A model generated the notes under the pieces. That model worked only from the letters and a program-made list of their open reading frames with translations, was not told the DNA's origin and made no database searches. A stretch of DNA of 64,000 nucleotides from Psychroserpens ponticola (GTDB lineage: Bacteria; Bacteroidota; Bacteroidia; Flavobacteriales; Flavobacteriaceae), in the NCBI RefSeq assembly GCF_023556315.2, contig NZ_CP116221.1:2863001-2927000 (forward strand), given 5' to 3'. Each line of letters opens with the position of its first letter. Within the stretch, counting starts at the first letter, position 1. A program made the translations under genes and the position numbers. Of the stretch, positions 1 through 64,000 are shown in pieces.

Positions 1-620
1 CAAAATCCAGCTTGTTTAACTCCTCGACTATTTCGCTTTCTCTTATCTTTAAAACTATCTTCAACTAGACGAGCAAGACTAATACTTTGCTCTAAATATA
101 GTTCTTGCATAATTGTAATCCCAATCATTGATTCAGGAGAATTAGGATCAAATCCTTCATAATGTTTTTGATAATCTGCCTCCAAAAAAATCACTTCATT
201 TTCTTTCTTGGCTATTTCAAAGTTTCTTTGGTCGGCATGCAACCCTAACACAAAGGTTTCTGTACCATGTGCTGATGAATTATGCGCATTACAATGTACA
301 GACACAAATAAGTCAGCTCCAGCGTCATTTGCAATTTTAGCACGACCTCTCAACGTGACAAATTTGTCATTCTTTCTCGTATAAATGACTTTAATATCTT
401 CATTTTTCTCTAACTCATTACCTACAGCTAAAACTATTTTAAGTGCAATCTCCTTTTCTTTATAGCCACTCCCTAAATTACCAGAATCATGTCCACCATG
501 TCCAGCATCAAGCACAACAACAAACTTATCTTCATTCTTTGTTATATTATTTGCAGATGTTAAAAAACATGTAAATAATAATGTAACACATACGATTATA
601 TACTGTAAATTCGTTTTCAT
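1..620 (-). CDS. N-acetylmuramoyl-L-alanine amidase, C-terminus beyond window
   Basis: Zinc amidase of the Amidase_3 family, which cuts the amide between N-acetylmuramic acid and L-alanine in peptidoglycan during wall remodelling or daughter-cell separation. The start is the ATG at 620; the first 23 or so residues form a signal peptide, so the enzyme is exported. The first motif, VVVLDAGHGGHDSG, begins near residue 34 and supplies zinc ligand H41. The KEKE segment at 54-57 supplies the glutamate ligand, and VSVHCNAH near 106-113 supplies H109. Only the first 206 residues are inside the window, so the general-base glutamate near the C-terminus cannot be seen. It is transcribed divergently from lptD, an arrangement I recall from other Flavobacteriaceae. 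The family is certain; which Ami paralogue it is cannot be decided. Confidence 0.93.
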   Translation of the reverse strand, partial: MKTNLQYIIVCVTLLFTCFLTSANNITKNEDKFVVVLDAGHGGHDSGNLGSGYKEKEIALKIVLAVGNELEKNEDIKVIYTRKNDKFVTLRGRAKIANDAGADLFVSVHCNAHNSSAHGTETFVLGLHADQRNFEIAKKENEVIFLEADYQKHYEGFDPNSPESMIGITIMQELYLEQSISLARLVEDSFKDKRKRNSRGVKQAGF

Positions 621-741
621 ATTGGTACTAACGGTTAATACTTTTGGTTTATTTTAAAATTATCAGTTTACACATATTTTAGTGAGTTTCAACACTTTTT
701 ACAAATTGATTAAAATATAAATTATTCATAAAAAATATATG

Positions 742-749
742 TAATTTTG
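742..749 (+). promoter_or_regulatory. -7 box (TAATTTTG) of lptD
   Basis: TAATTTTG matches the Bacteroidota -7 consensus TAnnTTTG exactly. No clear -33 TTG lies at the usual 19-21 nt distance. The box includes the TTG at 747 that otherwise looks like the first start codon of lptD, which favours the next TTG at 798. Confidence 0.4.
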
Positions 750-797
750 GCAATTCAAAAACCGAGCCATACTTTAGCAAAAATACATTTAAAAGCA

Positions 798-3527
798 TTG
801 CATACAAAAAGCTTTAATACACTTTTTATCTTAAGTTTTACCGTGTTTATCAACATGTTTTGCTTTGCCCAAGAATTGCCAAAACCCAAAGACCCTATTA
901 AGCCTGCACCTATTACTGATTCTACAGTAGTAAAAACAGATTCTATTATAGGATTACCAATTCCGATTAAGGAAATTGATAGCACTCTTAAAGATTCAGT
1001 ACCCAAAAAGAAAAAAGAATTCCTTGCAGATATCGTAAAGTATAAGGCAAAAGATTATGTATCATTAAACCAACGCTTACAGCAAACAACGCTTTATAAT
1101 GAAGCTGAAGTGATTTATGGAGATATGACCATTACTTCAGGAATTATAATTATTGATCACAACAAAGACTTGGTATTTGCAAAAGGAATTGAAGACTCTA
1201 CTGGAGTTTACACGCAACCTCCTGTATTTAAACAAGGTGCAAATGTTGTGGAGCCAGATTCTATGGTTTTTAATACAGTAAGTAAAAAAGCGCTAATTTA
1301 TAATTCTAGAACTGAACAAAGTGGTGGTACCATCATTTCAGAAATTAGTAAAAGAGAAAATGATTCGGTAATTTTTGTGAAGAATGCAAAGTTTACAACA
1401 TCAGAAAATTTAGATGATCCTGAATATTATTTCTTGATGAGAAGAGCCAAATTTGTTCCTGGAAAAAAAGTAGTTACTGGTTTAGCAAATATGTTTATTT
1501 ACGATGTACCTACTCCGATAGGTGTGCCATTTGCATATTTCCCAATGAGTGACAAACAAACTTCTGGTATTATTTTCCCTTCATTTGGAGAAGACAATGG
1601 AAATGACAGAGGTTACTTTTTACAAAATGGAGGTTATTATTTTGCAATTAGTGACTATATTGATTTAGCTGTTCTAGGTGATTATTATACAAATGGGAGC
1701 TATGGATTGAGATTTGAAACTAATTACGCAACACGCTATAGATATAATGGAAATTTAAGTGTTAGATATGAGAATCTCATTAATAGCGAAAGAGGCTTTC
1801 CTGATTTCTCAAAATCTACTATTTACAATATTAGATGGTCTCACAGTCAAGACTCTAAAGCTAGTCCGAATTCTAGGTTTTCAGCATCTGTTAACTTAGG
1901 TAGTAGTACGTATTATAAGCAGTCTACAAATCAACTTAACCTATCAAATTCGCAAAATAACACGTTATCATCTTCTATTTCATATTCAAAAACCTTTCAA
2001 GGCGAACCACAAGCTAACATGAGTGTTACTGCTACGCATTCACAAAACACAAATACTGAATCTATAAATATGACATTACCAACTTTTCAAGGTAGCGTGA
2101 GTCGTATTTTCCCTTTTGAACCTAAAGTTGGCACAAAAAAAGGAATTATTCAGAATATTAACTTTCAATACAATGTAAGAGCAGAAAACAGAATTCAAAC
2201 CACAGACTCTTTGTTTTTCAAAAAGGAAATGTTTGACGAAGCTAGAATTGGAGCCTTACACACCATTCCTTTAACAACAAACTTTAAAGTCTTTAAATAT
2301 TTTAGCATGAGTGCTAGTGCTACTTTTGAAGAAAATTGGACTTACAATACGATTAAAAAATTTCAAGATGAAGAAGGTGAGATCATTACTGAAGACCTCA
2401 CTGGTTTTGATCGCTTTTATACCTATAATTTTAGCACAAGTATCGGAACAACTATTTACGGATTGTTCGACTTTAAAAAAGAAGGCAAAGATCCAAAAAT
2501 ACAAGCCATTAGACATGTCATAAGACCATCTATTAGCTATAATATAAATCCAGCTTTTGATCAATATTATGATTCATTTGAAGTTGTCGATGCAGATGGA
2601 ACTACAACTGGAGATATAAGTAGAGAAGAATATACACGATTTCAGGGCTCTATTTTTGGAGCTCCTAATCAAAATTTTTCTAGTTCTTTAGGCATTTCAG
2701 TAGGTAATAATTTTGAAGCTAAAGTAAGAGATAAAGATAGTACAGCTACAGAACCTAAGAAAGTTATCCTACTTAATAACTTAAACTTTTCAACCTCATA
2801 TAATTTTGCTGCTGATTCTTTAAAATGGAGTCCTATGAGAGTTTCTGGAGGAACATCAATTTTAAAGGATAAAATGAGTATCAATTTTGGAGCAACTCTA
2901 GATCCTTATGCTCTTGACAACAACAATAGAAGAGTTAACACCTATAATATTAATAATGGAGGTAGCTTATTTAGACTTACTACTGCTAATATCAATATGA
3001 GCTACTCACTTTCTAGTAAAACATTTGATGGCTCTGAAAACCCACAAAATGATGCTGCCATCCAAGAATCTATTAGAAGTGGTGGACGTGCAGATGACTT
3101 ATTTGGAAAACCTCAAGACTTTGCAGACCAAAGACTTAGTGATGACGACAAAGACGAAGACGGAGACAAAGAACTATCAGATCTCTATAATTATAAAATA
3201 CCATGGAGTTTGCGTTTAGCTTATGCTGTAAATTATTCGAATAGCACGAGACAGGATGAAATATCATCACATTCCTTAATGTTTTCAGGTGATGTAGAAT
3301 TCTCACCTCGATGGACTGTTGGAGCATCTTCTGGTTATGATTTCAAAAACCAAGGTTTTACTTTGACCCAATTTAGATTTGAACGTGACCTTTTATCTTG
3401 GCGACTAAACTTTAGTTGGGTGCCTTTTGGAACATATAATCAATGGAACTTCTTCGTAGGTATTAAATCGAACCTGCTTAAAGATCTTAAATACGATAAA
3501 CGTAGACAACGAGATCAACAGCTCTAA
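798..3527 (+). CDS. lptD: LPS-assembly outer-membrane protein LptD (OstA-like)
   Basis: Outer-membrane beta-barrel that receives lipopolysaccharide from the periplasmic Lpt bridge and inserts it into the outer leaflet. The protein (909 aa from this start) has a signal peptide ending near MFCFAQ, an OstA/LptA-like jellyroll of roughly residues 65-190 (ITSGIIIIDHNKDLVFAKG, then further strands), and a long barrel of alternating aromatic strands to the C-terminus, which ends in charged residues. There is no ATG near the start. The frame is open back to a TTG at 747, but that TTG lies in a good -7 promoter box, and starting at the TTG at 798 gives a normal signal peptide (HTKSFNTLFILSF). I therefore prefer 798; 747 remains possible. 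An acidic insertion (DDDKDEDGDKE) lies near residues 795-805. The neighbouring divergent gene is a cell-wall amidase, so this is an envelope-biogenesis locus. Confidence 0.88.
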   Translation: MHTKSFNTLFILSFTVFINMFCFAQELPKPKDPIKPAPITDSTVVKTDSIIGLPIPIKEIDSTLKDSVPKKKKEFLADIVKYKAKDYVSLNQRLQQTTLYNEAEVIYGDMTITSGIIIIDHNKDLVFAKGIEDSTGVYTQPPVFKQGANVVEPDSMVFNTVSKKALIYNSRTEQSGGTIISEISKRENDSVIFVKNAKFTTSENLDDPEYYFLMRRAKFVPGKKVVTGLANMFIYDVPTPIGVPFAYFPMSDKQTSGIIFPSFGEDNGNDRGYFLQNGGYYFAISDYIDLAVLGDYYTNGSYGLRFETNYATRYRYNGNLSVRYENLINSERGFPDFSKSTIYNIRWSHSQDSKASPNSRFSASVNLGSSTYYKQSTNQLNLSNSQNNTLSSSISYSKTFQGEPQANMSVTATHSQNTNTESINMTLPTFQGSVSRIFPFEPKVGTKKGIIQNINFQYNVRAENRIQTTDSLFFKKEMFDEARIGALHTIPLTTNFKVFKYFSMSASATFEENWTYNTIKKFQDEEGEIITEDLTGFDRFYTYNFSTSIGTTIYGLFDFKKEGKDPKIQAIRHVIRPSISYNINPAFDQYYDSFEVVDADGTTTGDISREEYTRFQGSIFGAPNQNFSSSLGISVGNNFEAKVRDKDSTATEPKKVILLNNLNFSTSYNFAADSLKWSPMRVSGGTSILKDKMSINFGATLDPYALDNNNRRVNTYNINNGGSLFRLTTANINMSYSLSSKTFDGSENPQNDAAIQESIRSGGRADDLFGKPQDFADQRLSDDDKDEDGDKELSDLYNYKIPWSLRLAYAVNYSNSTRQDEISSHSLMFSGDVEFSPRWTVGASSGYDFKNQGFTLTQFRFERDLLSWRLNFSWVPFGTYNQWNFFVGIKSNLLKDLKYDKRRQRDQQL

Positions 3528-3627
3528 GCTACTTCAGCTTAATTGTAAAATACCATACATAACGTATTTGACATAAGTTTTGCACTTTTTTTACATTTAA
3601 TTTTACAACACAAGTCGTGGTCCATAT

Positions 3628-3635
3628 TACATTTG
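3628..3635 (+). promoter_or_regulatory. -7 box (TACATTTG) before the TonB-C-like gene
   Basis: Exact TAnnTTTG match 30 nt before the ATG at 3665; this gives a leader of about 20 nt. It suggests the gene is transcribed separately from lptD. The -33 element is not clear. Confidence 0.4.
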
Positions 3636-3664
3636 AAACATATTAATCTCAAAACAAATCTAAT

Positions 3665-4462
3665 ATGAAAAAGAATCTTATTATTTTCAGTGCAACATTT
3701 GCAATCTTAAGCTTATTGTTTTTCAGTTTTACAAATTGGAACACCGTTAAAGCCGATCCTAACAAATCATCAAATGATGAACCTCTTAATTTAAACCAAA
3801 ATGTAAAAAAAGACTTTCCAGACTTATACTTTGGTGTAGACACTCGATTTGCAGCCATAAAAAAATCAGATATCGATAAGGCTACAACTATTTATGATTT
3901 TCTAAATGAAGGCGAAAAACAACAAATAGTAGAAATAAATTCTGTGAAAGTTGTCAAAATTGAAGACAACAGACTATCAGGCTCACCTGAATATGGAAAT
4001 GACGAACATTTAACTGACGCTCAGATAAAACTTATAAGATCGACAGACTACTTTAATCATTTTACAATTAGAACAGAGTTCATAGGAAAAAACAAAGACA
4101 CAGGGAAATTAGAAAATCGCTTTTTTGGTCCTCACATTACTATTGTTCCAGATCAACAAGCGTTGTATGTAAATGGTAAAGACGCTTTACTAAAATATCT
4201 TGAGGACAATAGTTATGACGCTTTGAGTATTATAGATGGTAACAAACTTGGAGCAATTAAAATATCATTCATAATTACAAAAAAAGGAGAAATATCAAAT
4301 GTTAAACACGATGCAATGACAACTAGCTATCCAACTATTGATGAAAAATTAATTGAACTCATTAAAAATATCCCAGGAGAATGGACACCTGCTGAAACAG
4401 CATTAGGCGAAAAAATAGATTATGAATTCGTATTCACATTTGGACCAAGAGATCGTTGCTAA
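3665..4462 (+). CDS. Secreted protein with TonB C-terminal-like domain
   Basis: A 265-residue protein of unknown role. Residues 1-25 form a signal peptide or single anchor (KKNLIIFSATFAILSLLFFSFT). The last 75 residues (KISFIITKKGEISNVKHD... YPTIDEKLIELIKNIPGEWTPA) look like the TonB C-terminal fold as found in many Bacteroidota proteins, where it often follows an M56 peptidase or a receptor. The middle (60-170) has no family I recognise. There is no proline-rich spacer, so it is unlikely to be a classical energy transducer spanning the periplasm. It follows lptD but has its own promoter-like box, and it meets rimO head to head across a short hairpin. Confidence 0.72.
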   Translation: MKKNLIIFSATFAILSLLFFSFTNWNTVKADPNKSSNDEPLNLNQNVKKDFPDLYFGVDTRFAAIKKSDIDKATTIYDFLNEGEKQQIVEINSVKVVKIEDNRLSGSPEYGNDEHLTDAQIKLIRSTDYFNHFTIRTEFIGKNKDTGKLENRFFGPHITIVPDQQALYVNGKDALLKYLEDNSYDALSIIDGNKLGAIKISFIITKKGEISNVKHDAMTTSYPTIDEKLIELIKNIPGEWTPAETALGEKIDYEFVFTFGPRDRC

Positions 4463-4479
4463 TACTAGAAAAAGTATTA
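4460..4479. terminator. Short bidirectional hairpin between convergent genes
   Basis: TAATACT (4460-4466) pairs with AGTATTA (4473-4479) around a 6-nt loop. It overlaps the stop codons of both convergent genes. The stem is AT-rich and the T-run is interrupted, so termination efficiency is uncertain. Confidence 0.4.
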
Positions 4480-5784
4480 TTTATTTACTACTTCAGCATA
4501 CAAATCGAAGTCCTCTGCTTCAATCACTTTAACGGTTGCGAACTCACCAGTTTTCAAATAGGTGATTGAAGCATCAATAAGCACTTCATTATCTACATCT
4601 GGAGAATCATATTCTGTACGACCAATAAAATAATTGCCTTCTTTTCTATCGATTACAACCTTAAATTCTTGTCCGATTTTAGCTTGATTCAATTCCCAAG
4701 AAATTTGAGATTGAATTTCCATAATTTGATTAGCTCTTTCTATTTTCACATCTTCTGGAACATCATCTTCTAGGTTGTATGCATGCGTATTTTCTTCATG
4801 AGAATACGTAAAACATCCTAAACGCTCAAAACGCATCTCTTTAACCCAATCTCTAAGGGTTTCAAAATCTTCTTGAGTTTCTCCAGGATAACCAACAATT
4901 AATGTTGTTCTAATTGTCATTTCTGGAACTGTCGCTCTAAATTCTTTAAGCAATTTCGTCGTTTTCTCTTTTGTAGTACCACGACGCATACTTTTCAAAA
5001 TCGAATCTGATATATGTTGCAACGGAATATCTAAATAATTACAAACCTTAGGTTCTCGATTCATAACATCTAACACATCCATCGGGAAACCTGTTGGGAA
5101 TGCATAATGCAAACGAATCCATTCAATACCATCTACTTTCACTAAATGTTCAAGTAATTCGGCAAGGTTTCTTTTCTTATAAAGATCTAAACCATAATAG
5201 GTTAAATCTTGTGCAATTAAAATAAGCTCTTTAACACCATTAGCTGCTAATTTTTCAGCTTCAATTACAATCTCTTCAATTGGTGTACTTTTATGTTTTC
5301 CACGCATTAAAGGAATCGCACAAAAACTACACGGACGATCACAACCTTCAGCGATTTTTAAATAGGCATAATTTTTAGGCGTAGTAGTTAGTCGCTCACC
5401 TATGAGCTCATGCTTATAATCTGCACCTAAAGCTTTTAATAATTGTGGCAACTCAGTCGTGCCAAAATACTCATCTACATTCGGAATTTCTTTCTGTAAG
5501 TCAGGTTTATAGCGTTCACTCAAACATCCTGTCACAAAGACTTTATCAACTTCACCAGCTTCTTTTTTTTGCATGAACTCTAAAATTGTATTCACGCTCT
5601 CTTCCTTAGCATTATTGATAAAACCACAAGTGTTAATCACAACAACATTACCTTCTTCTTCATGAACAACATCCTTTCCGCTTGCTTTTAATTGTCCCAT
5701 TAATACTTCACTATCGTATACGTTTTTACTACAACCAAGTGTTACGACGTTGATTCTGTTTTTCTTAAGTGATTTCGTTCTCAT
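4477..5784 (-). CDS. rimO: Ribosomal protein uS12 methylthiotransferase RimO
   Basis: Radical-SAM enzyme that adds a methylthio group to the conserved aspartate of ribosomal protein S12. From the ATG at 5784 it has 435 residues, the usual family length. The N-terminal UPF0004 domain has three cluster-binding cysteines (C18 in GCSKN, C53 in NTCGF, C87 in GCLSE). The radical-SAM domain has C148, C152 and C155 in EGCDRPCSFCAIP. A TRAM domain closes the C-terminus. The frame continues upstream to a TTG at 5805, but that TTG is the last triplet of a -7 promoter box (TATCTTTG), so the ATG is the better start. RimO is told apart from MiaB by the spacing and by the GKHKSTPIEEI stretch; I am confident but not certain of that distinction. 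Confidence 0.93.
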   Translation of the reverse strand: MRTKSLKKNRINVVTLGCSKNVYDSEVLMGQLKASGKDVVHEEEGNVVVINTCGFINNAKEESVNTILEFMQKKEAGEVDKVFVTGCLSERYKPDLQKEIPNVDEYFGTTELPQLLKALGADYKHELIGERLTTTPKNYAYLKIAEGCDRPCSFCAIPLMRGKHKSTPIEEIVIEAEKLAANGVKELILIAQDLTYYGLDLYKKRNLAELLEHLVKVDGIEWIRLHYAFPTGFPMDVLDVMNREPKVCNYLDIPLQHISDSILKSMRRGTTKEKTTKLLKEFRATVPEMTIRTTLIVGYPGETQEDFETLRDWVKEMRFERLGCFTYSHEENTHAYNLEDDVPEDVKIERANQIMEIQSQISWELNQAKIGQEFKVVIDRKEGNYFIGRTEYDSPDVDNEVLIDASITYLKTGEFATVKVIEAEDFDLYAEVVNK

Positions 5785-5802
5785 GCTATAAATTTCAGTG
5801 TG

Positions 5803-5810
5803 CAAAGATA
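5803..5810 (-). promoter_or_regulatory. rimO: -7 box (TATCTTTG) of rimO
   Basis: On the minus strand TATCTTTG matches TAnnTTTG and lies 18 nt before the chosen ATG at 5784. It overlaps a TTG that could be mistaken for the start. No TTG at the right distance upstream was found. Confidence 0.45.
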
Positions 5811-5825
5811 CATAATGATTTATGA

Positions 5826-5833
5826 TATATTTG
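5826..5833 (+). promoter_or_regulatory. -7 box (TATATTTG) of the serine-hydrolase lipoprotein gene
   Basis: Exact TAnnTTTG match 56 nt before the ATG at 5890. It is divergent from and only 15 nt away from the rimO box, so the two promoters share one short region. Confidence 0.4.
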
Positions 5834-5889
5834 TTTTCAAATGATTAAACCTTATTATACAGAAATCGTCTAATAATGAAACACAAGTT

Positions 5890-6972
5890 ATGAAACCAAT
5901 AGCGTTCACATGTCTTTTGAATTGTTTTCTTCTATTTTTCAGTTGTGCTTCGGAAGACAACAACACAATAACTGAGCAAGATTCAGACATTGAAACTATA
6001 TATTTTCCGCCTAATGATTCTGATGTTTGGGAAACAAAAACTATTTCTGAAGTAGCTTGGAATGAAAACCAATTAGCTCCATTATTAGACTTTCTTCAAG
6101 AAAAAAACACCAAAAGTTTCATGCTACTTCATAATGGAAAAATTGTAGTAGAAGCATACATGAATGGACATACTAAAAGTTCACCTTGGTATTGGGCAAG
6201 TGCTGGAAAAACGCTTACATCAACAGTTTCAGGAATTGCTCAAGATGAGGGCTTAATTAACATAAACAGTAAAGCATCAGATTACCTTGGAACAGGTTGG
6301 ACTAGCGCTACTTTAGAAAAAGAGAACTTAATCACAAACAGACATTTATTGTCTATGTCTACTGGTTTAGATGATAGTCTAGGTGAAGACATTACTCCAG
6401 ACGCACTTTACTATGTTGCTGATCCCGAAACACGTTGGGCATATCATAATGTGTTTTTAAAAATGCAAGATGTCGTTGCTCTAGCTAGTAATACCAGTTG
6501 GGATAATTATTTCAATACAAAGCTCAAGGATAAAATAGGAATGTCTGGCAGTTGGATTCCTTTTGGAAGCTTAAATGTGTATTGGAGTAACACACGAAGT
6601 ATGGCACGTTTTGGATTAATGATTTCAGCAAAAGGTAAATGGGAAAATGATGTTATTGTTTCAGAGTCATTTTTAAATGAAGCTATAAGCACATCACAAA
6701 ACATTAATGAATCCTATGGATATTTATGGTGGTTAAATGGAAAATCGACATATCACTTACCACAAAGTCAGATAGAGTTTCCAGGCAATCTCATACCTAA
6801 TGCACCAAATGACATGTATTGTGCTTTGGGAAAAAATGATCAAAAAATCTATATTATTCCTAGTAAAAATTTAGTGGTCATCAGAATGGGTGAAGCTGCT
6901 GAAAATTCTAATTTTGCATTATCTAGTTTTGACGATGAGCTTTGGGGAAAGGTTAATGCCTTTATAAACTAA
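5890..6972 (+). CDS. Beta-lactamase-fold serine hydrolase, lipoprotein
   Basis: A 360-residue serine hydrolase of the class C beta-lactamase / DD-peptidase superfamily (Pfam Beta-lactamase). The signal peptide ends in a lipobox (LLFFSC, cysteine about residue 19), so it is lipid-anchored. The nucleophile motif is SAGK in YWASAGKTLTSTV, and a YHN triplet in RWAYHNVFLKM probably supplies the Tyr-x-Asn motif. The third motif is not obvious near the C-terminus. These enzymes are often esterases or peptidases rather than antibiotic-hydrolysing enzymes, and nothing here points to resistance. It converges on the amidase gene with a 4-nt overlap of the two stop codons. It sits between rimO and the ftsY/L28 region as an apparent accessory insertion. 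Confidence 0.87.
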   Translation: MKPIAFTCLLNCFLLFFSCASEDNNTITEQDSDIETIYFPPNDSDVWETKTISEVAWNENQLAPLLDFLQEKNTKSFMLLHNGKIVVEAYMNGHTKSSPWYWASAGKTLTSTVSGIAQDEGLININSKASDYLGTGWTSATLEKENLITNRHLLSMSTGLDDSLGEDITPDALYYVADPETRWAYHNVFLKMQDVVALASNTSWDNYFNTKLKDKIGMSGSWIPFGSLNVYWSNTRSMARFGLMISAKGKWENDVIVSESFLNEAISTSQNINESYGYLWWLNGKSTYHLPQSQIEFPGNLIPNAPNDMYCALGKNDQKIYIIPSKNLVVIRMGEAAENSNFALSSFDDELWGKVNAFIN

Positions 6973-8603
6973 TTATAATTTCTTGGAGCTACTCTCATTC
7001 TAGATGCTTGTTCATAGGCATAAGCCCATTGTAGTAAGGAATATTCAGATAGTGGTTTTGATATTAAGGTTAATCCTTCTGGAACACCTTTATTAGTATA
7101 ACCCATTGGAATCGTAATTGCTGGATATTCTGCAACTGCTGCTTCACCAGCATGATAATTATTAATAGATAGTATTCCAACAAGATTTTGGCTTTTCATT
7201 GGAATATCAAAAAACTGTCTACCATTAGTTTTCAATGTAGCTTTAATAACATCAAATTCTTCTTTAGTACTTTTATCTTTCGAAACACCTTCAAATAAAG
7301 ATTGGCCATATGGCATTGCTATATCTGATTTTTTCGTATTGAATTCCATTATATCTTCAATCGAATCATATTGAAGACTTTTACTAGCAGAAGTTCTAAA
7401 ATACGTAGCCAAATCTGCTTTCATATCTAGATTAAGTAATCGTATAAAGTCAGGTAATTCTATTTTTTCTTCTGAAATTTCAACTATGATTGCTCCTTGT
7501 TTTCTCAACACATCAATGGCATTCAGATACAGGCTATCTTTCATTAATTCTTTGAAAACTCCGAAACGTTTTCCATTTAAATTAGCATCAGAAAGACCGT
7601 TAAAGAATTGTGTTGAACCCGATTTTATAGACTTAAAATCATTTTTATCAAAACCCTTCATGGCATCTAACACGATAGCATTATCTATCACATTTTTTGT
7701 AATTGGCCCAGGAGTATCTAACGTAGAAGAAATGGGAACAATTCCAGATCTGCTCAATAATCCAATCGTAGGTTTTAAACCAACCACAGAGTTTTGACTT
7801 GCTGGAGACAAAATTGAACCTGCTGTTTCACTTCCTACTGCTGCTGCACAAAAATCAGCTGTAACAGCTACTCCACTTCCAGAACTTGATCCGCCAGTAT
7901 CTATAATTTTACGTCCATATGGATTTAATGTTTGTCCACCAACAGCACTATAACCACTTGGACAATCGCCACAGAAGAAATAAGCCCACTCACTAAGGTT
8001 TGCTTTTCCTAGAATTATTGCTCCAGAAGACTTGAGTCTTCTCGTGATATAAGCATCTTCTGTACTATTTTTCAACAAAGCAAGAGCTCCTACTGTTGTT
8101 GGCATTTGATTGGCGTTGATATTGTCTTTCAATAAAATTGGCATTCCAAATACAGGATGTTTCATTTTTTTATTTAAAAATTCACGATCCTTTGCCTTCG
8201 CATCTTCAATGGCATTAGGATTTAAAGAAATCACTGAGTTTAATGACAAATCAGTCTCTCTATCAAACATTTTAATACGATACAAATAAAACTTAGTTAA
8301 CAGCTCATAGCTTAATTTACCATCCACAATATGCTTCTGTAAAGTTGGAATATCTTGATCTAAGATTAAAGATTTTAGTGCAGTATACTTTTCTTCTGAA
8401 AAATCTTTTAACTGTTCTTCTAAAACTTTCCAAATCGATTCATTTAAAATAACTTTAGAATCTAGCACTTTAAAGTCTCTAAAAGGCTTGGCTGAAATAG
8501 CGCTAATATCTGTAGAAGGCTCTATTTCTATTTCTGCTTTTTTGTCATCTTTTTTACAAGAAAACACAACTAATGCAAAGCAAAGGAAAAGTAAATATCT
8601 CAT
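6969..8603 (-). CDS. Amidase-signature family hydrolase, lipoprotein
   Basis: A 544-residue member of the amidase-signature family (relatives include GatA, fatty-acid amide hydrolase and peptide amidase). The Ser-cisSer-Lys triad is visible: K159 in GMPILLKDN, the serine cluster in GGSSSGSG at 237-244, and the nucleophile S263 in GSETAGSI. It has a lipoprotein signal (FALVVFSC, cysteine 16) and about 120 extra residues before the amidase domain. It is therefore a secreted or periplasmic enzyme and not the GatA subunit of the Asp/Glu-tRNA amidotransferase. It starts 68 nt after the stop of ftsY on the same strand, and may be co-transcribed or use its own weak box (TATTTTTA). The substrate is unknown; envelope peptides or amides are plausible. 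Confidence 0.9.
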   Translation of the reverse strand: MRYLLFLCFALVVFSCKKDDKKAEIEIEPSTDISAISAKPFRDFKVLDSKVILNESIWKVLEEQLKDFSEEKYTALKSLILDQDIPTLQKHIVDGKLSYELLTKFYLYRIKMFDRETDLSLNSVISLNPNAIEDAKAKDREFLNKKMKHPVFGMPILLKDNINANQMPTTVGALALLKNSTEDAYITRRLKSSGAIILGKANLSEWAYFFCGDCPSGYSAVGGQTLNPYGRKIIDTGGSSSGSGVAVTADFCAAAVGSETAGSILSPASQNSVVGLKPTIGLLSRSGIVPISSTLDTPGPITKNVIDNAIVLDAMKGFDKNDFKSIKSGSTQFFNGLSDANLNGKRFGVFKELMKDSLYLNAIDVLRKQGAIIVEISEEKIELPDFIRLLNLDMKADLATYFRTSASKSLQYDSIEDIMEFNTKKSDIAMPYGQSLFEGVSKDKSTKEEFDVIKATLKTNGRQFFDIPMKSQNLVGILSINNYHAGEAAVAEYPAITIPMGYTNKGVPEGLTLISKPLSEYSLLQWAYAYEQASRMRVAPRNYN

Positions 8604-8671
8604 AGTTTCATTTTTTATAAAAATAAGGAAAAATGAGCTTTTACGACATTGAAATCAGTACAGAATTGAGT

Positions 8672-9646
8672 TTATTTGAAGAAAGAATCTACAAACTCGA
8701 ATTTATTAAAGACTTGCAAATCTTCAATCCCTTCACCTACTCCAATATATTTTACAGGAATTTGAAACTGATCACTAATACCAATAACCACACCACCTTT
8801 TGCAGTTCCATCAAGTTTCGTCACAGCTAGAGAAGTCACTTCAGTTGCTGCAGTAAATTGTTTGGCTTGCTCAAACGCATTTTGACCTGTGGAACCATCT
8901 AGAACTAAAAGCACATCGTGAGGTGCATCACCAATCACTTTTTGCATGACACGTTTTACTTTCGTCAACTCATTCATTAAATTGACTTTATTATGTAAAC
9001 GACCAGCAGTATCAATTATAATAACATCTGCATTTTGATTGACACCTGATTGTAAGGCATCAAAAGCAACGCTTGCAGGATCAGATCCCATTTCTTGTCT
9101 AATCATAGGCACATCAACACGATCAGCCCAAACTTGAAGTTGATCGATTGCAGCTGCTCTAAATGTATCTGCAGCACCAAGAACAACATTAAGTCCTTGC
9201 TTTTTAAACTGATATGCTAATTTACCTATGGTTGTTGTTTTCCCAACACCATTAACACCTACAACCATTAACACATAAGGTGTTTTAGAACCATCGGTTT
9301 GTTTTGGCAATACAGGAATGACATAATCGGTATCCTCTCCAGAATTAGTTTCAGATAGAAGGCCTGCAATTTCATCACGCAAAATTTGATTTAATTCGGA
9401 AGTTCCTAAATATTTATCTTTTGCGACACGTTCTTCAATACGTTTAATAACTTTTAAAGTTGTATTTACACCTACATCGCTACTTACTAGAATTTCTTCT
9501 AGGTTGTCTAAAACATCATCATCAACTTTAGATTTACCAGCAACTGCTTTATTTAGTTTTGAAAAAAACGATGTTTTCGATTTTTCTAAACCTTTGTCTA
9601 AGGTTTCTTTTTTTTCTGAAGAAAATATTTTTTTAAAAAAACTCAT
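8672..9646 (-). CDS. ftsY: Signal recognition particle receptor FtsY
   Basis: GTPase that docks ribosome-SRP complexes at the membrane for co-translational insertion. It has 324 residues, with a short N-terminal amphipathic stretch (MSFFKKIFSS) for membrane contact and no long acidic A domain, as is usual in Bacteroidota. The NG domain shows G1 GVNGVGKTT at about 130-138, the DTFRAAA insertion motif, G3 DTAGR near 218 and G4 TKLDG near 280. It follows the rpmB-rpmG-DUF4295 operon, but a strong terminator (9735-9766) separates them. A TATTTTCG box near 9686-9693 on the minus strand may be its own promoter. Confidence 0.97.
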   Translation of the reverse strand: MSFFKKIFSSEKKETLDKGLEKSKTSFFSKLNKAVAGKSKVDDDVLDNLEEILVSSDVGVNTTLKVIKRIEERVAKDKYLGTSELNQILRDEIAGLLSETNSGEDTDYVIPVLPKQTDGSKTPYVLMVVGVNGVGKTTTIGKLAYQFKKQGLNVVLGAADTFRAAAIDQLQVWADRVDVPMIRQEMGSDPASVAFDALQSGVNQNADVIIIDTAGRLHNKVNLMNELTKVKRVMQKVIGDAPHDVLLVLDGSTGQNAFEQAKQFTAATEVTSLAVTKLDGTAKGGVVIGISDQFQIPVKYIGVGEGIEDLQVFNKFEFVDSFFK

Positions 9647-9734
9647 TCGTAATTCTTATTTGTATACTCTAGTCAAATGTCGAGCCGAAAATACGCTTCT
9701 GCAATAATGGCAGAATACTGCTCAAATATAAACA

Positions 9735-9766
9735 TAAAAAAACTGCTTTCAAATTTGAAAGCAGTT
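9735..9766 (-). terminator. Intrinsic terminator of the rpmB-rpmG-DUF4295 operon
   Basis: A perfect 26-bp palindrome (9741-9766; arm AACTGCTTTCAAA) is followed on the minus strand by seven U residues. It lies 25 nt after the DUF4295 stop. Reading toward ftsY, most transcripts from the ribosomal protein promoter should end here. Confidence 0.8.
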
Positions 9767-9791
9767 CCTAATTAGACATATAATGTCTAGT

Positions 9792-9944
9792 TTATTTTTT
9801 GTTTAAAAAATCATTGACAAACTCTGGTGCCATTACTGACTCCACAAACATATAAGCGCCTGTCTTTGGTGATTTTACCATTTTGATCGCTTTTGTAAGT
9901 CTTTTAGATCCTGTTTGTAATGATGCTACTGATTTCTTTGCCAT
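9792..9944 (-). CDS. DUF4295 small basic protein
   Basis: A 50-residue lysine-rich protein starting MAKKSVASLQTGSKR and ending FVNDFLNKK. It matches the Bacteroidota-specific DUF4295 family, nearly always found next to rpmG and rpmB. Its size, basicity and place in a ribosomal protein operon make a ribosome-associated role likely, but that is inference and no activity is assigned. It follows rpmG by 47 nt and ends just before the operon terminator. Confidence 0.9.
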   Translation of the reverse strand: MAKKSVASLQTGSKRLTKAIKMVKSPKTGAYMFVESVMAPEFVNDFLNKK

Positions 9945-9991
9945 GTCTAAATGCGTTATCTGACATTTTCACAAAAGTGAAAAATGTCTAA

Positions 9992-10174
9992 TTATTTAAT
10001 CTCTTTATGAACTGTCATACGTTTTAAGATTGGATTAAATTTCTTAATCTCCATTCTATCTGGCGTATTCTTTTTATTCTTTGTTGTAATGTAACGAGAA
10101 GTACCTGGTTGTCCAGATTCTTTATGCTCTGTACATTCTAATATTACTTGTATTCTATTTCCTCTTTTTGCCAT
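9992..10174 (-). CDS. rpmG: 50S ribosomal protein bL33
   Basis: 60-residue large-subunit protein near the E site. It begins [20 protein letters not shown] and contains the family signature [23 protein letters not shown]. Only one of the four cysteines of zinc-binding L33 forms is present (the C of LECTE), so this is a zinc-independent version. It is 29 nt downstream of rpmB and in the same operon. Confidence 0.97.
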
Positions 10175-10203
10175 TTTAGCTGACTTTATAAGCTGTTACG
10201 CTA

Positions 10204-10440
10204 TTATTTTAAAAATCCTTTAGATTTAGCTTCTTTGATTGCTGCAGAAATACCAATTTTATTGATAGTCTTTAATGCTGATGTAGATACTTTTAACGTT
10301 ACCCAATTATCTTCTTCTGGAATGTAAAAACGTTTTTTGATTAAGTTAGCGTTAAATTTACGCTTCGTTTTATTCATCGCATGAGAAACGTTGTTTCCAA
10401 CCATCGCTTTCTTTCCCGTAAGTTCACAAACTCTTGACAT
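10204..10440 (-). CDS. rpmB: 50S ribosomal protein bL28
   Basis: 78-residue large-subunit protein. The start MSRVCELTGKKAMVGNNVSHAMNK is typical of the family. The frame is open 16 codons further upstream, but that extension is not conserved-looking and falls in the leader of a good promoter, so the ATG at 10440 is chosen. It is the first gene of the rpmB-rpmG-DUF4295 operon, with a leader of about 65 nt. Confidence 0.97.
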   Translation of the reverse strand: MSRVCELTGKKAMVGNNVSHAMNKTKRKFNANLIKKRFYIPEEDNWVTLKVSTSALKTINKIGISAAIKEAKSKGFLK

Positions 10441-10513
10441 TCTTTCTAACTTTAATATGATGTTAAACTGTTTATTTGTTAATACCACACATGGATATTT
10501 TTTAAACAGGGTG

Positions 10514-10545
10514 CAAATTTAGTAAATCTTTGTAATATGAACAAA
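10514..10545 (-). promoter_or_regulatory. Promoter of the rpmB operon (TTTG, 20 nt, TAAATTTG)
   Basis: On the minus strand TTTG at 10545-10542 is followed after exactly 20 nt by TAAATTTG at 10521-10514. This is the full Bacteroidota -33/-7 promoter architecture and one of the clearest in the window. It lies between the cinA stop and rpmB. Confidence 0.65.
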
Positions 10546-10554
10546 CTAAAAACG

Positions 10555-11802
10555 CTACTTTTTCAAAATTTCTTTTAGTAATATTTCGAAAGCTTTATTT
10601 GTAGCTCTATTTATCACTTTAACACGATGATTTCCAAAACTAAATTGCTCAGAATACACTTTATCTTTTGTAGCAATGGCGATATATACAATACCTAAAC
10701 CTTCTTCAGTATCATCTTTTGTTGGACCAGCATTACCTGTTGTAGATATGGCAAAATCAGTATTTAATAATTGTAATGCATTTTTTGCCATAGCCTCTGC
10801 GACTTCTGCACTTACGACTGAATATTTATCAATGATATCTTCGGAAACTTTAAGTAGATTCACCTTAGTTTCCTTAGTATAACTTACGATACTTCCTTTA
10901 AAATATTTTGAAGCTCCAGCGTTTGCTGTAAAACGTTCAGCTAATAAACCACCTGTACAGCTTTCTGCCGTTGCAACAGTTTGTCCTATTTCAGTAAGAT
11001 ACTTACCAATAATGGATTCAATTGATAAATCTTCTTCAAATCCTACAAAAATATCTTCTATTTGTGGTAAGAGTTTTTCCGTTTGTTTTTTAATTTCAGC
11101 TTCAACAGTAACTCTATCATTTCCTTTTCCAGATAAACGTAAACGAACACGACCTAAACTTGGCAAATAGGCTAATTTAATAAAATCTGGCAATTCATTT
11201 TCAAAGACTTCAATTCGTTCAGCTAGAGAACTCTCTCCTAAACCGTAAGTCAAAAATGTTATATGTTGTATGTAAGGAAATTTAAATCTTCCCCTTAATT
11301 TTGGAATAACCTCATCTTTAATTAGGCCTTTCATTTCAAATGGAACTCCTGGAAGAGATATAAAAACAGTATCGTTTTTTTCAAGCCACATTCCTGGAGC
11401 ACTTCCGTATTTATTCATCAAAACAGTAGCTTTTGAAGGCACTAAAGCTTGATCTAAATTAACTTGTGACACAGGTTTTTTTACAAATTCTTTCCAGAGA
11501 TGTTCAATATTTTTTCTAACCGAGAGGTCTTCAGAGAGCGTATCATCAAAATAATCTGCAATCGTTTTTTTAGTTATATCGTCTTTTGTTGGACCTAAGC
11601 CACCTGTAAGAATTACAATATCTGCATTAGCTTCGGCTTCGGCTAGTGATTTTAAAATGTGTTCTCTATCGTCTTGAACTGAGGTAATTTGATAAACAGA
11701 AACACCAATTTTATTCAATTGTTTAGCGATAAATGCGGAATTTGAATCCACAATTTGACCAATGAGAATCTCATCACCAATTGTAATTATCTCTGCTTGC
11801 AT
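10555..11802 (-). CDS. cinA: CinA-family protein (competence/damage-inducible protein A)
   Basis: 415 residues with two domains: an N-terminal molybdopterin-binding-like (MoCF) domain (GDEILIGQIVDSNSAFIAKQL, then the ILTGGLGPTKDD motif) and a C-terminal CinA domain (TAESCTGGLLAERFT, STTGNAGPTKDDTEEG). Characterised family members have ADP-ribose pyrophosphatase and/or nicotinamide-nucleotide deamidase (PncC) activity, so a role in NAD by-product recycling is likely. Its ATG shares one base with the stop of the upstream HPt gene (TAATG), a sign of coupled translation. It is the last gene of a four-gene minus-strand operon. Confidence 0.95.
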   Translation of the reverse strand: MQAEIITIGDEILIGQIVDSNSAFIAKQLNKIGVSVYQITSVQDDREHILKSLAEAEANADIVILTGGLGPTKDDITKKTIADYFDDTLSEDLSVRKNIEHLWKEFVKKPVSQVNLDQALVPSKATVLMNKYGSAPGMWLEKNDTVFISLPGVPFEMKGLIKDEVIPKLRGRFKFPYIQHITFLTYGLGESSLAERIEVFENELPDFIKLAYLPSLGRVRLRLSGKGNDRVTVEAEIKKQTEKLLPQIEDIFVGFEEDLSIESIIGKYLTEIGQTVATAESCTGGLLAERFTANAGASKYFKGSIVSYTKETKVNLLKVSEDIIDKYSVVSAEVAEAMAKNALQLLNTDFAISTTGNAGPTKDDTEEGLGIVYIAIATKDKVYSEQFSFGNHRVKVINRATNKAFEILLKEILKK

Positions 11803-12143
11803 TATAAATTAAAGTCTGCTTTGAGTTCTGCGGTTGCTTTTTCTACAGCGGTTAGCACTAATTCTAATTCTCTAGTACAATCTTCGTCTGCTTTTTCAAA
11901 TTTCCCCCAATCTTGTACGACAATAAGATCTTGAAGCACTCCGAGCTCGAATAAATCTACTGTTGGTTTCATTTTATGAGCAGCTTGATATGTATTGTAG
12001 TAATCATTTTCAGCTACTGCTATTTTGAGACGTTCGGCATCTACTGGTACTTCTTCTAGAAATGCTGCAGCTAAAGCAGCAACGAAATCTTCGTCATTAT
12101 CAGCCAATTCACGTACTCTGTATAATTTATAACTTTGTTCCAT
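11802..12143 (-). CDS. HPt (histidine phosphotransfer) domain protein, orphan
   Basis: A 113-residue all-helical protein. QAAHKMKPTVDLFELG around residue 53-68 is the HPt signature, with H56 as the phospho-accepting histidine. The residues after it (MKPTVDLFEL rather than the common LKGSSxxxG) are the form I associate with Bacteroidota. No kinase or receiver is adjacent. It abuts the FAH-family gene (stop TAA directly followed by its ATG) and overlaps cinA by one base, so it is embedded in a metabolic operon. Its phosphorelay partners must lie elsewhere on the chromosome. Confidence 0.85.
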   Translation of the reverse strand: MEQSYKLYRVRELADNDEDFVAALAAAFLEEVPVDAERLKIAVAENDYYNTYQAAHKMKPTVDLFELGVLQDLIVVQDWGKFEKADEDCTRELELVLTAVEKATAELKADFNL

Positions 12144-12755
12144 TTATTTTACTGTTATTGAAAACAATTGTTTGTCTTCTATAAATCCTATTAGTTTGTC
12201 ATTAGCAATAACTCTGCCAACTCCAGAAGGAGTTCCTGTAAATATAATATCTCCAATCTTTAAAGTAAAATATTTTGAGACATATTCGATGATTTCATCA
12301 ATTTTATAAAGCATCAAACTTGTATTTCCCTCTTGTACAAGTGTTTGATTTTTAAGCAAGCTAAAATTGATATTATTCACATCATGAAAATCTTGTTTTG
12401 GCAACCATTCACCTATAACTGCTGCACCATCGAAAGCTTTTGCTTTTTCCCATGGCAATCCTTTGGCTTTTAATTTCGACTGCAAATCACGAGCTGTAAA
12501 GTCGATTCCCAATCCTATATAATCATAATACTTATGGGCAAATTTTTTAGAAATATGCTTACCTACTTTATTAATCTTGACTAATATTTCAACTTCATGG
12601 TGAACATCATCAGAAAAATCTGGAATAAAAAACGGTTGCTTCTTTAATAAAATAGACGTATCTGGTTTTAAAAACACTACAGGATCTGTTGGTTTTTCAT
12701 TTTCCAATTCTATAATATGTTCTGTATAATTACGACCTATGCAAATTAATTTCAT
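12144..12755 (-). CDS. Fumarylacetoacetate hydrolase family protein
   Basis: 203 residues with the FAH fold. The metal-binding acids are in HHEVEILVKI (two glutamates) and GIDFTARDLQ (aspartate), and the family loop TGTPSGVGRV is present near residue 178. Members of this short type include acylpyruvate hydrolases and oxaloacetate decarboxylases or tautomerases; the sequence does not choose between these. It is 34 nt after the exonuclease gene and abuts the HPt gene with no gap. Confidence 0.92.
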   Translation of the reverse strand: MKLICIGRNYTEHIIELENEKPTDPVVFLKPDTSILLKKQPFFIPDFSDDVHHEVEILVKINKVGKHISKKFAHKYYDYIGLGIDFTARDLQSKLKAKGLPWEKAKAFDGAAVIGEWLPKQDFHDVNNINFSLLKNQTLVQEGNTSLMLYKIDEIIEYVSKYFTLKIGDIIFTGTPSGVGRVIANDKLIGFIEDKQLFSITVK

Positions 12756-12789
12756 ATTTCTTTCATTCCTGCTTTCACAGTAATAACAA

Positions 12790-13566
12790 TTAGAGTAATT
12801 TATTATTAAACGCTCTTAATTTTATAGCAGTTAACACTTTTTTTGTGTACAATGGAAAGTCAGCATTAAGTAACCAACCGAAGTAACCAGGCTCTTTCTC
12901 AAGAACTTCAGTGACTAATTTCCCTTTATGTTTTCCAAAAGAGAAACATTCAACACCTTCTTTGTTATAACCAATAAAACCTGCAAAATCTGCAAATTTT
13001 TTGCGCGAACTAAATTCTGCTAAAAAGCTAGAATCATTTTCAAGCTCATCATATTTATCTAACTGTGCTTTTAAAACCTCGTAAGTTGCGATTGTATCTG
13101 CTTCAGCACTGTGAGCATTATCAAGACTTTTATCACAATAGAATTTATAAGCAGCACTTAATGTACGCTGTTCCATTTTATGAAAAATAGTTTGGACATC
13201 GATTGATTGTGTGTTTTTCATATCAAAATCAACCTCAGCACGAAGCATTTCTTCAGCAAGTAACGGAATATCAAAACGATTAGAATTGAAACCACCTAAA
13301 TCACAATCCTTAATCATATTGTGAACCTCTTTAGAAATCTCCTTAAAAGTTGGCTTGTCTGCAACATCTTCATCAGAAATCCCATGAACTTGAGTAACTA
13401 CAAAAGGAATTGGAATGGTTGGATTAACACGTTGGGTGTAAGTTTCCTCCTTTCCATCTGGATAGACTTTATGGATTGAAATTTCAACAATTCTGTCGTT
13501 GGTGATATTAATTCCTGTGGTTTCTAGATCGAAAAAACAGATGGGTTTTGTGAGATTGAGTTGCAT
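12790..13566 (-). CDS. DnaQ-like 3'-5' exonuclease (DEDDh)
   Basis: 258 residues. The exonuclease motifs are CFFDLETTGI (residues 11-20, Asp and Glu), GGFNSNRFDIPLL (Asp) and NAHSAEADTIATYEVL (His and Asp), which is the DEDDh arrangement of the DNA polymerase III epsilon family. The C-terminal 80 residues (CFSFGKHKGKLVTEVLEKEPGYFGWLL) are a small domain often attached to such exonucleases in Bacteroidota. It has no polymerase-binding tail that I recognise, so it is a stand-alone repair or RNA-processing nuclease rather than a clear DnaQ. It is the first gene of the exonuclease-FAH-HPt-cinA operon. Confidence 0.92.
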   Translation of the reverse strand: MQLNLTKPICFFDLETTGINITNDRIVEISIHKVYPDGKEETYTQRVNPTIPIPFVVTQVHGISDEDVADKPTFKEISKEVHNMIKDCDLGGFNSNRFDIPLLAEEMLRAEVDFDMKNTQSIDVQTIFHKMEQRTLSAAYKFYCDKSLDNAHSAEADTIATYEVLKAQLDKYDELENDSSFLAEFSSRKKFADFAGFIGYNKEGVECFSFGKHKGKLVTEVLEKEPGYFGWLLNADFPLYTKKVLTAIKLRAFNNKLL

Positions 13567-13583
13567 TTGCTATTACTTTTTCA

Positions 13584-13591
13584 CAAAGGTA
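13584..13591 (-). promoter_or_regulatory. -7 box (TACCTTTG) of the exonuclease operon
   Basis: Exact TAnnTTTG match on the minus strand 18 nt before the ATG at 13566. TTTT lies 19 nt further upstream in place of TTTG. The leader would be only about 10 nt. Confidence 0.42.
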
Positions 13592-13740
13592 ATTAGATTA
13601 ATGAATTAATAAAATAGAAGCGAAATTAACTTTAGAACAATGAAACAGATTCAAATCTAATTCGTCAAATAATAAATAACAAAAAATGCAATAGAATTAA
13701 ATAGTTACGTCTTTATAATTGAGAGCTGTAAAAAAGCATA

Positions 13741-14280
13741 ATGAGCCAATCGGAAAACAGTAAAAAACTAAACACCTTTTTTGACGAAGAATATTCTTCG
13801 CTTAAATCTTATGTAAACTCTAAGTTACAGGCTAGCGTAAACAGAGATGCTGAAGATATCATTCAAGATGTCGCTTTAAAACTATTTACTGGAGCTGATA
13901 GATATTCGCCAATTAATAATGTAGCTGGTTTTGTATATCGCTCCATTCAAAACAAAATAATAGATATAATGAGGTCTTCCAAAAAAAATAAAATGGAATA
14001 TAGAACTCAAAATGAAGCTAAACTAAATGAGTTTGCTGCTCTAATTAGTGAATCATCAGAAATTTATCCAGAGCAAATGAAAGAAGCGTTAAAAGCGGCA
14101 ATCATCAACCTGAAGCCTCACTATAAACATATTATCATAGCCATTGACTTTGAAGGTTATACTTATAAAGAGTTGGAACATGAAACAGGATTACCAATTG
14201 GCACCTTAATGTCAAGAAGACATAGAGCTATTTCACTATTATACAACACCTTAAAACCTAAACAAGAAACTATTATTTAA
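13741..14280 (+). CDS. Sigma-70 family (ECF-like) RNA polymerase sigma factor
   Basis: 179 residues. Region 2 is DAEDIIQDVALKLF with NNVAGFVYRSIQNKIIDIMRSSKK following (core and -10 contacts). Region 4 is the helix-turn-helix at about 145-175 (KHIIIAIDFEGYTYKELEHETGLPIGTLMSRRHRAISLL). There is no sigma region 1 or 3, which fits the ECF group. The next two genes are close behind on the same strand (11 nt, then overlapping), but neither resembles a classical zinc anti-sigma factor. Upstream no TAnnTTTG box was found, so it may be read from its own alternative promoter. Confidence 0.92.
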   Translation: MSQSENSKKLNTFFDEEYSSLKSYVNSKLQASVNRDAEDIIQDVALKLFTGADRYSPINNVAGFVYRSIQNKIIDIMRSSKKNKMEYRTQNEAKLNEFAALISESSEIYPEQMKEALKAAIINLKPHYKHIIIAIDFEGYTYKELEHETGLPIGTLMSRRHRAISLLYNTLKPKQETII

Positions 14281-14291
14281 AAAAAAGAAAT

Positions 14292-14690
14292 ATGTCAAAT
14301 TACTTTAAACACAAAATGAGAGGCAAATCACCAGGAGAAATTGCCGGAATGATAATTTTTGGAACCATTTTTATAACTGGATTAGCAATACTATTTGGCT
14401 TTGTAATTATGTGGCTATGGAATTGGTTAATGCCAATGATTTTTGGACTTACCACACTCACATTCTGGGAAGCTGTTGGTGTTTTTATATTATTTAAAAT
14501 TCTGTTAGGAGGTTGTGGTGGCTTTGGCGGAAAAGACAAGAAATCTTCTAAAAAAGCGAATTGCAAACCTAACTCTAAAGGAGAGTTTTCTAAATGGAAG
14601 CATTATGATAATTTTTGGAAAGAAGAAGGAAACATAGCATATGAAACTTATGTAAATCGTATAACTAATGAAGAAAAATCTAATGATTAG
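14292..14690 (+). CDS. Small two-helix membrane protein beside the sigma factor
   Basis: 132 residues, no named family that I can assign. Residues 17-75 hold two hydrophobic helices (AGMIIFGTIFITGLAILFGFVIMWLW and TFWEAVGVFILFKILLGG), then a glycine and lysine-rich linker and a hydrophilic tail of about 50 residues. I recall similar WLMPxIFGLxTxTFWxAVG proteins next to sigma factors in other Flavobacteriaceae. Starting 11 nt after the sigma gene, it is a candidate membrane partner or modulator of that sigma factor; this is inference from position only. Confidence 0.75.
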   Translation: MSNYFKHKMRGKSPGEIAGMIIFGTIFITGLAILFGFVIMWLWNWLMPMIFGLTTLTFWEAVGVFILFKILLGGCGGFGGKDKKSSKKANCKPNSKGEFSKWKHYDNFWKEEGNIAYETYVNRITNEEKSND

Positions 14691-14934
14691 TCCATTTTAT
14701 AAAAAACATAACATCAATATTAGAATTCATGTTTTTAAAACAAATATTGAAACTGAAGCTGACATAAGCATTATAAAAGTTTTATTTAATTCCTTTTCTA
14801 AAATCAAACAATGGTCGATAGATTTAGAAGATATTGACAATGTATTAAGAATTGAAGCTACTAAAAACCTAAGTCAGAGAGTTATAATCCAAAACGTAAA
14901 ATCTAAAGGGTTTTATTGTGAAGAATTAGATTAA
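14683..14934 (+). CDS. HMA-like ferredoxin-fold small protein without CxxC
   Basis: About 83 residues. The pattern (IHVFKTNIETEADISIIKVLFNSF, then WSIDLEDIDNVLRIEA, then IQNVKSKGFYCEELD) is the beta-alpha-beta-beta-alpha-beta of heavy-metal-associated/copper-chaperone-like domains, but the metal-binding CxxC is missing, so metal transport is unlikely. I place the start at ATG 14683, which overlaps the previous gene by 8 nt; the ATG at 14668 is an alternative. It completes a three-gene set with the sigma factor and the membrane protein and ends directly at a strong terminator. Confidence 0.68.
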   Translation: MISPFYKKHNINIRIHVFKTNIETEADISIIKVLFNSFSKIKQWSIDLEDIDNVLRIEATKNLSQRVIIQNVKSKGFYCEELD

Positions 14935-14972
14935 AAACAAAAAGCACAATTTATAAATTGTGCTTTTTGTTT
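14935..14972. terminator. Strong bidirectional terminator
   Basis: A perfect inverted repeat with 19-bp arms around AAAAGCACAATTTA, beginning at the base after the stop of the small HMA-like gene. It has a T-run on both strands, so it can end the plus-strand sigma operon and the minus-strand E2 transcript. Confidence 0.85.
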
Positions 14973-15047
14973 AAAAAAAATCGTGAAATCATTCTTTTAT
15001 CTCGAATGCGCTTGATATGATATTTATTTTAAAGATATCATCTTTAA

Positions 15048-16391
15048 TTATATTTCTCGATTAGAATCCCAAGATTCTAAATAATCTTTTACAGCTTTAA
15101 CAAATTGTCCACCAAGTGCTCCATTAACAACACGATGATCATAAGAATGAGACAAGAACATTCTGTAACGAATGCCAATAAAATCACCTTCAGGAGTTTC
15201 AACAACAGCAGGCATTTTTCTAATAGCACCAAGTGCTAAAATCCCAACTTGAGGTTGATTAATAATTGGTGTTCCCATAATGCTTCCAAAGGTTCCAACA
15301 TTAGTAACTGTATATGTTCCACCTTGAATATCGTCTGGTTTTAAATTGTTTTCTCTAGCTCGTTTTGCTAAATCGTTCACTTTTTTAGTCATACCAACTA
15401 AGTTAAGTTGGTCTGCATCTTTTATGACTGGCACAATTAAATTACCATCACCTAAAGCAGCAGCCATTCCTAAATTAATATGTTTTTTCTTAATGATAGT
15501 ATCACCTTGAAGTGAAATATTCATCATTGGAAAATCACGTAATGCTTTTGCAATAGCTTCCATAAATATTGGAGTAAAGGTTAAGTTTTCACCTTCACGC
15601 TTAAAGAAATCATCTTTAACTTTTTTACGCCAGTTCCATATTTTAGTAACATCTGCTTCAATAAAACTTTGAACATGTGCAGAGGTTTGAACAGACTCAA
15701 CCATGTGATGTGCAATTAATTTGCCCATTCTAGTCATTTCTATGATTTCATCATCACCACTTGCAACTACAGGAGTTGGAGTTGGTTTTGGCTTAACTTC
15801 CTCTGTTGCTTTAACTGGAGTTGTTTTTGGAGCTTCTTCTATTTTAGCTGGAGCTGCTTGAGGTTGTGAACCTCTATTTTCTATATAAGACAACATGTCA
15901 TTTTTAGTTACACGTCCATCTTTTCCAGATCCTGGAATAGTATCAAGTTCGACTTGAGAAACACCTTCCTTTTTTGCCATGTTCTTTACTAAAGGCGAAT
16001 AAAAACGCTCTCCAGAATTCACAATAGGAGCAACGGTTTCTTTAGCAGCAACTACTGTTTTAACAACATCTGCTACAGCAGGAGTTTCATTAGCTTCTTC
16101 AACTTTAGCAGGTTCAGATTTAGGTGCTTGATTTGAACCACTATCGTCACCATCAATTTCTATGACAGCTATAGTTTGACCTACTTGAACGACATCGTCA
16201 ACATCGAACAGTTTTTCGATTAATACACCATCAACTTCACTAGGCACTTCACTATCTACTTTATCTGTAGCAATTTCTAAAACTGCTTCATCAGCTTCAA
16301 TAGTATCACCTACTTCTTTTAACCAAGATGTTATTGTTGCCTCTGCAACACTCTCTCCCATTTTAGGAAGCTTTAGTTCAAATTTTGCCAT
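15048..16391 (-). CDS. 2-oxo acid dehydrogenase E2 (dihydrolipoamide acyltransferase)
   Basis: Core acyltransferase of a 2-oxo acid dehydrogenase complex, 447 residues. Domains in order: lipoyl domain (residues 1-78; lipoylated lysine in EIATDKVDSEV), a flexible Ala/Pro/Glu-rich linker, the E1/E3-binding domain (about 130-170; SPLVKNMAKKEGV, GRVTKNDML), a second linker, and the catalytic domain from about 215. The catalytic motif is DHRVVNGALGG, with H419 present but the usual aspartate of HxxxDG replaced by N423. The E1 and E3 genes are not adjacent. In Bacteroidota this stand-alone E2 is most often of the branched-chain 2-oxo acid type; that assignment is inference. Confidence 0.93.
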   Translation of the reverse strand: MAKFELKLPKMGESVAEATITSWLKEVGDTIEADEAVLEIATDKVDSEVPSEVDGVLIEKLFDVDDVVQVGQTIAVIEIDGDDSGSNQAPKSEPAKVEEANETPAVADVVKTVVAAKETVAPIVNSGERFYSPLVKNMAKKEGVSQVELDTIPGSGKDGRVTKNDMLSYIENRGSQPQAAPAKIEEAPKTTPVKATEEVKPKPTPTPVVASGDDEIIEMTRMGKLIAHHMVESVQTSAHVQSFIEADVTKIWNWRKKVKDDFFKREGENLTFTPIFMEAIAKALRDFPMMNISLQGDTIIKKKHINLGMAAALGDGNLIVPVIKDADQLNLVGMTKKVNDLAKRARENNLKPDDIQGGTYTVTNVGTFGSIMGTPIINQPQVGILALGAIRKMPAVVETPEGDFIGIRYRMFLSHSYDHRVVNGALGGQFVKAVKDYLESWDSNREI

Positions 16392-16428
16392 ATCTGTAAT
16401 CTAGCGTCAATTATTCGTTTAACGATTG

Positions 16429-16436
16429 CAAAATTA
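16429..16436 (-). promoter_or_regulatory. -7 box (TAATTTTG) of the E2 gene
   Basis: Exact TAnnTTTG match on the minus strand, 37 nt before the ATG at 16391, giving a leader of about 30 nt. It lies directly after the hairpin that ends the glycosyltransferase gene, so the E2 gene is probably its own unit. Confidence 0.45.
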
Positions 16437-16438
16437 AT

Positions 16439-16469
16439 GAAAAATCAACACAATCGTTGCGATTTTTTC
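16439..16469 (-). terminator. Hairpin after the glycosyltransferase gene
   Basis: AAAAATC and GATTTTT pair around a 16-nt loop that can form an extra CAAC/GTTG pairing. On the minus strand it is followed by a short U-run, a few bases after the gene's stop. Confidence 0.45.
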
Positions 16470-16471
16470 AA

Positions 16472-17578
16472 TTAATTATTATTGAGTTGTATAACAGCTC
16501 CTCTACTTTTAGAGCTATTACTTCCGATGATAAAGTTAGAATTTTTTGGCAGAATTTTGAAGGTCGCAGTACAATTTTTAGGCGTATTGGATAAGATTTC
16601 GATGATTGACTTAAAACTGAGGTGATTATTGTCTAAAATGTATTCTGTATTGTCTTTATAGGATTCTAATTGAGAATACCATTTCACCTCTTGATTTGTG
16701 ATGCAGCTAATTGAAGAATTATTCTGAGAAGAGATTAATGCATACTGTTTAGGACTAGTTTCAGTAAAAACTGATGTTTTTTGTAAAACTGGTCCTAATT
16801 TAATTCCTAACCAGACTAAAGTATCAAAAACAAAATTTGATCTAAAGTGCTTATTGTAAAAAATTTGCATTGCACCATAAAAACGGTTGGCGTAGGTTTG
16901 ATCTTTAAGCGTACTTTCTCCTTTATAGTGAATTATAGTTGTATTACCATTATAAATGTTATTGTATCCAGCTAGTTCTACTTTATACGATAAATCAATG
17001 TCTTCACCATACATAAAATAATCTTCGTCAAACCCTTTAACTTGACTGTAAATGGCTCTTTTCATTATCATAAATGCACCAACGAACACAGGCGAATTCC
17101 CGATTCCCGATTCATCAAGGTCTGATACATAATACGATTTTGAGAAGCCCAAAATCTTTTTGATAGCTACTATTGGTCGAGGTACATTTCTTTTACTTTC
17201 AGGTAAAAATCGCCCTTGTCCATCTACGAGTCTGCAACCTAAAATCCCGAGATTTGATTGTTGATTGGCAAAATGAAGCAAGGTTTCAAAAGTATCTTCA
17301 GCAACTACTGTGTCTGGATTTAAAATACAAATATAGTCGCCTTTTGCTTGAGCAACACCAATATTATTTCCTTTTGAAAAGCCATAGTTTTTTGTATTCT
17401 GAATGAGTTTTATCTTCGGAAAGGTGGCTTTTACCATGTCACAACTCTCATCAGAAGACAGATTATCTATCACAATAATTTCAGAATCAATATTGACTAA
17501 TGCAGCTTCAACACTTTGCAGACATAACTCTAAAAAATGACGAACATTATAGTTTAATATGATTACAGATAACTTCAA
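16472..17578 (-). CDS. Family 2 glycosyltransferase
   Basis: 368 residues. The N-terminal GT-A domain begins KLSVIILNYNVRHFLELCLQSVE, carries the DxD-like NPDTV motif near residue 92 and the acceptor-side GEDIDLSYKVELAGY motif near 190-206. This pattern matches GT2 enzymes of the rhamnosyltransferase/WbbL type, which add sugars to surface polysaccharides. The last 100 residues are not typical of the family and may be a partner-binding tail. The start is a TTG 4 nt after the recR stop; there is no in-frame ATG nearby, so the two genes form an operon. Confidence 0.9.
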   Translation of the reverse strand: MKLSVIILNYNVRHFLELCLQSVEAALVNIDSEIIVIDNLSSDESCDMVKATFPKIKLIQNTKNYGFSKGNNIGVAQAKGDYICILNPDTVVAEDTFETLLHFANQQSNLGILGCRLVDGQGRFLPESKRNVPRPIVAIKKILGFSKSYYVSDLDESGIGNSPVFVGAFMIMKRAIYSQVKGFDEDYFMYGEDIDLSYKVELAGYNNIYNGNTTIIHYKGESTLKDQTYANRFYGAMQIFYNKHFRSNFVFDTLVWLGIKLGPVLQKTSVFTETSPKQYALISSQNNSSISCITNQEVKWYSQLESYKDNTEYILDNNHLSFKSIIEILSNTPKNCTATFKILPKNSNFIIGSNSSKSRGAVIQLNNN

Positions 17579-17582
17579 AGAA

Positions 17583-18200
17583 TTATGATTTTAGCGAGGT
17601 TTCAAAAGGAATTCTATTAATGATACTTCTTCCAAGAGTGATTTCATCTGTATATTCTAATTCATTTCCTACAGAAATTCCTCGAGAAATGGTTGACGTA
17701 ATCACATTACATTCTTGGATTTGTTTATAAATATAGAAATTAGTTGTATCTCCTTCCATCGTAGAACCAAGTGCAAAAATAAGCTCCTTTACATGTCCTT
17801 CTTTAACTTTATCAACTAAAGATTTTATATTTAATTCATTTGGACCGATACCATCCATTGGAGAAATCTTTCCACCTAAAACATGATATAAACCACGAAA
17901 TGAACTCGTGTTTTCAATAGCCATTACATCTCTTATATCTTCAACCACACAGATGGTATTTGCTACACGATGTGGATTGGCGCAAATTTCACAAAGATCT
18001 GTATCACTAATATTATGGCAACTTTTACAAAATTTAATTTTGCTTCGCATAGCATTTAAAGAATCAGCAAGGTTCAATGTTTGAGATTCTGGCTGACGCA
18101 ATAAATGAAGTACCAAACGCAATGCAGTTCGCTTACCAACTCCAGGTAATTGGGACATTTCGTTGACTGCATTTTCAAGTAATTTTGAAGAAAATTCCAT
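17583..18200 (-). CDS. recR: Recombination protein RecR
   Basis: 205 residues, full length. RecR works with RecF and RecO to load RecA at gapped DNA. Visible features are the helix-hairpin-helix ([17 protein letters not shown], about 19-35), the four-cysteine zinc finger ([16 protein letters not shown], about 57-72) and the Toprim domain beginning [24 protein letters not shown] box 9-16 nt before the ATG is a near match to the -7 consensus. It leads the glycosyltransferase gene. Confidence 0.97.
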
Positions 18201-18232
18201 AAGTGCGAAATTACAATTTAATATGAAGCTAA

Positions 18233-18263
18233 TAAAGCCACTTTCAAATTGAAAATGGCTTTA
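18233..18263. terminator. Hairpin between recR and the T9SS propeller gene
   Basis: TAAAGCCA pairs with TGGCTTTA, extended by TTTC/GAAA, around a short loop. The U-run is short on both strands. It lies 20 nt after the stop of the propeller gene and probably ends that transcript. Confidence 0.5.
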
Positions 18264-18282
18264 TACTATGTTACATTAAAAT

Positions 18283-21264
18283 TTACTCTATAATAAGTTT
18301 TTTAGTGACTACTCCATTTAAACTGTTAACAGCTACGAAGTATACTCCTGAATTAAATTGAGAAGTATCAATTTTAAAAGGATCTATCAAGCTTTGTTCT
18401 TTAGTATAAAACATAAGTTTTCCTAATGAATTATACACCTTAATCGCTACTTTTTCACCTTTATTCCAAGATAAACTGAATTGATTTTTTGCAGGATTAG
18501 GAAACATTGAAATACTATTCAGTTCAAAATCATCTACACTTAGAGTATCATCGAAAAGATCAGAACTCCAGAGTCCACGACCATAGGTGGCAGCATAGAG
18601 TTTGTTATCTGCTGTATTAATTTCAAGTTCACTAATAATAACATTAGGAAGATTATTACTAAATGGCTGCCATTCAGTAAAGGTATCATTAATATAAAAC
18701 ACACCATAATTCATTCCTAAATATAGGCCATTATTAGCGCTATGATCCCAAACTAGTGCACGTGCACTAAAACCAGGTAAATTCAATAATAAGGCATCCC
18801 AAGTCGTCCCTCCATTTGAAGACACAAAGACTTTACTAGCATCTGTAGTTGCAATAGCAATTTTATCTGGATCTGTAGGATGTATTGCGATAGAATTAAT
18901 AGAACCACTAAATCCTGATAATTGACTCCAAGTACCAAGTATACCACCAGATTCCGTTTTATATAGATTACTTCCTCTAGATGCATACATATATACACTA
19001 CTACTTGGTGCTATTTTTAAATGATCTAGGTTACCTCCAAAATCTTGCGAAATTGAGATCCAATCATTACCTCCATTAGTAGATTTATACACTTCGTCAT
19101 ACCCAACATAAATCACATTTTGCTGTATTGGATCTTGTTCAAAAGGCGTAATCCAATTTCCTGTTTTACCTTCAGGAGAAGCTATCCAAGAAGAATTAAC
19201 ACCTCCGTTAAATGATTTATAAAGGGTTCCTGATTGTGAAGTTCCGTATATGATATCAGCATCGTTTTTATCAACAAATGCTTCCATACCATCAGCTCCA
19301 AGCCAATCTCTCCAAACACCATCAGCACCTAACACAGAAGACCCATTATCTTGTGAACCTCCAGAAACTACAACTGGATCAGTCTGGCTAATTCCAATTC
19401 TATAAAATTGTCTTATTGATAATCCTGATGTTAAATCTCTATAATAAGAACTTGTTACATTGAGAGGATCATCAGCAACATAAATACCTCCATCAGTACC
19501 AGTATACAATTTGTACCCATCCGTTGGGTTCCCAACAAACTCCATAATATCAATATCTGCATGATTGTAGCCTATATTTTGATTTGCCGCATTTCCTGGC
19601 ACCCATTGCGATGTGATATTAAAATTAACACCACCATCTGTAGAACGCCAAGATAGCACACCTGCTATATGTACATCCATAGCATTTTGAGGATGAACTA
19701 CAACATCCATATCTCTTGGTGCTTGTCCACTATCATCATCTGCAAAAGAACTATAACCAAAGTAATTTTTACCTGCATGATCCAATTCTGTAAATGTGTT
19801 TCCACTATCTGTTGATTTATGAAAACCTCCAAATATTCCACCTGAAGCTTCAAGTACATAAACAACAGAAGGATCTTGTGGAGACACACCAATCATTTTT
19901 GGTCCATTAGAAAATGAATTTGATAAACTTTCGAAGCCATCTTCAAAAACAGTCCCAATTGTAGGATCTTTAACAGACACATCATCAAGAGTTAACCCTC
20001 TACCATAATTAGCTGTCCCTTCAAAAGCAATATAATAATCGGCAGTTGCATTTGGTAGGTTTAGAACAATATCAGTCCACGCATTTGATTCTGCTGTATA
20101 ATTAGCTAGTTCAACCCAATTTCCAGTTGCAGAAGTTTTATACAACACTCTTAATGTATCTAGATCTCCTTCCCAATTAACATTAGTATATGAAAAATTT
20201 AATTCTGGATTAGAAGCTCCCGAAAGGTTTAAGACTGGTGAAACTAAATTTGTTATTGGTGATGTAAAGTTGCTTACATAACATATAGCCATTCCAACTC
20301 CAGTTCTCGCTGTAACTGAATTATCTTGATTAGCTCCTGTTGTAGACCAATTATTTGAACCTAAAACGTATTCTTGACTCCATTGCGTCAATGTTTCTGG
20401 AGCTCCAAATGTTGCTCCTCCATCTGTAGATATGAAGAATTCATTTCCAGAGGCATAAATTGTATTGGTATCACCAGGTTTAAATTCTATGTCATAGCCA
20501 TTTGTTGCGCTACTATTAATTATTGTCCAATTAAGTCCTGTATCTACAGATTTATATAATCCTCCACCTTCTACAGAAGCATACATTTTAGTTGTATTGG
20601 TCGGATCTATGAGAATTTTGTTCACTGTTCCACTACCTGTATCAGAATAAAAGTTCCAAGTCGTACCAGAATCTGTAGACCTAAAAATTGTTCCACCAGT
20701 AGAACCCCAAAAATATGTAGATGTATTTGTAGGATCCATAGCTAGTGCGCTCACATTAAGATTAGATAGATTATCTGTAAGCACTGTCCAATTTGCACCT
20801 CCATCAACTGATCTCCAAACTCCACCTGTATTAGCGCCGACAATCATATGATTTGGGTTTGCGGGTTCTACAGCAACTGAAGTCACACGACCAACACCAG
20901 GATTCCATCCTGAAGTTTGATTCCAATAATCTGGACCTAAGGCTTGCCAAGTACCAACAGCTGTTCTAGCTGCTCCAAAATTTTGATTCAAATAGCTATT
21001 ATAATTTATTAATTCGTTGTAATAGAACTCAGGAGTTGGTAACATTCCATTTTCATCCATATCTTGCAGAGCTTGATATTCCCAACGTTTGAATGGCTTA
21101 TACCCTTTTCCACGTTCGGTACCAACTTCTGCAAAATAAGCTTCAGCACTTTGTTGAATTTCTTGCACAGTGTAAGTTCCCTTAGCAATCATTTGTCTAT
21201 ATTCTTGAGACCAAGAAGTACTAACAGATACTAAAAAAATAAGGAGGAGATAATAATTTTTCAT
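18283..21264 (-). CDS. T9SS-secreted sortilin/BNR propeller protein with inserted anchor-J domain
   Basis: A 993-residue secreted protein. Residues 1-19 are a signal peptide (LLLIFLVSVSTSWSQ). From about 120 to 900 there are many BNR/Asp-box repeats of the form STDGGxxW (for example RSVDGGANWT, KSTDSGNTF, VSSNGGTTWD), which build sortilin/VPS10-like beta-propellers. Residues about 305-435 interrupt this with a jelly-roll of the choice-of-anchor J / MAM-like type (NPELNFSYTNVNWEGDLDTLRVLY ... LTLDDVSV is shorter parts of it). The last 80 residues are a type A type IX sorting tail (SISMFPNPAKNQFSLSW ... KKLIIE), so the protein leaves through the Por/T9SS machinery and is attached or released at the surface. 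Polysaccharide or protein binding is plausible; no catalytic residue is evident. Confidence 0.88.
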   Translation of the reverse strand: MKNYYLLLIFLVSVSTSWSQEYRQMIAKGTYTVQEIQQSAEAYFAEVGTERGKGYKPFKRWEYQALQDMDENGMLPTPEFYYNELINYNSYLNQNFGAARTAVGTWQALGPDYWNQTSGWNPGVGRVTSVAVEPANPNHMIVGANTGGVWRSVDGGANWTVLTDNLSNLNVSALAMDPTNTSTYFWGSTGGTIFRSTDSGTTWNFYSDTGSGTVNKILIDPTNTTKMYASVEGGGLYKSVDTGLNWTIINSSATNGYDIEFKPGDTNTIYASGNEFFISTDGGATFGAPETLTQWSQEYVLGSNNWSTTGANQDNSVTARTGVGMAICYVSNFTSPITNLVSPVLNLSGASNPELNFSYTNVNWEGDLDTLRVLYKTSATGNWVELANYTAESNAWTDIVLNLPNATADYYIAFEGTANYGRGLTLDDVSVKDPTIGTVFEDGFESLSNSFSNGPKMIGVSPQDPSVVYVLEASGGIFGGFHKSTDSGNTFTELDHAGKNYFGYSSFADDDSGQAPRDMDVVVHPQNAMDVHIAGVLSWRSTDGGVNFNITSQWVPGNAANQNIGYNHADIDIMEFVGNPTDGYKLYTGTDGGIYVADDPLNVTSSYYRDLTSGLSIRQFYRIGISQTDPVVVSGGSQDNGSSVLGADGVWRDWLGADGMEAFVDKNDADIIYGTSQSGTLYKSFNGGVNSSWIASPEGKTGNWITPFEQDPIQQNVIYVGYDEVYKSTNGGNDWISISQDFGGNLDHLKIAPSSSVYMYASRGSNLYKTESGGILGTWSQLSGFSGSINSIAIHPTDPDKIAIATTDASKVFVSSNGGTTWDALLLNLPGFSARALVWDHSANNGLYLGMNYGVFYINDTFTEWQPFSNNLPNVIISELEINTADNKLYAATYGRGLWSSDLFDDTLSVDDFELNSISMFPNPAKNQFSLSWNKGEKVAIKVYNSLGKLMFYTKEQSLIDPFKIDTSQFNSGVYFVAVNSLNGVVTKKLIIE

Positions 21265-21362
21265 TTTAAATAATTTTGGGTAAACTATAAAAACTTAAAA
21301 TAAATAGACATACTTTCTATCCACTAGAAAACAGATTTATAATAATAAATTACTTAATATTG

Positions 21363-21384
21363 TTTACAATTTTTTTTTGTAAAT
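21363..21384. promoter_or_regulatory. Inverted repeat TTTACAA-N8-TTGTAAA
   Basis: A perfect 7-bp inverted repeat separated by eight T residues, 40 nt before the symporter start. It could be an operator or a hairpin in the leader; no protein is known to bind it. Confidence 0.3.
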
Positions 21385-21423
21385 ATACAGTTTTCAATAA
21401 AAACATCTGTTAAAACCCTAAAC

Positions 21424-22896
21424 ATGTCGACGAACAGCATTATTTTACTCATCCTTGCCTATTTTGGCGTGCTTGTTTTAATTTCATATTTCACAGGAAA
21501 AGAAGATTCTAATGAGGCCTTTTTCAAGGCTAACAAATCTGCTCCTTGGTATTTAGTTGCCTTTGGAATGATTGGAGCTTCGCTATCAGGCGTCACGTTT
21601 ATTTCTGTTCCTGGAGCTGTTGAAGTAAAGCAGTTTGGCTATTTTCAAGTTGTATTGGGTTACTTTTTTGGATACCTCATTATAGCTTATGTTTTACTAC
21701 CTCTGTATTACAAAATGAATTTAACTTCTATTTACACATATCTTAAAGAGCGATTTGGCAATATCAGTTATAAAACTGGATCCATTGCATTTTTAATATC
21801 TAGAACTGTTGGTGCAGCTTTTAGGTTATTTTTAGTTGCTAAAGTCTTACAATTACTCATTTTTGATCATATATATATTTATGAAGGCCAACCAATCCCA
21901 TTTCCTATAACCGTTATGATTACCATAGCATTGATATGGCTTTACACATTTAGAGGCGGAATTAAAACCATCATATTTACAGATACGCTTCAAACACTAT
22001 TCATGTTAGTTTCAGTTGTTGTTACTATATCTTTTTTAGCTAGTGCTTTAGATTTAAATAGTATTTCAGATATCTATACCAATGTTGCTGATAACAAACT
22101 TAGTAAAGTCTTCTTTTTTGGTGATGGGAATGATCCACAATACTTTTTTAAGAGCTTTTTTGCTGGTATATTTATAACTATTACAATGACTGGTTTAGAC
22201 CAAGATATGATGCAAAAAAACTTAACCTGTAGAAACCTTAAGGATGCTCAAAAAAACATGGTGAGTTTTAGTGTGATTTTGGTTTTTGTTAATATCTTGT
22301 TTTTAACTTTAGGCTTACTTTTAACACAATATGCAGAGCAATATGGTATTACAGCAAAAAAAGATGATTTATTCCCAACCATAGCCATGTTACCAGAAAT
22401 TGGAATTGCTACTTCCGCTTTCTTTTTACTAGGTTTAATTGCAGCGGCTTATAGCAGTGCTGATAGTGCACTTACGTCATTAACAACTTCATTTTGTATT
22501 GATATTATTGAATTAGATAAGAAACCTAAACAAGACCAGAAAAGAGTCCGCAAACAAATTCACATACTATTTAGTTTTATTTTAGTCATTGTAATTGTGC
22601 TATTTGATTTATTATTTAAAGACGTCTCTGTTATTTGGGAATTATTTAAAGCAGCTGGTTACACTTACGGCCCTTTACTTGGATTATTTGCTTTTGGAAT
22701 ATTGACAAAAAAGCATATTAAAGATCGTTATGTCTGGATTATTGCTATTGTCGCACCACTACTTTCCTACTTTATCAATTTGTACTCAGAAGAATTACTT
22801 AATGGTTACAAAATTGGTTTTGAGATTTTAATCGTTAATGGTTTATTGACCTTTTTGGGCTTACTATTTATAACCAAGAAAACTAGTATTGATTAG
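21424..22896 (+). CDS. Sodium:solute symporter (SSS family)
   Basis: 490 residues with about 13 transmembrane helices, the SSS/SLC5 layout. Recognisable segments are the first helix SIILLILAYFGVLVLISYFTG, the AFGMIGASLSGVTFISVPG segment of helix 2, YTFRGGIKTIIFTDTLQTLFM, TGLDQDMMQKNLTCRN and the sodium-site-like AAYSSADSALTSLTTSF helix. It imports a small solute with Na+. The substrate cannot be told; family members carry sugars, sialic acid, proline or carboxylates. It converges with the CoA-binding gene, overlapping it by 14 nt. Confidence 0.93.
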   Translation: MSTNSIILLILAYFGVLVLISYFTGKEDSNEAFFKANKSAPWYLVAFGMIGASLSGVTFISVPGAVEVKQFGYFQVVLGYFFGYLIIAYVLLPLYYKMNLTSIYTYLKERFGNISYKTGSIAFLISRTVGAAFRLFLVAKVLQLLIFDHIYIYEGQPIPFPITVMITIALIWLYTFRGGIKTIIFTDTLQTLFMLVSVVVTISFLASALDLNSISDIYTNVADNKLSKVFFFGDGNDPQYFFKSFFAGIFITITMTGLDQDMMQKNLTCRNLKDAQKNMVSFSVILVFVNILFLTLGLLLTQYAEQYGITAKKDDLFPTIAMLPEIGIATSAFFLLGLIAAAYSSADSALTSLTTSFCIDIIELDKKPKQDQKRVRKQIHILFSFILVIVIVLFDLLFKDVSVIWELFKAAGYTYGPLLGLFAFGILTKKHIKDRYVWIIAIVAPLLSYFINLYSEELLNGYKIGFEILIVNGLLTFLGLLFITKKTSID

Positions 22897-23242
22897 TTCC
22901 TAATAAGACTAAAGTACATGCTTCTTCAAAGAAGATATTGTTTTGCTTTAATACATTTTGAAATTCAAGATTTTCAGTTCCTGGATTAAAAATTACACGC
23001 TTTGGTTGTAATGACATAATGTAATCATAAAAGGCTTTTTGACGTTCAGGGTTTAAATAGAGTGTCACTGTATGCACATCTTTATAAGGCATTAAATTAA
23101 TATCTATTTCAACACCTGAAACAGTCCCTTCACGCAAGCCAAATGCAACCACTTCATAATTATTGCTCACTAATCTATTAATCGCAATATTAGAATAACG
23201 CTCTAGTTTTAATGATGCTCCAATAACTAATGTCTTTTTCAT
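22883..23242 (-). CDS. CoA-binding domain protein
   Basis: 119 residues, a single Rossmann fold of the CoA_binding_2 family (TLVIGASLKLERYSNIAINRL, YEVVAFGLREGTVSGVEI, LYLNPERQKAFYDYI, RVIFNPGTEN). Family members resemble the nucleotide/CoA-binding part of succinyl-CoA synthetase alpha, without the catalytic partner. The biochemical role is not established. Its 3' end overlaps the symporter gene tail to tail. Confidence 0.88.
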   Translation of the reverse strand: MKKTLVIGASLKLERYSNIAINRLVSNNYEVVAFGLREGTVSGVEIDINLMPYKDVHTVTLYLNPERQKAFYDYIMSLQPKRVIFNPGTENLEFQNVLKQNNIFFEEACTLVLLGTNQY

Positions 23243-23403
23243 CTTACTGTTTTTTTTTATAGCTGGTTAATTCAATCAAACTCCTAGATTTTGTTAAAAA
23301 GGTGTTAAGTAATGTTAAAAGCAGTAACACAATTCAAAAATAAACGTCTATGTGGTAACAACCTATTCTGAAAAGAATAATTTATAACTCAATCAATCAA
23401 AAA

Positions 23404-25890
23404 ATGAAAAAAATCACACTTCTGTGTATGCTATTACTTTCTACATTAGCTTATGCAAACCCAACTGAAAACATCAAAGCAAGAGAAGGCACTATCTCAG
23501 GCCGTGTTATTGATGCTTCACTAAACGAACCGTTACCTTATGTAAATGTTATTATAACAGATTCAGAAAACAATACAATTACTGGAGGAATAACTCAAGA
23601 CGACGGTACTTTCGAAATCGAAAAAATACCTGAAGGCACTGTCACACTTAGTGTACAGTATATTGGTTTTAAAACAACCACAAAAACACTATTAATTGGA
23701 AAAGGCAACTACAACATTAAAGTTGGAGATGTTTTTCTTGAAGAAGACGTTGCTAGTTTAGATGAAGTTACTGTTATTGCAGAAGTTTCAACAATACAAC
23801 AAAAAGTAGATCGAAAAGTCATTACAATTGGTAAAGATTTAGCAGCTAGCGGAACAGCCTCAGAAATCATGGTAGGAATTCCATCTGTTAGTATAGATGC
23901 ACAAACTGGAGATATTAGTTTAAGAGGAAATCAAAACGTACGTGTAATGGTTGACGGAAAATTATCAAATATCCCAACGGCACAATTACTAAAACAAATT
24001 CCTTCAACAGCTATTAAATCTATCGAATTAATAACTAATCCTTCAGCAAAATATAATCCAGAAGGCATGAGTGGTATTATAAATATTGTTTTGCATAAAA
24101 ATACAATGATCGGTTTTAATGGTAATATAAATGTTGGACTTAGTAAAGAGCGTGAAGCAAAATTCAACAGTGCTTTAAACTTAAACTACAGAAATGGAAA
24201 GTTCAATTTTTTTGGTAACTATAGTAATAACTTTTCAAAAAACAGAAACAGAGGTAATGTTGAAAGGCCTGAAAACAACTCTGAACAAATTTTTAGTTTT
24301 TTAGACAAACGTAAAAATCATCAATACAAATTAGGTGTCGACTTTTATCTTAATGATAAAAATACCATTTCAGTTTTTACAAATCAAAATATTACTGATA
24401 ATAAAACTAAAGGTAGAACTACTGCATTTTTCTATAATGACATGAGTTTTAATCAAGACCAAATATTCACAAATGTAGGAGACAATACCTCTGCGCAATA
24501 CAACTTTGATTACAAATTGGATTTTGCTAAAGAAGGTTCTAATATTGAATTAGAAGTCGATCACAACATCTACGATGGAGAAAATCCAGTGAATTTTAAT
24601 CAATTAGCTGGTCCACTTAGCGATTATAAAGATTTCAATAATACGGATAGAGTTAGAACTACAATCAATTTAGATTACGTTAATCCATTATCTGAAAGCA
24701 CTAAATTAGAAGTTGGAGTTCAAGCGCGTTTATTTAATTCTGAAATCCTATATTCTTCAACAGGTGATTCATTTAATGATATGGGAAATCTAGCACCAAC
24801 ACCTAGCACAGATTTTGATTACACTAGAGATATTTACTCTGCTTACGGAACCTATAGTAAGAAGTTTGAAAAATGGACTTACCAAGTTGGACTTAGAGTT
24901 GAAAACGTAAATATTGACGCTGTTGCACTACAGAAAGATGTCCTTACTAATGCAATTACAGAAATCAAATTTGATAATGAATATGTTGAAGTATATCCTT
25001 CGGCATTTTTCACCTACACACCTTCTGAAAAAAACTCATACCAATTAAGCTATAGTAGAAGGGTTGATCGACCAGGAATTGGACAAGTAAACCCAATAAA
25101 AGAGTTTAGTACGCCTTTAATTTCAGCATTTGGAAATCAACAACTAGAACCACAATTTACCAATTCATTAGAAGTGAATTACACAAGAACACTTAATAAC
25201 AGAAAAGGTAGCATCACTGCTGGCGTATTTTATCGTGCAATTTCAGACGAAATTAATAGAGCTTTATTTATAGACCGAAGCGATGTTAACTCTGGTCGAG
25301 TTATATTAACTCATGATAACTTTGACGATACATCAGCATATGGAATTGAAGTGTCAACAAACTATAGACCAACTAAATGGTGGAGCATTAATGGTAGTTT
25401 TGATTTCTACTCTCAAACTCAAAAAGGTATCGCCGAAAATTTTAGAGATGGTGTAAGTATTGAAACAGCTACAACGAACGATATAGAAACAAATATTACT
25501 GAAGTTGATAATATTGCATGGAATTTTAGAATGTTTAACAATTTTAAAGTCAATCAAAAATTAGCATTTACGGCCTTCGGTTTCTATAGAGGTGAAAACA
25601 AAACCTTACAATTTAATGTTAAACCAATGTATTTTGTAAACCTTGGGATGCGTTACAGTTTCTTAGAAGATAACAGAGCAACATTTAGCTTTAGCTATAA
25701 TGATGTATTTGATACTATGAAATTTGGGTTTGAAGGAGAGAGACCATTTCCTCAAATTGGTGAATTTAACTGGGAAAGCAATACTTGGAATATTAGCTTA
25801 AATTACAGATTTGGAGGCGGAAAGTATCGTGCAAAATCTCGTAAAAACAGAGATAACAATGAAAAATCAGGAAGTGGAGGTTTTTTATAA
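23404..25890 (+). CDS. TonB-dependent-receptor-like outer-membrane protein
   Basis: 828 residues. After a signal peptide (LLCMLLLSTLAYA) comes a carboxypeptidase-regulatory-like domain (about 28-115, GTISGRVIDASLNEPLPYVNVII), then a plug domain (about 125-235, ISLRGNQNVRVMVDGK, IELITNPSAKYNPEGMSGIINIVL), then an outer-membrane barrel of the OMP_b-brl_3 type with terminal NISLNYRFGGGK. The protein ends in a basic and glycine-rich tail (AKSRKNRDNNEKSGSGG) after the last strand. The substrate is unknown, and there is no SusD partner next to it, so it is not a SusCD pair. It is followed by an unusual 450-nt stretch of terminators. Confidence 0.92.
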   Translation: MKKITLLCMLLLSTLAYANPTENIKAREGTISGRVIDASLNEPLPYVNVIITDSENNTITGGITQDDGTFEIEKIPEGTVTLSVQYIGFKTTTKTLLIGKGNYNIKVGDVFLEEDVASLDEVTVIAEVSTIQQKVDRKVITIGKDLAASGTASEIMVGIPSVSIDAQTGDISLRGNQNVRVMVDGKLSNIPTAQLLKQIPSTAIKSIELITNPSAKYNPEGMSGIINIVLHKNTMIGFNGNINVGLSKEREAKFNSALNLNYRNGKFNFFGNYSNNFSKNRNRGNVERPENNSEQIFSFLDKRKNHQYKLGVDFYLNDKNTISVFTNQNITDNKTKGRTTAFFYNDMSFNQDQIFTNVGDNTSAQYNFDYKLDFAKEGSNIELEVDHNIYDGENPVNFNQLAGPLSDYKDFNNTDRVRTTINLDYVNPLSESTKLEVGVQARLFNSEILYSSTGDSFNDMGNLAPTPSTDFDYTRDIYSAYGTYSKKFEKWTYQVGLRVENVNIDAVALQKDVLTNAITEIKFDNEYVEVYPSAFFTYTPSEKNSYQLSYSRRVDRPGIGQVNPIKEFSTPLISAFGNQQLEPQFTNSLEVNYTRTLNNRKGSITAGVFYRAISDEINRALFIDRSDVNSGRVILTHDNFDDTSAYGIEVSTNYRPTKWWSINGSFDFYSQTQKGIAENFRDGVSIETATTNDIETNITEVDNIAWNFRMFNNFKVNQKLAFTAFGFYRGENKTLQFNVKPMYFVNLGMRYSFLEDNRATFSFSYNDVFDTMKFGFEGERPFPQIGEFNWESNTWNISLNYRFGGGKYRAKSRKNRDNNEKSGSGGFL

Positions 25891-25967
25891 AACATGCCTA
25901 AATAAAAGTACATTTAATAGCCTGCGTAATAGTTGATGGTTAGTGTTAAGTTTGGTTATTAAATGCT

Positions 25968-26000
25968 AAAGCCCGAAGTTCAAAAGCTTCGGGCTTTTTT
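25968..26000 (+). terminator. Terminator of the TonB-receptor gene
   Basis: AAAGCCCGAAG (25968-25978) pairs with CTTCGGGCTTT (25987-25997), with a 7-8 nt loop and six T residues. It is 78 nt after the receptor stop codon. Confidence 0.85.
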
Positions 26001-26084
26001 ATAGAGTTATGTTAAATTTTGATAATCAATGTAATGCATTAGATTTTAGTACGACAAAATCTAAACAACATAGGTTTGAGATTC

Positions 26085-26167
26085 TAAATTAGCCCTATAT
26101 AATTACAAAGTTTTAAAATTGATTAATAGCAGATTGTCCGTAGGTTATACTTACGGACTTTTTTTGT
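26085..26167 (+). ncRNA. Candidate small RNA ending at the 26136 terminator
   Basis: TAGGTTTG at 26071-26078 matches the -7 consensus, so a transcript could start near 26085 and end at the T-run at 26159-26166, about 80 nt. It would contain AATTGATTAATAGC just before its terminator hairpin. The 5' end is an estimate, the -33 element is weak, and no family is recognised. Confidence 0.3.
26136..26166 (+). terminator. Second terminator hairpin in the 25.9-26.3 kb stretch
   Basis: GTCCGTA (26136-26142) pairs with TACGGAC (26152-26158), followed by seven T residues. It is preceded by AATTGATTAATAGC at 26117-26130. Confidence 0.75.
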
Positions 26168-26310
26168 GTTAATTAACGTTAAAAGTGAAATTTAATATAA
26201 TAAAAGTGAAATTTTAGCGTCTAAGTATATGTGATAAGTTTTAAAGTTAATCAGTTTAACATATCACTAGTTATAGTTTTAGTGTTTAGTGAAATTGGTT
26301 AATAGCGAGG

Positions 26311-26343
26311 AAATCCGGAACTGAAAAGTTTCGGATTTTTTTT
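26311..26343. terminator. Third terminator hairpin, shared with fabH
   Basis: AAATCCGGAAC (26311-26321) pairs with GTTTCGGATTT (26328-26338) with one G-T pair, then a T-run that reaches the fabH stop. It can end a plus-strand transcript and possibly fabH on the minus strand. AATTGGTTAATAGC lies just before it at 26293-26306. Confidence 0.75.
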
Positions 26344-27352
26344 ACCATTTTATAATCACACTTCCCCAAGTAAAACCACTACCAAAAGCAGCCAACACAA
26401 CCATATCACCTTCTTTTATTTTACCTTCCTGCCAAGCTTCAGTTAATGCAATAGGAATAGAAGCTGCAGTTGTGTTTCCGTATTTCTGAATATTATTAAA
26501 GACTTGATGATCTTCTAATTTAAATCTGCGTTGTATAAATTGTGCAATACGTAAATTGGCTTGATGCGGAATTAACATATCAATATCATCAACTTGTAAG
26601 TTGTTTTTTTCTAAGCCTTCATTTATGACTTCACTAAATCGAACGACTGCATTTTTAAATACAAATTGTCCGTTCATATGTGGATAATAACTTTCGTCAT
26701 TTGGATCGTTATCTTCAAGGATGTCATTCACCCAACGTTTACCCATACCTGGAGCAATTAACACCAATTCTTCAGCATGTTCTCCTTGTGAGTGTAAATG
26801 TGTTGATAAAATTCCTTTAGTATTATCTTCTTCTCGTGTTAAAACTGCAGCTCCTGCTCCATCACCAAAAATGACAGTCACTCCTCTTCCACGAGTAGTT
26901 TTATCCATTCCATGAGAATGTAACTCACTACCAATAACTAAAATATTTTTATACATTCCTGTTTTGATAAAATTGTCGGCTACAGAAAGTGCATACACAA
27001 AACCAGAACATTGATTACGAACATCTAAAGCACCAACTGTTTTAATATCTAATGCATGTTGAACTTGCACACCAGGACCAGGAAAATACATGTCTGGACT
27101 TAAAGTCGCAAAAATGATAAAATCGATGTCATCCTTATCTAAACCTGAACGTTCAATAGCAACTTTAGCGGCTTTCACTCCCATTCCGGCAGTTGTATCA
27201 TCAGAACCTTTCACTGCCCAACGTCGCTCTTGAATCCCAGTTCGTTCTTGAATCCACTCGTCATTCGTATCCATCATTTTGGATAAATCATCATTGGTAA
27301 CTACATTGTCAGGAACGTAATGTCCTAAACCTATTATTTTGGAATTGTACAT
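26342..27352 (-). CDS. fabH: 3-oxoacyl-ACP synthase III (FabH/KASIII)
   Basis: 336 residues, the thiolase-fold condensing enzyme that starts fatty acid synthesis from acyl-CoA and malonyl-ACP. The triad is complete: C115 in RNQCSGFVYAL, H263 in IPHQANLRI and N293 in KYGNTTAASIP. The N-terminal WIQERTGIQERRW segment is typical of KASIII. It stands apart from rpmF and plsX, so it may be a second KASIII for a special acyl primer rather than the housekeeping copy; the sequence cannot decide. It is divergent from htpG. Confidence 0.92.
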   Translation of the reverse strand: MYNSKIIGLGHYVPDNVVTNDDLSKMMDTNDEWIQERTGIQERRWAVKGSDDTTAGMGVKAAKVAIERSGLDKDDIDFIIFATLSPDMYFPGPGVQVQHALDIKTVGALDVRNQCSGFVYALSVADNFIKTGMYKNILVIGSELHSHGMDKTTRGRGVTVIFGDGAGAAVLTREEDNTKGILSTHLHSQGEHAEELVLIAPGMGKRWVNDILEDNDPNDESYYPHMNGQFVFKNAVVRFSEVINEGLEKNNLQVDDIDMLIPHQANLRIAQFIQRRFKLEDHQVFNNIQKYGNTTAASIPIALTEAWQEGKIKEGDMVVLAAFGSGFTWGSVIIKW

Positions 27353-27428
27353 AATAAAATTTAGTATTAAATAAGTATCGCAATTTAACTATTTAAGACC
27401 TACTTTTTTTTAAACTGAAACCCAATCG

Positions 27429-27442
27429 TTATGCATGCATAA
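27429..27442. promoter_or_regulatory. 14-bp perfect palindrome TTATGCATGCATAA upstream of htpG
   Basis: Perfect self-complementary 14-mer in the fabH-htpG divergent region, 20 nt upstream of the htpG -33 element. It may be an operator; no known binding protein is recognised. Confidence 0.3.
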
Positions 27443-27454
27443 TATTTTAAAAAA

Positions 27455-27490
27455 TGTCAGTTTGTCACATTATTAGTCTTGGTACTTTTT
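27455..27490 (+). promoter_or_regulatory. htpG: htpG promoter with TGTCA direct repeats
   Basis: TTTG at 27461-27464, an 18-nt spacer, then TACTTTTT at 27483-27490 (7 of 8 positions of the -7 consensus). TGTCA occurs at 27455 and 27463 around the -33 element, and again at 27492. Start of transcription would be near 27497, leaving about 40 nt of leader. Confidence 0.45.
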
Positions 27491-27538
27491 TTGTCATTAC
27501 ATGAACATCACAATAATCATAATAAAAATACATATATC

Positions 27539-29449
27539 ATGACAAAAGGAAACATTAATGTATCGGTAGAAAATATATTTCCGCTCATTAAAAAATTCTT
27601 GTATAGCGATCACGAAATCTTTTTACGTGAGCTTATTAGTAATGCAACGGATGCCACACTAAAACTAAAACACTTAACGAGTATTGGTGAATCTAAAACT
27701 GAATATGGTAATCCGAAAATTGAAGTAAAGATTGACAAAGAAGGTAAAAAGCTTCACATCATCGATCAAGGTTTAGGCATGACTGCTGAAGAAGTTGAAA
27801 AATACATCAACCAAGTTGCGTTTTCTGGAGCTGAAGAGTTTTTAGATCAATATAAAGATGCGGCTAAAGATTCTGGAATTATTGGTCATTTCGGACTAGG
27901 ATTCTATTCTGCTTTTATGGTTGCTGAAAAAGTTGAAATCTTAACAAAGTCTCATAAAGATGAACCAGCTGCACATTGGACTTGTGATGGTTCTCCAGAA
28001 TTCACATTAGAAGCGTCTGATAAAACAGAAAGAGGTACAGAAATCATTTTACATATTGCTGAAGATTCAACAGAATTCTTAGAAGAAGGAAGAATAAGCG
28101 AGTTATTATTAAAGTATAACAAGTTTATGCCTGTTGCCATAAAATTTGGAACAAAAGAAGTAAACGATCCAGATTTCACACCACAAACCACAACAGATGC
28201 TGAAGGCAAAGAAACTACTGAGCCTCACAAACAAATTACAGTTGATAACATCATCAATAATCCAAATCCAGCTTGGACAAAACAGCCTACCGAATTAGAA
28301 GGTGATGATTATAAAAATTTCTATAGAGAATTGTATCCAGCACAATTTGAAGAGCCTTTGTTTAATATTCATTTAAATGTTGATTATCCATTTAATCTTA
28401 CTGGAATCTTGTATTTCCCTAAGATGACGAATGATTTGAATATGCAAAAGGACAAAATTCAATTGTATCAAAATCAGGTTTTTGTAACGGATAATGTAGA
28501 AGGCATCGTGCCAGAATTCTTAACCATGTTAAGAGGTGTCATTGATTCGCCAGATATTCCGTTAAATGTATCGCGTTCATATTTACAAGCTGATGGAGCA
28601 GTAAAGAAAATTTCATCTTACATCACTCGTAAAGTAGCAGATAAATTGAAATCGTTATTCAATTCTAATCGTGAAGATTTTGAAGCGAAATGGGACGATA
28701 TCAAAATCGTTATTGAATACGGAATGCTTTCCGAAGAAAAATTCTTTGAAAAAGCTGATGCATTTACTTTATACCCAACTGTAGATGGTAAATTCTTCAC
28801 GTATGAAGAATTATTCAACAAAATAAAAGCGAAGCAAACCGACAAAGATGACAAACTTGTTATTTTATATGCTTCAGATAAAGATGCTCAACATTCATAT
28901 ATTGAGTCTGCTAAAGCTAAAGGTTACGAAGTTTTAATGCTCGATTCTCCAATTGTATCGCATTTAATTCAGAAATTAGAAACGACTAAAGAAAATATTT
29001 CTTTTGCACGTGTTGATGGTGATCACATTGATAACCTCATCAAAAAGGACGAGACTGCAATTTCTAAACTTTCCGAAGAAGAAAAGACAACTTTAGACGC
29101 TTTATTGAAGGAAACGATTCCGCAGGAAAAATTTTCTGTGCAATTAGAAGTTATGGATAGTGATGAATCTCCATTTATTATCACACAACCAGAGTTTATG
29201 CGTCGAATGAAAGAGATGCAACAAACTGGTGGTGGCGGAATGAATATGTTTGGCAACATGCCAGAAATGTATAACTTAATTGTGAATACAAATTCTGAAT
29301 TGGTTAGCGACATATTAAATACGAAGACGAAGAAAAAACAAGAACGTTTAATTACGCAAAGTTTAGATTTAGCACGTTTATCTCAAGGCCTTTTAAAAGG
29401 TGAAGAGTTGACTAACTTTATCAAACGCAGTTATGATATGATTAAATAA
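27539..29449 (+). CDS. htpG: Molecular chaperone HtpG (Hsp90)
   Basis: Cytoplasmic ATP-driven chaperone for late protein folding, 636 residues from the ATG at 27539. The ATPase domain shows LRELISNATDATLKL, the IIDQGLGMT and GHFGLGFYSAF motifs of the GHKL fold, followed by the middle domain with its catalytic-loop arginine (SRSYLQAD) and the dimerising C-terminal domain (KRSYDMIK end). The frame is open 20 codons further back to a TTG at 27479, but that lies within the promoter. A GTCATTCC repeat fragment begins 3 nt after the stop, then a terminator. Confidence 0.97.
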   Translation: MTKGNINVSVENIFPLIKKFLYSDHEIFLRELISNATDATLKLKHLTSIGESKTEYGNPKIEVKIDKEGKKLHIIDQGLGMTAEEVEKYINQVAFSGAEEFLDQYKDAAKDSGIIGHFGLGFYSAFMVAEKVEILTKSHKDEPAAHWTCDGSPEFTLEASDKTERGTEIILHIAEDSTEFLEEGRISELLLKYNKFMPVAIKFGTKEVNDPDFTPQTTTDAEGKETTEPHKQITVDNIINNPNPAWTKQPTELEGDDYKNFYRELYPAQFEEPLFNIHLNVDYPFNLTGILYFPKMTNDLNMQKDKIQLYQNQVFVTDNVEGIVPEFLTMLRGVIDSPDIPLNVSRSYLQADGAVKKISSYITRKVADKLKSLFNSNREDFEAKWDDIKIVIEYGMLSEEKFFEKADAFTLYPTVDGKFFTYEELFNKIKAKQTDKDDKLVILYASDKDAQHSYIESAKAKGYEVLMLDSPIVSHLIQKLETTKENISFARVDGDHIDNLIKKDETAISKLSEEEKTTLDALLKETIPQEKFSVQLEVMDSDESPFIITQPEFMRRMKEMQQTGGGGMNMFGNMPEMYNLIVNTNSELVSDILNTKTKKKQERLITQSLDLARLSQGLLKGEELTNFIKRSYDMIK

Positions 29450-29451
29450 GT

Positions 29452-29479
29452 TTGTCATTCCGCACTTGATGCAGAATCT
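29452..29479 (+). repeat. TTGTCATTCC-type palindromic repeat, partial copy
   Basis: TTGTCATTCCGCACTTGATG and the following GCAGAATCT are the left half of a short interspersed repeat common in Flavobacteriaceae; the right half (AATGACAA) is absent. It starts three bases after the htpG stop. A fuller copy with both ends lies at 34581-34652. Confidence 0.55.
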
Positions 29480-29486
29480 AAATAAC

Positions 29487-29521
29487 CAAAACCACTTTGT
29501 TAATTCAAGGTGGTTTTTTTT
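29487..29521 (+). terminator. Terminator of htpG
   Basis: AAAACCAC pairs with GTGGTTTT (with a one-base bulge and a further TT/AA), loop about 12 nt, then eight T residues. Confidence 0.75.
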
Positions 29522-29604
29522 GTTTAAACTCGTCAAACATTAAGTTTCACTCATTAGAAAGCATCATTAACTAAATCTCTATTTTATAAAAACTTATAGT
29601 TTTC

Positions 29605-29612
29605 TAGGTTTG
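29605..29612 (+). promoter_or_regulatory. -7 box (TAGGTTTG) before 29642
   Basis: Exact TAnnTTTG match 30 nt before the ATG; TTTT lies 19 nt upstream in the -33 position. Probable promoter for the two-gene unit 29642-31328. Confidence 0.42.
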
Positions 29613-29641
29613 AGGTATAATAACACTTAAACCTTAATATT

Positions 29642-30313
29642 ATGAAAAATCAACTTAGCTTAAACATTCAAACGCCTTGTTCAGAAAATTTTAATCAATT
29701 TAAAGCGACTGAAAAAGGTGGATTTTGTACTTCTTGTGAAAAGGAAGTCATTGATTTCACAACGATGAACTCAGAAGAAATTATCTTCTATTTTAAAAAT
29801 AAAAGCAACAATAACACTTGCGGAAAGTTTAAAAACAATCAGTTAAAAACCTATTACAACAAACCTAATCAAGCAAAAAAACTTAGTTTTTTTGGAGGTA
29901 TTGGTTTGGCTTGTCTAACTCTATTTTCGTTTGGAACACTTCAAGCTCAAGACACTAAAAAAGAAACTGATAATAAAACTTCAAAAGTCACCATTAAAAA
30001 CAACATTTTTGTTAAAGGAACTGTATCTGAACACAATTTACCAATGATAGGAGTTAATGTGGTTTTAGAAGGCACAAATATTGGTACTACAACCGATTTT
30101 GACGGCAATTTTGAGTTCCCTGAATTGCTAAAAAAAGGGGATGTATTGGTTTTTAGCATCCTTGGTATGGACACTCAAAAAGTCACTATTACTGATGAAA
30201 GTTCAGCTTCAAATATTGTACTTAAAGTAGACATGGATATGACAGAAATTGTACTTATGGGAAAAGTTGCTGTAAAAGAAGTATACTCCTCTAAAAAAAC
30301 AGATAATCACTAG
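29642..30313 (+). CDS. Membrane-anchored carboxypeptidase-regulatory-like domain protein
   Basis: 223 residues in three parts. Residues 1-65 form a cysteine-rich cytoplasmic module (TPCSENFNQFKATEKGGFCTSCEKEVIDFTTM ... TCGKFKNNQL, cysteines near 12, 29, 32 and 60), a pattern I know from Bacteroidota inner-membrane proteins. A single helix follows (GGIGLACLTLFSFGTLQAQ, about 82-102). The periplasmic part is a carboxypeptidase D regulatory-like domain (VKGTVSEHNLPMIGVNVVLEGTNIGTTTDFDG, about 125-200) of the kind that begins SusC-like receptors, but no plug or barrel follows. A role in envelope signalling or TonB-like contact is plausible and unproven. The transglutaminase-like gene begins 10 nt later. 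Confidence 0.75.
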   Translation: MKNQLSLNIQTPCSENFNQFKATEKGGFCTSCEKEVIDFTTMNSEEIIFYFKNKSNNNTCGKFKNNQLKTYYNKPNQAKKLSFFGGIGLACLTLFSFGTLQAQDTKKETDNKTSKVTIKNNIFVKGTVSEHNLPMIGVNVVLEGTNIGTTTDFDGNFEFPELLKKGDVLVFSILGMDTQKVTITDESSASNIVLKVDMDMTEIVLMGKVAVKEVYSSKKTDNH

Positions 30314-30323
30314 AGTTTTCAAT

Positions 30324-31328
30324 ATGAAACGCATCCTATTATTTATAATTTTCATTTGCAATATAATCAATGCTCAACGATCAGATTTTAATACTATCGA
30401 CTTTACAAGAGCAGACAATATTGCAGAACTTAACGCAAATTCAAGTCTAAATAATTTACCAGCTCTTGCGTATAAACTAACTTCAAAGCTTCCTACTGAG
30501 GTTGAAAAATTTAGAGCAATTTACACTTGGGTTTGCAATAATATCGTTGGAGACCCAAGCCAGCATAATACAGTTTCTAGTATGAGAAGAAAACTAAAAA
30601 ATGACAGTATTGCTTTTATGAATTGGAACAACGATTTTAGAAAACAAGCTTTTAAAAAGCTATTGAAACAGAAAAAAACAATGTGCACAGGCTATGCCTA
30701 TTTAATAAAAGAATTATGTTATTTGTCAGGTATAGAAAGTGAAATTATAGATGGTTATGCTAGATCTGTGGATTCAAATGTAGAAAAACTTGAAGACCCT
30801 AATCATTCGTGGACTGCAGTTAATTTAAATAACAAATGGTATTTATGTGATGCAACGTGGTCTAGTGGTTATATGATTTCAGAATCTCTCTTTGTAAAAG
30901 AATATAATGGAGGTTATTTTCTAGCTGAACCTGTATTATTTGCAAAAAGTCATTATCCATTACAAAAAAAATGGCTCTTAGATGACACTTTAATTCAAGA
31001 AGATTTTGTTGCAGGACCATTAGTTTATGGAGAAACTTTTATCCAAAACATTATTCCTTTTAGTCCTAAAAAAATGAATATTCAAATTAAAAAAAACACT
31101 GAGATTAACTTTAGTTTAAAATCTTTAAAACAAATCTCAAACAAAAATATATCTCTAATAAAGTTGTCTAATCAAAATGAAAAAGTCTTGGAAATTTATG
31201 ATATTAAATCTGAGAACGGATGGATTCAGTTCAAACACCAATTTAAACATAGAGGTCAACATGATGTGCATTTAAAAATCAATAATGATATTGTTGCAAC
31301 TTATACCATAAATGTAACTAAATCCTAA
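30324..31328 (+). CDS. Secreted transglutaminase-like protein
   Basis: 334 residues with a signal peptide (LLFIIFICNIINAQ). The transglutaminase-like core has the papain-type triad C121 (KKTMCTGYAYLIKEL), H161 (PNHSWTAVNL) and D176 (YLCDATWS). The C-terminal 130 residues look like a beta-sandwich. Bacterial members are mostly peptidases or cross-linking-like enzymes of the envelope; the substrate is unknown. It is in the same unit as the preceding anchored protein. Confidence 0.88.
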   Translation: MKRILLFIIFICNIINAQRSDFNTIDFTRADNIAELNANSSLNNLPALAYKLTSKLPTEVEKFRAIYTWVCNNIVGDPSQHNTVSSMRRKLKNDSIAFMNWNNDFRKQAFKKLLKQKKTMCTGYAYLIKELCYLSGIESEIIDGYARSVDSNVEKLEDPNHSWTAVNLNNKWYLCDATWSSGYMISESLFVKEYNGGYFLAEPVLFAKSHYPLQKKWLLDDTLIQEDFVAGPLVYGETFIQNIIPFSPKKMNIQIKKNTEINFSLKSLKQISNKNISLIKLSNQNEKVLEIYDIKSENGWIQFKHQFKHRGQHDVHLKINNDIVATYTINVTKS

Positions 31329-31464
31329 AGCTGCCCTATTTATTCAAGTTGGTTTTTCCTATTAAAACATACAGATTAGCTAATTTTTAAAGAGAATAAC
31401 GACGTTAATACAATCATTCAAAAGGTTATGCGTATCTTATATTTTAAATTAGTTATTTCAAATC

Positions 31465-32049
31465 ATGCGTACAGACAATTCAAAAATCAAAGAGATTTTT
31501 AAAGACCTACCTTTTTCTGATGAACAAATTAAGGTAATAGAATCTGTATTTCATAAAGTGAACTTTAAAAAAGGAAATACAATCCTTATAGCCAACGACA
31601 AAGTCGAATATCAATATTATATTTTAAGTGGCTGCTTAAGAGCCTACCATACTGATAAACAAGGTAAAGAATATACTGTTCAATTCGGAATTAAAGATTG
31701 GTGGATTAGTGATTATACTGCATTTTTTTCAGATTCAAAAGCAATTATGACTATTGAAGTTATTCAAGATGCAACTTTGTATCGAATCTCAAAAGATGAT
31801 AAAGAAAAACTCTATAGTCAAATTCCAGCGATAGAAAATTTTTTCAGAATAAAACTAGAGCGTGCATTTGCAGCATTTCAAAAACGGATACTTTCTAATT
31901 TATCACAAACTGCTACTGAACGTTATTCAAACTTCATAAAAACCTATCCTAACATCGAAAAATTAGTAAAAAACTATCACATTGCTTCATATTTAGGTAT
32001 TACTACCGAAAGCCTGAGTAGAATAAGAAAAGATTTGTCTCAAAATTAA
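31465..32049 (+). CDS. Crp/Fnr family transcriptional regulator
   Basis: 194 residues. The cyclic-nucleotide-binding-like beta-roll covers about 15-120 (KGNTILIANDKVEYQYYILSGCLRAYHTD), then a long dimer helix and a C-terminal helix-turn-helix (NYHIASYLGITTESLSRIRKDL). There is no Fnr-type cysteine cluster at the N-terminus and the phosphate-binding arginine-serine motif of true cAMP sensors is not evident, so the ligand is unknown. In Bacteroidota this subgroup often controls nearby detoxification or hydrolase genes. The neighbours are a possible small RNA and a serine hydrolase. Confidence 0.9.
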   Translation: MRTDNSKIKEIFKDLPFSDEQIKVIESVFHKVNFKKGNTILIANDKVEYQYYILSGCLRAYHTDKQGKEYTVQFGIKDWWISDYTAFFSDSKAIMTIEVIQDATLYRISKDDKEKLYSQIPAIENFFRIKLERAFAAFQKRILSNLSQTATERYSNFIKTYPNIEKLVKNYHIASYLGITTESLSRIRKDLSQN

Positions 32050-32104
32050 ATTTCTTATCATACATCAATTTTTTTAACTACTGATTATCATATATTTGCA
32101 TCTT

Positions 32105-32183
32105 GATTTAAAAACACATTACCTTTATAAATCCCTATGATTAATAGCAAAAAAGCGCGAGTAGAAATACTTGCGCTTTTTTT
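32105..32183 (+). ncRNA. Candidate small RNA between the Crp/Fnr and serine-hydrolase genes
   Basis: TATATTTG at 32091-32098 is an exact -7 box 42 nt after the regulator stop. A strong terminator ends at 32183, giving a transcript of about 80 nt with no reading frame. GATTAATAGC at 32139-32148 sits immediately before the terminator stem, the same arrangement as at 26121 and 26297. The 5' end is an estimate; no known family is recognised. Confidence 0.35.
32149..32183 (+). terminator. Strong intrinsic terminator upstream of the serine-hydrolase gene
   Basis: GCGCGAGTA (32155-32163) pairs with TACTTGCGC (32168-32176) around GAAA, extended by an A6/T6 pairing, then seven T residues. It lies 112 nt before the next start codon. 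Confidence 0.85.
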
Positions 32184-32294
32184 ATGCTATTTTTCAACTC
32201 ATAGATTAAAATCACTGCAAGTTTTTGTAACTCATTTCAAATTCAATCGTCAAACATAAAAGTATTAACTTTAATCAATCAAAAATCAATCACT

Positions 32295-33953
32295 ATGTCA
32301 ATCAATTCTCTATTTTCGAAACTAACTTTAGTTTGTGCATTTTTACTTCTTTCTGTATCCAGTTTCGCACAAAATCTTGAAGAAAATATCACTAATTTCA
32401 TTAACGAAGAAAATTTCAACACAGCGTCTCCTGGACTATCAATTTTAGTGGCAAAAGATGGCAAAACTATTTATTCTAAAGGTTTCGGCATGGCAGATCT
32501 AGAAAACAATATCAAAGCAGAACCTAAACATGTTTATGAAATTGGTTCTATCACCAAACAATTCACTTCAGTGAGTATTTTAATGTTAGAAGAACAAGGT
32601 AAATTAAATGTAAGTGATGAGATTACTAAATATATTGAAGACTATCCAACTCAAGGCAAAACAATAACAATTCATCATTTATTAAACCATACATCTGGCA
32701 TTAAAAGTTATACCAATATGCAAAGTTTCATGAAACATGCTAGAACAGATATGACTCCAGTAGAACTTATAGATCTGTTTAAAAACGAACCTATGGAATT
32801 TGATCCTGGAACTCAATATAATTATAACAATTCTGGTTACATCCTTTTAGGTCATATCATTGAAGTTGTTACAGGAGAAAGTTATGCCAACTTTGTTAAA
32901 ACCAATATTTTTGATAAACTAGGAATGACTAATTCTTATTATGGAAGCATGACGCAGTTAATTCCAAATCGGGCTCGTGGTTATTCTGAAACAGATTCCG
33001 GTTTTCAAAATGCAAATTATTTGAGCATGACTATACCATATGCAGCTGGTTCAATTATGTCTACAACCGAAGATTTATTAAAGTGGCAAAATGCCATCAG
33101 TGCTAATACTTTAATTTCAAAAAGCTTTTTAGACAAAGCAATTAATGGCTCAAAATTGAATAATGGTGAAGACATTCCTTACGGCTATGGTTGGGTAAAA
33201 GGTAACGTAAAAGGATCAATAACATATGAACATTCTGGAGGCATATTTGGTTATTCTACTAATGGCATTTTTCTTCCTGAAGAAAACATATATATCATCG
33301 GCTTAACCAATTGTGATTGTGGAAATGTAAGTGCAATAACAACAAATGTAGCAGCTATTGCCTTAGGAAAACCATTTCCGAAGAAGGAAGATGCTATAAC
33401 TTTAAATGAACAACAACTTAATCAATATGTTGGTGCATATAAATTTGAAGGTGACGTAATTCGACATGTTACGCTAAAAGACAATCAATTATTTAGTCAA
33501 AGAGAAGGTAGCATAAATCTTGAAATCTATCCGATGACAGCAACAAACTTTATTTTTGATGGTGGTAATACATCTTATGATTTTTATACTAAAAATGGAA
33601 AACGCATGGCTAAGTTTACAACCAGTGGAAATACTATTATTGGTCATGGTATAGACAAAGCGCCTCCAGCAGAACGTCAAGAAATCACACTTCCAACTGA
33701 AATTTTGTCTCAATATATAGGTAAGTACGAATTACAACCTACATTTATTATTTCAATCGTTGTTAGAGAAAATCGTTTATTTGCACAAGCTACTGGTCAG
33801 CCAGAATTTGAAATATTTGCAACAGAAAAAGATCAATTCTTTTTAAAAGCTGTGCCTGCTGAAGTCACCTTTAATAGAACGACTAATGGAACTGTTGAAA
33901 GTTTAACATTAAAACAAGGAGGTCAAGAAATGCCTGCAAAAAAAATTGAATAA
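32295..33953 (+). CDS. Beta-lactamase-fold serine hydrolase, secreted
   Basis: 552 residues with a signal peptide (FLLLSVSSFAQ). The catalytic domain covers about 28-365: nucleophile S85 and K88 in GSITKQFTS, Tyr-x-Asn at Y177-N179 in YNYNNSGY, and HSGG in the third-motif position (YEHSGGIFGYS). Two repeated beta-rich domains follow (about 370-455 and 468-550), each opening with LNQYVGAYKFEG or LSQYIGKYELQP, the lipocalin-like tails typical of Bacteroidota esterase/peptidase members. It is probably a peptidase or esterase, not a resistance enzyme. The DinB-like gene begins 9 nt after it. Confidence 0.9.
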   Translation: MSINSLFSKLTLVCAFLLLSVSSFAQNLEENITNFINEENFNTASPGLSILVAKDGKTIYSKGFGMADLENNIKAEPKHVYEIGSITKQFTSVSILMLEEQGKLNVSDEITKYIEDYPTQGKTITIHHLLNHTSGIKSYTNMQSFMKHARTDMTPVELIDLFKNEPMEFDPGTQYNYNNSGYILLGHIIEVVTGESYANFVKTNIFDKLGMTNSYYGSMTQLIPNRARGYSETDSGFQNANYLSMTIPYAAGSIMSTTEDLLKWQNAISANTLISKSFLDKAINGSKLNNGEDIPYGYGWVKGNVKGSITYEHSGGIFGYSTNGIFLPEENIYIIGLTNCDCGNVSAITTNVAAIALGKPFPKKEDAITLNEQQLNQYVGAYKFEGDVIRHVTLKDNQLFSQREGSINLEIYPMTATNFIFDGGNTSYDFYTKNGKRMAKFTTSGNTIIGHGIDKAPPAERQEITLPTEILSQYIGKYELQPTFIISIVVRENRLFAQATGQPEFEIFATEKDQFFLKAVPAEVTFNRTTNGTVESLTLKQGGQEMPAKKIE

Positions 33954-33962
33954 TTTATTAGT

Positions 33963-34433
33963 ATGGAATCTTCAAAACAACTAGCACAACGATTTAGAGA
34001 ACTGTTTTTAAATGGAAAGTGGATTGCGAATACCAACTATCAAGAACTGCTGTCTAATGTTACTAGGCAACAAGCCATTCAAAAAATTAGTTCACTTAAT
34101 ACGATTGCAATTTTAACCTTTCATATCAATTATTATGTGGAAGGTGTTTTACAAGTTTTAGAAGGTGGCTCATTAGATATTAAAGACAAATATAGTTTTG
34201 ATGCTCCTGAAATTAAATCGGAAGATGATTGGAACACCTTAAAACTGCAACTTTTTGCAAATACTGAAGCATTTGCAACACACATCGAGTCTATGACTAA
34301 AAATCAATTAGAATCTACTTTTGTTGATGAAAAATATGGTTCTTACAGAAGAAATATTGAAGGCTTAATTGAGCATAGCTATTATCATTTTGGCCAACTA
34401 TCATTGATTAAAAAAATGGTTAATAACAATTAA
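33963..34433 (+). CDS. DinB-like four-helix protein
   Basis: 156 residues with the DinB / DUF1572 four-helix bundle. The metal-binding histidine triad is visible: H54 in LTFHINYY, and H138 and H142 in EHSYYHFGQLSLI. Members include thiol-dependent transferases such as bacillithiol S-transferases and enzymes of unknown function. It follows the serine hydrolase by 9 nt, so co-transcription is likely. The stop overlaps that of the convergent glycosylase-like gene by 4 nt. Confidence 0.85.
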   Translation: MESSKQLAQRFRELFLNGKWIANTNYQELLSNVTRQQAIQKISSLNTIAILTFHINYYVEGVLQVLEGGSLDIKDKYSFDAPEIKSEDDWNTLKLQLFANTEAFATHIESMTKNQLESTFVDEKYGSYRRNIEGLIEHSYYHFGQLSLIKKMVNNN

Positions 34434-35152
34434 ATAAACTCACGATATTGCATCACACGAAAATCGAAGGTATTAAAACCTGAATTTTTAGCTTTTAATT
34501 GCTTGTATAATGGCAAGCGACTTATTGAAATATTAGCAGCTCCAGAACCTGAAGTTAATGACACTGTTCTTATTATTCGTTTGTCATTCCGAAATGAGCG
34601 TGGTGATTGAGGAGTCTCATTATTAGATTCTTCACTTCGTTCTAAATGACAATCTAGAACAAACTGATGAATTCTTGGAACTTCATTAGAAACAGTTTCT
34701 AATTTGATATTGTAATCTTTAATATGTTTTCTGAAAAAATATTCTGGTCCGTTTTTACTATTTCCTCCCGTAAATAATATAGTATCAATATTAGAATACT
34801 CTTTTAGGTACTTAATAATATTACGAAGTTTTATATTTTTCATTCCTAAATCTGAAGCGTCAACTTTTTCACGCTCAGCACTTTCTACAATATCGCAAAC
34901 TCCTATATTATGTTTTACAAGGAAGTCTTTTCGTTCATCAATTGCTTCTTGAGAATTATCATATCGCAACTTTAAATTATGAATTTTATCAATAAATAAC
35001 CAAAGTGAATTATAATAGCTTCCGTAACAGAAATTAACGTCTTTTTCTAAAAGTTCACCTGTTGAAAAACGAGGAGGTGGCAATGTGCCGACGATTAATT
35101 TTGTAGTATCAGATTTTATAAATGGTTGGTATGGATGCTTGTGTAAAAACAA
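34430..35152 (-). CDS. Uracil-DNA glycosylase family-like protein with in-frame repeat insertion
   Basis: 240 residues of the UDG/MUG-like fold: the first strand and loop are LIVGTLPPPRFSTGE, the middle has TILFTGGNSKNGPEYFF and the late motif is TSGSGAANIS. Members remove uracil or related bases, but the catalytic residues differ between subfamilies and activity is not assured. Residues of about 167-191 (HLERSEESNNETPQSPRSFR) are the translation of a 72-nt interspersed repeat inserted without a frameshift. Start is a TTG (35152), 4 nt after the yaaA stop; no ATG is near. It is co-transcribed with yaaA and overlaps the DinB gene tail to tail. Confidence 0.78.
   Translation of the reverse strand: MFLHKHPYQPFIKSDTTKLIVGTLPPPRFSTGELLEKDVNFCYGSYYNSLWLFIDKIHNLKLRYDNSQEAIDERKDFLVKHNIGVCDIVESAEREKVDASDLGMKNIKLRNIIKYLKEYSNIDTILFTGGNSKNGPEYFFRKHIKDYNIKLETVSNEVPRIHQFVLDCHLERSEESNNETPQSPRSFRNDKRIIRTVSLTSGSGAANISISRLPLYKQLKAKNSGFNTFDFRVMQYREFI
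34581..34652. repeat. 72-bp palindromic repeat inside a coding sequence
   Basis: The ends are 8-bp inverted repeats TTGTCATT (34581-34588) and AATGACAA (34645-34652). The inside reads like the interspersed CATTCCG...GAACGAAGTGAAGAATC elements of this family. Its length is 24 codons exactly, so the host frame is kept. Confidence 0.75.
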
Positions 35153-35156
35153 ATGA

Positions 35157-35915
35157 CTACCTCGTAAATACTAATTCTTTCTCTGAAGACAAGGCTTCAG
35201 TAAACCTATATTTATCATAATCAAATCCTTTAATATCATCTATAGTTTTAGCATTAGTATCAATAATATATCGTGCCATTAAACCTCTAGCTAATTTTGA
35301 AAAAATGGCTATGGTTTTATAATTTCCGTTTTTTAATTCCTGAAACTTGATATGGATCACTGGCACTTTTAATGCCTTTATATCAATCGCTTTAAAATAT
35401 TCGTTACTAGCTAGATTTAAGAAAATCTCGTCATCCTCTAATTCATTATTTAAGGCTTCAGTAACTTGCTTTCTCCAAAACTCATATAAGTTTTTCTTTT
35501 TACCAACAGGAAATTTAGTTCCCATTTCTAATCGGTAAGGCTGCATTAAATCTAAAGGTTTCAACACGCCATATAATCCAGTCAACACACGTACTGTATC
35601 TTGAAGTTGATCTAATTTATCAGTTTTAATTGTATATGCATCTAATCCTCGATAGACATCGCCATTAAAAGCATAAACTGCTTGTCTAGCATTATCTTTA
35701 GTAAACGGCAAACTCCAGGCTTGATTACGTTCGTAATTTAACTGACCTAAATTATCAGAAATATGCATCAACTTAGATAAGCTCTTAGCAGATTTTTTTT
35801 TAAGCAACTTATTTAAACGTTCAGCTTGACCTAAAAACAAGGCTTCTGTTGTTTTCGTTGTTGGTAATTTACTTTCGAAGTCTAATGATTTTGCTGGAGA
35901 TAATACGAGTTTCAT
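35157..35915 (-). CDS. yaaA: Peroxide stress protein YaaA (UPF0246)
   Basis: 252 residues, full length for the family. It begins [13 protein letters not shown] and contains the conserved [15 protein letters not shown] and [22 protein letters not shown] segments. In E. coli YaaA is induced by hydrogen peroxide and lowers free iron, protecting DNA. Its promoter region has the -33/-7 pair at 35935-35965 with a perfect inverted repeat over the -33 element, so it is likely regulated. The glycosylase-like gene follows 4 nt later, which gives a stress and DNA-repair unit. Confidence 0.94.
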
Positions 35916-35934
35916 CTATTAAAATATTTTACTT

Positions 35935-35965
35935 CAAATTTACAACACAATGGTTGACTTGTCAA
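35935..35965 (-). promoter_or_regulatory. yaaA: yaaA promoter (TTG, 20 nt, TAAATTTG)
   Basis: On the minus strand TTG (35965-35963), exactly 20 nt, then TAAATTTG (35942-35935). The ATG is 20 nt further. Spacing and both boxes fit the Bacteroidota consensus. Confidence 0.6.
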
Positions 35966-35966
35966 C
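35953..35966. promoter_or_regulatory. Inverted repeat GTTGAC-TT-GTCAAC over the yaaA -33 element
   Basis: A perfect 6-2-6 inverted repeat covering the -33 TTG of the yaaA promoter. Position suggests a repressor site that blocks polymerase. Which protein binds is unknown; a peroxide-responsive regulator is only a guess from the gene. Confidence 0.4.
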
Positions 35967-36022
35967 TCTAATGTTTCAAATATTTCTATTTAGTAATAAC
36001 TAAAATTTATAGTTACACAGCT

Positions 36023-36127
36023 GCGTTAAGGATGGAGCAATTGTTGGAGCTCTATAGACTTTTTGTCTAGAAGCGACTTGCGAGAGCCTGACCTTTTAAT
36101 GCCACAAAGCATTAAAAGGTAACGCCC
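36023..36127 (-). repeat. GCGTTA...TAACGCCC structured repeat, copy 1
   Basis: Bounded by GCGTTA (36023-36028) and TAACGC (36120-36125) in inverted orientation. It contains two hairpins: TAGACTTTTTGTCTA and CCTTTTAATGC/GCATTAAAAGG (11-bp perfect stem). On the minus strand it begins GGGCGTTACC about 5 nt after the rluD stop. A homologous copy lies at 60493-60572 with the same placement. I recall the family as a common interspersed element of Flavobacteriaceae. Confidence 0.75.
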
Positions 36128-36132
36128 AAAAC

Positions 36133-37194
36133 TTATTGCATATGCGTTGCATAATGCCTCCACTTCTCAATACACTGTTGCATATCGTCTGGAATTGGCG
36201 AATCAAATCGCATTTGCTCACCAGTTGTTGGATGTACAAATCCTAATGTTCTAGCATGCAAGGCTTGTCTAGGTAATATCTTAAAACAATTATCTACAAA
36301 CTGTTTGTATTTAGAAAACGTAGTCCCTTTTAAAATACGTTCGCCTCCATAACGTGCATCATTAAAAAGCGTGTGACCAATATGTTTCATGTGCACACGA
36401 ATTTGATGTGTACGACCCGTTTCAAGTTTACAAGTGACCAATGTGACGTAACCCAAGCGCTCAATGACTTTATAATGTGTTACAGCTGGCTTACCTTTAT
36501 CTTCATCATCACCTTCAAATACGGTATTTTGTAATCGATTTTTGGGATGACGACCAATATGACCTTCAATAGTCCCTTCATCTTCATCAATATTTCCCCA
36601 AACTATGGCTACGTATTCACGCTCACTTGTTTTATTAAAAAACTGTTTAGACAAATGTGTCATGGCTTGTTCGGTCTTTGCAACGACTAGCAATCCACTT
36701 GTATCTTTATCGATTCGGTGTACTAATCCAGGACGCTCGCTACTATTATTTGGCAAGTTTTCAAAATGAAAAATAAGAGCGTTTATTAATGTTCCTGAAT
36801 AATTACCATGACCAGGATGAACAACCATACCAGCCGCTTTATTAACGACTAATAGTTGATCGTCTTCATAGACAACATCTAATGGAAGATCTTCTGGAGT
36901 TAGTAAATATTCATAAGGTGGATGCTCTAATAGCACTCGAATTTTATCTAAAGGTTTGACCTTATAATTAGATTTCACTGGAGTTCCATTGACATAAATA
37001 CTACCATCTTTAGCAGCAGCCTGAATTTTATTACGCGTCGCATTTTCAATACGATTCATCAAATATTTATCGATACGCAAAGGAGTTTGTCCTTTATCGG
37101 CAACAAAGGAATGGTGTTCGTATAACTCATCGTCATTGTCACCTGCTGGTTGTGTCGTCGTTGTCATTTTAGTTTGAAGATCATCGGTTTCCAT
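36133..37194 (-). CDS. rluD: RluA/RluD family 23S rRNA pseudouridine synthase
   Basis: 353 residues. An S4 RNA-binding domain (about 35-90, TPLRIDKYLMNRIENATRNKIQ) precedes the catalytic domain, with the active-site aspartate D162 in GLVHRIDKDTSGLLVVAK and the conserved RQALHARTLGFVHP near the C-terminus. RluD in E. coli modifies helix 69 of 23S rRNA; RluA-family paralogues are hard to separate, so the symbol is the most likely choice. The first 30 residues are acidic and unlike the family. Its ATG overlaps the 3' end of the PASTA gene by 14 nt, so the two are co-transcribed. Confidence 0.9.
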   Translation of the reverse strand: METDDLQTKMTTTTQPAGDNDDELYEHHSFVADKGQTPLRIDKYLMNRIENATRNKIQAAAKDGSIYVNGTPVKSNYKVKPLDKIRVLLEHPPYEYLLTPEDLPLDVVYEDDQLLVVNKAAGMVVHPGHGNYSGTLINALIFHFENLPNNSSERPGLVHRIDKDTSGLLVVAKTEQAMTHLSKQFFNKTSEREYVAIVWGNIDEDEGTIEGHIGRHPKNRLQNTVFEGDDEDKGKPAVTHYKVIERLGYVTLVTCKLETGRTHQIRVHMKHIGHTLFNDARYGGERILKGTTFSKYKQFVDNCFKILPRQALHARTLGFVHPTTGEQMRFDSPIPDDMQQCIEKWRHYATHMQ

Positions 37195-37732
37195 TACCTA
37201 AAACAACATCTATTTTAGATGTTAATGGTAATATATCACCAGCTTTTATAGTTTCACCTTTATGTTTAATTGAAAGCACTTCATCTTTTCCAATATCATC
37301 TGCATAAGTGACTTTACCAACTTCAAAACCTAATGCCTCTAAAGTTGGTTTAGCTTGACGAAATGTACGTCTAACAATATTAGGCACAGCAACTTTCCTG
37401 TAGCCTGATGGATTAAGAATTAAATAAATTTTCCTATGTTCTTTAACCTGACTTCCTGCTTCTGGATACTGTTCAATAACTGAATATTTTGGGTATTTTG
37501 GATTAAAATTGGCTGAATCTTGAATTTCCATAGCCAAATCATTATCGTTGAGTTCTATTTTAACGGTTTCAATCGTTTTTCCTTTTAAATCTGGAACCTG
37601 AACAAATTCACCATGATTAGTTGTACTTCTTAACCACCACATCATTATAAAAACGAGTACAATTAATGCAACAATAGCCAATGCTAATTGCTTAAAAAAT
37701 GTTTTGCTAGTTATAAATCGAATAAAACTCAT
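37181..37732 (-). CDS. Membrane-anchored PASTA-domain protein
   Basis: 183 residues: a short cytoplasmic start, a transmembrane helix (FKQLALAIVALIVLVFIMMWWL, about 13-34) and two to three PASTA domains in the periplasm (VQVPDLKGKTIETVKIELND, VPNIVRRTFRQAKPTLEALGFEVG). PASTA domains bind peptidoglycan or muropeptides. There is no kinase or penicillin-binding domain, so it is a sensor or structural protein. It is divergent from ddl, which makes the D-Ala-D-Ala part of the wall precursor, and leads into rluD. Confidence 0.9.
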   Translation of the reverse strand: MSFIRFITSKTFFKQLALAIVALIVLVFIMMWWLRSTTNHGEFVQVPDLKGKTIETVKIELNDNDLAMEIQDSANFNPKYPKYSVIEQYPEAGSQVKEHRKIYLILNPSGYRKVAVPNIVRRTFRQAKPTLEALGFEVGKVTYADDIGKDEVLSIKHKGETIKAGDILPLTSKIDVVLGNGNR

Positions 37733-37751
37733 ACGTTAATTTACCTGTTGA

Positions 37752-37759
37752 CAAATATA
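37752..37759 (-). promoter_or_regulatory. -7 box (TATATTTG) of the PASTA-rluD unit
   Basis: Exact TAnnTTTG match on the minus strand, 19 nt before the ATG at 37732. No clear -33 TTG at the standard distance. Confidence 0.4.
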
Positions 37760-37853
37760 TAAAAACGAAAGCGTTTACTTAATGGTTTATTTGGTATTTT
37801 AGCTTAACTGAAAATTGTTAAGTTTTATTGTTAGTTAAAACGAATTAAGCACA

Positions 37854-38828
37854 ATGAAAAAAAATGTTGCCATAATCATGGGAGGTTATTCGAGTGAGTA
37901 TGAAATCTCTCTTAAAAGTGGACAGGTAGTTTACGAATCTCTTGACAAAAATAAATACAATGCACATCGCATTCATATTTTTAAAAACAAATGGATTTTT
38001 GTGAATGAGTTGGACGAAGAGTTTTTAGTAGACAAGAATGACTTTTCTGTTCTTGTTAATGAAATAAAAATCAATTTTGATTGCGTTTTCAATGCCATTC
38101 ATGGCTCTCCAGGTGAAGATGGATTTATGCAAGGGTATTTTGAATTGTTAAATATTCCGCATACTAGTTGTGGCATGTATCAAGCCGCTTTAACTTTTAA
38201 CAAACGTGATTGTTTAAGTACCTTAAAGCCTTACGGAATAAAAACCGCAGCGTCCTATTTTGTGAATTTAGGAGATGTTGTTGACGAAAATGCTATTGTG
38301 AATAAAGTTGGCTTGCCTTGTTTTGTAAAAGCGAATAGAGCTGGAAGTAGTTTCGGAATCACAAAAGTTTACAAGACGGAAGAACTTCAAAATGCATTAG
38401 ATGTTGCGTTTAAAGAAGATGATGAAGTCATTATCGAATCTTTTTTAGATGGTGTGGAAGTTTCAGTTGGTGTCATCACCTATAAAGGCGAAATAAAAGT
38501 GTTGCCTATTACTGAAATTGTTTCTGAAAATGATTTCTTCGATTATAAAGCAAAATACTTAGGACAATCACAAGAAATAACACCTGCTCGTATCACTGAA
38601 GTTCAAGCTGAACAAGTAGGCTCTTTAGCAAGAAAGGTTTATGAAGTCTTAAAATTAAAAGGGTTTAGCAGAAGTGAATACATTTTTAAAAATGGAGAAC
38701 CTCATCTGCTTGAAGTTAATACAGTTCCTGGATTAACAGCGGCAAGTATTTTACCACAACAAGCTGCAGAAGCAGGCATAAGCATGAGTGATTTATTTGA
38801 AAATGCAATTGAAGAAGCCCTCAAATAA
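37854..38828 (+). CDS. ddl: D-alanine--D-alanine ligase
   Basis: 324 residues, ATP-grasp ligase that makes the D-Ala-D-Ala terminus of peptidoglycan precursors. The start MKKNVAIIMGGYSSEYEISLKSG carries the conserved GGxSSE loop; NAIHGSPGEDGFMQGYFEL, the ATP-grasp core (FVKANRAGSSFGITKVY) and the metal and glycine loop (LLEVNTVPGLTAASILPQQ) follow. A CTTAAC-N8-GTTAAG inverted repeat lies about 30-50 nt before the start. It is divergent from the peptidoglycan-binding PASTA gene. Confidence 0.96.
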   Translation: MKKNVAIIMGGYSSEYEISLKSGQVVYESLDKNKYNAHRIHIFKNKWIFVNELDEEFLVDKNDFSVLVNEIKINFDCVFNAIHGSPGEDGFMQGYFELLNIPHTSCGMYQAALTFNKRDCLSTLKPYGIKTAASYFVNLGDVVDENAIVNKVGLPCFVKANRAGSSFGITKVYKTEELQNALDVAFKEDDEVIIESFLDGVEVSVGVITYKGEIKVLPITEIVSENDFFDYKAKYLGQSQEITPARITEVQAEQVGSLARKVYEVLKLKGFSRSEYIFKNGEPHLLEVNTVPGLTAASILPQQAAEAGISMSDLFENAIEEALK

Positions 38829-38865
38829 TTATTTAAATCAGTAAATAGTTAAAAACACGTATCAT

Positions 38866-38930
38866 TATGTAGGATTGAGTGCAGTCGAAACCTACATAAA
38901 TAGACAAATAGTTCTCGACTACGCTCGAAC
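38866..38930. repeat. TGAGnGnAGTCGA repeat pair between ddl and coaD
   Basis: TATGTAGG (38866-38873) pairs with CCTACATA (38891-38898) around ATTGAGTGCAGTCGAAA. A second hairpin GTTCTCGACTACGCTCGAAC lies at 38911-38930. The two cores are inverted versions of the TTGAGCGnAGTCGAA element seen again at 62901. No reading frame or promoter is inside. Confidence 0.65.
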
Positions 38931-39017
38931 GAATAATAGTGTATACTTTAATAGCACTTATTTTCAAGCAATTGAAATTAATATGGATAGATATTTATCT
39001 GCTGAACTCTAAATAAT

Positions 39018-39025
39018 TATATTTG
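39018..39025 (+). promoter_or_regulatory. coaD: -7 box (TATATTTG) of coaD
   Basis: Exact TAnnTTTG match 41 nt before the ATG at 39066. Downstream of the repeat pair, so coaD is probably independent of ddl. Confidence 0.42.
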
Positions 39026-39065
39026 AATCTAGATTAGATAGTAGTTCTACTCTAAAAACAACACT

Positions 39066-39521
39066 ATGAAACGAGCAATATTCCCAGGTTCTTTTGATCC
39101 TATAACTCTAGGTCACTACGATATTATAAAAAGAGGTATTAAACTTTTTGATGAAGTTATAGTTGCCATAGGCATCAATTCTGAAAAAAAATATATGTTT
39201 TCTCTTGAAGACAGAAAACGTTTTATAGAAGATGCATTTAAAGACCATAGAAAAGTTAAAGTAGTTACTTATGAAGGTTTAACCATCGATTTTTGCAAAG
39301 ACATTGATGCGCAGTTTATTTTGAGAGGATTAAGAAATCCTGCCGACTTTGAATTCGAAAAAGCCATAGCACACACCAATAGAAAACTCTCAAAGATAGA
39401 AACTGTATTTTTATTAACTGCTGCAAAAACATCCTATATTTCATCATCTATTGTGAGAGATGTTATTAGAAATAATGGCGATTACACGGTCTTAGTTCCT
39501 GAGAGTGTAAAAATTAAATAA
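39066..39521 (+). CDS. coaD: Pantetheine-phosphate adenylyltransferase
   Basis: 151 residues. It makes dephospho-CoA from 4'-phosphopantetheine and ATP, the penultimate step of CoA synthesis. The nucleotidyltransferase motifs are PGSFDPITLGHYDIIKRG (TxGH form of HIGH, residues 6-23), LRGLRNPADFEFEKAIAHTNRKL and the ISSSIVRDV loop. Length and motifs are typical. The 3' end overlaps the response-regulator gene tail to tail by 8 nt. Confidence 0.97.
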   Translation: MKRAIFPGSFDPITLGHYDIIKRGIKLFDEVIVAIGINSEKKYMFSLEDRKRFIEDAFKDHRKVKVVTYEGLTIDFCKDIDAQFILRGLRNPADFEFEKAIAHTNRKLSKIETVFLLTAAKTSYISSSIVRDVIRNNGDYTVLVPESVKIK

Positions 39522-40164
39522 GGTTGTTTCTCTTGGCTTTCTGAACGGCCTCAAGTTTATTATGCACCTGTAGTTTTCGATAAATATTTTCGATATGTTT
39601 TCTGACCGTTCCTGTTGAAAGAATTAGGTTTTCAGCAATTTGCACATAATTCAATCCTTTACTCAGATGCTCTAAAACTTCGGTTTCACGTTTGGTTAAT
39701 TTTATATCTTCTTTGTCTTTTTCATTTTCAATACTCATTGGGTTTCGGAGTAGTTTCAATGTTTTTAAAGCAATTGAAGGATTCATAGCTGCTCCTCCAT
39801 TTAACGTTTCTACAATGCCATCATGAAGATCTTTTGCATTAATTTCCTTAAGCAAATAACCATCTGCACCAGCTTTTATGGCATTAAATATATTTTCATC
39901 ATTATCAAATACAGTAAGCATTATGATTTTAATATGAGGATACTTCTGTTTGATAATTCCTGTAGCTTCAATACCATTAAGCACTGGCATTTCAATATCC
40001 ATTAAAATCAAATCTATATTGTGATTATCTTCAATTTGAGTTAGCAAATCTGAGCCATTCATAGCTGTGATTTTAATAGTAAACTCATCAAAAAAAGAAA
40101 GTTTTTCTTTTACCGTTTTTATTAGAAATGTATTGTCGTCTACGATGCCAATTTTAATACTCAT
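39514..40164 (-). CDS. NarL/FixJ-type response regulator
   Basis: 216 residues. The receiver domain (about 3-120) has the acidic pair near D9-D10, the phospho-acceptor D56 in LILMDIEMP and the switch T/K residues (LTVFDND, LLKEINAKD). The LuxR-type DNA-binding domain (about 150-216, KLTKRETEVLEHLSKGLNYVQIAENL) ends in a GTVRKHIENIYRKL recognition helix. It is downstream of two histidine kinases of the matching HisKA_3 type, 81 nt after the nearer. An 18-bp palindrome lies 50-67 nt before its start, suggesting autoregulation. Confidence 0.95.
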   Translation of the reverse strand: MSIKIGIVDDNTFLIKTVKEKLSFFDEFTIKITAMNGSDLLTQIEDNHNIDLILMDIEMPVLNGIEATGIIKQKYPHIKIIMLTVFDNDENIFNAIKAGADGYLLKEINAKDLHDGIVETLNGGAAMNPSIALKTLKLLRNPMSIENEKDKEDIKLTKRETEVLEHLSKGLNYVQIAENLILSTGTVRKHIENIYRKLQVHNKLEAVQKAKRNNLI

Positions 40165-40213
40165 ATGCTTAGATTTTCAGAATAAAAAGTTACAAAATTC
40201 TCTGTGGATTGCT

Positions 40214-40231
40214 ATACGTCATTTGTCGTAT
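40214..40231. promoter_or_regulatory. 18-bp palindrome upstream of the response regulator
   Basis: ATACGTCATTTGTCGTAT. The half-sites ATACGnCA and TGnCGTAT are exact inverted copies. It lies 50 nt before the regulator ATG. The related site at 46788-46805 matches at 15 of 18 positions. NarL-type regulators bind inverted repeats of this size, so this is the best candidate operator of the regulator encoded here. Confidence 0.55.
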
Positions 40232-40245
40232 TTCAAGAATACTAA

Positions 40246-42117
40246 TTAAACTGTAATTGTAATCGTTGTTCCTTGATTTAGTTTAGACAAGATGATAAGC
40301 TCTGCTTTAATTTCTTGAGTTCGTTTTTTCATATTATTAATCCCATTACCCAATTGTGTGTGTTCTAAAACAAACCCTTTTCCATCATCTGTAACATCTA
40401 CTTTTATTTGTTGGTCATTACAATTAAAATCTATTGTAATATGTTTTGCTTTAGAATATTTAATTGAATTATTAATGGCTTCTTGAATAATTCGATACAA
40501 ATTCATTCCTTGTAAAGAGCTTAATTTAAAGCGATCAATGTCTGAAATATTTGAATTAAATTCAAACTTAATGTTCTCAGTAGCCAAATCGGCTTTATCT
40601 ATAAAATTAGAAATTCGTGATTGTAAATCTTCTAAAGTAATTGCATTTTTATTCATTGCCCAAATGGTATCGCGCAATTCATAAATAGTTGTTGTTGTAA
40701 ACTCACTAATATTTTTAAGTTTATTTGAAAGTTTCTCAGGGATTTTAAATCCGTATTTGAGATTATCTAAAGAAGAGATAATAAACGTGAGCTGTGCACC
40801 AATATTATCATGTAAATCTCTAGAAATTCTTAACCTCTGTTCTTGCAACCTATTTTGAGTTTCAATTTTAACCAAGGCATCTTTGAGTTCATTTTCTTTT
40901 TGAAGTTGCCTGTTTTTCAATCGTTGTTGGCTATAAAACAAATATCCAAGCAATGTTAATACAGCTGCCAAAACACCAAGTCCTAATAGTTGCGTATTTT
41001 TTTCGTTTAGGCTTAAATTTTGTTCCGCTAAATCAGCACGTTGTGATAAAATTTCTTTCTCTTTCTTTTCCGTTTGATATTCAATTTCTAGCTCCGCAAT
41101 TTTCTCATTGGTTGCAATATTCAGCAAGCTGTCTCTAAAAACAACCATCTCTTTATAATAATTAAGAGCTGTTTTTGTATCGTTTTTAGCTTCGTAATAT
41201 CTTGAGTAATTATCTAATGCGACTTCAATATCTACAGCGATCTTAGAATTTTCAGCAAAATACATTGCGCTATCTATGTATGTTTTTGTTTCTTTAAGTC
41301 TTCCGTTTTCAATAAGCACATTAGCCAAATTATTATAGCTTGCAGAAATGCCAGCCATGTCTCCTATTGACTTCTCTATAGCCAAAGACTTTCTAAAATA
41401 TACAAGTGCAGAATCAATTTCGTTCATATAATAAAATACAGCACCTACATTATTGACAGATTCGGCAATGCCTTTTTTATCATCAAGTGTTTCTTCAATC
41501 TTTAATGAGTATTTAAAATAATCAAGCGCCTGTTCTAAATCACCATCATTAGCATAAATAATTGCGATATTATTATACACTTCAGATATACCTTTTTTAT
41601 TTTCAATGGTTTCAAAAATAGCCTTAGCCTTAAGATGATACTCGATGGCTTTAGTATTAATCCCATTATAGCTATACACTAATCCAATGCTATTAAATGT
41701 CGTTGCTATTTCACTCTTCATTTGCTTGGCTTGATAAATATCTAAGGCTTTTAAATAGTACCTTAAAGCTTCATCATATTTAGCCATGTTTCTGTTTACA
41801 ACACCTATATTATTGTAAGCAGACGCTTTCAATATAGAATCATTTGTAAGTAAAGCTTCAGATGATAATTGCTTGGCTTTCTCAAAATCGCCTAAGTCTC
41901 TGTAAACAATTCCTAAATTATTTTTTGATTGCGCTATCTGAAATTCCTTTTTATTTTTTTCAGAAATTTGAAGTGCTTTTTCTAAAATTAATACTGCTTT
42001 TTGAGGGTCATTTTTATATAATGACATCGCAGAATCATTTAGCTGTATAGGATCTTGTTGTGCAAATACCGTTGATTGACAAAAAACAAACAGAAATAGA
42101 AAAACGAGATTTTTCAT
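40246..42117 (-). CDS. TPR-containing sensor histidine kinase (HisKA_3), copy 1
   Basis: 623 residues. A signal peptide (LVFLFLFVFCQSTVFAQ) leads to a periplasmic region of about seven tetratricopeptide repeats (40-335, for example YNNIGVVNRNMAKYDEALRYYLKALDIY). A coiled coil (335-375) enters one transmembrane helix (377-396). The cytoplasmic kinase follows: the phospho-accepting H436 in LRISRDLHDNIGAQL (DHp of HisKA_3 type) and the GHKL ATPase domain (VDVTDDGKGF, GNGINNMKKR). It belongs with the regulator downstream. A second kinase with nearly the same kinase half lies 49 nt upstream on the same strand, so this pair arose by tandem duplication. Confidence 0.93.
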   Translation of the reverse strand: MKNLVFLFLFVFCQSTVFAQQDPIQLNDSAMSLYKNDPQKAVLILEKALQISEKNKKEFQIAQSKNNLGIVYRDLGDFEKAKQLSSEALLTNDSILKASAYNNIGVVNRNMAKYDEALRYYLKALDIYQAKQMKSEIATTFNSIGLVYSYNGINTKAIEYHLKAKAIFETIENKKGISEVYNNIAIIYANDGDLEQALDYFKYSLKIEETLDDKKGIAESVNNVGAVFYYMNEIDSALVYFRKSLAIEKSIGDMAGISASYNNLANVLIENGRLKETKTYIDSAMYFAENSKIAVDIEVALDNYSRYYEAKNDTKTALNYYKEMVVFRDSLLNIATNEKIAELEIEYQTEKKEKEILSQRADLAEQNLSLNEKNTQLLGLGVLAAVLTLLGYLFYSQQRLKNRQLQKENELKDALVKIETQNRLQEQRLRISRDLHDNIGAQLTFIISSLDNLKYGFKIPEKLSNKLKNISEFTTTTIYELRDTIWAMNKNAITLEDLQSRISNFIDKADLATENIKFEFNSNISDIDRFKLSSLQGMNLYRIIQEAINNSIKYSKAKHITIDFNCNDQQIKVDVTDDGKGFVLEHTQLGNGINNMKKRTQEIKAELIILSKLNQGTTITITV

Positions 42118-42166
42118 GGATTAGTTGATTAACAGAAAAAAAGATACAAATTTTCAATTTATACAC

Positions 42167-44110
42167 CTAAACACGAAGAACAACCTGAGTGCCTTTATTG
42201 TTTTCTGATGCCACAGTCAGCTCACCTCCTATATTGTTAGCGCGCTTGCTCATATTAGTTAAACCACTTCCTTTTTCTACAGAATCTAAATCAAATCCTT
42301 TACCATTATCTGAAATAGTAATTTTCAGCTGATCTTTAAACTGTTCAATACCAACATTAATCTTAGTCGAAGAAGCGTGTTTTAAACTGTTATGTATTGC
42401 TTCTTGAATGATTCGGTGAATGTTCATTCCTTCTACTGAAGTTAATGTTTTTTGTTGATTTACACTATCATGAACAACAAAAGAGAACTTAGTATTATCA
42501 TCATACAAATGTGCTTTATCAATGTAATTGGAAATGCGTGTTTGTAAATCCTCAAAAGTAACTTCATTCTTATTCATTGCCCAAATGGTATCTCGCAATT
42601 CATAAATAGTTTCAGAAGTAAACTCGCTTATTTTGTTAAGTTTTGTTGTGAGTTTTTCATCTTTAATATCAAAGCCATATTTTAAATTATCTATAGACGA
42701 AATGATAAAAGTGAGTTGTGCACCAATATTATCATGTAAATCTCTCGAAATCCTCAAACGTTGTTCTTGCAAACGGTTTTGAGTTTCAATTTTCACAAGT
42801 GCGTCTTTCAGTTCATTTTCTTTTTGAAGTTGCTTATTTTTTAATTTTTGTTGGTTAAAAAACAAATAACCTATGAGTCCAAAAATGAAAGCCAAGCCTA
42901 TGAGTCCATATAGCTGATAATTTTTTTTCTGAATAGTTAATTTTTGTTCAGCCAATTCAGCACGTTGAATTAAAATCTCTCTTTCTTTTTTTTCTGTTTC
43001 ATATTTTACCTCCAAATCGGCAACAGCTTGTGCATTTTGTTCAGAAAAGATTGAATCTTTTAAAGCAACAAACATACTAGTGTATTCTCTAGCCTTTTTA
43101 AAATTACCCAACATATAATTACTTTCGGCAGCATGTAGATTTAAATCTGCAGAATTAGCTTCTAACTGTGGGAATTTTTTAATAACATCAAACCCTTTAT
43201 TTGCGTAAATTAACGCAGTTTTGGGATTATTCATTTGGTTATAAAGCGATACCATATTGGAATATGTTGGTACTAGTCCATTTTCACCTTGCTCAAAACC
43301 TTCAGGTCTGTCCAATACTTTTAAGTAAGAATCGAGTGCTAAATCTAAATCCCCTTTTTCATTATACGCATTGGCAAGATTATCAAGTAACTTGTAATAA
43401 TCCATAAGGTTATTTGAACGCTTAGCAACGACAATTCCTTCATTATAAATTTTTATGGCCTCATCGACGCGACCTAAATCTTTTAAATTAATTCCGATGT
43501 TATTGTAAGAAGCGACTTGATCGGTTTCTAGATTATATTCTTGTCGAATTTCAAGCGCCTTTTCATGATATTCTAAGGCCTTTTCACTAAGGTTCATTTC
43601 TTGGTAGATTAACCCAATATTATTTAAATATATGTGGCTTTGACGCTCACTGCCATAAGTGTCGTTAAATTTTAGAGCATCAAAGAAATATCGTAAAGCG
43701 TCATCAAATTCACTTCTATTCCAATGAAACATTCCCAAGTTATTGACACACATGACTTCTATATCCTTAAAATTATGATCTCTACTTAATTTTAATGCTT
43801 TAGAAAAATAAAAATTTGCTGAATCAGACTGCCCAGTAACATCCATATAAATACCATGCGTATTTGTAAGTTCTGTTAATCCAAAATTAAAATCTGCTTG
43901 ATTAGCAAGATCTTTTCCTTCTTTAATAACTTGAATGGCTTTATCTGTATCATTAAAGATATAACTGAATGCAATTTTATTCAACATTCTAATCTTTGTG
44001 GAATCATTTTTTTTTGCTCTCGCAACAGTTAATAAGCTGTCTAAATTCTGTGAAAAAGAAAACGTTGAGAATAAAAAAACTAGTAGAATTAATATATGTT
44101 TAGATTTCAT
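42167..44110 (-). CDS. TPR-containing sensor histidine kinase (HisKA_3), copy 2
   Basis: 647 residues from the ATG at 44110 (MKSKHILILLVFLFSTFSFSQ signal peptide). The architecture is as in copy 1: periplasmic TPRs (about 60-350), coiled coil, one helix (401-418), H459 in RLRISRDLHDNIGAQL and a GHKL domain (ISDNGKGFDLD, GSGLTNMSKRANNIGG). The stretch from the helix through the DHp domain (QLQKENELKDALVKIETQNR onward) is almost identical to copy 1, while the TPRs differ; the sensed signal therefore probably differs. The frame is open 62 codons further upstream, but that part holds a promoter and a terminator-like hairpin, so it is leader, not protein. Confidence 0.92.
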   Translation of the reverse strand: MKSKHILILLVFLFSTFSFSQNLDSLLTVARAKKNDSTKIRMLNKIAFSYIFNDTDKAIQVIKEGKDLANQADFNFGLTELTNTHGIYMDVTGQSDSANFYFSKALKLSRDHNFKDIEVMCVNNLGMFHWNRSEFDDALRYFFDALKFNDTYGSERQSHIYLNNIGLIYQEMNLSEKALEYHEKALEIRQEYNLETDQVASYNNIGINLKDLGRVDEAIKIYNEGIVVAKRSNNLMDYYKLLDNLANAYNEKGDLDLALDSYLKVLDRPEGFEQGENGLVPTYSNMVSLYNQMNNPKTALIYANKGFDVIKKFPQLEANSADLNLHAAESNYMLGNFKKAREYTSMFVALKDSIFSEQNAQAVADLEVKYETEKKEREILIQRAELAEQKLTIQKKNYQLYGLIGLAFIFGLIGYLFFNQQKLKNKQLQKENELKDALVKIETQNRLQEQRLRISRDLHDNIGAQLTFIISSIDNLKYGFDIKDEKLTTKLNKISEFTSETIYELRDTIWAMNKNEVTFEDLQTRISNYIDKAHLYDDNTKFSFVVHDSVNQQKTLTSVEGMNIHRIIQEAIHNSLKHASSTKINVGIEQFKDQLKITISDNGKGFDLDSVEKGSGLTNMSKRANNIGGELTVASENNKGTQVVLRV

Positions 44111-44120
44111 ATTACGACAC

Positions 44121-44179
44121 AAAAAAAGCATCAGAATTAATAAGCCCTTTTGGACAAATAAATTAGCTGACGCTTTTTT
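44121..44179 (-). terminator. Terminator-like hairpin in the leader of kinase copy 2
   Basis: On the minus strand AAAAAAGCGTCAG (44179-44167) pairs with CTGATGCTTTTTT (44134-44122), one pair being G-U, around a 32-nt loop, followed by a U-run that ends 11 nt before the ATG. On the plus strand one pair becomes an A-C mismatch, which points to the minus strand as the functional one. It looks like an attenuator or the end of a leader RNA. Confidence 0.5.
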
Positions 44180-44266
44180 AAAAAATTGATTAATAGCAAG
44201 ACGAATATATAACATAATTACAATGGTGTATCTTTTTTTCGACAAGTGGCAATTAAAAAAGATTAA

Positions 44267-44288
44267 GCGTAATCCTACAAAATTACGC
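44267..44288. promoter_or_regulatory. Inverted repeat GCGTAAT-N8-ATTACGC over the kinase promoter
   Basis: Perfect 7-bp half-sites covering the -7 box at 44278-44285. A protein bound here would block transcription of kinase copy 2. The sequence differs from the 18-bp palindrome at 40214 and 46788. Confidence 0.4.
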
Positions 44289-44307
44289 CCAATCATAATC
44301 TCAACAA
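44278..44307 (-). promoter_or_regulatory. Promoter of kinase copy 2 (TTG, 19 nt, TAATTTTG)
   Basis: On the minus strand TTG (44307-44305), 19 nt, then TAATTTTG (44285-44278). Transcription would begin near 44271, so the mRNA has a leader of about 160 nt before ATG 44110. It lies directly downstream of the beta-propeller gene stop codon's upstream side (6 nt from 44314). Confidence 0.55.
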
Positions 44308-44313
44308 CAAGAT

Positions 44314-46167
44314 TTAATTATTAAGATTGTATGTATAAATAGTCTTGTCATTAGCCTTATAGTAAAGATAACCTCCAAATTCATCTACTTGATATTCTGG
44401 TTTTTTATCCTTTAATATAATCTCTTTTTCTACAGAGCCTTTATCTTTATTCACTTTCACTAATCCAATTCCATCCTCAAATTTAGTTAGAATAAACTGA
44501 GCATTTTGAGTTGCAGAAGTTGCTTTAAAACGTTTTAACATTTCTGCTACAGAAGCTCCAGCTGCTGAAGACATACCAGCAGATAAATTATTTAAACGTT
44601 CTCCTCTAGCAGTGTATTGGCCAATTCTATTTCGTTCATGCATATTAGCTCCATATGACGCTGATGCTGATGCAGTTGCAGCTGCCACTGCTGTAACTCC
44701 TGCTAAAATCGCTCCAAATGCACTTTTACCAGGTGCTCTATGATATTCATGCCAAATGGTTTTGCCTTGCCAATCTAAAAGCATCATATTTTGATCTGAC
44801 GCTAATAAAACACCTTCTTCTCTTACTTCAACAGATGTTGGATCCTCTTTACCTTCAAAATCAACTTCAGTAAGTAATTCTGAAGTTCCAGAACTAGCAT
44901 CAATACTATACAGTTTTTCATCTGCAGTAATTAAATACCTGTCATTTTTTTTGTCAAAATCAGAACTAACAACATCAGCTCTTTTAAATTTCAATGGCTT
45001 TTTCCATACTTGATCACCTGTTTCAAGATTAACAATGTTAGCATCTTCAGATGTAATGTAAATTAATCCTTGTGGTGTTGTTGCCATCGTCAGGATATTT
45101 TCTCCTGTTTTTAGAGGTTTTTTGAAAAGTGTTTTTCCTTCATACGAAATCTTATTAATTCCACCTTCTTGTATTCCAAAGAGAATACCATCATCCATAA
45201 TATAAAAATGCTGAACATAGCCTTTCGTTTTAGGTGCTTTGTCCCATAGATCGTCACCAGTTGCTGCACTTAACATTGTTATTTTTGATTCTGATGCTGC
45301 TGCAAAAGTTCCGCTTCCACCAGTAACATCACTAACAACTGCTAGTCCTTGAGGCAAAATTTGAAAATTTGAAACACTTCCTTTCACTTTACGTTCATCT
45401 GACCAAGCTTCAGATCCATTTGCGTTAATCTTATAAATCTTAGTATTCTTTTTATTAGAAGTCGAAGCAAATGCATAAATGTTCTTTTCAGTTTCATCTG
45501 CAACCATCCAACCAATATTTTTTAAATCATTCTCCCAAAGCACATTACCAGAAGTCATATCGATTTTCATTAGACCTTTAGTTGTTGGAATAATGACTCC
45601 ATCAGATAAAACAAGTGGTGTTCCCATGGCTTGTCTAGACCCTTTAAATTTATAAAAACTAATCTGCTCACCTGTGTTTAAATCGTAGATTGCTAAGGCT
45701 TGTGCATATTTTTCATTAGCTCTACGTTGACCGCTGACAATTAATTTATTTGCTGGCATAAGCACTTGCGACATACCAATAGCTTTCCAACCATTTTTTT
45801 CAGTACTAAATAGTACTTTTCCTGACATATAATCTATGACTGCACTTTTAGTCTGTAAACCTCCAAATCCTGTTTGACCAACAACGACATAAGGGGCTTT
45901 TGGAATAAAATTTAACTCTTCAGGTTTTACACGTCCATAATCTGTAAAATTAAAAAGAAGATCATTAGTCCCTGGCTTAATACCAACTAATCCATCGTTG
46001 GTTGCCACTACCACTGTTCCTCCCTCAGTAATGGTCATTTCATTAATCTTAGCTCCAAGTTGATAATTATGATCTGGAGTTTCTGCTTTTTGAGCAAATA
46101 GTGAAGTTGCATTCAAAAAGAATGCAACTAACACTAAGCTCTTAAATTGAATTAATAGCGTTTTCAT
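44314..46167 (-). CDS. Secreted PQQ-like beta-propeller protein with alanine-rich insertion
   Basis: 617 residues with a signal peptide (LVLVAFFLNATSLFAQ). About 35-475 contain propeller blades of the PQQ-like repeat (ATNDGLVGIKPGTNDLLF, VLWENDLKN, GDDLWDKAPKT, GDQVWKKPLK), the fold of BamB and quinoprotein dehydrogenases, but no catalytic or PQQ-binding residues are evident. Residues about 479-545 break the pattern with a glycine/alanine-rich stretch (FGAILAGVTAVAAATASASAS) followed by an arginine-containing helix. The last 70 residues return to blade-like strands. It starts 11 nt after the stop of the preceding lipoprotein gene, so both are one operon preceded by the 18-bp palindrome. Confidence 0.82.
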   Translation of the reverse strand: MKTLLIQFKSLVLVAFFLNATSLFAQKAETPDHNYQLGAKINEMTITEGGTVVVATNDGLVGIKPGTNDLLFNFTDYGRVKPEELNFIPKAPYVVVGQTGFGGLQTKSAVIDYMSGKVLFSTEKNGWKAIGMSQVLMPANKLIVSGQRRANEKYAQALAIYDLNTGEQISFYKFKGSRQAMGTPLVLSDGVIIPTTKGLMKIDMTSGNVLWENDLKNIGWMVADETEKNIYAFASTSNKKNTKIYKINANGSEAWSDERKVKGSVSNFQILPQGLAVVSDVTGGSGTFAAASESKITMLSAATGDDLWDKAPKTKGYVQHFYIMDDGILFGIQEGGINKISYEGKTLFKKPLKTGENILTMATTPQGLIYITSEDANIVNLETGDQVWKKPLKFKRADVVSSDFDKKNDRYLITADEKLYSIDASSGTSELLTEVDFEGKEDPTSVEVREEGVLLASDQNMMLLDWQGKTIWHEYHRAPGKSAFGAILAGVTAVAAATASASASYGANMHERNRIGQYTARGERLNNLSAGMSSAAGASVAEMLKRFKATSATQNAQFILTKFEDGIGLVKVNKDKGSVEKEIILKDKKPEYQVDEFGGYLYYKANDKTIYTYNLNN

Positions 46168-46178
46168 AGAAATACTAT

Positions 46179-46727
46179 TTAATTAACAACTTGCTTGTCT
46201 AAGTTGAAAGACCCATTAGTAATGGTTTTTAGAGATTGATCTCCACCAACATTTTTACACGTAAAATTGAAAGTCCCTTTTACTTTAGAATCTGTTACAC
46301 TAGTAACTACAATTTCTCCAACTTCAGTATCATCATAAGGTGCTTGCCAAATTTCTGTAGTAGAATTTTGTGGATTGTTAAGATCAACATCAGTTACTGT
46401 GTAAGATGCAGAGTTAGCAATATTTGCTCCTCCTCCAATTGGATAAGTGCCTTCTCCGTTAAAATCGAGAACTGTAAATGAAAATGCTTTTCCGCTACTA
46501 TTTGAAGCGATAATAATAAGGCTTTGACCATTATTAGCAACTGTTGCTGTTGATGAAATCGCCATAGATTGGTAACTATTACCATTTACTTTTGCCACTA
46601 ATACTCCTGAACCGGCTCCTCCACCACTTCCTCCTCCATCTCCACTATCGTCACTACTTGAACAAGATGTTAATGTTAATGCGGTTAATGTCATGACTAA
46701 AATCATGAAGTTTTTAAAATGTCTCAT
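46179..46727 (-). CDS. DUF6252-type lipoprotein
   Basis: 182 residues. A lipoprotein signal (MTLTALTLTSC, cysteine about residue 22) is followed by a Ser/Asp/Gly linker (SSSDDSGDGGGSGGG) and one beta-rich domain (VLVAKVNGNSYQSMAISSTA ... KVKGTFNFTCKNV, ITNGSFNL). It resembles the Bacteroidota lipoprotein family I know as DUF6252. The function is unknown. It is the first gene of an operon with the beta-propeller protein, and has the 18-bp palindrome 61-78 nt before its start. Confidence 0.75.
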   Translation of the reverse strand: MRHFKNFMILVMTLTALTLTSCSSSDDSGDGGGSGGGAGSGVLVAKVNGNSYQSMAISSTATVANNGQSLIIIASNSSGKAFSFTVLDFNGEGTYPIGGGANIANSASYTVTDVDLNNPQNSTTEIWQAPYDDTEVGEIVVTSVTDSKVKGTFNFTCKNVGGDQSLKTITNGSFNLDKQVVN

Positions 46728-46787
46728 TGTTGATTGTTTTTGAGGTTAATAATGACACAAATTTGCTGTAAAATACAAAGGCATACA

Positions 46788-46805
46788 ATACGACATATGC
46801 CGTAT
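46788..46805. promoter_or_regulatory. 18-bp palindrome upstream of the lipoprotein-propeller operon
   Basis: ATACGACATATGCCGTAT, a near-perfect inverted repeat with one mismatched pair. It matches the site before the response regulator at 15 of 18 positions and lies at a similar distance from the start codon (61 versus 50 nt). Confidence 0.55.
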
Positions 46806-46888
46806 ATTTTCACAAATACCTGCAAATCAATTGTTTAAAACAAAAAACATGCGTTTTAAAGCTTCTAAAGCCTAGTTATTTAGTCTTT

Positions 46889-47839
46889 TTAAAATTGAAT
46901 ATGGCTAAAAGTCGATTGTAGAAGTACTTGTTTATCGTGTAACTTTTGAAGAAATAATTGATGAGCTTCCGAATTTGGATTAGATGGTCGATGAGACAAT
47001 CCTTTTTGGATGTATTCAATATCTTGCATCGTTTGATTTGCGTCTTTAGAAATCCAAACCTTAAAAAAATGCTCCCAAATGTAATTTATAGCTACTGCAT
47101 TTGGGTGCAACATATCCTCTTTATAAAAACGATAGTCTCGAAGTTCATCTAACATGATTTCATATGAAGGAAAATAAAACAATTGCTTTCGAGGCTCTAC
47201 AATTTGATGTATAGCAGAAATCAAATGCGATTTACTTTGCGTGTTTTCGACAAAACCATCTTTTATATGTCGCACAGGAGATACTGTAAATAAAATAGAA
47301 ACTTTAGAATTTATACTTTTAATTAAACTTATAATAGCTTCAAGAGATTCTGCAATAGACGCTACTGGTAACAACTCTTTTAAAAATTTCTTTTGTGGCA
47401 CTTTATGGCAGTTCGCTACATGGTTATCGGTTTCTATTAATCTGTAAGTCCAAGCGGTACCAAGTGTAATAATTATATGTGACGCATTTTTTAAAAATTC
47501 ACTTGTTGTATGTATTTGAGCATTTAAAACCTGCAACAAATCTTCTTTAGAAGTTCTACTCAATTTTGAATGCGCATCAAAACAATGCCACTGCTCATTA
47601 TAAAAAAAGACGTCATTTTCAGTATATTGTTTTTCATTAATAGCGTTTACTATTAATTTTTCAATGGCAAATGGATGAAATAAAATTCCGAAAGGATTAT
47701 CAAATTTCTGAAATTTATAATAATTAAATTTTTCTGCAATGTGTTCAGAAAAACAGGAGCCAAACAATCCTATTTTAGAGTTATAATCAATTTGATGATG
47801 CTGTTGTGATGAAAGTAGAAGTTTGGTTTGAAGCTCCAT
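46889..47839 (-). CDS. GSCFA-domain protein
   Basis: 316 residues of the GSCFA family, named for the motif seen here in KIGLFGSCFSEHIAEKF (residues about 22-38). A second motif IIITLGTAWTYRL and the later DMLHPNAVAINYIWEHF fit a GDSL/SGNH-hydrolase-like fold, with a Ser-Asp-His arrangement plausible. Its substrate is unknown; members are widespread in Bacteroidota. It has no signal peptide. Confidence 0.88.
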   Translation of the reverse strand: MELQTKLLLSSQQHHQIDYNSKIGLFGSCFSEHIAEKFNYYKFQKFDNPFGILFHPFAIEKLIVNAINEKQYTENDVFFYNEQWHCFDAHSKLSRTSKEDLLQVLNAQIHTTSEFLKNASHIIITLGTAWTYRLIETDNHVANCHKVPQKKFLKELLPVASIAESLEAIISLIKSINSKVSILFTVSPVRHIKDGFVENTQSKSHLISAIHQIVEPRKQLFYFPSYEIMLDELRDYRFYKEDMLHPNAVAINYIWEHFFKVWISKDANQTMQDIEYIQKGLSHRPSNPNSEAHQLFLQKLHDKQVLLQSTFSHIQF

Positions 47840-47893
47840 AAAAAATGAGGTCGTATTAAGATTTAAAGATAAATAACTCTTAGATAACTATCA

Positions 47894-48877
47894 TTAAAGT
47901 TTTAGAATATCTGTTTTCTCCTTTTGAAAGGCTTTAATTTTTGGTAACGCTGTAATTGCTAAATTGATATATTTCAAAGCTTCAGACTGATTTCCTTTAT
48001 GCCTATGTATTTGCGCTAATCTATAATTTGCCCAAGCAGTGGGCACACCATCTGCAGCAGAATGATTTTTAATATAGATTTGCAAACAACGCTGCCCTTT
48101 ATTAAGTTCTATATTATATTCAGCTGCAACCTTACCTATTTGATAATGTAATGCGTTTCTTTTATGTTTTTTCTGAGCATCTTCAATATTTGCAATGGCC
48201 TTTTCGGGTTGCTTTTGCGATTCATACAATTTAGTAAGTTTATCAAAACAGGTTAGCGAACCTCCAATTTTTATCGCCTTTTTATAAAATTCTTCTGCTA
48301 ATTCTGGTTCATCATCATATTCATAGACATATCCTTTGGCGAGGTAACCATCTACTTCTGAAAGTGCTTGTAATTCATCAGCGTATTTAAGAGATTTACT
48401 TTTACTTCCTCCAATTATGCCTGGCAATTGCATATACAATTCTACTAAAGCCCAACGTGTATTAATATGTTTAGGATCTAATTCTGCGGCTTTTAAAAAT
48501 GCAGACTTTATATCTCCAATAAAGGCAACGGCTCTAAGCTTACTAACGCTTAGCGCTTTCATTCCTAAAGCTCCTCCAAATTTGTAGTGATAGTTTGCTA
48601 CATTTGGTTTCAACGCTACTAATTTTTCGTAGGCGTCAATGGCATGATCCCATTTTTCTTGCTGACCATAAGCATCACCAAGTAATTCGATTCCTTCTAA
48701 GTCATTAGGCGAAATTTTTAGATATGCTTCCAAAGTTTGTTCTACTATTTCATACTTCTTCTCTTCAAACGATTGCTTTGCATTACTTAAAACAGATGAC
48801 TGGCTAAAGCTAATTAAAGGCGCTACAAAAAGGAACATAAATAGATACCTCACATCATATAATTTCACAAATTTCAT
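47894..48877 (-). CDS. Exported tetratricopeptide-repeat protein
   Basis: 327 residues from the ATG at 48877. A signal peptide (VRYLFMFLFVAPLISFSQ) precedes about six TPR units (for example DLEGIELLGDAYGQQEKWDHAIDAYEKLV and LAEEFYKKAIKIGG). TPRs bind other proteins; the partner is unknown. The frame is open 14 codons upstream to a TTG at 48919, but this TTG is the end of a TATCTTTG promoter box, so the ATG with the AAGG-like site before it is the better start. Confidence 0.85.
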   Translation of the reverse strand: MKFVKLYDVRYLFMFLFVAPLISFSQSSVLSNAKQSFEEKKYEIVEQTLEAYLKISPNDLEGIELLGDAYGQQEKWDHAIDAYEKLVALKPNVANYHYKFGGALGMKALSVSKLRAVAFIGDIKSAFLKAAELDPKHINTRWALVELYMQLPGIIGGSKSKSLKYADELQALSEVDGYLAKGYVYEYDDEPELAEEFYKKAIKIGGSLTCFDKLTKLYESQKQPEKAIANIEDAQKKHKRNALHYQIGKVAAEYNIELNKGQRCLQIYIKNHSAADGVPTAWANYRLAQIHRHKGNQSEALKYINLAITALPKIKAFQKEKTDILKL

Positions 48878-48916
48878 GCCTTCAGTTTCTTGGTATTGTT
48901 TTTGATTTTGATATTG

Positions 48917-48924
48917 CAAAGATA
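48917..48924 (-). promoter_or_regulatory. -7 box (TATCTTTG) of the TPR gene
   Basis: Exact match on the minus strand 39 nt before the ATG at 48877. It is the same eight bases as the rimO box and likewise overlaps a false TTG start. Confidence 0.45.
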
Positions 48925-49038
48925 ACGTGTTTACGCTTAAATTTTATAACTTCACTAAATCAAACGATTCATTGACTCATTTGTTATTTATTAGAAGACC
49001 TTTTGAGTATAAATTGCACGATACTAAAAATTATTTTC

Positions 49039-52000
49039 ATGAAATTAATGACCAATATAATAATGATTTTATGCTTTGCAAACTTCGCTGCAGCTCAATC
49101 TGATGGATTTGACAAACTATGGAAAGATGTCCTAAAACACGAATCTGATGGTTTACCAAAATCGGCCCTTAAAGTTGTTGAAACTATTACTGAACTTGCA
49201 AAGACCAAGAATAATACACCTCAACAAATTAAAGCCTTACTCCATAAAAGCAAATATCTTTTAACGCTTGAAGAAGATGCGCAACTTAAAATTGTTGAAG
49301 ATTTTAAAACTGAAATTTCTAAAAGTAAATCTCCTACTAAAAACATCCTTGAAAATATGCTAGCCACAATGTACTGGCACTATTTTCAGCAACATCGTTA
49401 TCAATTTTATAATCGTACCAATACTTCTGAAAAAGTAGATGCTGATTTCAGAACTTGGGATTTACAAACGCTATTTACAGAAATACAAACCTATTACCAA
49501 AGTTCGTTGCAAAACGGACTCATCTTACAGCAAACGCAACTTTCAGAGTATAAAGATATTATTCAAGAAGAAAATGGATCGAAAGTATTTCGTCCAACAC
49601 TATTTGATTTACTAAGTCATAATGCACTTCAATTCTATACGACTAATGAAAATAGCATTAGTAAACCAGCTTATAAATTCGAAATTGATAACGCAAATTT
49701 ATTAGGAACAACTAAAGTTTTTACTGCTGTAGATTTAAGATCTAATGTTACAACGTCACTTCAATTACAAGCCCTTAAGATTTATCAAGAATTAATTCAA
49801 TTTCATTCAAAAGGAAGCAATCTAGATGCGCTTGCTGATGTAGATCTTAAGCGGTTGAAATATGTTGCTCAACATGCCATATTTGATAACAAAGAAACAC
49901 TTCTATTACAAACATTACAGAAATCTAGTGATCAATGGTCTTCAAACCCAGTTTCTGGTTTATACGATTTTGAAATCGCAACAATTTGGCATAGACAAGG
50001 AAATCAATATAACGTAAACACAAATCCAGAAGTGCGTTGGAAATTAAAAGACGCTATTGAATTATGTGACTTGGTCATTACTAAATTCCCTAAAAGTAGC
50101 GCTTCTGAACAATGTGAAGCACTGAAATCTCAAATACATTCTAGTCGATTAAATCTTTCAGCAGAAACTGTAATCCCTATAAATTCTCACTCAAGATTTC
50201 TAGTAAAATACACTAATATAGAAGCTTTAAATTTTAAAATATACAACGTTAACTTCTCTCAGAAAGAAGCCTTTGACAAACTTTATAGACCTAATGAACG
50301 ATTGGCTTTTCTTAAAAACAAAACGAGTATAACTGAATGGAAATCGACCCTAAAAAATGAAGGTGATTATCAAAATCACACTACAGAAGTTGTTGTTCCA
50401 AAATTAGAAAACGGTCATTATATTATTTTAGCTGAAACACCAAATAAAGACCATAGTTTTGCAACTCAAACACTTCAAGTTACTGATTTTGCAGTTATTG
50501 ACAAATCTACAGGCAGCGAAATCGTATATCAAATTATTGACAGAAAAAATGGAAATCCAATAGCTAATGTTGCAGCTTCACTTAAGTTTCAAAAAAACTA
50601 CAACAATGCATTTTACACTAATAATCTCACTTCAGACACCAATGGTGAGATTCGCTTAAAGAAAACATCTGAGCGTTATTACAATTTGAGTATCACTTTA
50701 TCTAAGAATAATAACACGGCTTTTTTTAATGGCTTTTATACATCAAAAGAGCATAGCCAAAATGATAAAAAAGCAAACTACAATTCATTTTTATTTACAG
50801 ACCGAAGCATTTACAGGCCAGGACAAACTGTTTATTTTAAAGCTATTGTTCTCGAGAGTGAAATTGGCAAATCAAAACCGCTTTCAGACGAAATTATAAA
50901 TGCAAATTTATATAATGTCAATGGAGAGAAATTATCTGAATTAGAACTTAAATCTAATGATTATGGTTCGATTGCTGGTGAATTCATTTTACCAAATTCA
51001 GGTTTAAATGGTCAGCATTATATTCAAATCAATTCAACGAAACGTTCTATTAGACAACATTATTATTTTTCTGTAGAAGACTATAAACGACCAAAGTTTG
51101 AAACCAAATTTAATCCAGTCACTGAAACCTATAAAATCAATGATTCAGTAATTGCAAAAGGTACAGCTATAGCTTATGCAGGAAGTAATATTACAGATGC
51201 AAAAGTTGTGTTTCGTGTGGTTAGAAAAGTAAAATATCCACGTTGGTATTACTGGTATAGACCTTGGTTTAATAGTGAACCTCAAGAAATTTCTCATGGC
51301 GAAACGACAACCAATGACAAAGGTGAATTTGAAATAGCATTTAAAGCACTACCTGATGAAAGTGCAGACAAACATTCATTACCTGTTTTTAATTATGAAA
51401 TCACAGCAGATGTCACTGACCTTAATGGTGAAACACGAAGTGCAACAACCATTATCAATGTTGGATATCATGCAATGGAAGCAAAGGTGTCAATAGATGA
51501 ACAATTAGATACATCAAAAAAAGATCATAAGCTTTCTATTTCGACTAAAAATTTAAATGGTGAATTTGTTCCAGCGGAAGGTCATATCAAAATTTATAAA
51601 CTCATAGCACCAAATCGTGTTTTGAGACCTCGACCTTGGAATGCTCCAGATTTTCAGGTGATTCCTTCAGAAGAATTTAAAACCAAGTTTCCACATGAAG
51701 CATATACCAATGAGCAAAATCCAATCCATTGGAAAAAAGGCACACTTGTTTTTGAAAATACATTTGACACCGAATCTTCAAACGAAATGTTGCTCGGAAA
51801 CATCAAAAAATGGAGTTCAGGTCAATATGTAATCCTTTTAGAAAGTACAGATAAGTTTGGTCAGAAGGTGACTGATGAAACGAGAACGACTTTATTTAGT
51901 GATAGTGACAAAACGGTTTCAGATCAGCAACTATTTTCAATTACAACAAATCAAGACAGTTATAATCAAGGTCAAAATGTAGCATTAACTTTAGGGTCTT

Positions 52001-55000
52001 CAGCCAAAGACATTACAGTAACACTAAGTATTGAAAAGGATTCTAAAATAGTCAACACCTACATCATTCCGTTAAGCAATAACAAAAAAACCATTGCCAT
52101 TCCAGTAACAAAAGACGATATTGGTGGCTTCGCAATTCATTACAGTTATGCCGCTTTTAATAGTTTTTCGGGTAATGTAATTCGAATTAATGTGCCTTAT
52201 CCTAAAAGCGATTTACAAATTGAAACCACAACATTTAGAGACAAATTGCAACCTGGAACAGATGAAACCTGGAGTTTTAAAATCAAAGGTTCGAAAGGGG
52301 AAAAAGTCACTGCCGAAATTTTAGCAAGCATGTACGACATGTCATTGGATCAATTTAAACCACATGCATGGAGTTTTAATCCGATACAAAAACCGACTTA
52401 CTATCCACAATATGCCATGAATGCTAGGCAAAGTTTTGGTATTGGAGGATTTAGAGTGCATAACCAACAAAATAATTACCCATATTATCAGCAACAGCAA
52501 TATGACCAATTGAATTGGTTTGGGTTTTATTTTGGAAACAGGCATCTCTATAGAATGCTGGAAGGTGATGCCGCTGGAATTCAAATCGTTGAAGATGATT
52601 CTGAAATGGAAGAAGTCATGGTTATGGGCTATTCGTCTGTAAGTAAAGATGAAATGACAAGTGCTGTAGCTAATGTAAGCGCTGAATCTATTGACAAGAA
52701 AAAAAGTATAAAAGGAAGTGATGCAGATTCTCAACAAAAGTCTGTAAATGAACAAGATTTTGGTGATGTGATAATCCGTAAAAACCTTCAAGAAACCGCT
52801 TTCTTTTTCCCACAATTACAAACCGATAATGAAGGTCAAGTAAGTTTCAGTTTTACAACTCCAGAAGCCTTAACCAAATGGAAACTACAATTATTAGCAC
52901 ATACCAAAACGATGGAAAGTGCGACTTCAACTTTAGAATCTGTGACTCAAAAAGAATTGATGGTCATTCCTAATGCGCCACGCTTTTTACGACAAGGTGA
53001 CGACGTTGTGATCAGCACAAAAATTTCAAACTTAACTGAAAAAGAATTGATAGGTCAAGCTAGATTGATTTTAACAGATGCTACTACAGGACAAGATATT
53101 TCTTATGATTTAATTGTTCAACCTTTGGAGTTTCAAGTCATGGGACAACACTATAGTGCTAATGAAGCGTTTTCAGTCAACGCTAAAGGAAATACACAAG
53201 TCTCTTGGACTTTAAAAATTCCAAATAACATTGACGCAGTTCAATACAAAATTTTAGCTAAAGCTGGCGATTATAGTGATGGCGAACAAAGTACATTACC
53301 CGTTTTAACCAATAGAATGTTGGTGACTGAAACTTTACCAATGTGGATTAAGGGTAATGAATCTCGAACATTTACATTAGATAAATTACGTAACAATACC
53401 TCAACAACACTTAAGCACCATAAATTAACTTTAGAGATGACATCAAATCCTGCTTGGTACGCTGTACAAGCCTTACCATATTTGATGGAGTATCCTTATG
53501 AATGTAATGAGCAAACGTTTAGTCGTTATTACGCAAATGCTTTAGCAAGTCATATAGCGAATAGCAATCCGAAAATTCAAGCCGTTTTTAACCAATGGAA
53601 AAATGCTGATGTCTTAATTTCAAACCTAGAGAAAAACGAAGAATTAAAGTCCATTTTAATACAAGAAACGCCATGGTTACGAGATGCACAAAGCGAAACT
53701 GAACAGAAAAAACGCATTGCTTTATTATTCGATTTAAACAAAATGAATTACGAATTAGATGCAGCAAAACGTAAGCTTAAAAATAATCAAATGCCTAATG
53801 GAGCTTGGCCTTGGTTTAAAGGAGGACGAGCAAACCGTTACATCACGCAACATATTATTACTGGTTTTACGCATTTAGAGAAGTTAAATGTTACCTCGAG
53901 TACAGACGAGACGCAAATGATAAACAAAGCCATATCTTACTTAGATACTGAATTTTTAAAAGAATATAAAGACATCAGAAAGTACAATCCCAAAGCCGAT
54001 TTATCAAGAGATCATTTAACCAATACACAATTACAATATCTCTATTTAAGAAGCTTTCTGCCTAACACAAAAAAATCGAAAGAAATTTCAGACATCATGG
54101 ACTATTATTTTGGTCAGATTAAAACCTATTGGCTAGATAAATCATTATACTCAAAAGGATTGATGGCTTTGATTATGCATCGACAAAACGATAGTAAAAC
54201 TGCTGGTAAAATTTTAAAATCTTTAGAAGAAAACAGCATTACTTCAGATGAATTAGGCATGTATTGGAAAGCAAATACAAGTTCTTGGAATTGGTATCAA
54301 GCACCAATTGAAACGCAAGCCTTACTTATTGAAGCGTTTTCAGAAGTAGGACCTATCATTCAGAGTGAAACGAAGCATCTCGAAACTATAGATAATCTAA
54401 AAATTTGGTTATTGAAAAACAAGCAAACCAATCAATGGAAAACAACAAAAGCAACAACTGAAGCAGTATATGCATTATTATTACAAGGAAGCGATTGGCT
54501 AAGTGTTACAGATATGGTAGATGTGGTTATAGGCGGAAAAGTGATTGCTCCTTCAAAACTCAAAGATGTAGAAATTGAAGCAGGAACTGGGTATTACAAA
54601 ACATCATGGACTAAACATGACATCAATCCTTCAATGGCAACTGTAGAACTTAACAAAAAAGGAGAAGGCATTGCTTGGGGAAGTTTATATTGGCAATATT
54701 TTGAAGATCTAGACAAGATCACTTCAGCTGAAACACCTTTAAAACTGAAAAAGAAACTCTTTAAAAAGACCCATACAAATACAGGAGAGCAAATTACCGA
54801 AATCACATCAGATACTAAATTAAACGTTGGTGATTTAGTTAGAGTACGAATAGAATTAAGGAGTGATCGCAATATGGAATTCATTCATATGAAAGACATG
54901 AGAGCTTCAGGATTAGAACCTATAAATGTCATGTCTCAATACAAATGGCAAGACGGATTAGGCTATTATGAAAGCACTAAAGATGCTTCAACTAATTTCT

Positions 55001-55155
55001 TTTTTGATTATTTACCAAAAGGTGTTTACGTGTTTGAATACGATTTAAGAGTGAATAATGCTGGAAATATGAGTAATGGCATTACGACGATTCAAAGCAT
55101 GTATGCTCCAGAATTTAGTAGTCATAGTGAAGGTGTAAGGATTATGATACAATAG
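49039..55155 (+). CDS. Giant alpha-2-macroglobulin with thioester and SusC-like segment
   Basis: 2038 residues from the ATG at 49039 (signal peptide MKLMTNIIMILCFANFAAAQ). The protein has helical N-terminal repeats, macroglobulin domains with the MG2 hallmark TDRSIYRPGQTVYFKA near 588-603, an A2M core (FFFPQLQTDNEGQVSFSF, ALTKWKLQLLAHT, about 1255-1290) and the thioester site CNEQ with C1489 (YPYECNEQTFSRY). Alpha-2-macroglobulins trap attacking proteases through the bait region and thioester. Residues about 1191-1221 (MEEVMVMGYSSVSKDEM, VANVSAESIDKK) look like the TonB box and plug start of SusC receptors. They follow a Gln/Tyr-rich stretch in the position where a bait region would be expected. 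No pbpC is adjacent, unlike in E. coli. Confidence 0.9.
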   Translation: MKLMTNIIMILCFANFAAAQSDGFDKLWKDVLKHESDGLPKSALKVVETITELAKTKNNTPQQIKALLHKSKYLLTLEEDAQLKIVEDFKTEISKSKSPTKNILENMLATMYWHYFQQHRYQFYNRTNTSEKVDADFRTWDLQTLFTEIQTYYQSSLQNGLILQQTQLSEYKDIIQEENGSKVFRPTLFDLLSHNALQFYTTNENSISKPAYKFEIDNANLLGTTKVFTAVDLRSNVTTSLQLQALKIYQELIQFHSKGSNLDALADVDLKRLKYVAQHAIFDNKETLLLQTLQKSSDQWSSNPVSGLYDFEIATIWHRQGNQYNVNTNPEVRWKLKDAIELCDLVITKFPKSSASEQCEALKSQIHSSRLNLSAETVIPINSHSRFLVKYTNIEALNFKIYNVNFSQKEAFDKLYRPNERLAFLKNKTSITEWKSTLKNEGDYQNHTTEVVVPKLENGHYIILAETPNKDHSFATQTLQVTDFAVIDKSTGSEIVYQIIDRKNGNPIANVAASLKFQKNYNNAFYTNNLTSDTNGEIRLKKTSERYYNLSITLSKNNNTAFFNGFYTSKEHSQNDKKANYNSFLFTDRSIYRPGQTVYFKAIVLESEIGKSKPLSDEIINANLYNVNGEKLSELELKSNDYGSIAGEFILPNSGLNGQHYIQINSTKRSIRQHYYFSVEDYKRPKFETKFNPVTETYKINDSVIAKGTAIAYAGSNITDAKVVFRVVRKVKYPRWYYWYRPWFNSEPQEISHGETTTNDKGEFEIAFKALPDESADKHSLPVFNYEITADVTDLNGETRSATTIINVGYHAMEAKVSIDEQLDTSKKDHKLSISTKNLNGEFVPAEGHIKIYKLIAPNRVLRPRPWNAPDFQVIPSEEFKTKFPHEAYTNEQNPIHWKKGTLVFENTFDTESSNEMLLGNIKKWSSGQYVILLESTDKFGQKVTDETRTTLFSDSDKTVSDQQLFSITTNQDSYNQGQNVALTLGSSAKDITVTLSIEKDSKIVNTYIIPLSNNKKTIAIPVTKDDIGGFAIHYSYAAFNSFSGNVIRINVPYPKSDLQIETTTFRDKLQPGTDETWSFKIKGSKGEKVTAEILASMYDMSLDQFKPHAWSFNPIQKPTYYPQYAMNARQSFGIGGFRVHNQQNNYPYYQQQQYDQLNWFGFYFGNRHLYRMLEGDAAGIQIVEDDSEMEEVMVMGYSSVSKDEMTSAVANVSAESIDKKKSIKGSDADSQQKSVNEQDFGDVIIRKNLQETAFFFPQLQTDNEGQVSFSFTTPEALTKWKLQLLAHTKTMESATSTLESVTQKELMVIPNAPRFLRQGDDVVISTKISNLTEKELIGQARLILTDATTGQDISYDLIVQPLEFQVMGQHYSANEAFSVNAKGNTQVSWTLKIPNNIDAVQYKILAKAGDYSDGEQSTLPVLTNRMLVTETLPMWIKGNESRTFTLDKLRNNTSTTLKHHKLTLEMTSNPAWYAVQALPYLMEYPYECNEQTFSRYYANALASHIANSNPKIQAVFNQWKNADVLISNLEKNEELKSILIQETPWLRDAQSETEQKKRIALLFDLNKMNYELDAAKRKLKNNQMPNGAWPWFKGGRANRYITQHIITGFTHLEKLNVTSSTDETQMINKAISYLDTEFLKEYKDIRKYNPKADLSRDHLTNTQLQYLYLRSFLPNTKKSKEISDIMDYYFGQIKTYWLDKSLYSKGLMALIMHRQNDSKTAGKILKSLEENSITSDELGMYWKANTSSWNWYQAPIETQALLIEAFSEVGPIIQSETKHLETIDNLKIWLLKNKQTNQWKTTKATTEAVYALLLQGSDWLSVTDMVDVVIGGKVIAPSKLKDVEIEAGTGYYKTSWTKHDINPSMATVELNKKGEGIAWGSLYWQYFEDLDKITSAETPLKLKKKLFKKTHTNTGEQITEITSDTKLNVGDLVRVRIELRSDRNMEFIHMKDMRASGLEPINVMSQYKWQDGLGYYESTKDASTNFFFDYLPKGVYVFEYDLRVNNAGNMSNGITTIQSMYAPEFSSHSEGVRIMIQ

Positions 55156-55217
55156 GCATTAAAATCTTTATAAAAACCATATAAATTATTAATTTGCTTT
55201 TTCAAAAACATATAAAA

Positions 55218-56795
55218 ATGAAAAAACTCCTTACAATCTGCTTACTAATTTCGGTAAGCCTGTCTTTTGCACAAGATTTTTCAATTACTAAAAGTGATAT
55301 TTTTAAAGACAAAAAGAAAAATTCATTTCTAACATTTAGCTTGGAAGCTGAAGATGGTGGCATTGTAACTATTAGATCTTATCGTGCTGGTTTAGGATTC
55401 AGGCTTAAAGGCTATTACATTCAATATTTTGATTCTAATTTAAAACTCATAAAAGAATTAGATTATGAAGTCAAAAATAAGGTCATAAAAAATGCCTTTT
55501 TAAAAGGGAACACACTTCATCTTATTGAACAAGAAGCTTTAAAAAAAGAAGATAAGATTGGGTTTTCTGTAGCTTCTTCAGAATTGAGCAGCCTTAATTT
55601 CACGTCTAAATCGATACTAAATTTTTCAGAAGACAATGTGAAAAAATACTTTGGCATAGCTATTTTTCCATTCTTTTTTAATGGTGGCTTAAATCAAGCC
55701 GATGGGAATCATTTAGGTGAAGTTATTTTTTCAGCAAACGAAAAGTTTTTTGCAATTAATTTCGACTTTAAAAACAAAGATCAAGAAACACACAAAGTCT
55801 TTGTATTCAATGATAATTTTGAAAAAGTATACGAAAAATTGATCGTAAAAGATATTAAAGACAAATTATTTGAATACAACAGTTTTGAAGTTGATGGCAA
55901 AGACGGAACCATCTACTTCCTAGGCAAAGCTTATGAAAATGGCAAAAAAACATCTAAAAAAGGTGGTAAAATAAATTACCATTTTGAACTGAGTAAAATT
56001 AATTCAGAAGGCGAACAAATTACAAGTTTTAAAAGTGAGGAACACTACATTGAATCTTTGCATCTGTTAAAAAATGAAGAACGATTAGTTTGTGTTGGTT
56101 TCTTTGGAAACAAACAAGAATATAAATTAAATGGTGTTTGTGTTTACGATTTAAATCCTGAAACTTTAGAAACTAATTTTAGTAAATTTAATGAGTTCTC
56201 TGATGAATTTCTTAATGACAAATATGGAAATAGAGAAGGCAAAAAGAAACGAAAAAAAGAAAAAGGCATCAATAATATTGATTTTAAAGGTGTGTATCTT
56301 ATGGCAAACAATGATATCGTTGTAAATGCTGAAGAATTCTTTATCACAACAACTTCATATATGGACTCTAACGGAAACTGGAAGACAAGAACTGTTTACC
56401 ATTTTAATGATATTATGGCAATGCGACTTGATGGAGAAGGTAATTTAAAATGGGCAAGAAACATTAATAAAGCTCAAGTTGGCACTGTTAATAGTTCTTA
56501 TACTAGTTTGCCTGTGGAAGAATCTACATATTTCTTTATCAACTGCTCTGATAATGTGAAAAAGATAAGTGCTGATAGAATTGCATTTAAACAAACCTCA
56601 TCAAAAAAATCTAACCTTTATGTTATTTCTATTGATAAAGACGGAAACTTTGATTACAAAAAACTTATTGATGATAAAGAATCAAAAGTGTATTATAAAG
56701 TGAATGGAGGAGTTACAAATATTAACAATCAATCTGTCTTTTTACTAGGAGAACGAAAGAGAAACGGTCGTATTTTAAAATTACAAATCAATTAA
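55218..56795 (+). CDS. Secreted protein of unknown function, propeller-like
   Basis: 525 residues from the ATG at 55218 (signal peptide LLTICLLISVSLSFAQ). I do not recognise the family. Repeating strand patterns (VFVFNDNFEKVYEKLIVKD, YDLNPETLETNFSKF, IMAMRLDGEGNLKWARNI, LYVISIDKDGNFDYKKL) suggest a beta-propeller like other Bacteroidota exported proteins. A lysine/arginine-rich stretch (REGKKKRKKEKG, about 345-357) stands out. It begins 62 nt after the macroglobulin gene, with a hairpin after its stop. Confidence 0.75.
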   Translation: MKKLLTICLLISVSLSFAQDFSITKSDIFKDKKKNSFLTFSLEAEDGGIVTIRSYRAGLGFRLKGYYIQYFDSNLKLIKELDYEVKNKVIKNAFLKGNTLHLIEQEALKKEDKIGFSVASSELSSLNFTSKSILNFSEDNVKKYFGIAIFPFFFNGGLNQADGNHLGEVIFSANEKFFAINFDFKNKDQETHKVFVFNDNFEKVYEKLIVKDIKDKLFEYNSFEVDGKDGTIYFLGKAYENGKKTSKKGGKINYHFELSKINSEGEQITSFKSEEHYIESLHLLKNEERLVCVGFFGNKQEYKLNGVCVYDLNPETLETNFSKFNEFSDEFLNDKYGNREGKKKRKKEKGINNIDFKGVYLMANNDIVVNAEEFFITTTSYMDSNGNWKTRTVYHFNDIMAMRLDGEGNLKWARNINKAQVGTVNSSYTSLPVEESTYFFINCSDNVKKISADRIAFKQTSSKKSNLYVISIDKDGNFDYKKLIDDKESKVYYKVNGGVTNINNQSVFLLGERKRNGRILKLQIN

Positions 56796-56816
56796 CAACT
56801 TCACTTAAACAATTAT

Positions 56817-56853
56817 AAAAACCTGTAAAACGCAATGATTTTATAGGTTTTTT
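56817..56853. terminator. Bidirectional terminator
   Basis: AAAACCTGTAAAA pairs with TTTTATAGGTTTT (one G-T pair) around an 8-nt loop, with T-runs on both strands. It lies between the convergent secreted-protein and DUF4136 genes. Confidence 0.8.
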
Positions 56854-57377
56854 CATTTCACTTTAGGAGGAAAGCCTTCAAGAACTTTAGCAACTATAGA
56901 CTTAAATATGGCTTCACGTTTTTCTGGAGATGCTTTTGGACTGTAGCTAGATTCTGAAACAGCCTGCCAAAACAATCCGTTTTTATTTTCATCTACAAAC
57001 TCAAAAATAATTTGCCTATTAAGTTTATTTTGACCTACAGGAATTCCGATAGAAACTCCACCACCTACTCTTCCTCCTGTTCCTCCAAGTCCCACTCCTA
57101 CATTATTACGAGCAGCCTCTTGATATTCGTTACTTTTTATATCTATAAAAAAATCTGGAGTTTCAGATAATGTATAACCATTGGTTTGCAAGGCATTATC
57201 TAAAGCATCTAATAATCGTTTGGTATCTAATTCGCTAAGTCCTGTATCTAAATTAGCATAATAATTATAGGTTTTGTATGCCTTAAAGTCTGTCGTTTTC
57301 TCGTAATCGTAATTCACACGAACAGGTGCACAAGATGTTGCAATTAGCAACACTAAGAGGATTGAAAAATATTTCAT
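56853..57377 (-). CDS. DUF4136 lipoprotein
   Basis: 174 residues. The signal peptide ends LLIATSC (cysteine about 16). The mature part (VNYDYEKTTDFKAYKTYNYY, DIKSNEYQEAARNNVGVGLGG, a glycine-rich centre, then FWQAVSESSY) matches the DUF4136 family of envelope lipoproteins, whose function is unknown. It starts 27 nt after the potassium-channel gene and is probably co-transcribed with it, although a TACCTTTA box just before the start may also serve. Confidence 0.85.
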   Translation of the reverse strand: MKYFSILLVLLIATSCAPVRVNYDYEKTTDFKAYKTYNYYANLDTGLSELDTKRLLDALDNALQTNGYTLSETPDFFIDIKSNEYQEAARNNVGVGLGGTGGRVGGGVSIGIPVGQNKLNRQIIFEFVDENKNGLFWQAVSESSYSPKASPEKREAIFKSIVAKVLEGFPPKVK

Positions 57378-57403
57378 GCTTTTTATTTTAAAGGTAGCAA
57401 AAA

Positions 57404-58114
57404 TTATTCCGTTTCCTTTTTGTCGATAGACTTAGTTAAAGCCGAGGAAATAATTCCAGTTGGAATAGCAACGATACCTAATCCTATCATTAAGATCAAA
57501 AATGTGAAGACTTTTCCGCCTACAGTAATGGGATACACATCACCATAACCAACAGTGGTTAATGTAATAATTGCCCACCAAAGGCTATCAAAAATTGAGG
57601 TAAAATGTTCTGGTTGTGCTTCATTTTCAAAATAATAAATGCCAACTGCAGCAAAGTAAATAAGGATGAGCGTTATAAAAACAAAAAGTAGAATTTCTTC
57701 TTTAGCCGATTTTATAGCACGTGTAAAATGGTTCATTGCTCTATTATAGCGGACTAATTTTAAAATTCTGAATAACCTTAAAAAGCGTAATGCTCTTAAT
57801 GAACGCAAATCAATTCCGAAGGACAAGTAAAATGGCAGAATGGCTAAAAAATCAATAATACCAAAAAAACTAAATACAAATTTAGGCTTACTATCTGCTA
57901 CATAAATTCGTAGTAAGTATTCTAATGTGAATACGCTCACACTAAAAATCTCAATAATATATAATATGGTTTTGGTTTGTGGTTTAAGATTTGGAATCGT
58001 CTCTACCGAAAACGTAATGATAGATACTAAAATTAAAGCCTGAATAAAAAAGGCAAAATAACGACTTGGTTTGTTGTCATTAATTTCAACAATACTTTTA
58101 ATTTTTTCTTTCAT
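57404..58114 (-). CDS. Six-helix voltage-gated-type potassium channel
   Basis: 236 residues from the ATG at 58114. Six hydrophobic segments are seen; S4 carries regularly spaced arginines (RSLRALRFLRLFRILKLVRY, about 104-123), and the selectivity filter TTVGYGD is at 186-192 between S5 and S6. It has no cytoplasmic ligand-binding domain, as in KvAP-like bacterial channels. It should let K+ leave the cell in response to membrane voltage. The start upstream at a TTG is rejected because that TTG belongs to the -7 box TAAATTTG. It precedes the DUF4136 lipoprotein gene. Confidence 0.93.
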   Translation of the reverse strand: MKEKIKSIVEINDNKPSRYFAFFIQALILVSIITFSVETIPNLKPQTKTILYIIEIFSVSVFTLEYLLRIYVADSKPKFVFSFFGIIDFLAILPFYLSFGIDLRSLRALRFLRLFRILKLVRYNRAMNHFTRAIKSAKEEILLFVFITLILIYFAAVGIYYFENEAQPEHFTSIFDSLWWAIITLTTVGYGDVYPITVGGKVFTFLILMIGLGIVAIPTGIISSALTKSIDKKETE

Positions 58115-58135
58115 TATGATGGTTGGTAATGGAAT

Positions 58136-58166
58136 CAAATTTACATCTTAGGATTAAAAAAACCAA
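58136..58166 (-). promoter_or_regulatory. Potassium-channel promoter (TTG, 20 nt, TAAATTTG)
   Basis: On the minus strand TTG (58166-58164), 20 nt, TAAATTTG (58143-58136). The predicted transcription start is about 15 nt before the ATG at 58114. Confidence 0.6.
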
Positions 58167-58180
58167 CAGCATAAAAATCA

Positions 58181-60430
58181 CTAGTTTTTAAGTACTTTAA
58201 ACGTACTAACTTTATTATTAATACGCACTTTCATAAAATAAAGTCCGTCACTTAACTGACTCACATCCAACACACCTTGAGACACTTTTGGAGTAACAGT
58301 CATCACATTTTGACCTAAAGCATTATATACTGTAATATTTTCAACACTGTTATTTGCTTTAAAGTTTACTATAGAATTTACTGGATTTGGATATAGTTCA
58401 AAATCACTAAACTCATTATCTTCAACAGATAACGTTGTATTATAAACTGCGATATCAAATAATCCAGTAGCTCTATTTGTACCATCAGACCAGACTTGAA
58501 TATAATAATCTGTATTATATTCTAAATTAGCATCAAGTAACTGATTTATACCGCAAGCATCAGCTACTTGTGTTAAACTATTACAATCACCTTCCCATAA
58601 TTGTAGATTATAAGTACCACCTTCAACGACTATATCGTATAAACCTGAATCTGTTGTGCTAAATGAAAACCAAACATCTACTCTATTAGCAGAATCATTA
58701 CAACTTGGTATTTGAGAAGATTGTGTGGCTAATTCGTTGTAAGCTTGAACTATTTCTCCTAATTCCAAATTAATGGCATCATCACATTCGTCATTGATTG
58801 GTAAAATATTGCACTCAAAAGCGACTTCTGCTGTGCTGTTGCAGCCTGGAGCGTTGTTATTTATAGTAGTAACTATTTGAGAATCTGCTATAGCAGCACA
58901 TATATTTGAATAATTACAAATATTTAAATTTGGGTTATTTTCAATAGTTAAAATCGAATATATTTGAGCACTTTCCATTGCTGAAATATTTGACAGTATC
59001 GAGTTATTGGTAATTCTTATGCTGTTTGCATAACTTAAGGCCTCTACACCTTCTAAACTTTCTAGTTGGTCATTATCTCCAATTTCAAAACTCCCAGAAC
59101 CAGAGAATGCAAATAGACCTGTTAAATTTTGTAACAAATCGTTATCCTTAATTTCTAAATCATCTGCACCTAAAACATTATTAAGACCATTGAGGTTAAT
59201 TAAAGAATCATTATCTTGAATATCCACGAAACCAACATTAGTAGCAAATCCTTGTAAGCCATTTAAACTTGAAAGTACAGGGTTTCGTCGTATTCCAATA
59301 CCGCCATTTCCATCAGTACCAGTTACAACTAAATTACCTAGCGCACTGATATCAGATAAAGATTGATTATCTTGTATGATTACAAAAGGTCCATAATCTT
59401 CTGATGTACTTGCAATATTTTGTAATCCATCCAAATCCGTTAACAAAAAAGTATCATGGATAAATATCTGAAACACTTGTGTCAAGCCTGCTAAAGGTGT
59501 TAGATCTACAATATCACTACCACTAATATCTAACCAACCTATAGATTCATCAAACACGGTACAATTAGGATAATTAATTGGGAAAGCATCTATTTCTGCT
59601 TGAGAAGTAAATGTTCCATTAGGAGGACAGTCATTTAAATCGACTTCAATGGTAAATGTTGCTGTTGTTGAAGATGTATTTCCACAATCATCTGTTGCTA
59701 AAAATGTTACCGTTGCACTTACAGTCTCACTGCAATCAGAATCTAGAACAGTAAAATCGTTTGACCAAGAGATAGTACTACAAGTATCAGAAGCTATAGC
59801 TCCTCCATTTGAAGACAGCCAATTATTTAACTCTGAAACATTTCCAGAACCATCACAAGAAACAGATTCATCTAAGGCAGATGTTATAATACTAGGAGGC
59901 GTATAATCAGCAAAAGAAATCGTTTGAAGATGTGTAGTAATATTACCACAATCATCTGAAACAGTCCAAGTTCTCATGATGATTTCTTCTCCAAGACATG
60001 AACCATCACTAATATCCTCAAAAAAACTTATAGTAATATTACTAGAGCAATTATCTTCAGCTACCAGTTCTGGAAGTGTGTCGTCACTTCCACACTCTAG
60101 GGTTATGTCTGAAGGAAAACTTATAATCGTTGGAGCTTGTGTATCTTGTATGGTTAATGTAGCCAGAGTTTGAAAATCACCACAAGAATTACTAGCAGTA
60201 AACGTAACAGTAATTTCCGCATCACACAAATCTGTAATACCTAAAAAATCATTTGACCAAGTTACTGTTCCACAATTTGCTAAAGCTGTTGCTCCACCAT
60301 TAGAATCTAGCCAATTTTGCATGGCGTTATCTTCACCACAGTCTATTGTAATATTTGAAGCTTCAGTCTCTATCTGAGAAAAAGCGGTTACAGAAAACAT
60401 TAAAAATAATATGAGGAATACTTTTTTCAT
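58181..60430 (-). CDS. T9SS-secreted protein with HYR-like, leucine-rich and PPC-like domains
   Basis: 749 residues from the ATG at 60430 (signal peptide VFLILFLMFSVTAFSQ). The N-terminal 280 residues hold repeated SDDCGNIT/TDDCGNTSS-type immunoglobulin-like units with many cysteines. About 285-520 follow a leucine-rich-like pattern (LTPLAGLTQVFQIFIHD, NPVLSSLNGLQGFATN, LINLNGLNNVLG). Next comes a pre-peptidase C-like domain (DVWFSFSTTDSGLYDIVVEG, TDYYIQVWSDG). The last 75 residues are a type A type IX sorting tail (FELYPNPVNSIVNFKA, YFMKVRINNKVSTFKVLKN). Binding of a surface ligand is likely; no catalytic site is seen. An ATG at 60439 is an alternative start. Confidence 0.87.
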   Translation of the reverse strand: MKKVFLILFLMFSVTAFSQIETEASNITIDCGEDNAMQNWLDSNGGATALANCGTVTWSNDFLGITDLCDAEITVTFTASNSCGDFQTLATLTIQDTQAPTIISFPSDITLECGSDDTLPELVAEDNCSSNITISFFEDISDGSCLGEEIIMRTWTVSDDCGNITTHLQTISFADYTPPSIITSALDESVSCDGSGNVSELNNWLSSNGGAIASDTCSTISWSNDFTVLDSDCSETVSATVTFLATDDCGNTSSTTATFTIEVDLNDCPPNGTFTSQAEIDAFPINYPNCTVFDESIGWLDISGSDIVDLTPLAGLTQVFQIFIHDTFLLTDLDGLQNIASTSEDYGPFVIIQDNQSLSDISALGNLVVTGTDGNGGIGIRRNPVLSSLNGLQGFATNVGFVDIQDNDSLINLNGLNNVLGADDLEIKDNDLLQNLTGLFAFSGSGSFEIGDNDQLESLEGVEALSYANSIRITNNSILSNISAMESAQIYSILTIENNPNLNICNYSNICAAIADSQIVTTINNNAPGCNSTAEVAFECNILPINDECDDAINLELGEIVQAYNELATQSSQIPSCNDSANRVDVWFSFSTTDSGLYDIVVEGGTYNLQLWEGDCNSLTQVADACGINQLLDANLEYNTDYYIQVWSDGTNRATGLFDIAVYNTTLSVEDNEFSDFELYPNPVNSIVNFKANNSVENITVYNALGQNVMTVTPKVSQGVLDVSQLSDGLYFMKVRINNKVSTFKVLKN

Positions 60431-60492
60431 GACGTCCATTTGTTGCAAGTTATTTAAAATCAGACCTAAATTATAAAAGTTTTATCGATTTA

Positions 60493-60572
60493 GCGTTAAG
60501 GATTGTAGTGGAAATCCTTTTTTGCAAAAAAAGATTGCAACGAAAAGCCTGACCCTTTTTAGGGTAACGCCC
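60493..60572 (-). repeat. GCGTTA...TAACGCCC structured repeat, copy 2
   Basis: Ends GCGTTA (60493-60498) and TAACGC (60565-60570). Inside, AAGGATT/AATCCTT and CTTTTTT/AAAAAAG hairpins and an ACCCT/AGGGT hairpin. On the minus strand it begins GGGCGTTACC about 5 nt after the obgE stop. The shared parts with copy 1 are GCGTTAAGGAT, GCCTGACC and GGTAACGCCCAAAA. Confidence 0.75.
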
Positions 60573-60577
60573 AAAAA

Positions 60578-61576
60578 CTAATCATTAAGCATTTTCCAGA
60601 GCTTATCCTTTAATTGGGTAATTCCTTTTTGTGCAACAGAAGAAATAAACATGTAATCGATAGGTAATGATTCATCTAATTCTTGTTTAAATTCAGCCTG
60701 AAGTTCATCATCAAGCATGTCACTTTTTGAAATCGCAATCATACGTTCCTTATCTAACATTTCTGGATTATAACGCTTCAATTCATCAAGCAAAATATCG
60801 TATTGTTTACGAATATCTTTAGCATCAGCGGGAATCATAAATAATAAAATAGAATTACGTTCAATATGACGTAAAAAATAATGACCAAGACCTTTTCCTT
60901 CAGCAGCACCTTCAATAATTCCAGGAATATCTGCCATTACAAAGGTTTGGTAATCGCGATATTCAACGATTCCTAAATTAGGTTTAAGGGTTGTAAACTC
61001 GTAATCAGCAATTTTTGGTTTTGCAGCACTAACGACAGATAGTAAGGTCGATTTTCCAGCATTTGGAAATCCGACTAAACCAACATCAGCTAAGATTTTA
61101 AGTTCTAAAGTTATATGTCTTTCTTGTAAATCTTCTCCAGGTTGTGCATAACGAGGTGTTTGATTGGTAGAACTTTTAAAATGCCAATTTCCTAAACCAC
61201 CACGACCACCTTGAGCAACAATACTTTCTTCGCCAGCTTCTGTAATTTCAAAAAGCACTTCGTCAGTTTCAGTATCTTTTATTACTGTTCCCAAAGGCAC
61301 ATCTAAATAGACATCTTCGCCATCTGCTCCAGTACTTCTACTTTTGCTTCCATGCGATCCATGACCTGCTCTTGCATGACGTTTAAATTTAAGATGTAAT
61401 AAGGTCCATAGGTTTTCACTACCACGAATGATGATATGACCTCCACGTCCACCATCACCTCCATCAGGACCACCTTTTTCTATATATTTTTCGCGATGTA
61501 AATGCGAAGAACCTTGTCCGCCTTTTCCGGAAGACACATGCACTTTTACGTAATCAACGAAATTTCCCTCAGTCAT
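60578..61576 (-). CDS. obgE: GTPase ObgE/CgtA
   Basis: 332 residues. The glycine-rich Obg domain (1-159) has the [16 protein letters not shown] and [20 protein letters not shown] signatures. The G domain shows G1 [10 protein letters not shown] (about 167-176), the switch TTLKPNLG, G3 DIPGI and G4 SKSD. ObgE couples guanine nucleotide levels to large-subunit assembly. It is second in an operon with the hpt-adk fusion, 43 nt after it. The three-domain E. coli form has a C-terminal extension that is lacking here. Confidence 0.97.
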
Positions 61577-61619
61577 ATTCTCTTATGTTTTCTAAAATCG
61601 TTTACCCGATTAAGTCTTA

Positions 61620-62729
61620 TTACAATTTATCGATTACCAAATTGAGTCGATCTGTTATATCGCTAATACTACCAAAGCCATCAACGCCAAAGTATTTATC
61701 TTGCTTAGAATAAAAATCCTTCAAGATTGCTGTTTCGTTATAATATACTTTAATTCTATTTCTAATAATTGCCTCATCAGAGTCATCTTTTCTACCACTA
61801 GTTTTTCCACGCTCTAATAAACGTTTCACTAAAACTTCATCTTCCACTTCTAAAGCAATCATTGCATCAACTTTAGAATCTTTTGCATCCATTATTTGAT
61901 CAAGAGCCACTGCTTGGACTTCATTTCTAGGGAAACCGTCAAAAATAAACCCATTAGCATCTGCATTTTTATCTACCTCTACACTTAACATATCTATGGT
62001 TACTTGATCTGGAACTAATGCTCCTTTATCTATATAAGATTTTGCTAATGCACCTAAGGCAGTATTATTTTTCATATTAAAACGAAACACATCTCCAGTA
62101 GAGATATGGACGAGATCATATTTCTCTTTTAAAAATTCTGCTTGAGTTCCTTTACCTGCACCTGGAGGTCCAAATAGCACTAAATTAGTCATGTGTTGTG
62201 TTGTTTTTAATTGATATATTTCTGGTAAGTCTCTACCTAATCCGTTATAATCTAATCCGTAACCGACTATAAATTTGTTTGGAATTTCAAGACCTACATA
62301 ATGTAATCTAAAATCTTTTTTATAAGCTTCAGGTTTGTAAAATAATGTCGCGATTTTAAGTTCACCAACATTTTCATTTTTAAAAATACGATGCACTTCT
62401 TCGAGCGTATTTCCAGAATCTATAATATCTTCAAGGATGACTACTTTTCTACCTGATAAATCTTGTGTTAACCCAATAAGTCTCTGGATATCTTCCGAAG
62501 ATTTAATCCCTTCATAAGATGCTAACTTAATAAAAGTAACTTCACAAGGTTTTGGATATTTTTTCACGAAATCACTCACAAACATGAAAGAACCATTTAA
62601 AATTCCAATAAATACAGGCACTTCGTCTTGAAGATCTTTTGCGACATCATCAACCATTTTCTGTACAGCAGCATCTATTTCTGCTTCAGAAATAAAAGGT
62701 TTAAAGTATAAATCGTTGAGCTTAATCAC
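61620..62729 (-). CDS. Hypoxanthine phosphoribosyltransferase - adenylate kinase fusion
   Basis: 369 residues with two enzymes. Residues 1-173 are a phosphoribosyltransferase: the PRPP loop is VVILEDIIDSGNTL (96-109) and LKIATLFYKPEAYKKDF is typical of HPRT. Residues about 180-369 are adenylate kinase: P-loop GPPGAGKGTQ (187-196), the FDGFPRN motif and a short LID (LERGKTSGRKDD), so it is of the short type. HPRT makes IMP/GMP from salvaged bases and adenylate kinase balances AMP, ADP and ATP. The same fusion is present in many Flavobacteriaceae. The start is GTG at 62729. It leads the operon with obgE and is divergent from purK, so purine salvage, energy balance and de novo synthesis share one control region. 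Confidence 0.95.
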   Translation of the reverse strand: MIKLNDLYFKPFISEAEIDAAVQKMVDDVAKDLQDEVPVFIGILNGSFMFVSDFVKKYPKPCEVTFIKLASYEGIKSSEDIQRLIGLTQDLSGRKVVILEDIIDSGNTLEEVHRIFKNENVGELKIATLFYKPEAYKKDFRLHYVGLEIPNKFIVGYGLDYNGLGRDLPEIYQLKTTQHMTNLVLFGPPGAGKGTQAEFLKEKYDLVHISTGDVFRFNMKNNTALGALAKSYIDKGALVPDQVTIDMLSVEVDKNADANGFIFDGFPRNEVQAVALDQIMDAKDSKVDAMIALEVEDEVLVKRLLERGKTSGRKDDSDEAIIRNRIKVYYNETAILKDFYSKQDKYFGVDGFGSISDITDRLNLVIDKL

Positions 62730-62750
62730 TTGTTTTTTAATTTAAAGAGG

Positions 62751-62758
62751 CAAAGATA
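62751..62758 (-). promoter_or_regulatory. -7 box (TATCTTTG) of the hpt-adk-obgE operon
   Basis: Exact match on the minus strand 21 nt before the GTG at 62729, leaving a leader of about 15 nt. No TTG at the expected -33 distance. Confidence 0.45.
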
Positions 62759-62823
62759 ATCAATAGATTGGCGATTAGCGATTTTTGAATTCCATTTTTA
62801 CGATAGCTTTCTATTTTATAATG

Positions 62824-62831
62824 TATTTTTG
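62824..62831 (+). promoter_or_regulatory. purK: -7 box (TATTTTTG) of purK
   Basis: Exact TAnnTTTG match 111 nt before the purK ATG. The leader would include an AT-rich inverted repeat (AATATTTAATACTAAAATATT is the region just after) and the TGAGCGCAGTCGA repeat. Confidence 0.35.
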
Positions 62832-62900
62832 TAATATTTAATACTAAAATATTACTGACATTTAGAACGGAGTCGTGAAAAATGCATCTTCTATTCAAGA

Positions 62901-62920
62901 CATTTCGACTGCGCTCAATG
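62901..62920. repeat. TGAGCGCAGTCGA repeat in the purK leader
   Basis: CATTTCGACTGCGCTCAATG reads on the minus strand as CATTGAGCGCAGTCGAAATG; the flanking ACATT/AATGT pair makes a short hairpin. Same family as the elements at 38866-38930. Confidence 0.6.
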
Positions 62921-62942
62921 TGAGAACTAGTTATAAAGGCAG

Positions 62943-64000
62943 ATGACAAATTATTTTTCTTCAAATTTTAAACTCGGTATTCTTGGTGGTGGTCAATTGG
63001 GCAAAATGATGTTGTATTCGACCCGAAAATTTGACATTACTACTTATGTAATGGATTCAAGTGATGAAGCACCTTGTAAAATTGCATGCAACAAATTTGT
63101 TAAAGGAAATTTAATGAATTATGATGATGTTTACAACTTCGGGAAACAAGTCGATGTCTTGACTTTTGAAATTGAAAATGTAAACGTTGATGCTTTAGAG
63201 GCTTTAGAAAAAGAAGGCAAAAAAGTTTTTCCATCGTCAAAAACCTTACGAACCATTCAAAATAAAGCAACGCAAAAACTGTTTTATAGAGATCATCAAA
63301 TTCCAACTTCAGACTTTACAAGATTTGCGTATGTATCTGAAATTGAAGACGCAATTGATAATGGTGGATTAGAATTTCCATTTGTCTGGAAAGCTGCTCA
63401 ATTTGGTTATGATGGTAATGGCGTAAAGGTTGTTAGACAACTTTCAGATTTGAACAATTTACCTAAAGGTGAATGTATTACTGAAGATTTAATTCCGTTT
63501 AAAAACGAATTAGCTGTTATTGTAGCGAGAAATGAAACCGGAGAGACCAAAACCTATCCAGTTGTTGAAATGGAATTTCATCCAGAAGCTAACCAAGTAG
63601 AATATGTCATTTGTCCTGCAAGAATTGAAGAAACAGTTGCAAAGAAAGCGACAGATATTTCCTTAAAAGTTTCAAAGGCTTTTAATCATGTTGGATTGTT
63701 GGCTGTTGAAATGTTTCAAACTGAAAATGATGACATTTTAGTTAATGAAGTTGCACCAAGACCACATAATTCAGGTCATCAAACGATTGAAGCTAGTTAC
63801 ACCTCACAATTTGAACAACACATTCGTGCCATTTTAAATTTACCTTTAGGTCAAACTGAAAGTAAAGTTGGTGGTATTATGGTTAATCTTGTTGGTGCTG
63901 AAGGTTATACTGGCGATGTTGTTTATGAACACATCGAAGACATTTTGAAAATGAATGGTGTGACACCACATATTTATGGAAAAAAACAAACGAGACCTTT
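62943..64000 (+). CDS. purK: 5-(carboxyamino)imidazole ribonucleotide synthase, C-terminus beyond window
   Basis: ATP-grasp enzyme that carboxylates AIR to N5-CAIR with ATP and bicarbonate in de novo purine synthesis. It begins MTNYFSSNFKLGILGGGQLGKMMLYS, with the GGGQLG nucleotide-binding loop at residues 14-19. The ATP-grasp core shows FVWKAAQFGYDGNGVKVV, ITEDLIPFKNELAVIVAR and the metal-binding VNEVAPRPHNSGHQT. 352 residues are within the window of about 380 expected, so only the end is missing. It is divergent from the hpt-adk operon. Confidence 0.96.
   Translation, partial: MTNYFSSNFKLGILGGGQLGKMMLYSTRKFDITTYVMDSSDEAPCKIACNKFVKGNLMNYDDVYNFGKQVDVLTFEIENVNVDALEALEKEGKKVFPSSKTLRTIQNKATQKLFYRDHQIPTSDFTRFAYVSEIEDAIDNGGLEFPFVWKAAQFGYDGNGVKVVRQLSDLNNLPKGECITEDLIPFKNELAVIVARNETGETKTYPVVEMEFHPEANQVEYVICPARIEETVAKKATDISLKVSKAFNHVGLLAVEMFQTENDDILVNEVAPRPHNSGHQTIEASYTSQFEQHIRAILNLPLGQTESKVGGIMVNLVGAEGYTGDVVYEHIEDILKMNGVTPHIYGKKQTRP

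Follow-up and report, generated by a model that had tools for sequence, protein, structure and literature searches.

FimS/FimR of Porphyromonas gingivalis is the nearest studied system, and the system described here is not a member of it. FimS carries TPRs in its periplasmic sensor domain, according to the available part of PMC11053733. FimR, a regulator of the LuxR-type class, activates genes of exported surface proteins and binds directly to the mfa1 promoter (PMC1974823, in excerpt). The likeness lies in the phylum, Bacteroidota, in the TPR kinases and in a regulator of this class linked to genes of exported proteins. TPR families were detected over the N-terminal part of the kinases studied here, and the NCBIfam FimS model was the best match of both, with 120.2 and 86.5 bits. 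These scores are, however, far under the NF053520 cut-off of 600. In addition, no fimbrillin family was detected in 30 scanned targets (picked from 95 rows), and the term "palindrome" was counted 0 times in the accessible text of PMC1974823.

The envelope systems with NarL/FixJ-type regulators (NarL, VraR, LiaR and DesR) resemble the present one in having a receiver and GerE regulator together with HisKA_3 kinases. At E≤1e-20 the regulator matched eight PDB chains, among them VraR, ChrA, NarL and DesR. The operator sequence, the TPR sensors and the targets are, in contrast, unlike those of the named systems, and by orthology the regulator fell outside all NCBIfam equivalogs, the best of them being NarL with 120.7 bits versus the cut-off of 250. 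The upstream activating sequence of GacA is TGTAAG-N6-CTTACA, 18 bp in length, with sites at about -75 and -196 (PMC4950607, partial text). As far as this text goes, GacA shares with the present system the NarL type, the 18-bp palindrome and the activation, predicted for the present system, and a paralogous system described below even precedes tandem small RNAs. The half-site is a different one, the centre lies here at about -43.5, and the main targets here are exported proteins. PhoPR of Riemerella anatipestifer, a two-component system of the same order, was mapped by DAP-seq and has a self-control site with the motif core TTTAACA (excerpt of PMC9603813), which is unrelated to the palindrome found here. 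Neither an operator for such Flavobacteriaceae regulators nor a description of the present site or of a matching regulon was found in the open-access papers searched.

The window, a stretch of 64,000 nucleotides from the Psychroserpens ponticola genome, contains the following elements of the cluster.

46788..46805, palindrome, putative operator of the lipoprotein-propeller unit; exact match, with an equivalent site (0-1 mismatch) in all 14 other genus clusters compared
46758..46765, minus strand, predicted -7 box CAAATTTG, from the conserved offset of AnnTTT; box placed at -12 to -5 as in PMC9723704 (partial text)
46179..46727, minus strand, ATG at 46727, lipoprotein-like protein, 182 aa, DUF6252 (Pfam E=1.6e-11; lipoprotein-like N-terminus)
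44314..46167, minus strand, exported beta-propeller-type protein, 617 aa, PQQ_2/BamB-type (PQQ_2 E=6e-17)
44261..44294, minus strand, terminator-like hairpin, 15 pairs followed by T6, between the propeller and kinase genes
42167..44110, minus strand, sensor kinase HK2: signal sequence, TPRs, TM segment, HisKA_3, HATPase_c
40246..42117, minus strand, sensor kinase HK1: signal sequence, TPRs, TM segment, HisKA_3, HATPase_c
40214..40231, palindrome lying between the HK1 and regulator genes, putative operator of the regulator gene; exact match, found in 14 of 15 genus loci
40184..40191, minus strand, weak predicted -7 box AACTTTTT, its offset as for the lipoprotein box
39514..40164, minus strand, ATG at 40164, NarL-type response regulator, 216 aa (Response_reg E=1.1e-23, GerE E=1.2e-16)

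All five genes are carried on the minus strand, and the gene types given in the initial annotation were retained: a receiver and GerE regulator with Pfam matches above the cut-offs, two TPR/HisKA_3/HATPase_c kinases, a lipoprotein-like protein and a propeller protein. By reading of the sequence, the receiver residues of the regulator are D56, T84 and K106, and its recognition helix region is STGTVRKHIENIYRKL. The signal sequences and the later TM segments of the kinases were likewise assigned by eye, and the HK2 start at 44110 was chosen for the signal sequence beginning there, the open frame extending to 44296. The lipoprotein-like protein scored 37 bits against NCBIfam Riean_0653_fam, under the cut-off of 57. 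For the propeller protein no PDB sequence relative was found at E≤0.01. Its AlphaFold2 model (pLDDT 81) was nearly all beta with a helical insert at about 481-555, and the Foldseek matches were propeller and WD40 proteins, generic and with low TM-scores. Due to the hairpin of 15 pairs and T6 between the propeller and HK2 genes, the lipoprotein and propeller genes probably form their own transcription unit, and the regulator gene would have an operator to itself, in the gap that follows HK1. The hairpin call rests on stem length, the region having 3 such sites and its shuffles a mean of 3.0.

The initial annotation had reported two matching 18-bp palindromes at 40214-40231 and 46788-46805. Both were located at these coordinates and are identical at 15 of 18 positions, as claimed, with differences at positions 6, 10 and 13. 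The distances to the start codons are indeed similar, the counts of 50 and 61 nt being off by one: the gaps were determined to be 49 nt for the regulator and 60 nt for the lipoprotein gene. The half-sites, described as perfect, are fully palindromic at the named consensus positions, whereas with the n positions included the self-complementarity was 14/18 and 16/18. The pattern ATACGnCAnnTGnCGTAT had 2 exact matches in the Psychroserpens genome (4,029,301 bases, one contig), both being the window palindromes, and 0.012 would be expected genome-wide under an independent-base model with the base composition of the window. At ≤2 mismatches 17 genome places were matched (2 exact, 4 with one and 11 with two mismatches) versus 8 for the reversed control pattern. 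The places with 0-1 mismatch were intergenic in 5 of 6 cases, whereas 10 of the 11 places with two mismatches fell within genes (Fisher p=0.005), and the latter were discarded as noise for that reason. The five intergenic places sit 35-63 nt upstream of a start codon and the sixth falls within a Crp-like gene. Many random matches in coding DNA, which the initial annotation had named as a finding against its proposal, did not appear at 0-1 mismatch, 5 of the 6 close matches being outside genes. Within the window alone, the 4 matches at ≤3 mismatches were not significant (4 were reached in 6 of 100 shuffles).

The occurrence of the site in the genus follows that of the regulator. An orthologue with 83-94% identity was present in 15 of 22 genus relatives; seven were without it, one of these having a broken copy. 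At ≤1 mismatch, 2-6 sites were found in each of 15 carriers (own genome included; G037, the sixteenth carrier, left out), and the non-carriers had 0 sites (five) or 1 (two). One of the two exceptions, G001, has a one-mismatch site with a promoter-like tail between GSCFA and coaD, the whole cluster being missing; in the other, G021, the site adjoins the broken regulator copy. A site about 50 nt upstream of the regulator was detected in 14 of the 15 genus orthologue loci at ≤2 mismatches, G017 being the exception, and a site about 60 nt upstream of the lipoprotein gene in 15/15 genus clusters (the window and 14 others, ≤1 mismatch). A lack of the palindrome upstream of regulator orthologues, also foreseen as counter-evidence, was therefore not seen in the other 14 genus loci. 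Between xerD and an outer-membrane-protein gene a site was present in 10/16 carriers (9/15 without G037) and 0/7 non-carriers (p=0.0075).

Two kinases, as initially described, are present in the window, but this number is not constant, several species keeping one. Only HK2-like kinases were found in G002, G004, G007, G008 and G009 and only HK1-like ones in G014 and G018; G017 has a single diverged kinase, and in G015 no propeller frame was visible. All 14 other genus clusters contain at least one neighbouring HisKA_3 and HATPase_c kinase, and most of the members just named retain the operator upstream of the regulator.

The tracking of the site with regulator orthologues, proposed at the outset as a check, was borne out in 299 family genomes. 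The 77 carriers in this sample had a full-length match at E≤4.2e-70 or, in one case, a truncated copy with 79% identity, and 8 genomes with only weaker regulator matches were counted as non-carriers. Exact sites occurred in 31/77 carriers versus 4/222 non-carriers (Fisher p=6e-17, the species not being independent). The carriers had 49 exact sites and the non-carriers 4, of which 3 fall within open frames; the reversed control had 1 match versus these 53. The 46/77 carriers without an exact site are explained by a core that varies between genera.

The best 80 of 560 relatives were taken as named loci. They contained 66 sites at ≤1 mismatch, and 100 shuffled palindromes gave a mean of 0.26 with a maximum of 2. 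With a matrix fitted on these loci, 160 sites scored >14, of which 152 lie 20-120 nt upstream of a frame and 2 within frames. The median gaps from the site to the start were 60 nt for lipoprotein (59 sites), 49 for regulator (46), 56 for propeller (12) and 52 for other genes (35). The site stood upstream of a regulator or lipoprotein/propeller gene in 72/80 loci. For the regulator itself the initially claimed upstream palindrome was found in 46/80 loci, but 34/80 were without a site >14, so that self-control via the regulator's own site is not universal. This matrix was scored on the loci on which it was fitted, and the shuffled-palindrome, genus-matrix and f7 tests are free of that circularity. 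A matrix trained on 21 genus sites was applied to the other loci and detected sites upstream of lipoprotein (37/53), regulator (34/75), propeller (11/42) and other genes (20/664), with none upstream of HK1 (0/57), HK2 (0/41), GSCFA (0/55) and coaD (0/20). Column-shuffled genus matrices averaged ≤0.35 per gene class.

In the order sample of 246 genomes, regulator relatives at E≤1e-42 were present in the families f7, f5 and f14. The f7 regulators are 51-55% identical, and in 9/11 loci (from 14 matching f7 genomes) the site was located before the regulator, with AnnTTT at the same offset in 7/9. No site by the regulator was found in two f5 loci, nor in the f14 genome, which has two exact sites with the promoter spacing upstream of signal-sequence protein genes. 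At the level of sequence, these comparisons show that site and regulator depend on each other from species to species, and the same arrangement recurs in many related bacteria.

It is improbable that an unlinked regulator, e.g. the paralogous NarL-type regulator at 43.4 kb, owns the palindrome and that the local regulator is merely a target. The presumed sites of the paralogue have the common half-site ATACG/CGTAT and the same promoter spacing, and a gene downstream of a site need not encode its binder. Against this, the paralogue's sites have another core, of the TAGnnCTA or TAACGTTA type, and genus genomes without the local regulator keep the paralogue and its sites while the nCAnnTGn sites vanish. 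Moreover, no other DNA-binding protein is found within the conserved cluster. As for the contact itself, a co-change of recognition helix and site core was considered and rejected: SPSTVRKH occurred with 6/6 sites having a changed fourth base and with 1/41 others in the 47 of 67 loci covered by the comparison, but the pattern is confounded with descent.

The promoter geometry was determined by counting offsets from the first base of the palindrome, AnnTTT having its A at 41 and TTT at 44-46. AnnTTT at offset 41 was present in 23/23 thinned lipoprotein promoters (mean at other offsets 0.25), 28/40 thinned regulator promoters (0.59), 7/10 propeller promoters (0.11) and 18/29 other promoters (0.61). 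TTG at offset 17 was found in 19/23, 10/10, 5/40 and 6/29 of the lipoprotein, propeller, regulator and other promoters, respectively. For Flavobacterium psychrophilum, PMC9723704 (excerpt) places the TAnnTTTG box at -12 to -5. With offsets 40-47 placed at -12 to -5, the palindrome would lie at -52 to -35 with a predicted centre of -43.5. The operator centre of class II promoters is at about -41.5 to -43.5, a position which suits an activator touching the polymerase. The palindrome would then occupy an activator position. In the window the predicted starts are 46753 for the lipoprotein promoter, whose TTG at -33 shares bases with the palindrome at its 3' end, and 40179 for the regulator promoter, resulting in predicted leaders of 26 and 15 nt, respectively. 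The distance from the operator to the -7 box is fixed in the four gene classes, the start site being only predicted from the box. A reading by eye that set a -7 box 13 nt beyond the regulator palindrome was discarded, since the alignment puts the conserved box at offset 40-47. The scan for sigma-70-type promoters was uninformative, with 43 found versus 37.2 in shuffles.

The same geometry bears on the sign of the regulation. As the palindrome reaches the -33 element, a protein bound to it could also stand in the way of the polymerase, and the regulator might act as a repressor on its operator. This is unlikely, as repressor sites tolerate varied places, whereas the rigid spacing to the -7 box and a TTG that is poor or absent in many regulator and other promoters fit the appearance of activator-dependent promoters. 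The palindrome can also fold as an RNA hairpin, and the lipoprotein site overlaps one match of a loose terminator scan. It lies, however, at a fixed distance upstream of the promoter box, so that the predicted transcript of its gene would start beyond it. A mobile repeat would be hard to reconcile with differing flanks and just 2 exact genome copies, and chance was excluded by the shuffled-palindrome, family-tracking and genus-matrix tests. An origin as RNA element, mobile repeat or chance is consequently highly improbable.

The regulon had initially been described as self-contained, which did not hold. Two unlinked secreted-protein genes of the own genome, encoding a DUF2341 protein and an FG-GAP protein, each with a T9SS tail, have the same site and promoter. 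A further site lies between xerD and the outer-membrane-protein gene, and other species add targets. With the paralogue sites left aside, the own-genome genes with both site and promoter were those of the regulator (1 mismatch), the lipoprotein, the DUF2341 protein and the FG-GAP protein. Exported starts were found in 30/42 promoter-flagged further target rows versus 149/979 other frames (p=4e-15), as judged by a home-made signal-sequence rule and with target rows that are partly homologous. A Pfam scan of 30 targets, hand-picked from 95 rows, detected a T9SS tail in 7/30, propeller-type repeats (FG-GAP, NHL, BNR, DUF5122), MORN repeats, a papain-type protease and a weak OMP barrel match; 11/30 had no Pfam family at E≤0.01. 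At sites flanked by a divergent gene pair, it is in most cases the gene of the exported protein that has the matching spacing, the exceptions being two xerD loci and L303. Among the loci listed, the -7 spacing fits in only two xerD promoters. In G319 the site is 58 nt upstream of the outer-membrane-protein gene and lacks the -7 spacing. The unlinked genes of the putative regulon would thus mostly encode exported proteins.

The palindrome is best read as the operator of the local NarL-type regulator, which would activate its own gene and those of exported proteins, with a probability of about 0.88. The initial proposals that the site is regulatory, belongs with the regulator and marks the promoters of the regulator and the lipoprotein-propeller unit are supported by comparison of the genomes. 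A signal would be perceived through the exported TPR part of one kinase or of both, leading to phosphorylation of the regulator, presumably at D56. Its dimer would then bind the 18-bp palindrome, as the pairing and symmetry of the site indicate, at about -52 to -35 of a Bacteroidota sigma-A promoter with TTG followed by nAnnTTTG, the latter assigned by comparison and with a predicted start. From this position the bound regulator would recruit the polymerase, i.e. activate. In this way it would switch on its own gene, producing positive feedback, as well as the lipoprotein-propeller unit and unlinked genes of mostly exported proteins, some with T9SS tails and propeller-type repeats. That the exported lipoprotein or propeller protein feeds back on the TPR sensors is a guess.

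Two-component regulators of the NarL type are abundant in Flavobacteriaceae, the own genome containing 28 regulator-like matches at E≤0.001, and to our knowledge such regulators have hardly been studied in related bacteria. As regulator, site, promoter geometry and target list were obtained together, the putative regulon becomes readable from sequence in dozens of genera, and TPR-sensor kinases would be linked with how exported and T9SS-type proteins are controlled. The neighbouring paralogues suggest one half-site with different cores; if true, other orphan regulators could be decoded. We give an even chance to a code of paralogous NarL-type regulators in Flavobacteriales, with one half-site (ATACG/CGTAT) and one geometry (about -43.5), told apart by the middle eight bases: nCAnnTGn would lead to the autoregulated regulon, with its exported proteins of propeller and T9SS type, and TAGnnCTA to 2-4 tandem small RNAs in a Gac/Rsm-like manner.

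The paralogous NarL-type regulator is located at 43,358-43,990 in the numbering of the L318 locus (genome 43.36-43.99 kb). It is followed by the palindromes ATACGTAGnnCTACGTAT at genome 43,982, 44,119 and 44,309. All three share the promoter geometry described above and lead into a short unit, a putative small-RNA gene, that is closed by a terminator-like hairpin. In 14 loci examined the array had 2-4 copies each, resulting in 38 units of three sequence classes. Curated Rfam thresholds returned only tRNAs in three array loci and nothing in the array itself. Changes on both sides of predicted pairs were counted in 9/22, 6/19 and 8/14 pairs of the three classes, mostly in terminator stems and without a null model. 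The promoter pattern of the paralogue was found in 24/149 family genomes, with 0 for the reversed control among the matches listed, and its tandem sites in 22/23 genus genomes. G037 has one diverged paralogue site and no paralogue among the frames listed for the region. Where a genome has a changed core, all of its copies carry the change, as in G014 with ATACGTAAAGTTACGTAT in 3/3.

A paralogous NarL-type response regulator with sister palindromes, whose core differs from that of the main cluster's 18-bp palindrome, was located in the same genome together with a further palindrome of its type:

43,360-44,550 of the genome (locus L318, 3358-4550), outside the window: paralogous NarL-type regulator and its array
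581,226-581,303 of the genome (locus L332, 2057-2074): additional paralogue-type palindrome, promoter-like on both sides

In L318, three palindromes, ATACGTAGnnCTACGTAT, stand in tandem after the regulator. Each of them precedes a promoter box and then a short unit ending in a terminator. The three units are probably small RNAs, and the arrangement resembles the Gac/Rsm layout; at curated thresholds, Rfam gave no match to the array. Homologues are present in L319-L331. Two to four paralogue-type palindromes per genome were detected in 22 of the 23 genus genomes, and the palindrome with its promoter pattern in 24 of the 149 family genomes. In the relative G014 (L322, 2101-2544), the core was altered jointly in all three copies, to ATACGTAAAGTTACGTAT, and the recognition helix of the paralogue was divergent (ISVRTVEKHK versus mostly ISDRTVEKHK). 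The L332 palindrome is flanked by two frames, one old-yellow-enzyme-like and the other short and lipoprotein-like.

In the main cluster, the kinases HK1 and HK2 (window 40246-44110) appear to form a tandem pair whose catalytic parts are very similar. HK1, HK2 or both are retained depending on the species.

The absence of the entire lipoprotein-to-regulator cluster from the relative G001 is a natural loss: the GSCFA gene adjoins coaD (L314, 2484-2935), and a one-mismatch palindrome with a promoter-like tail remains between them. In G021 (L082, 7642-7919), broken regulator remnants lie next to a one-mismatch palindrome, and the remainder of the cluster is absent.
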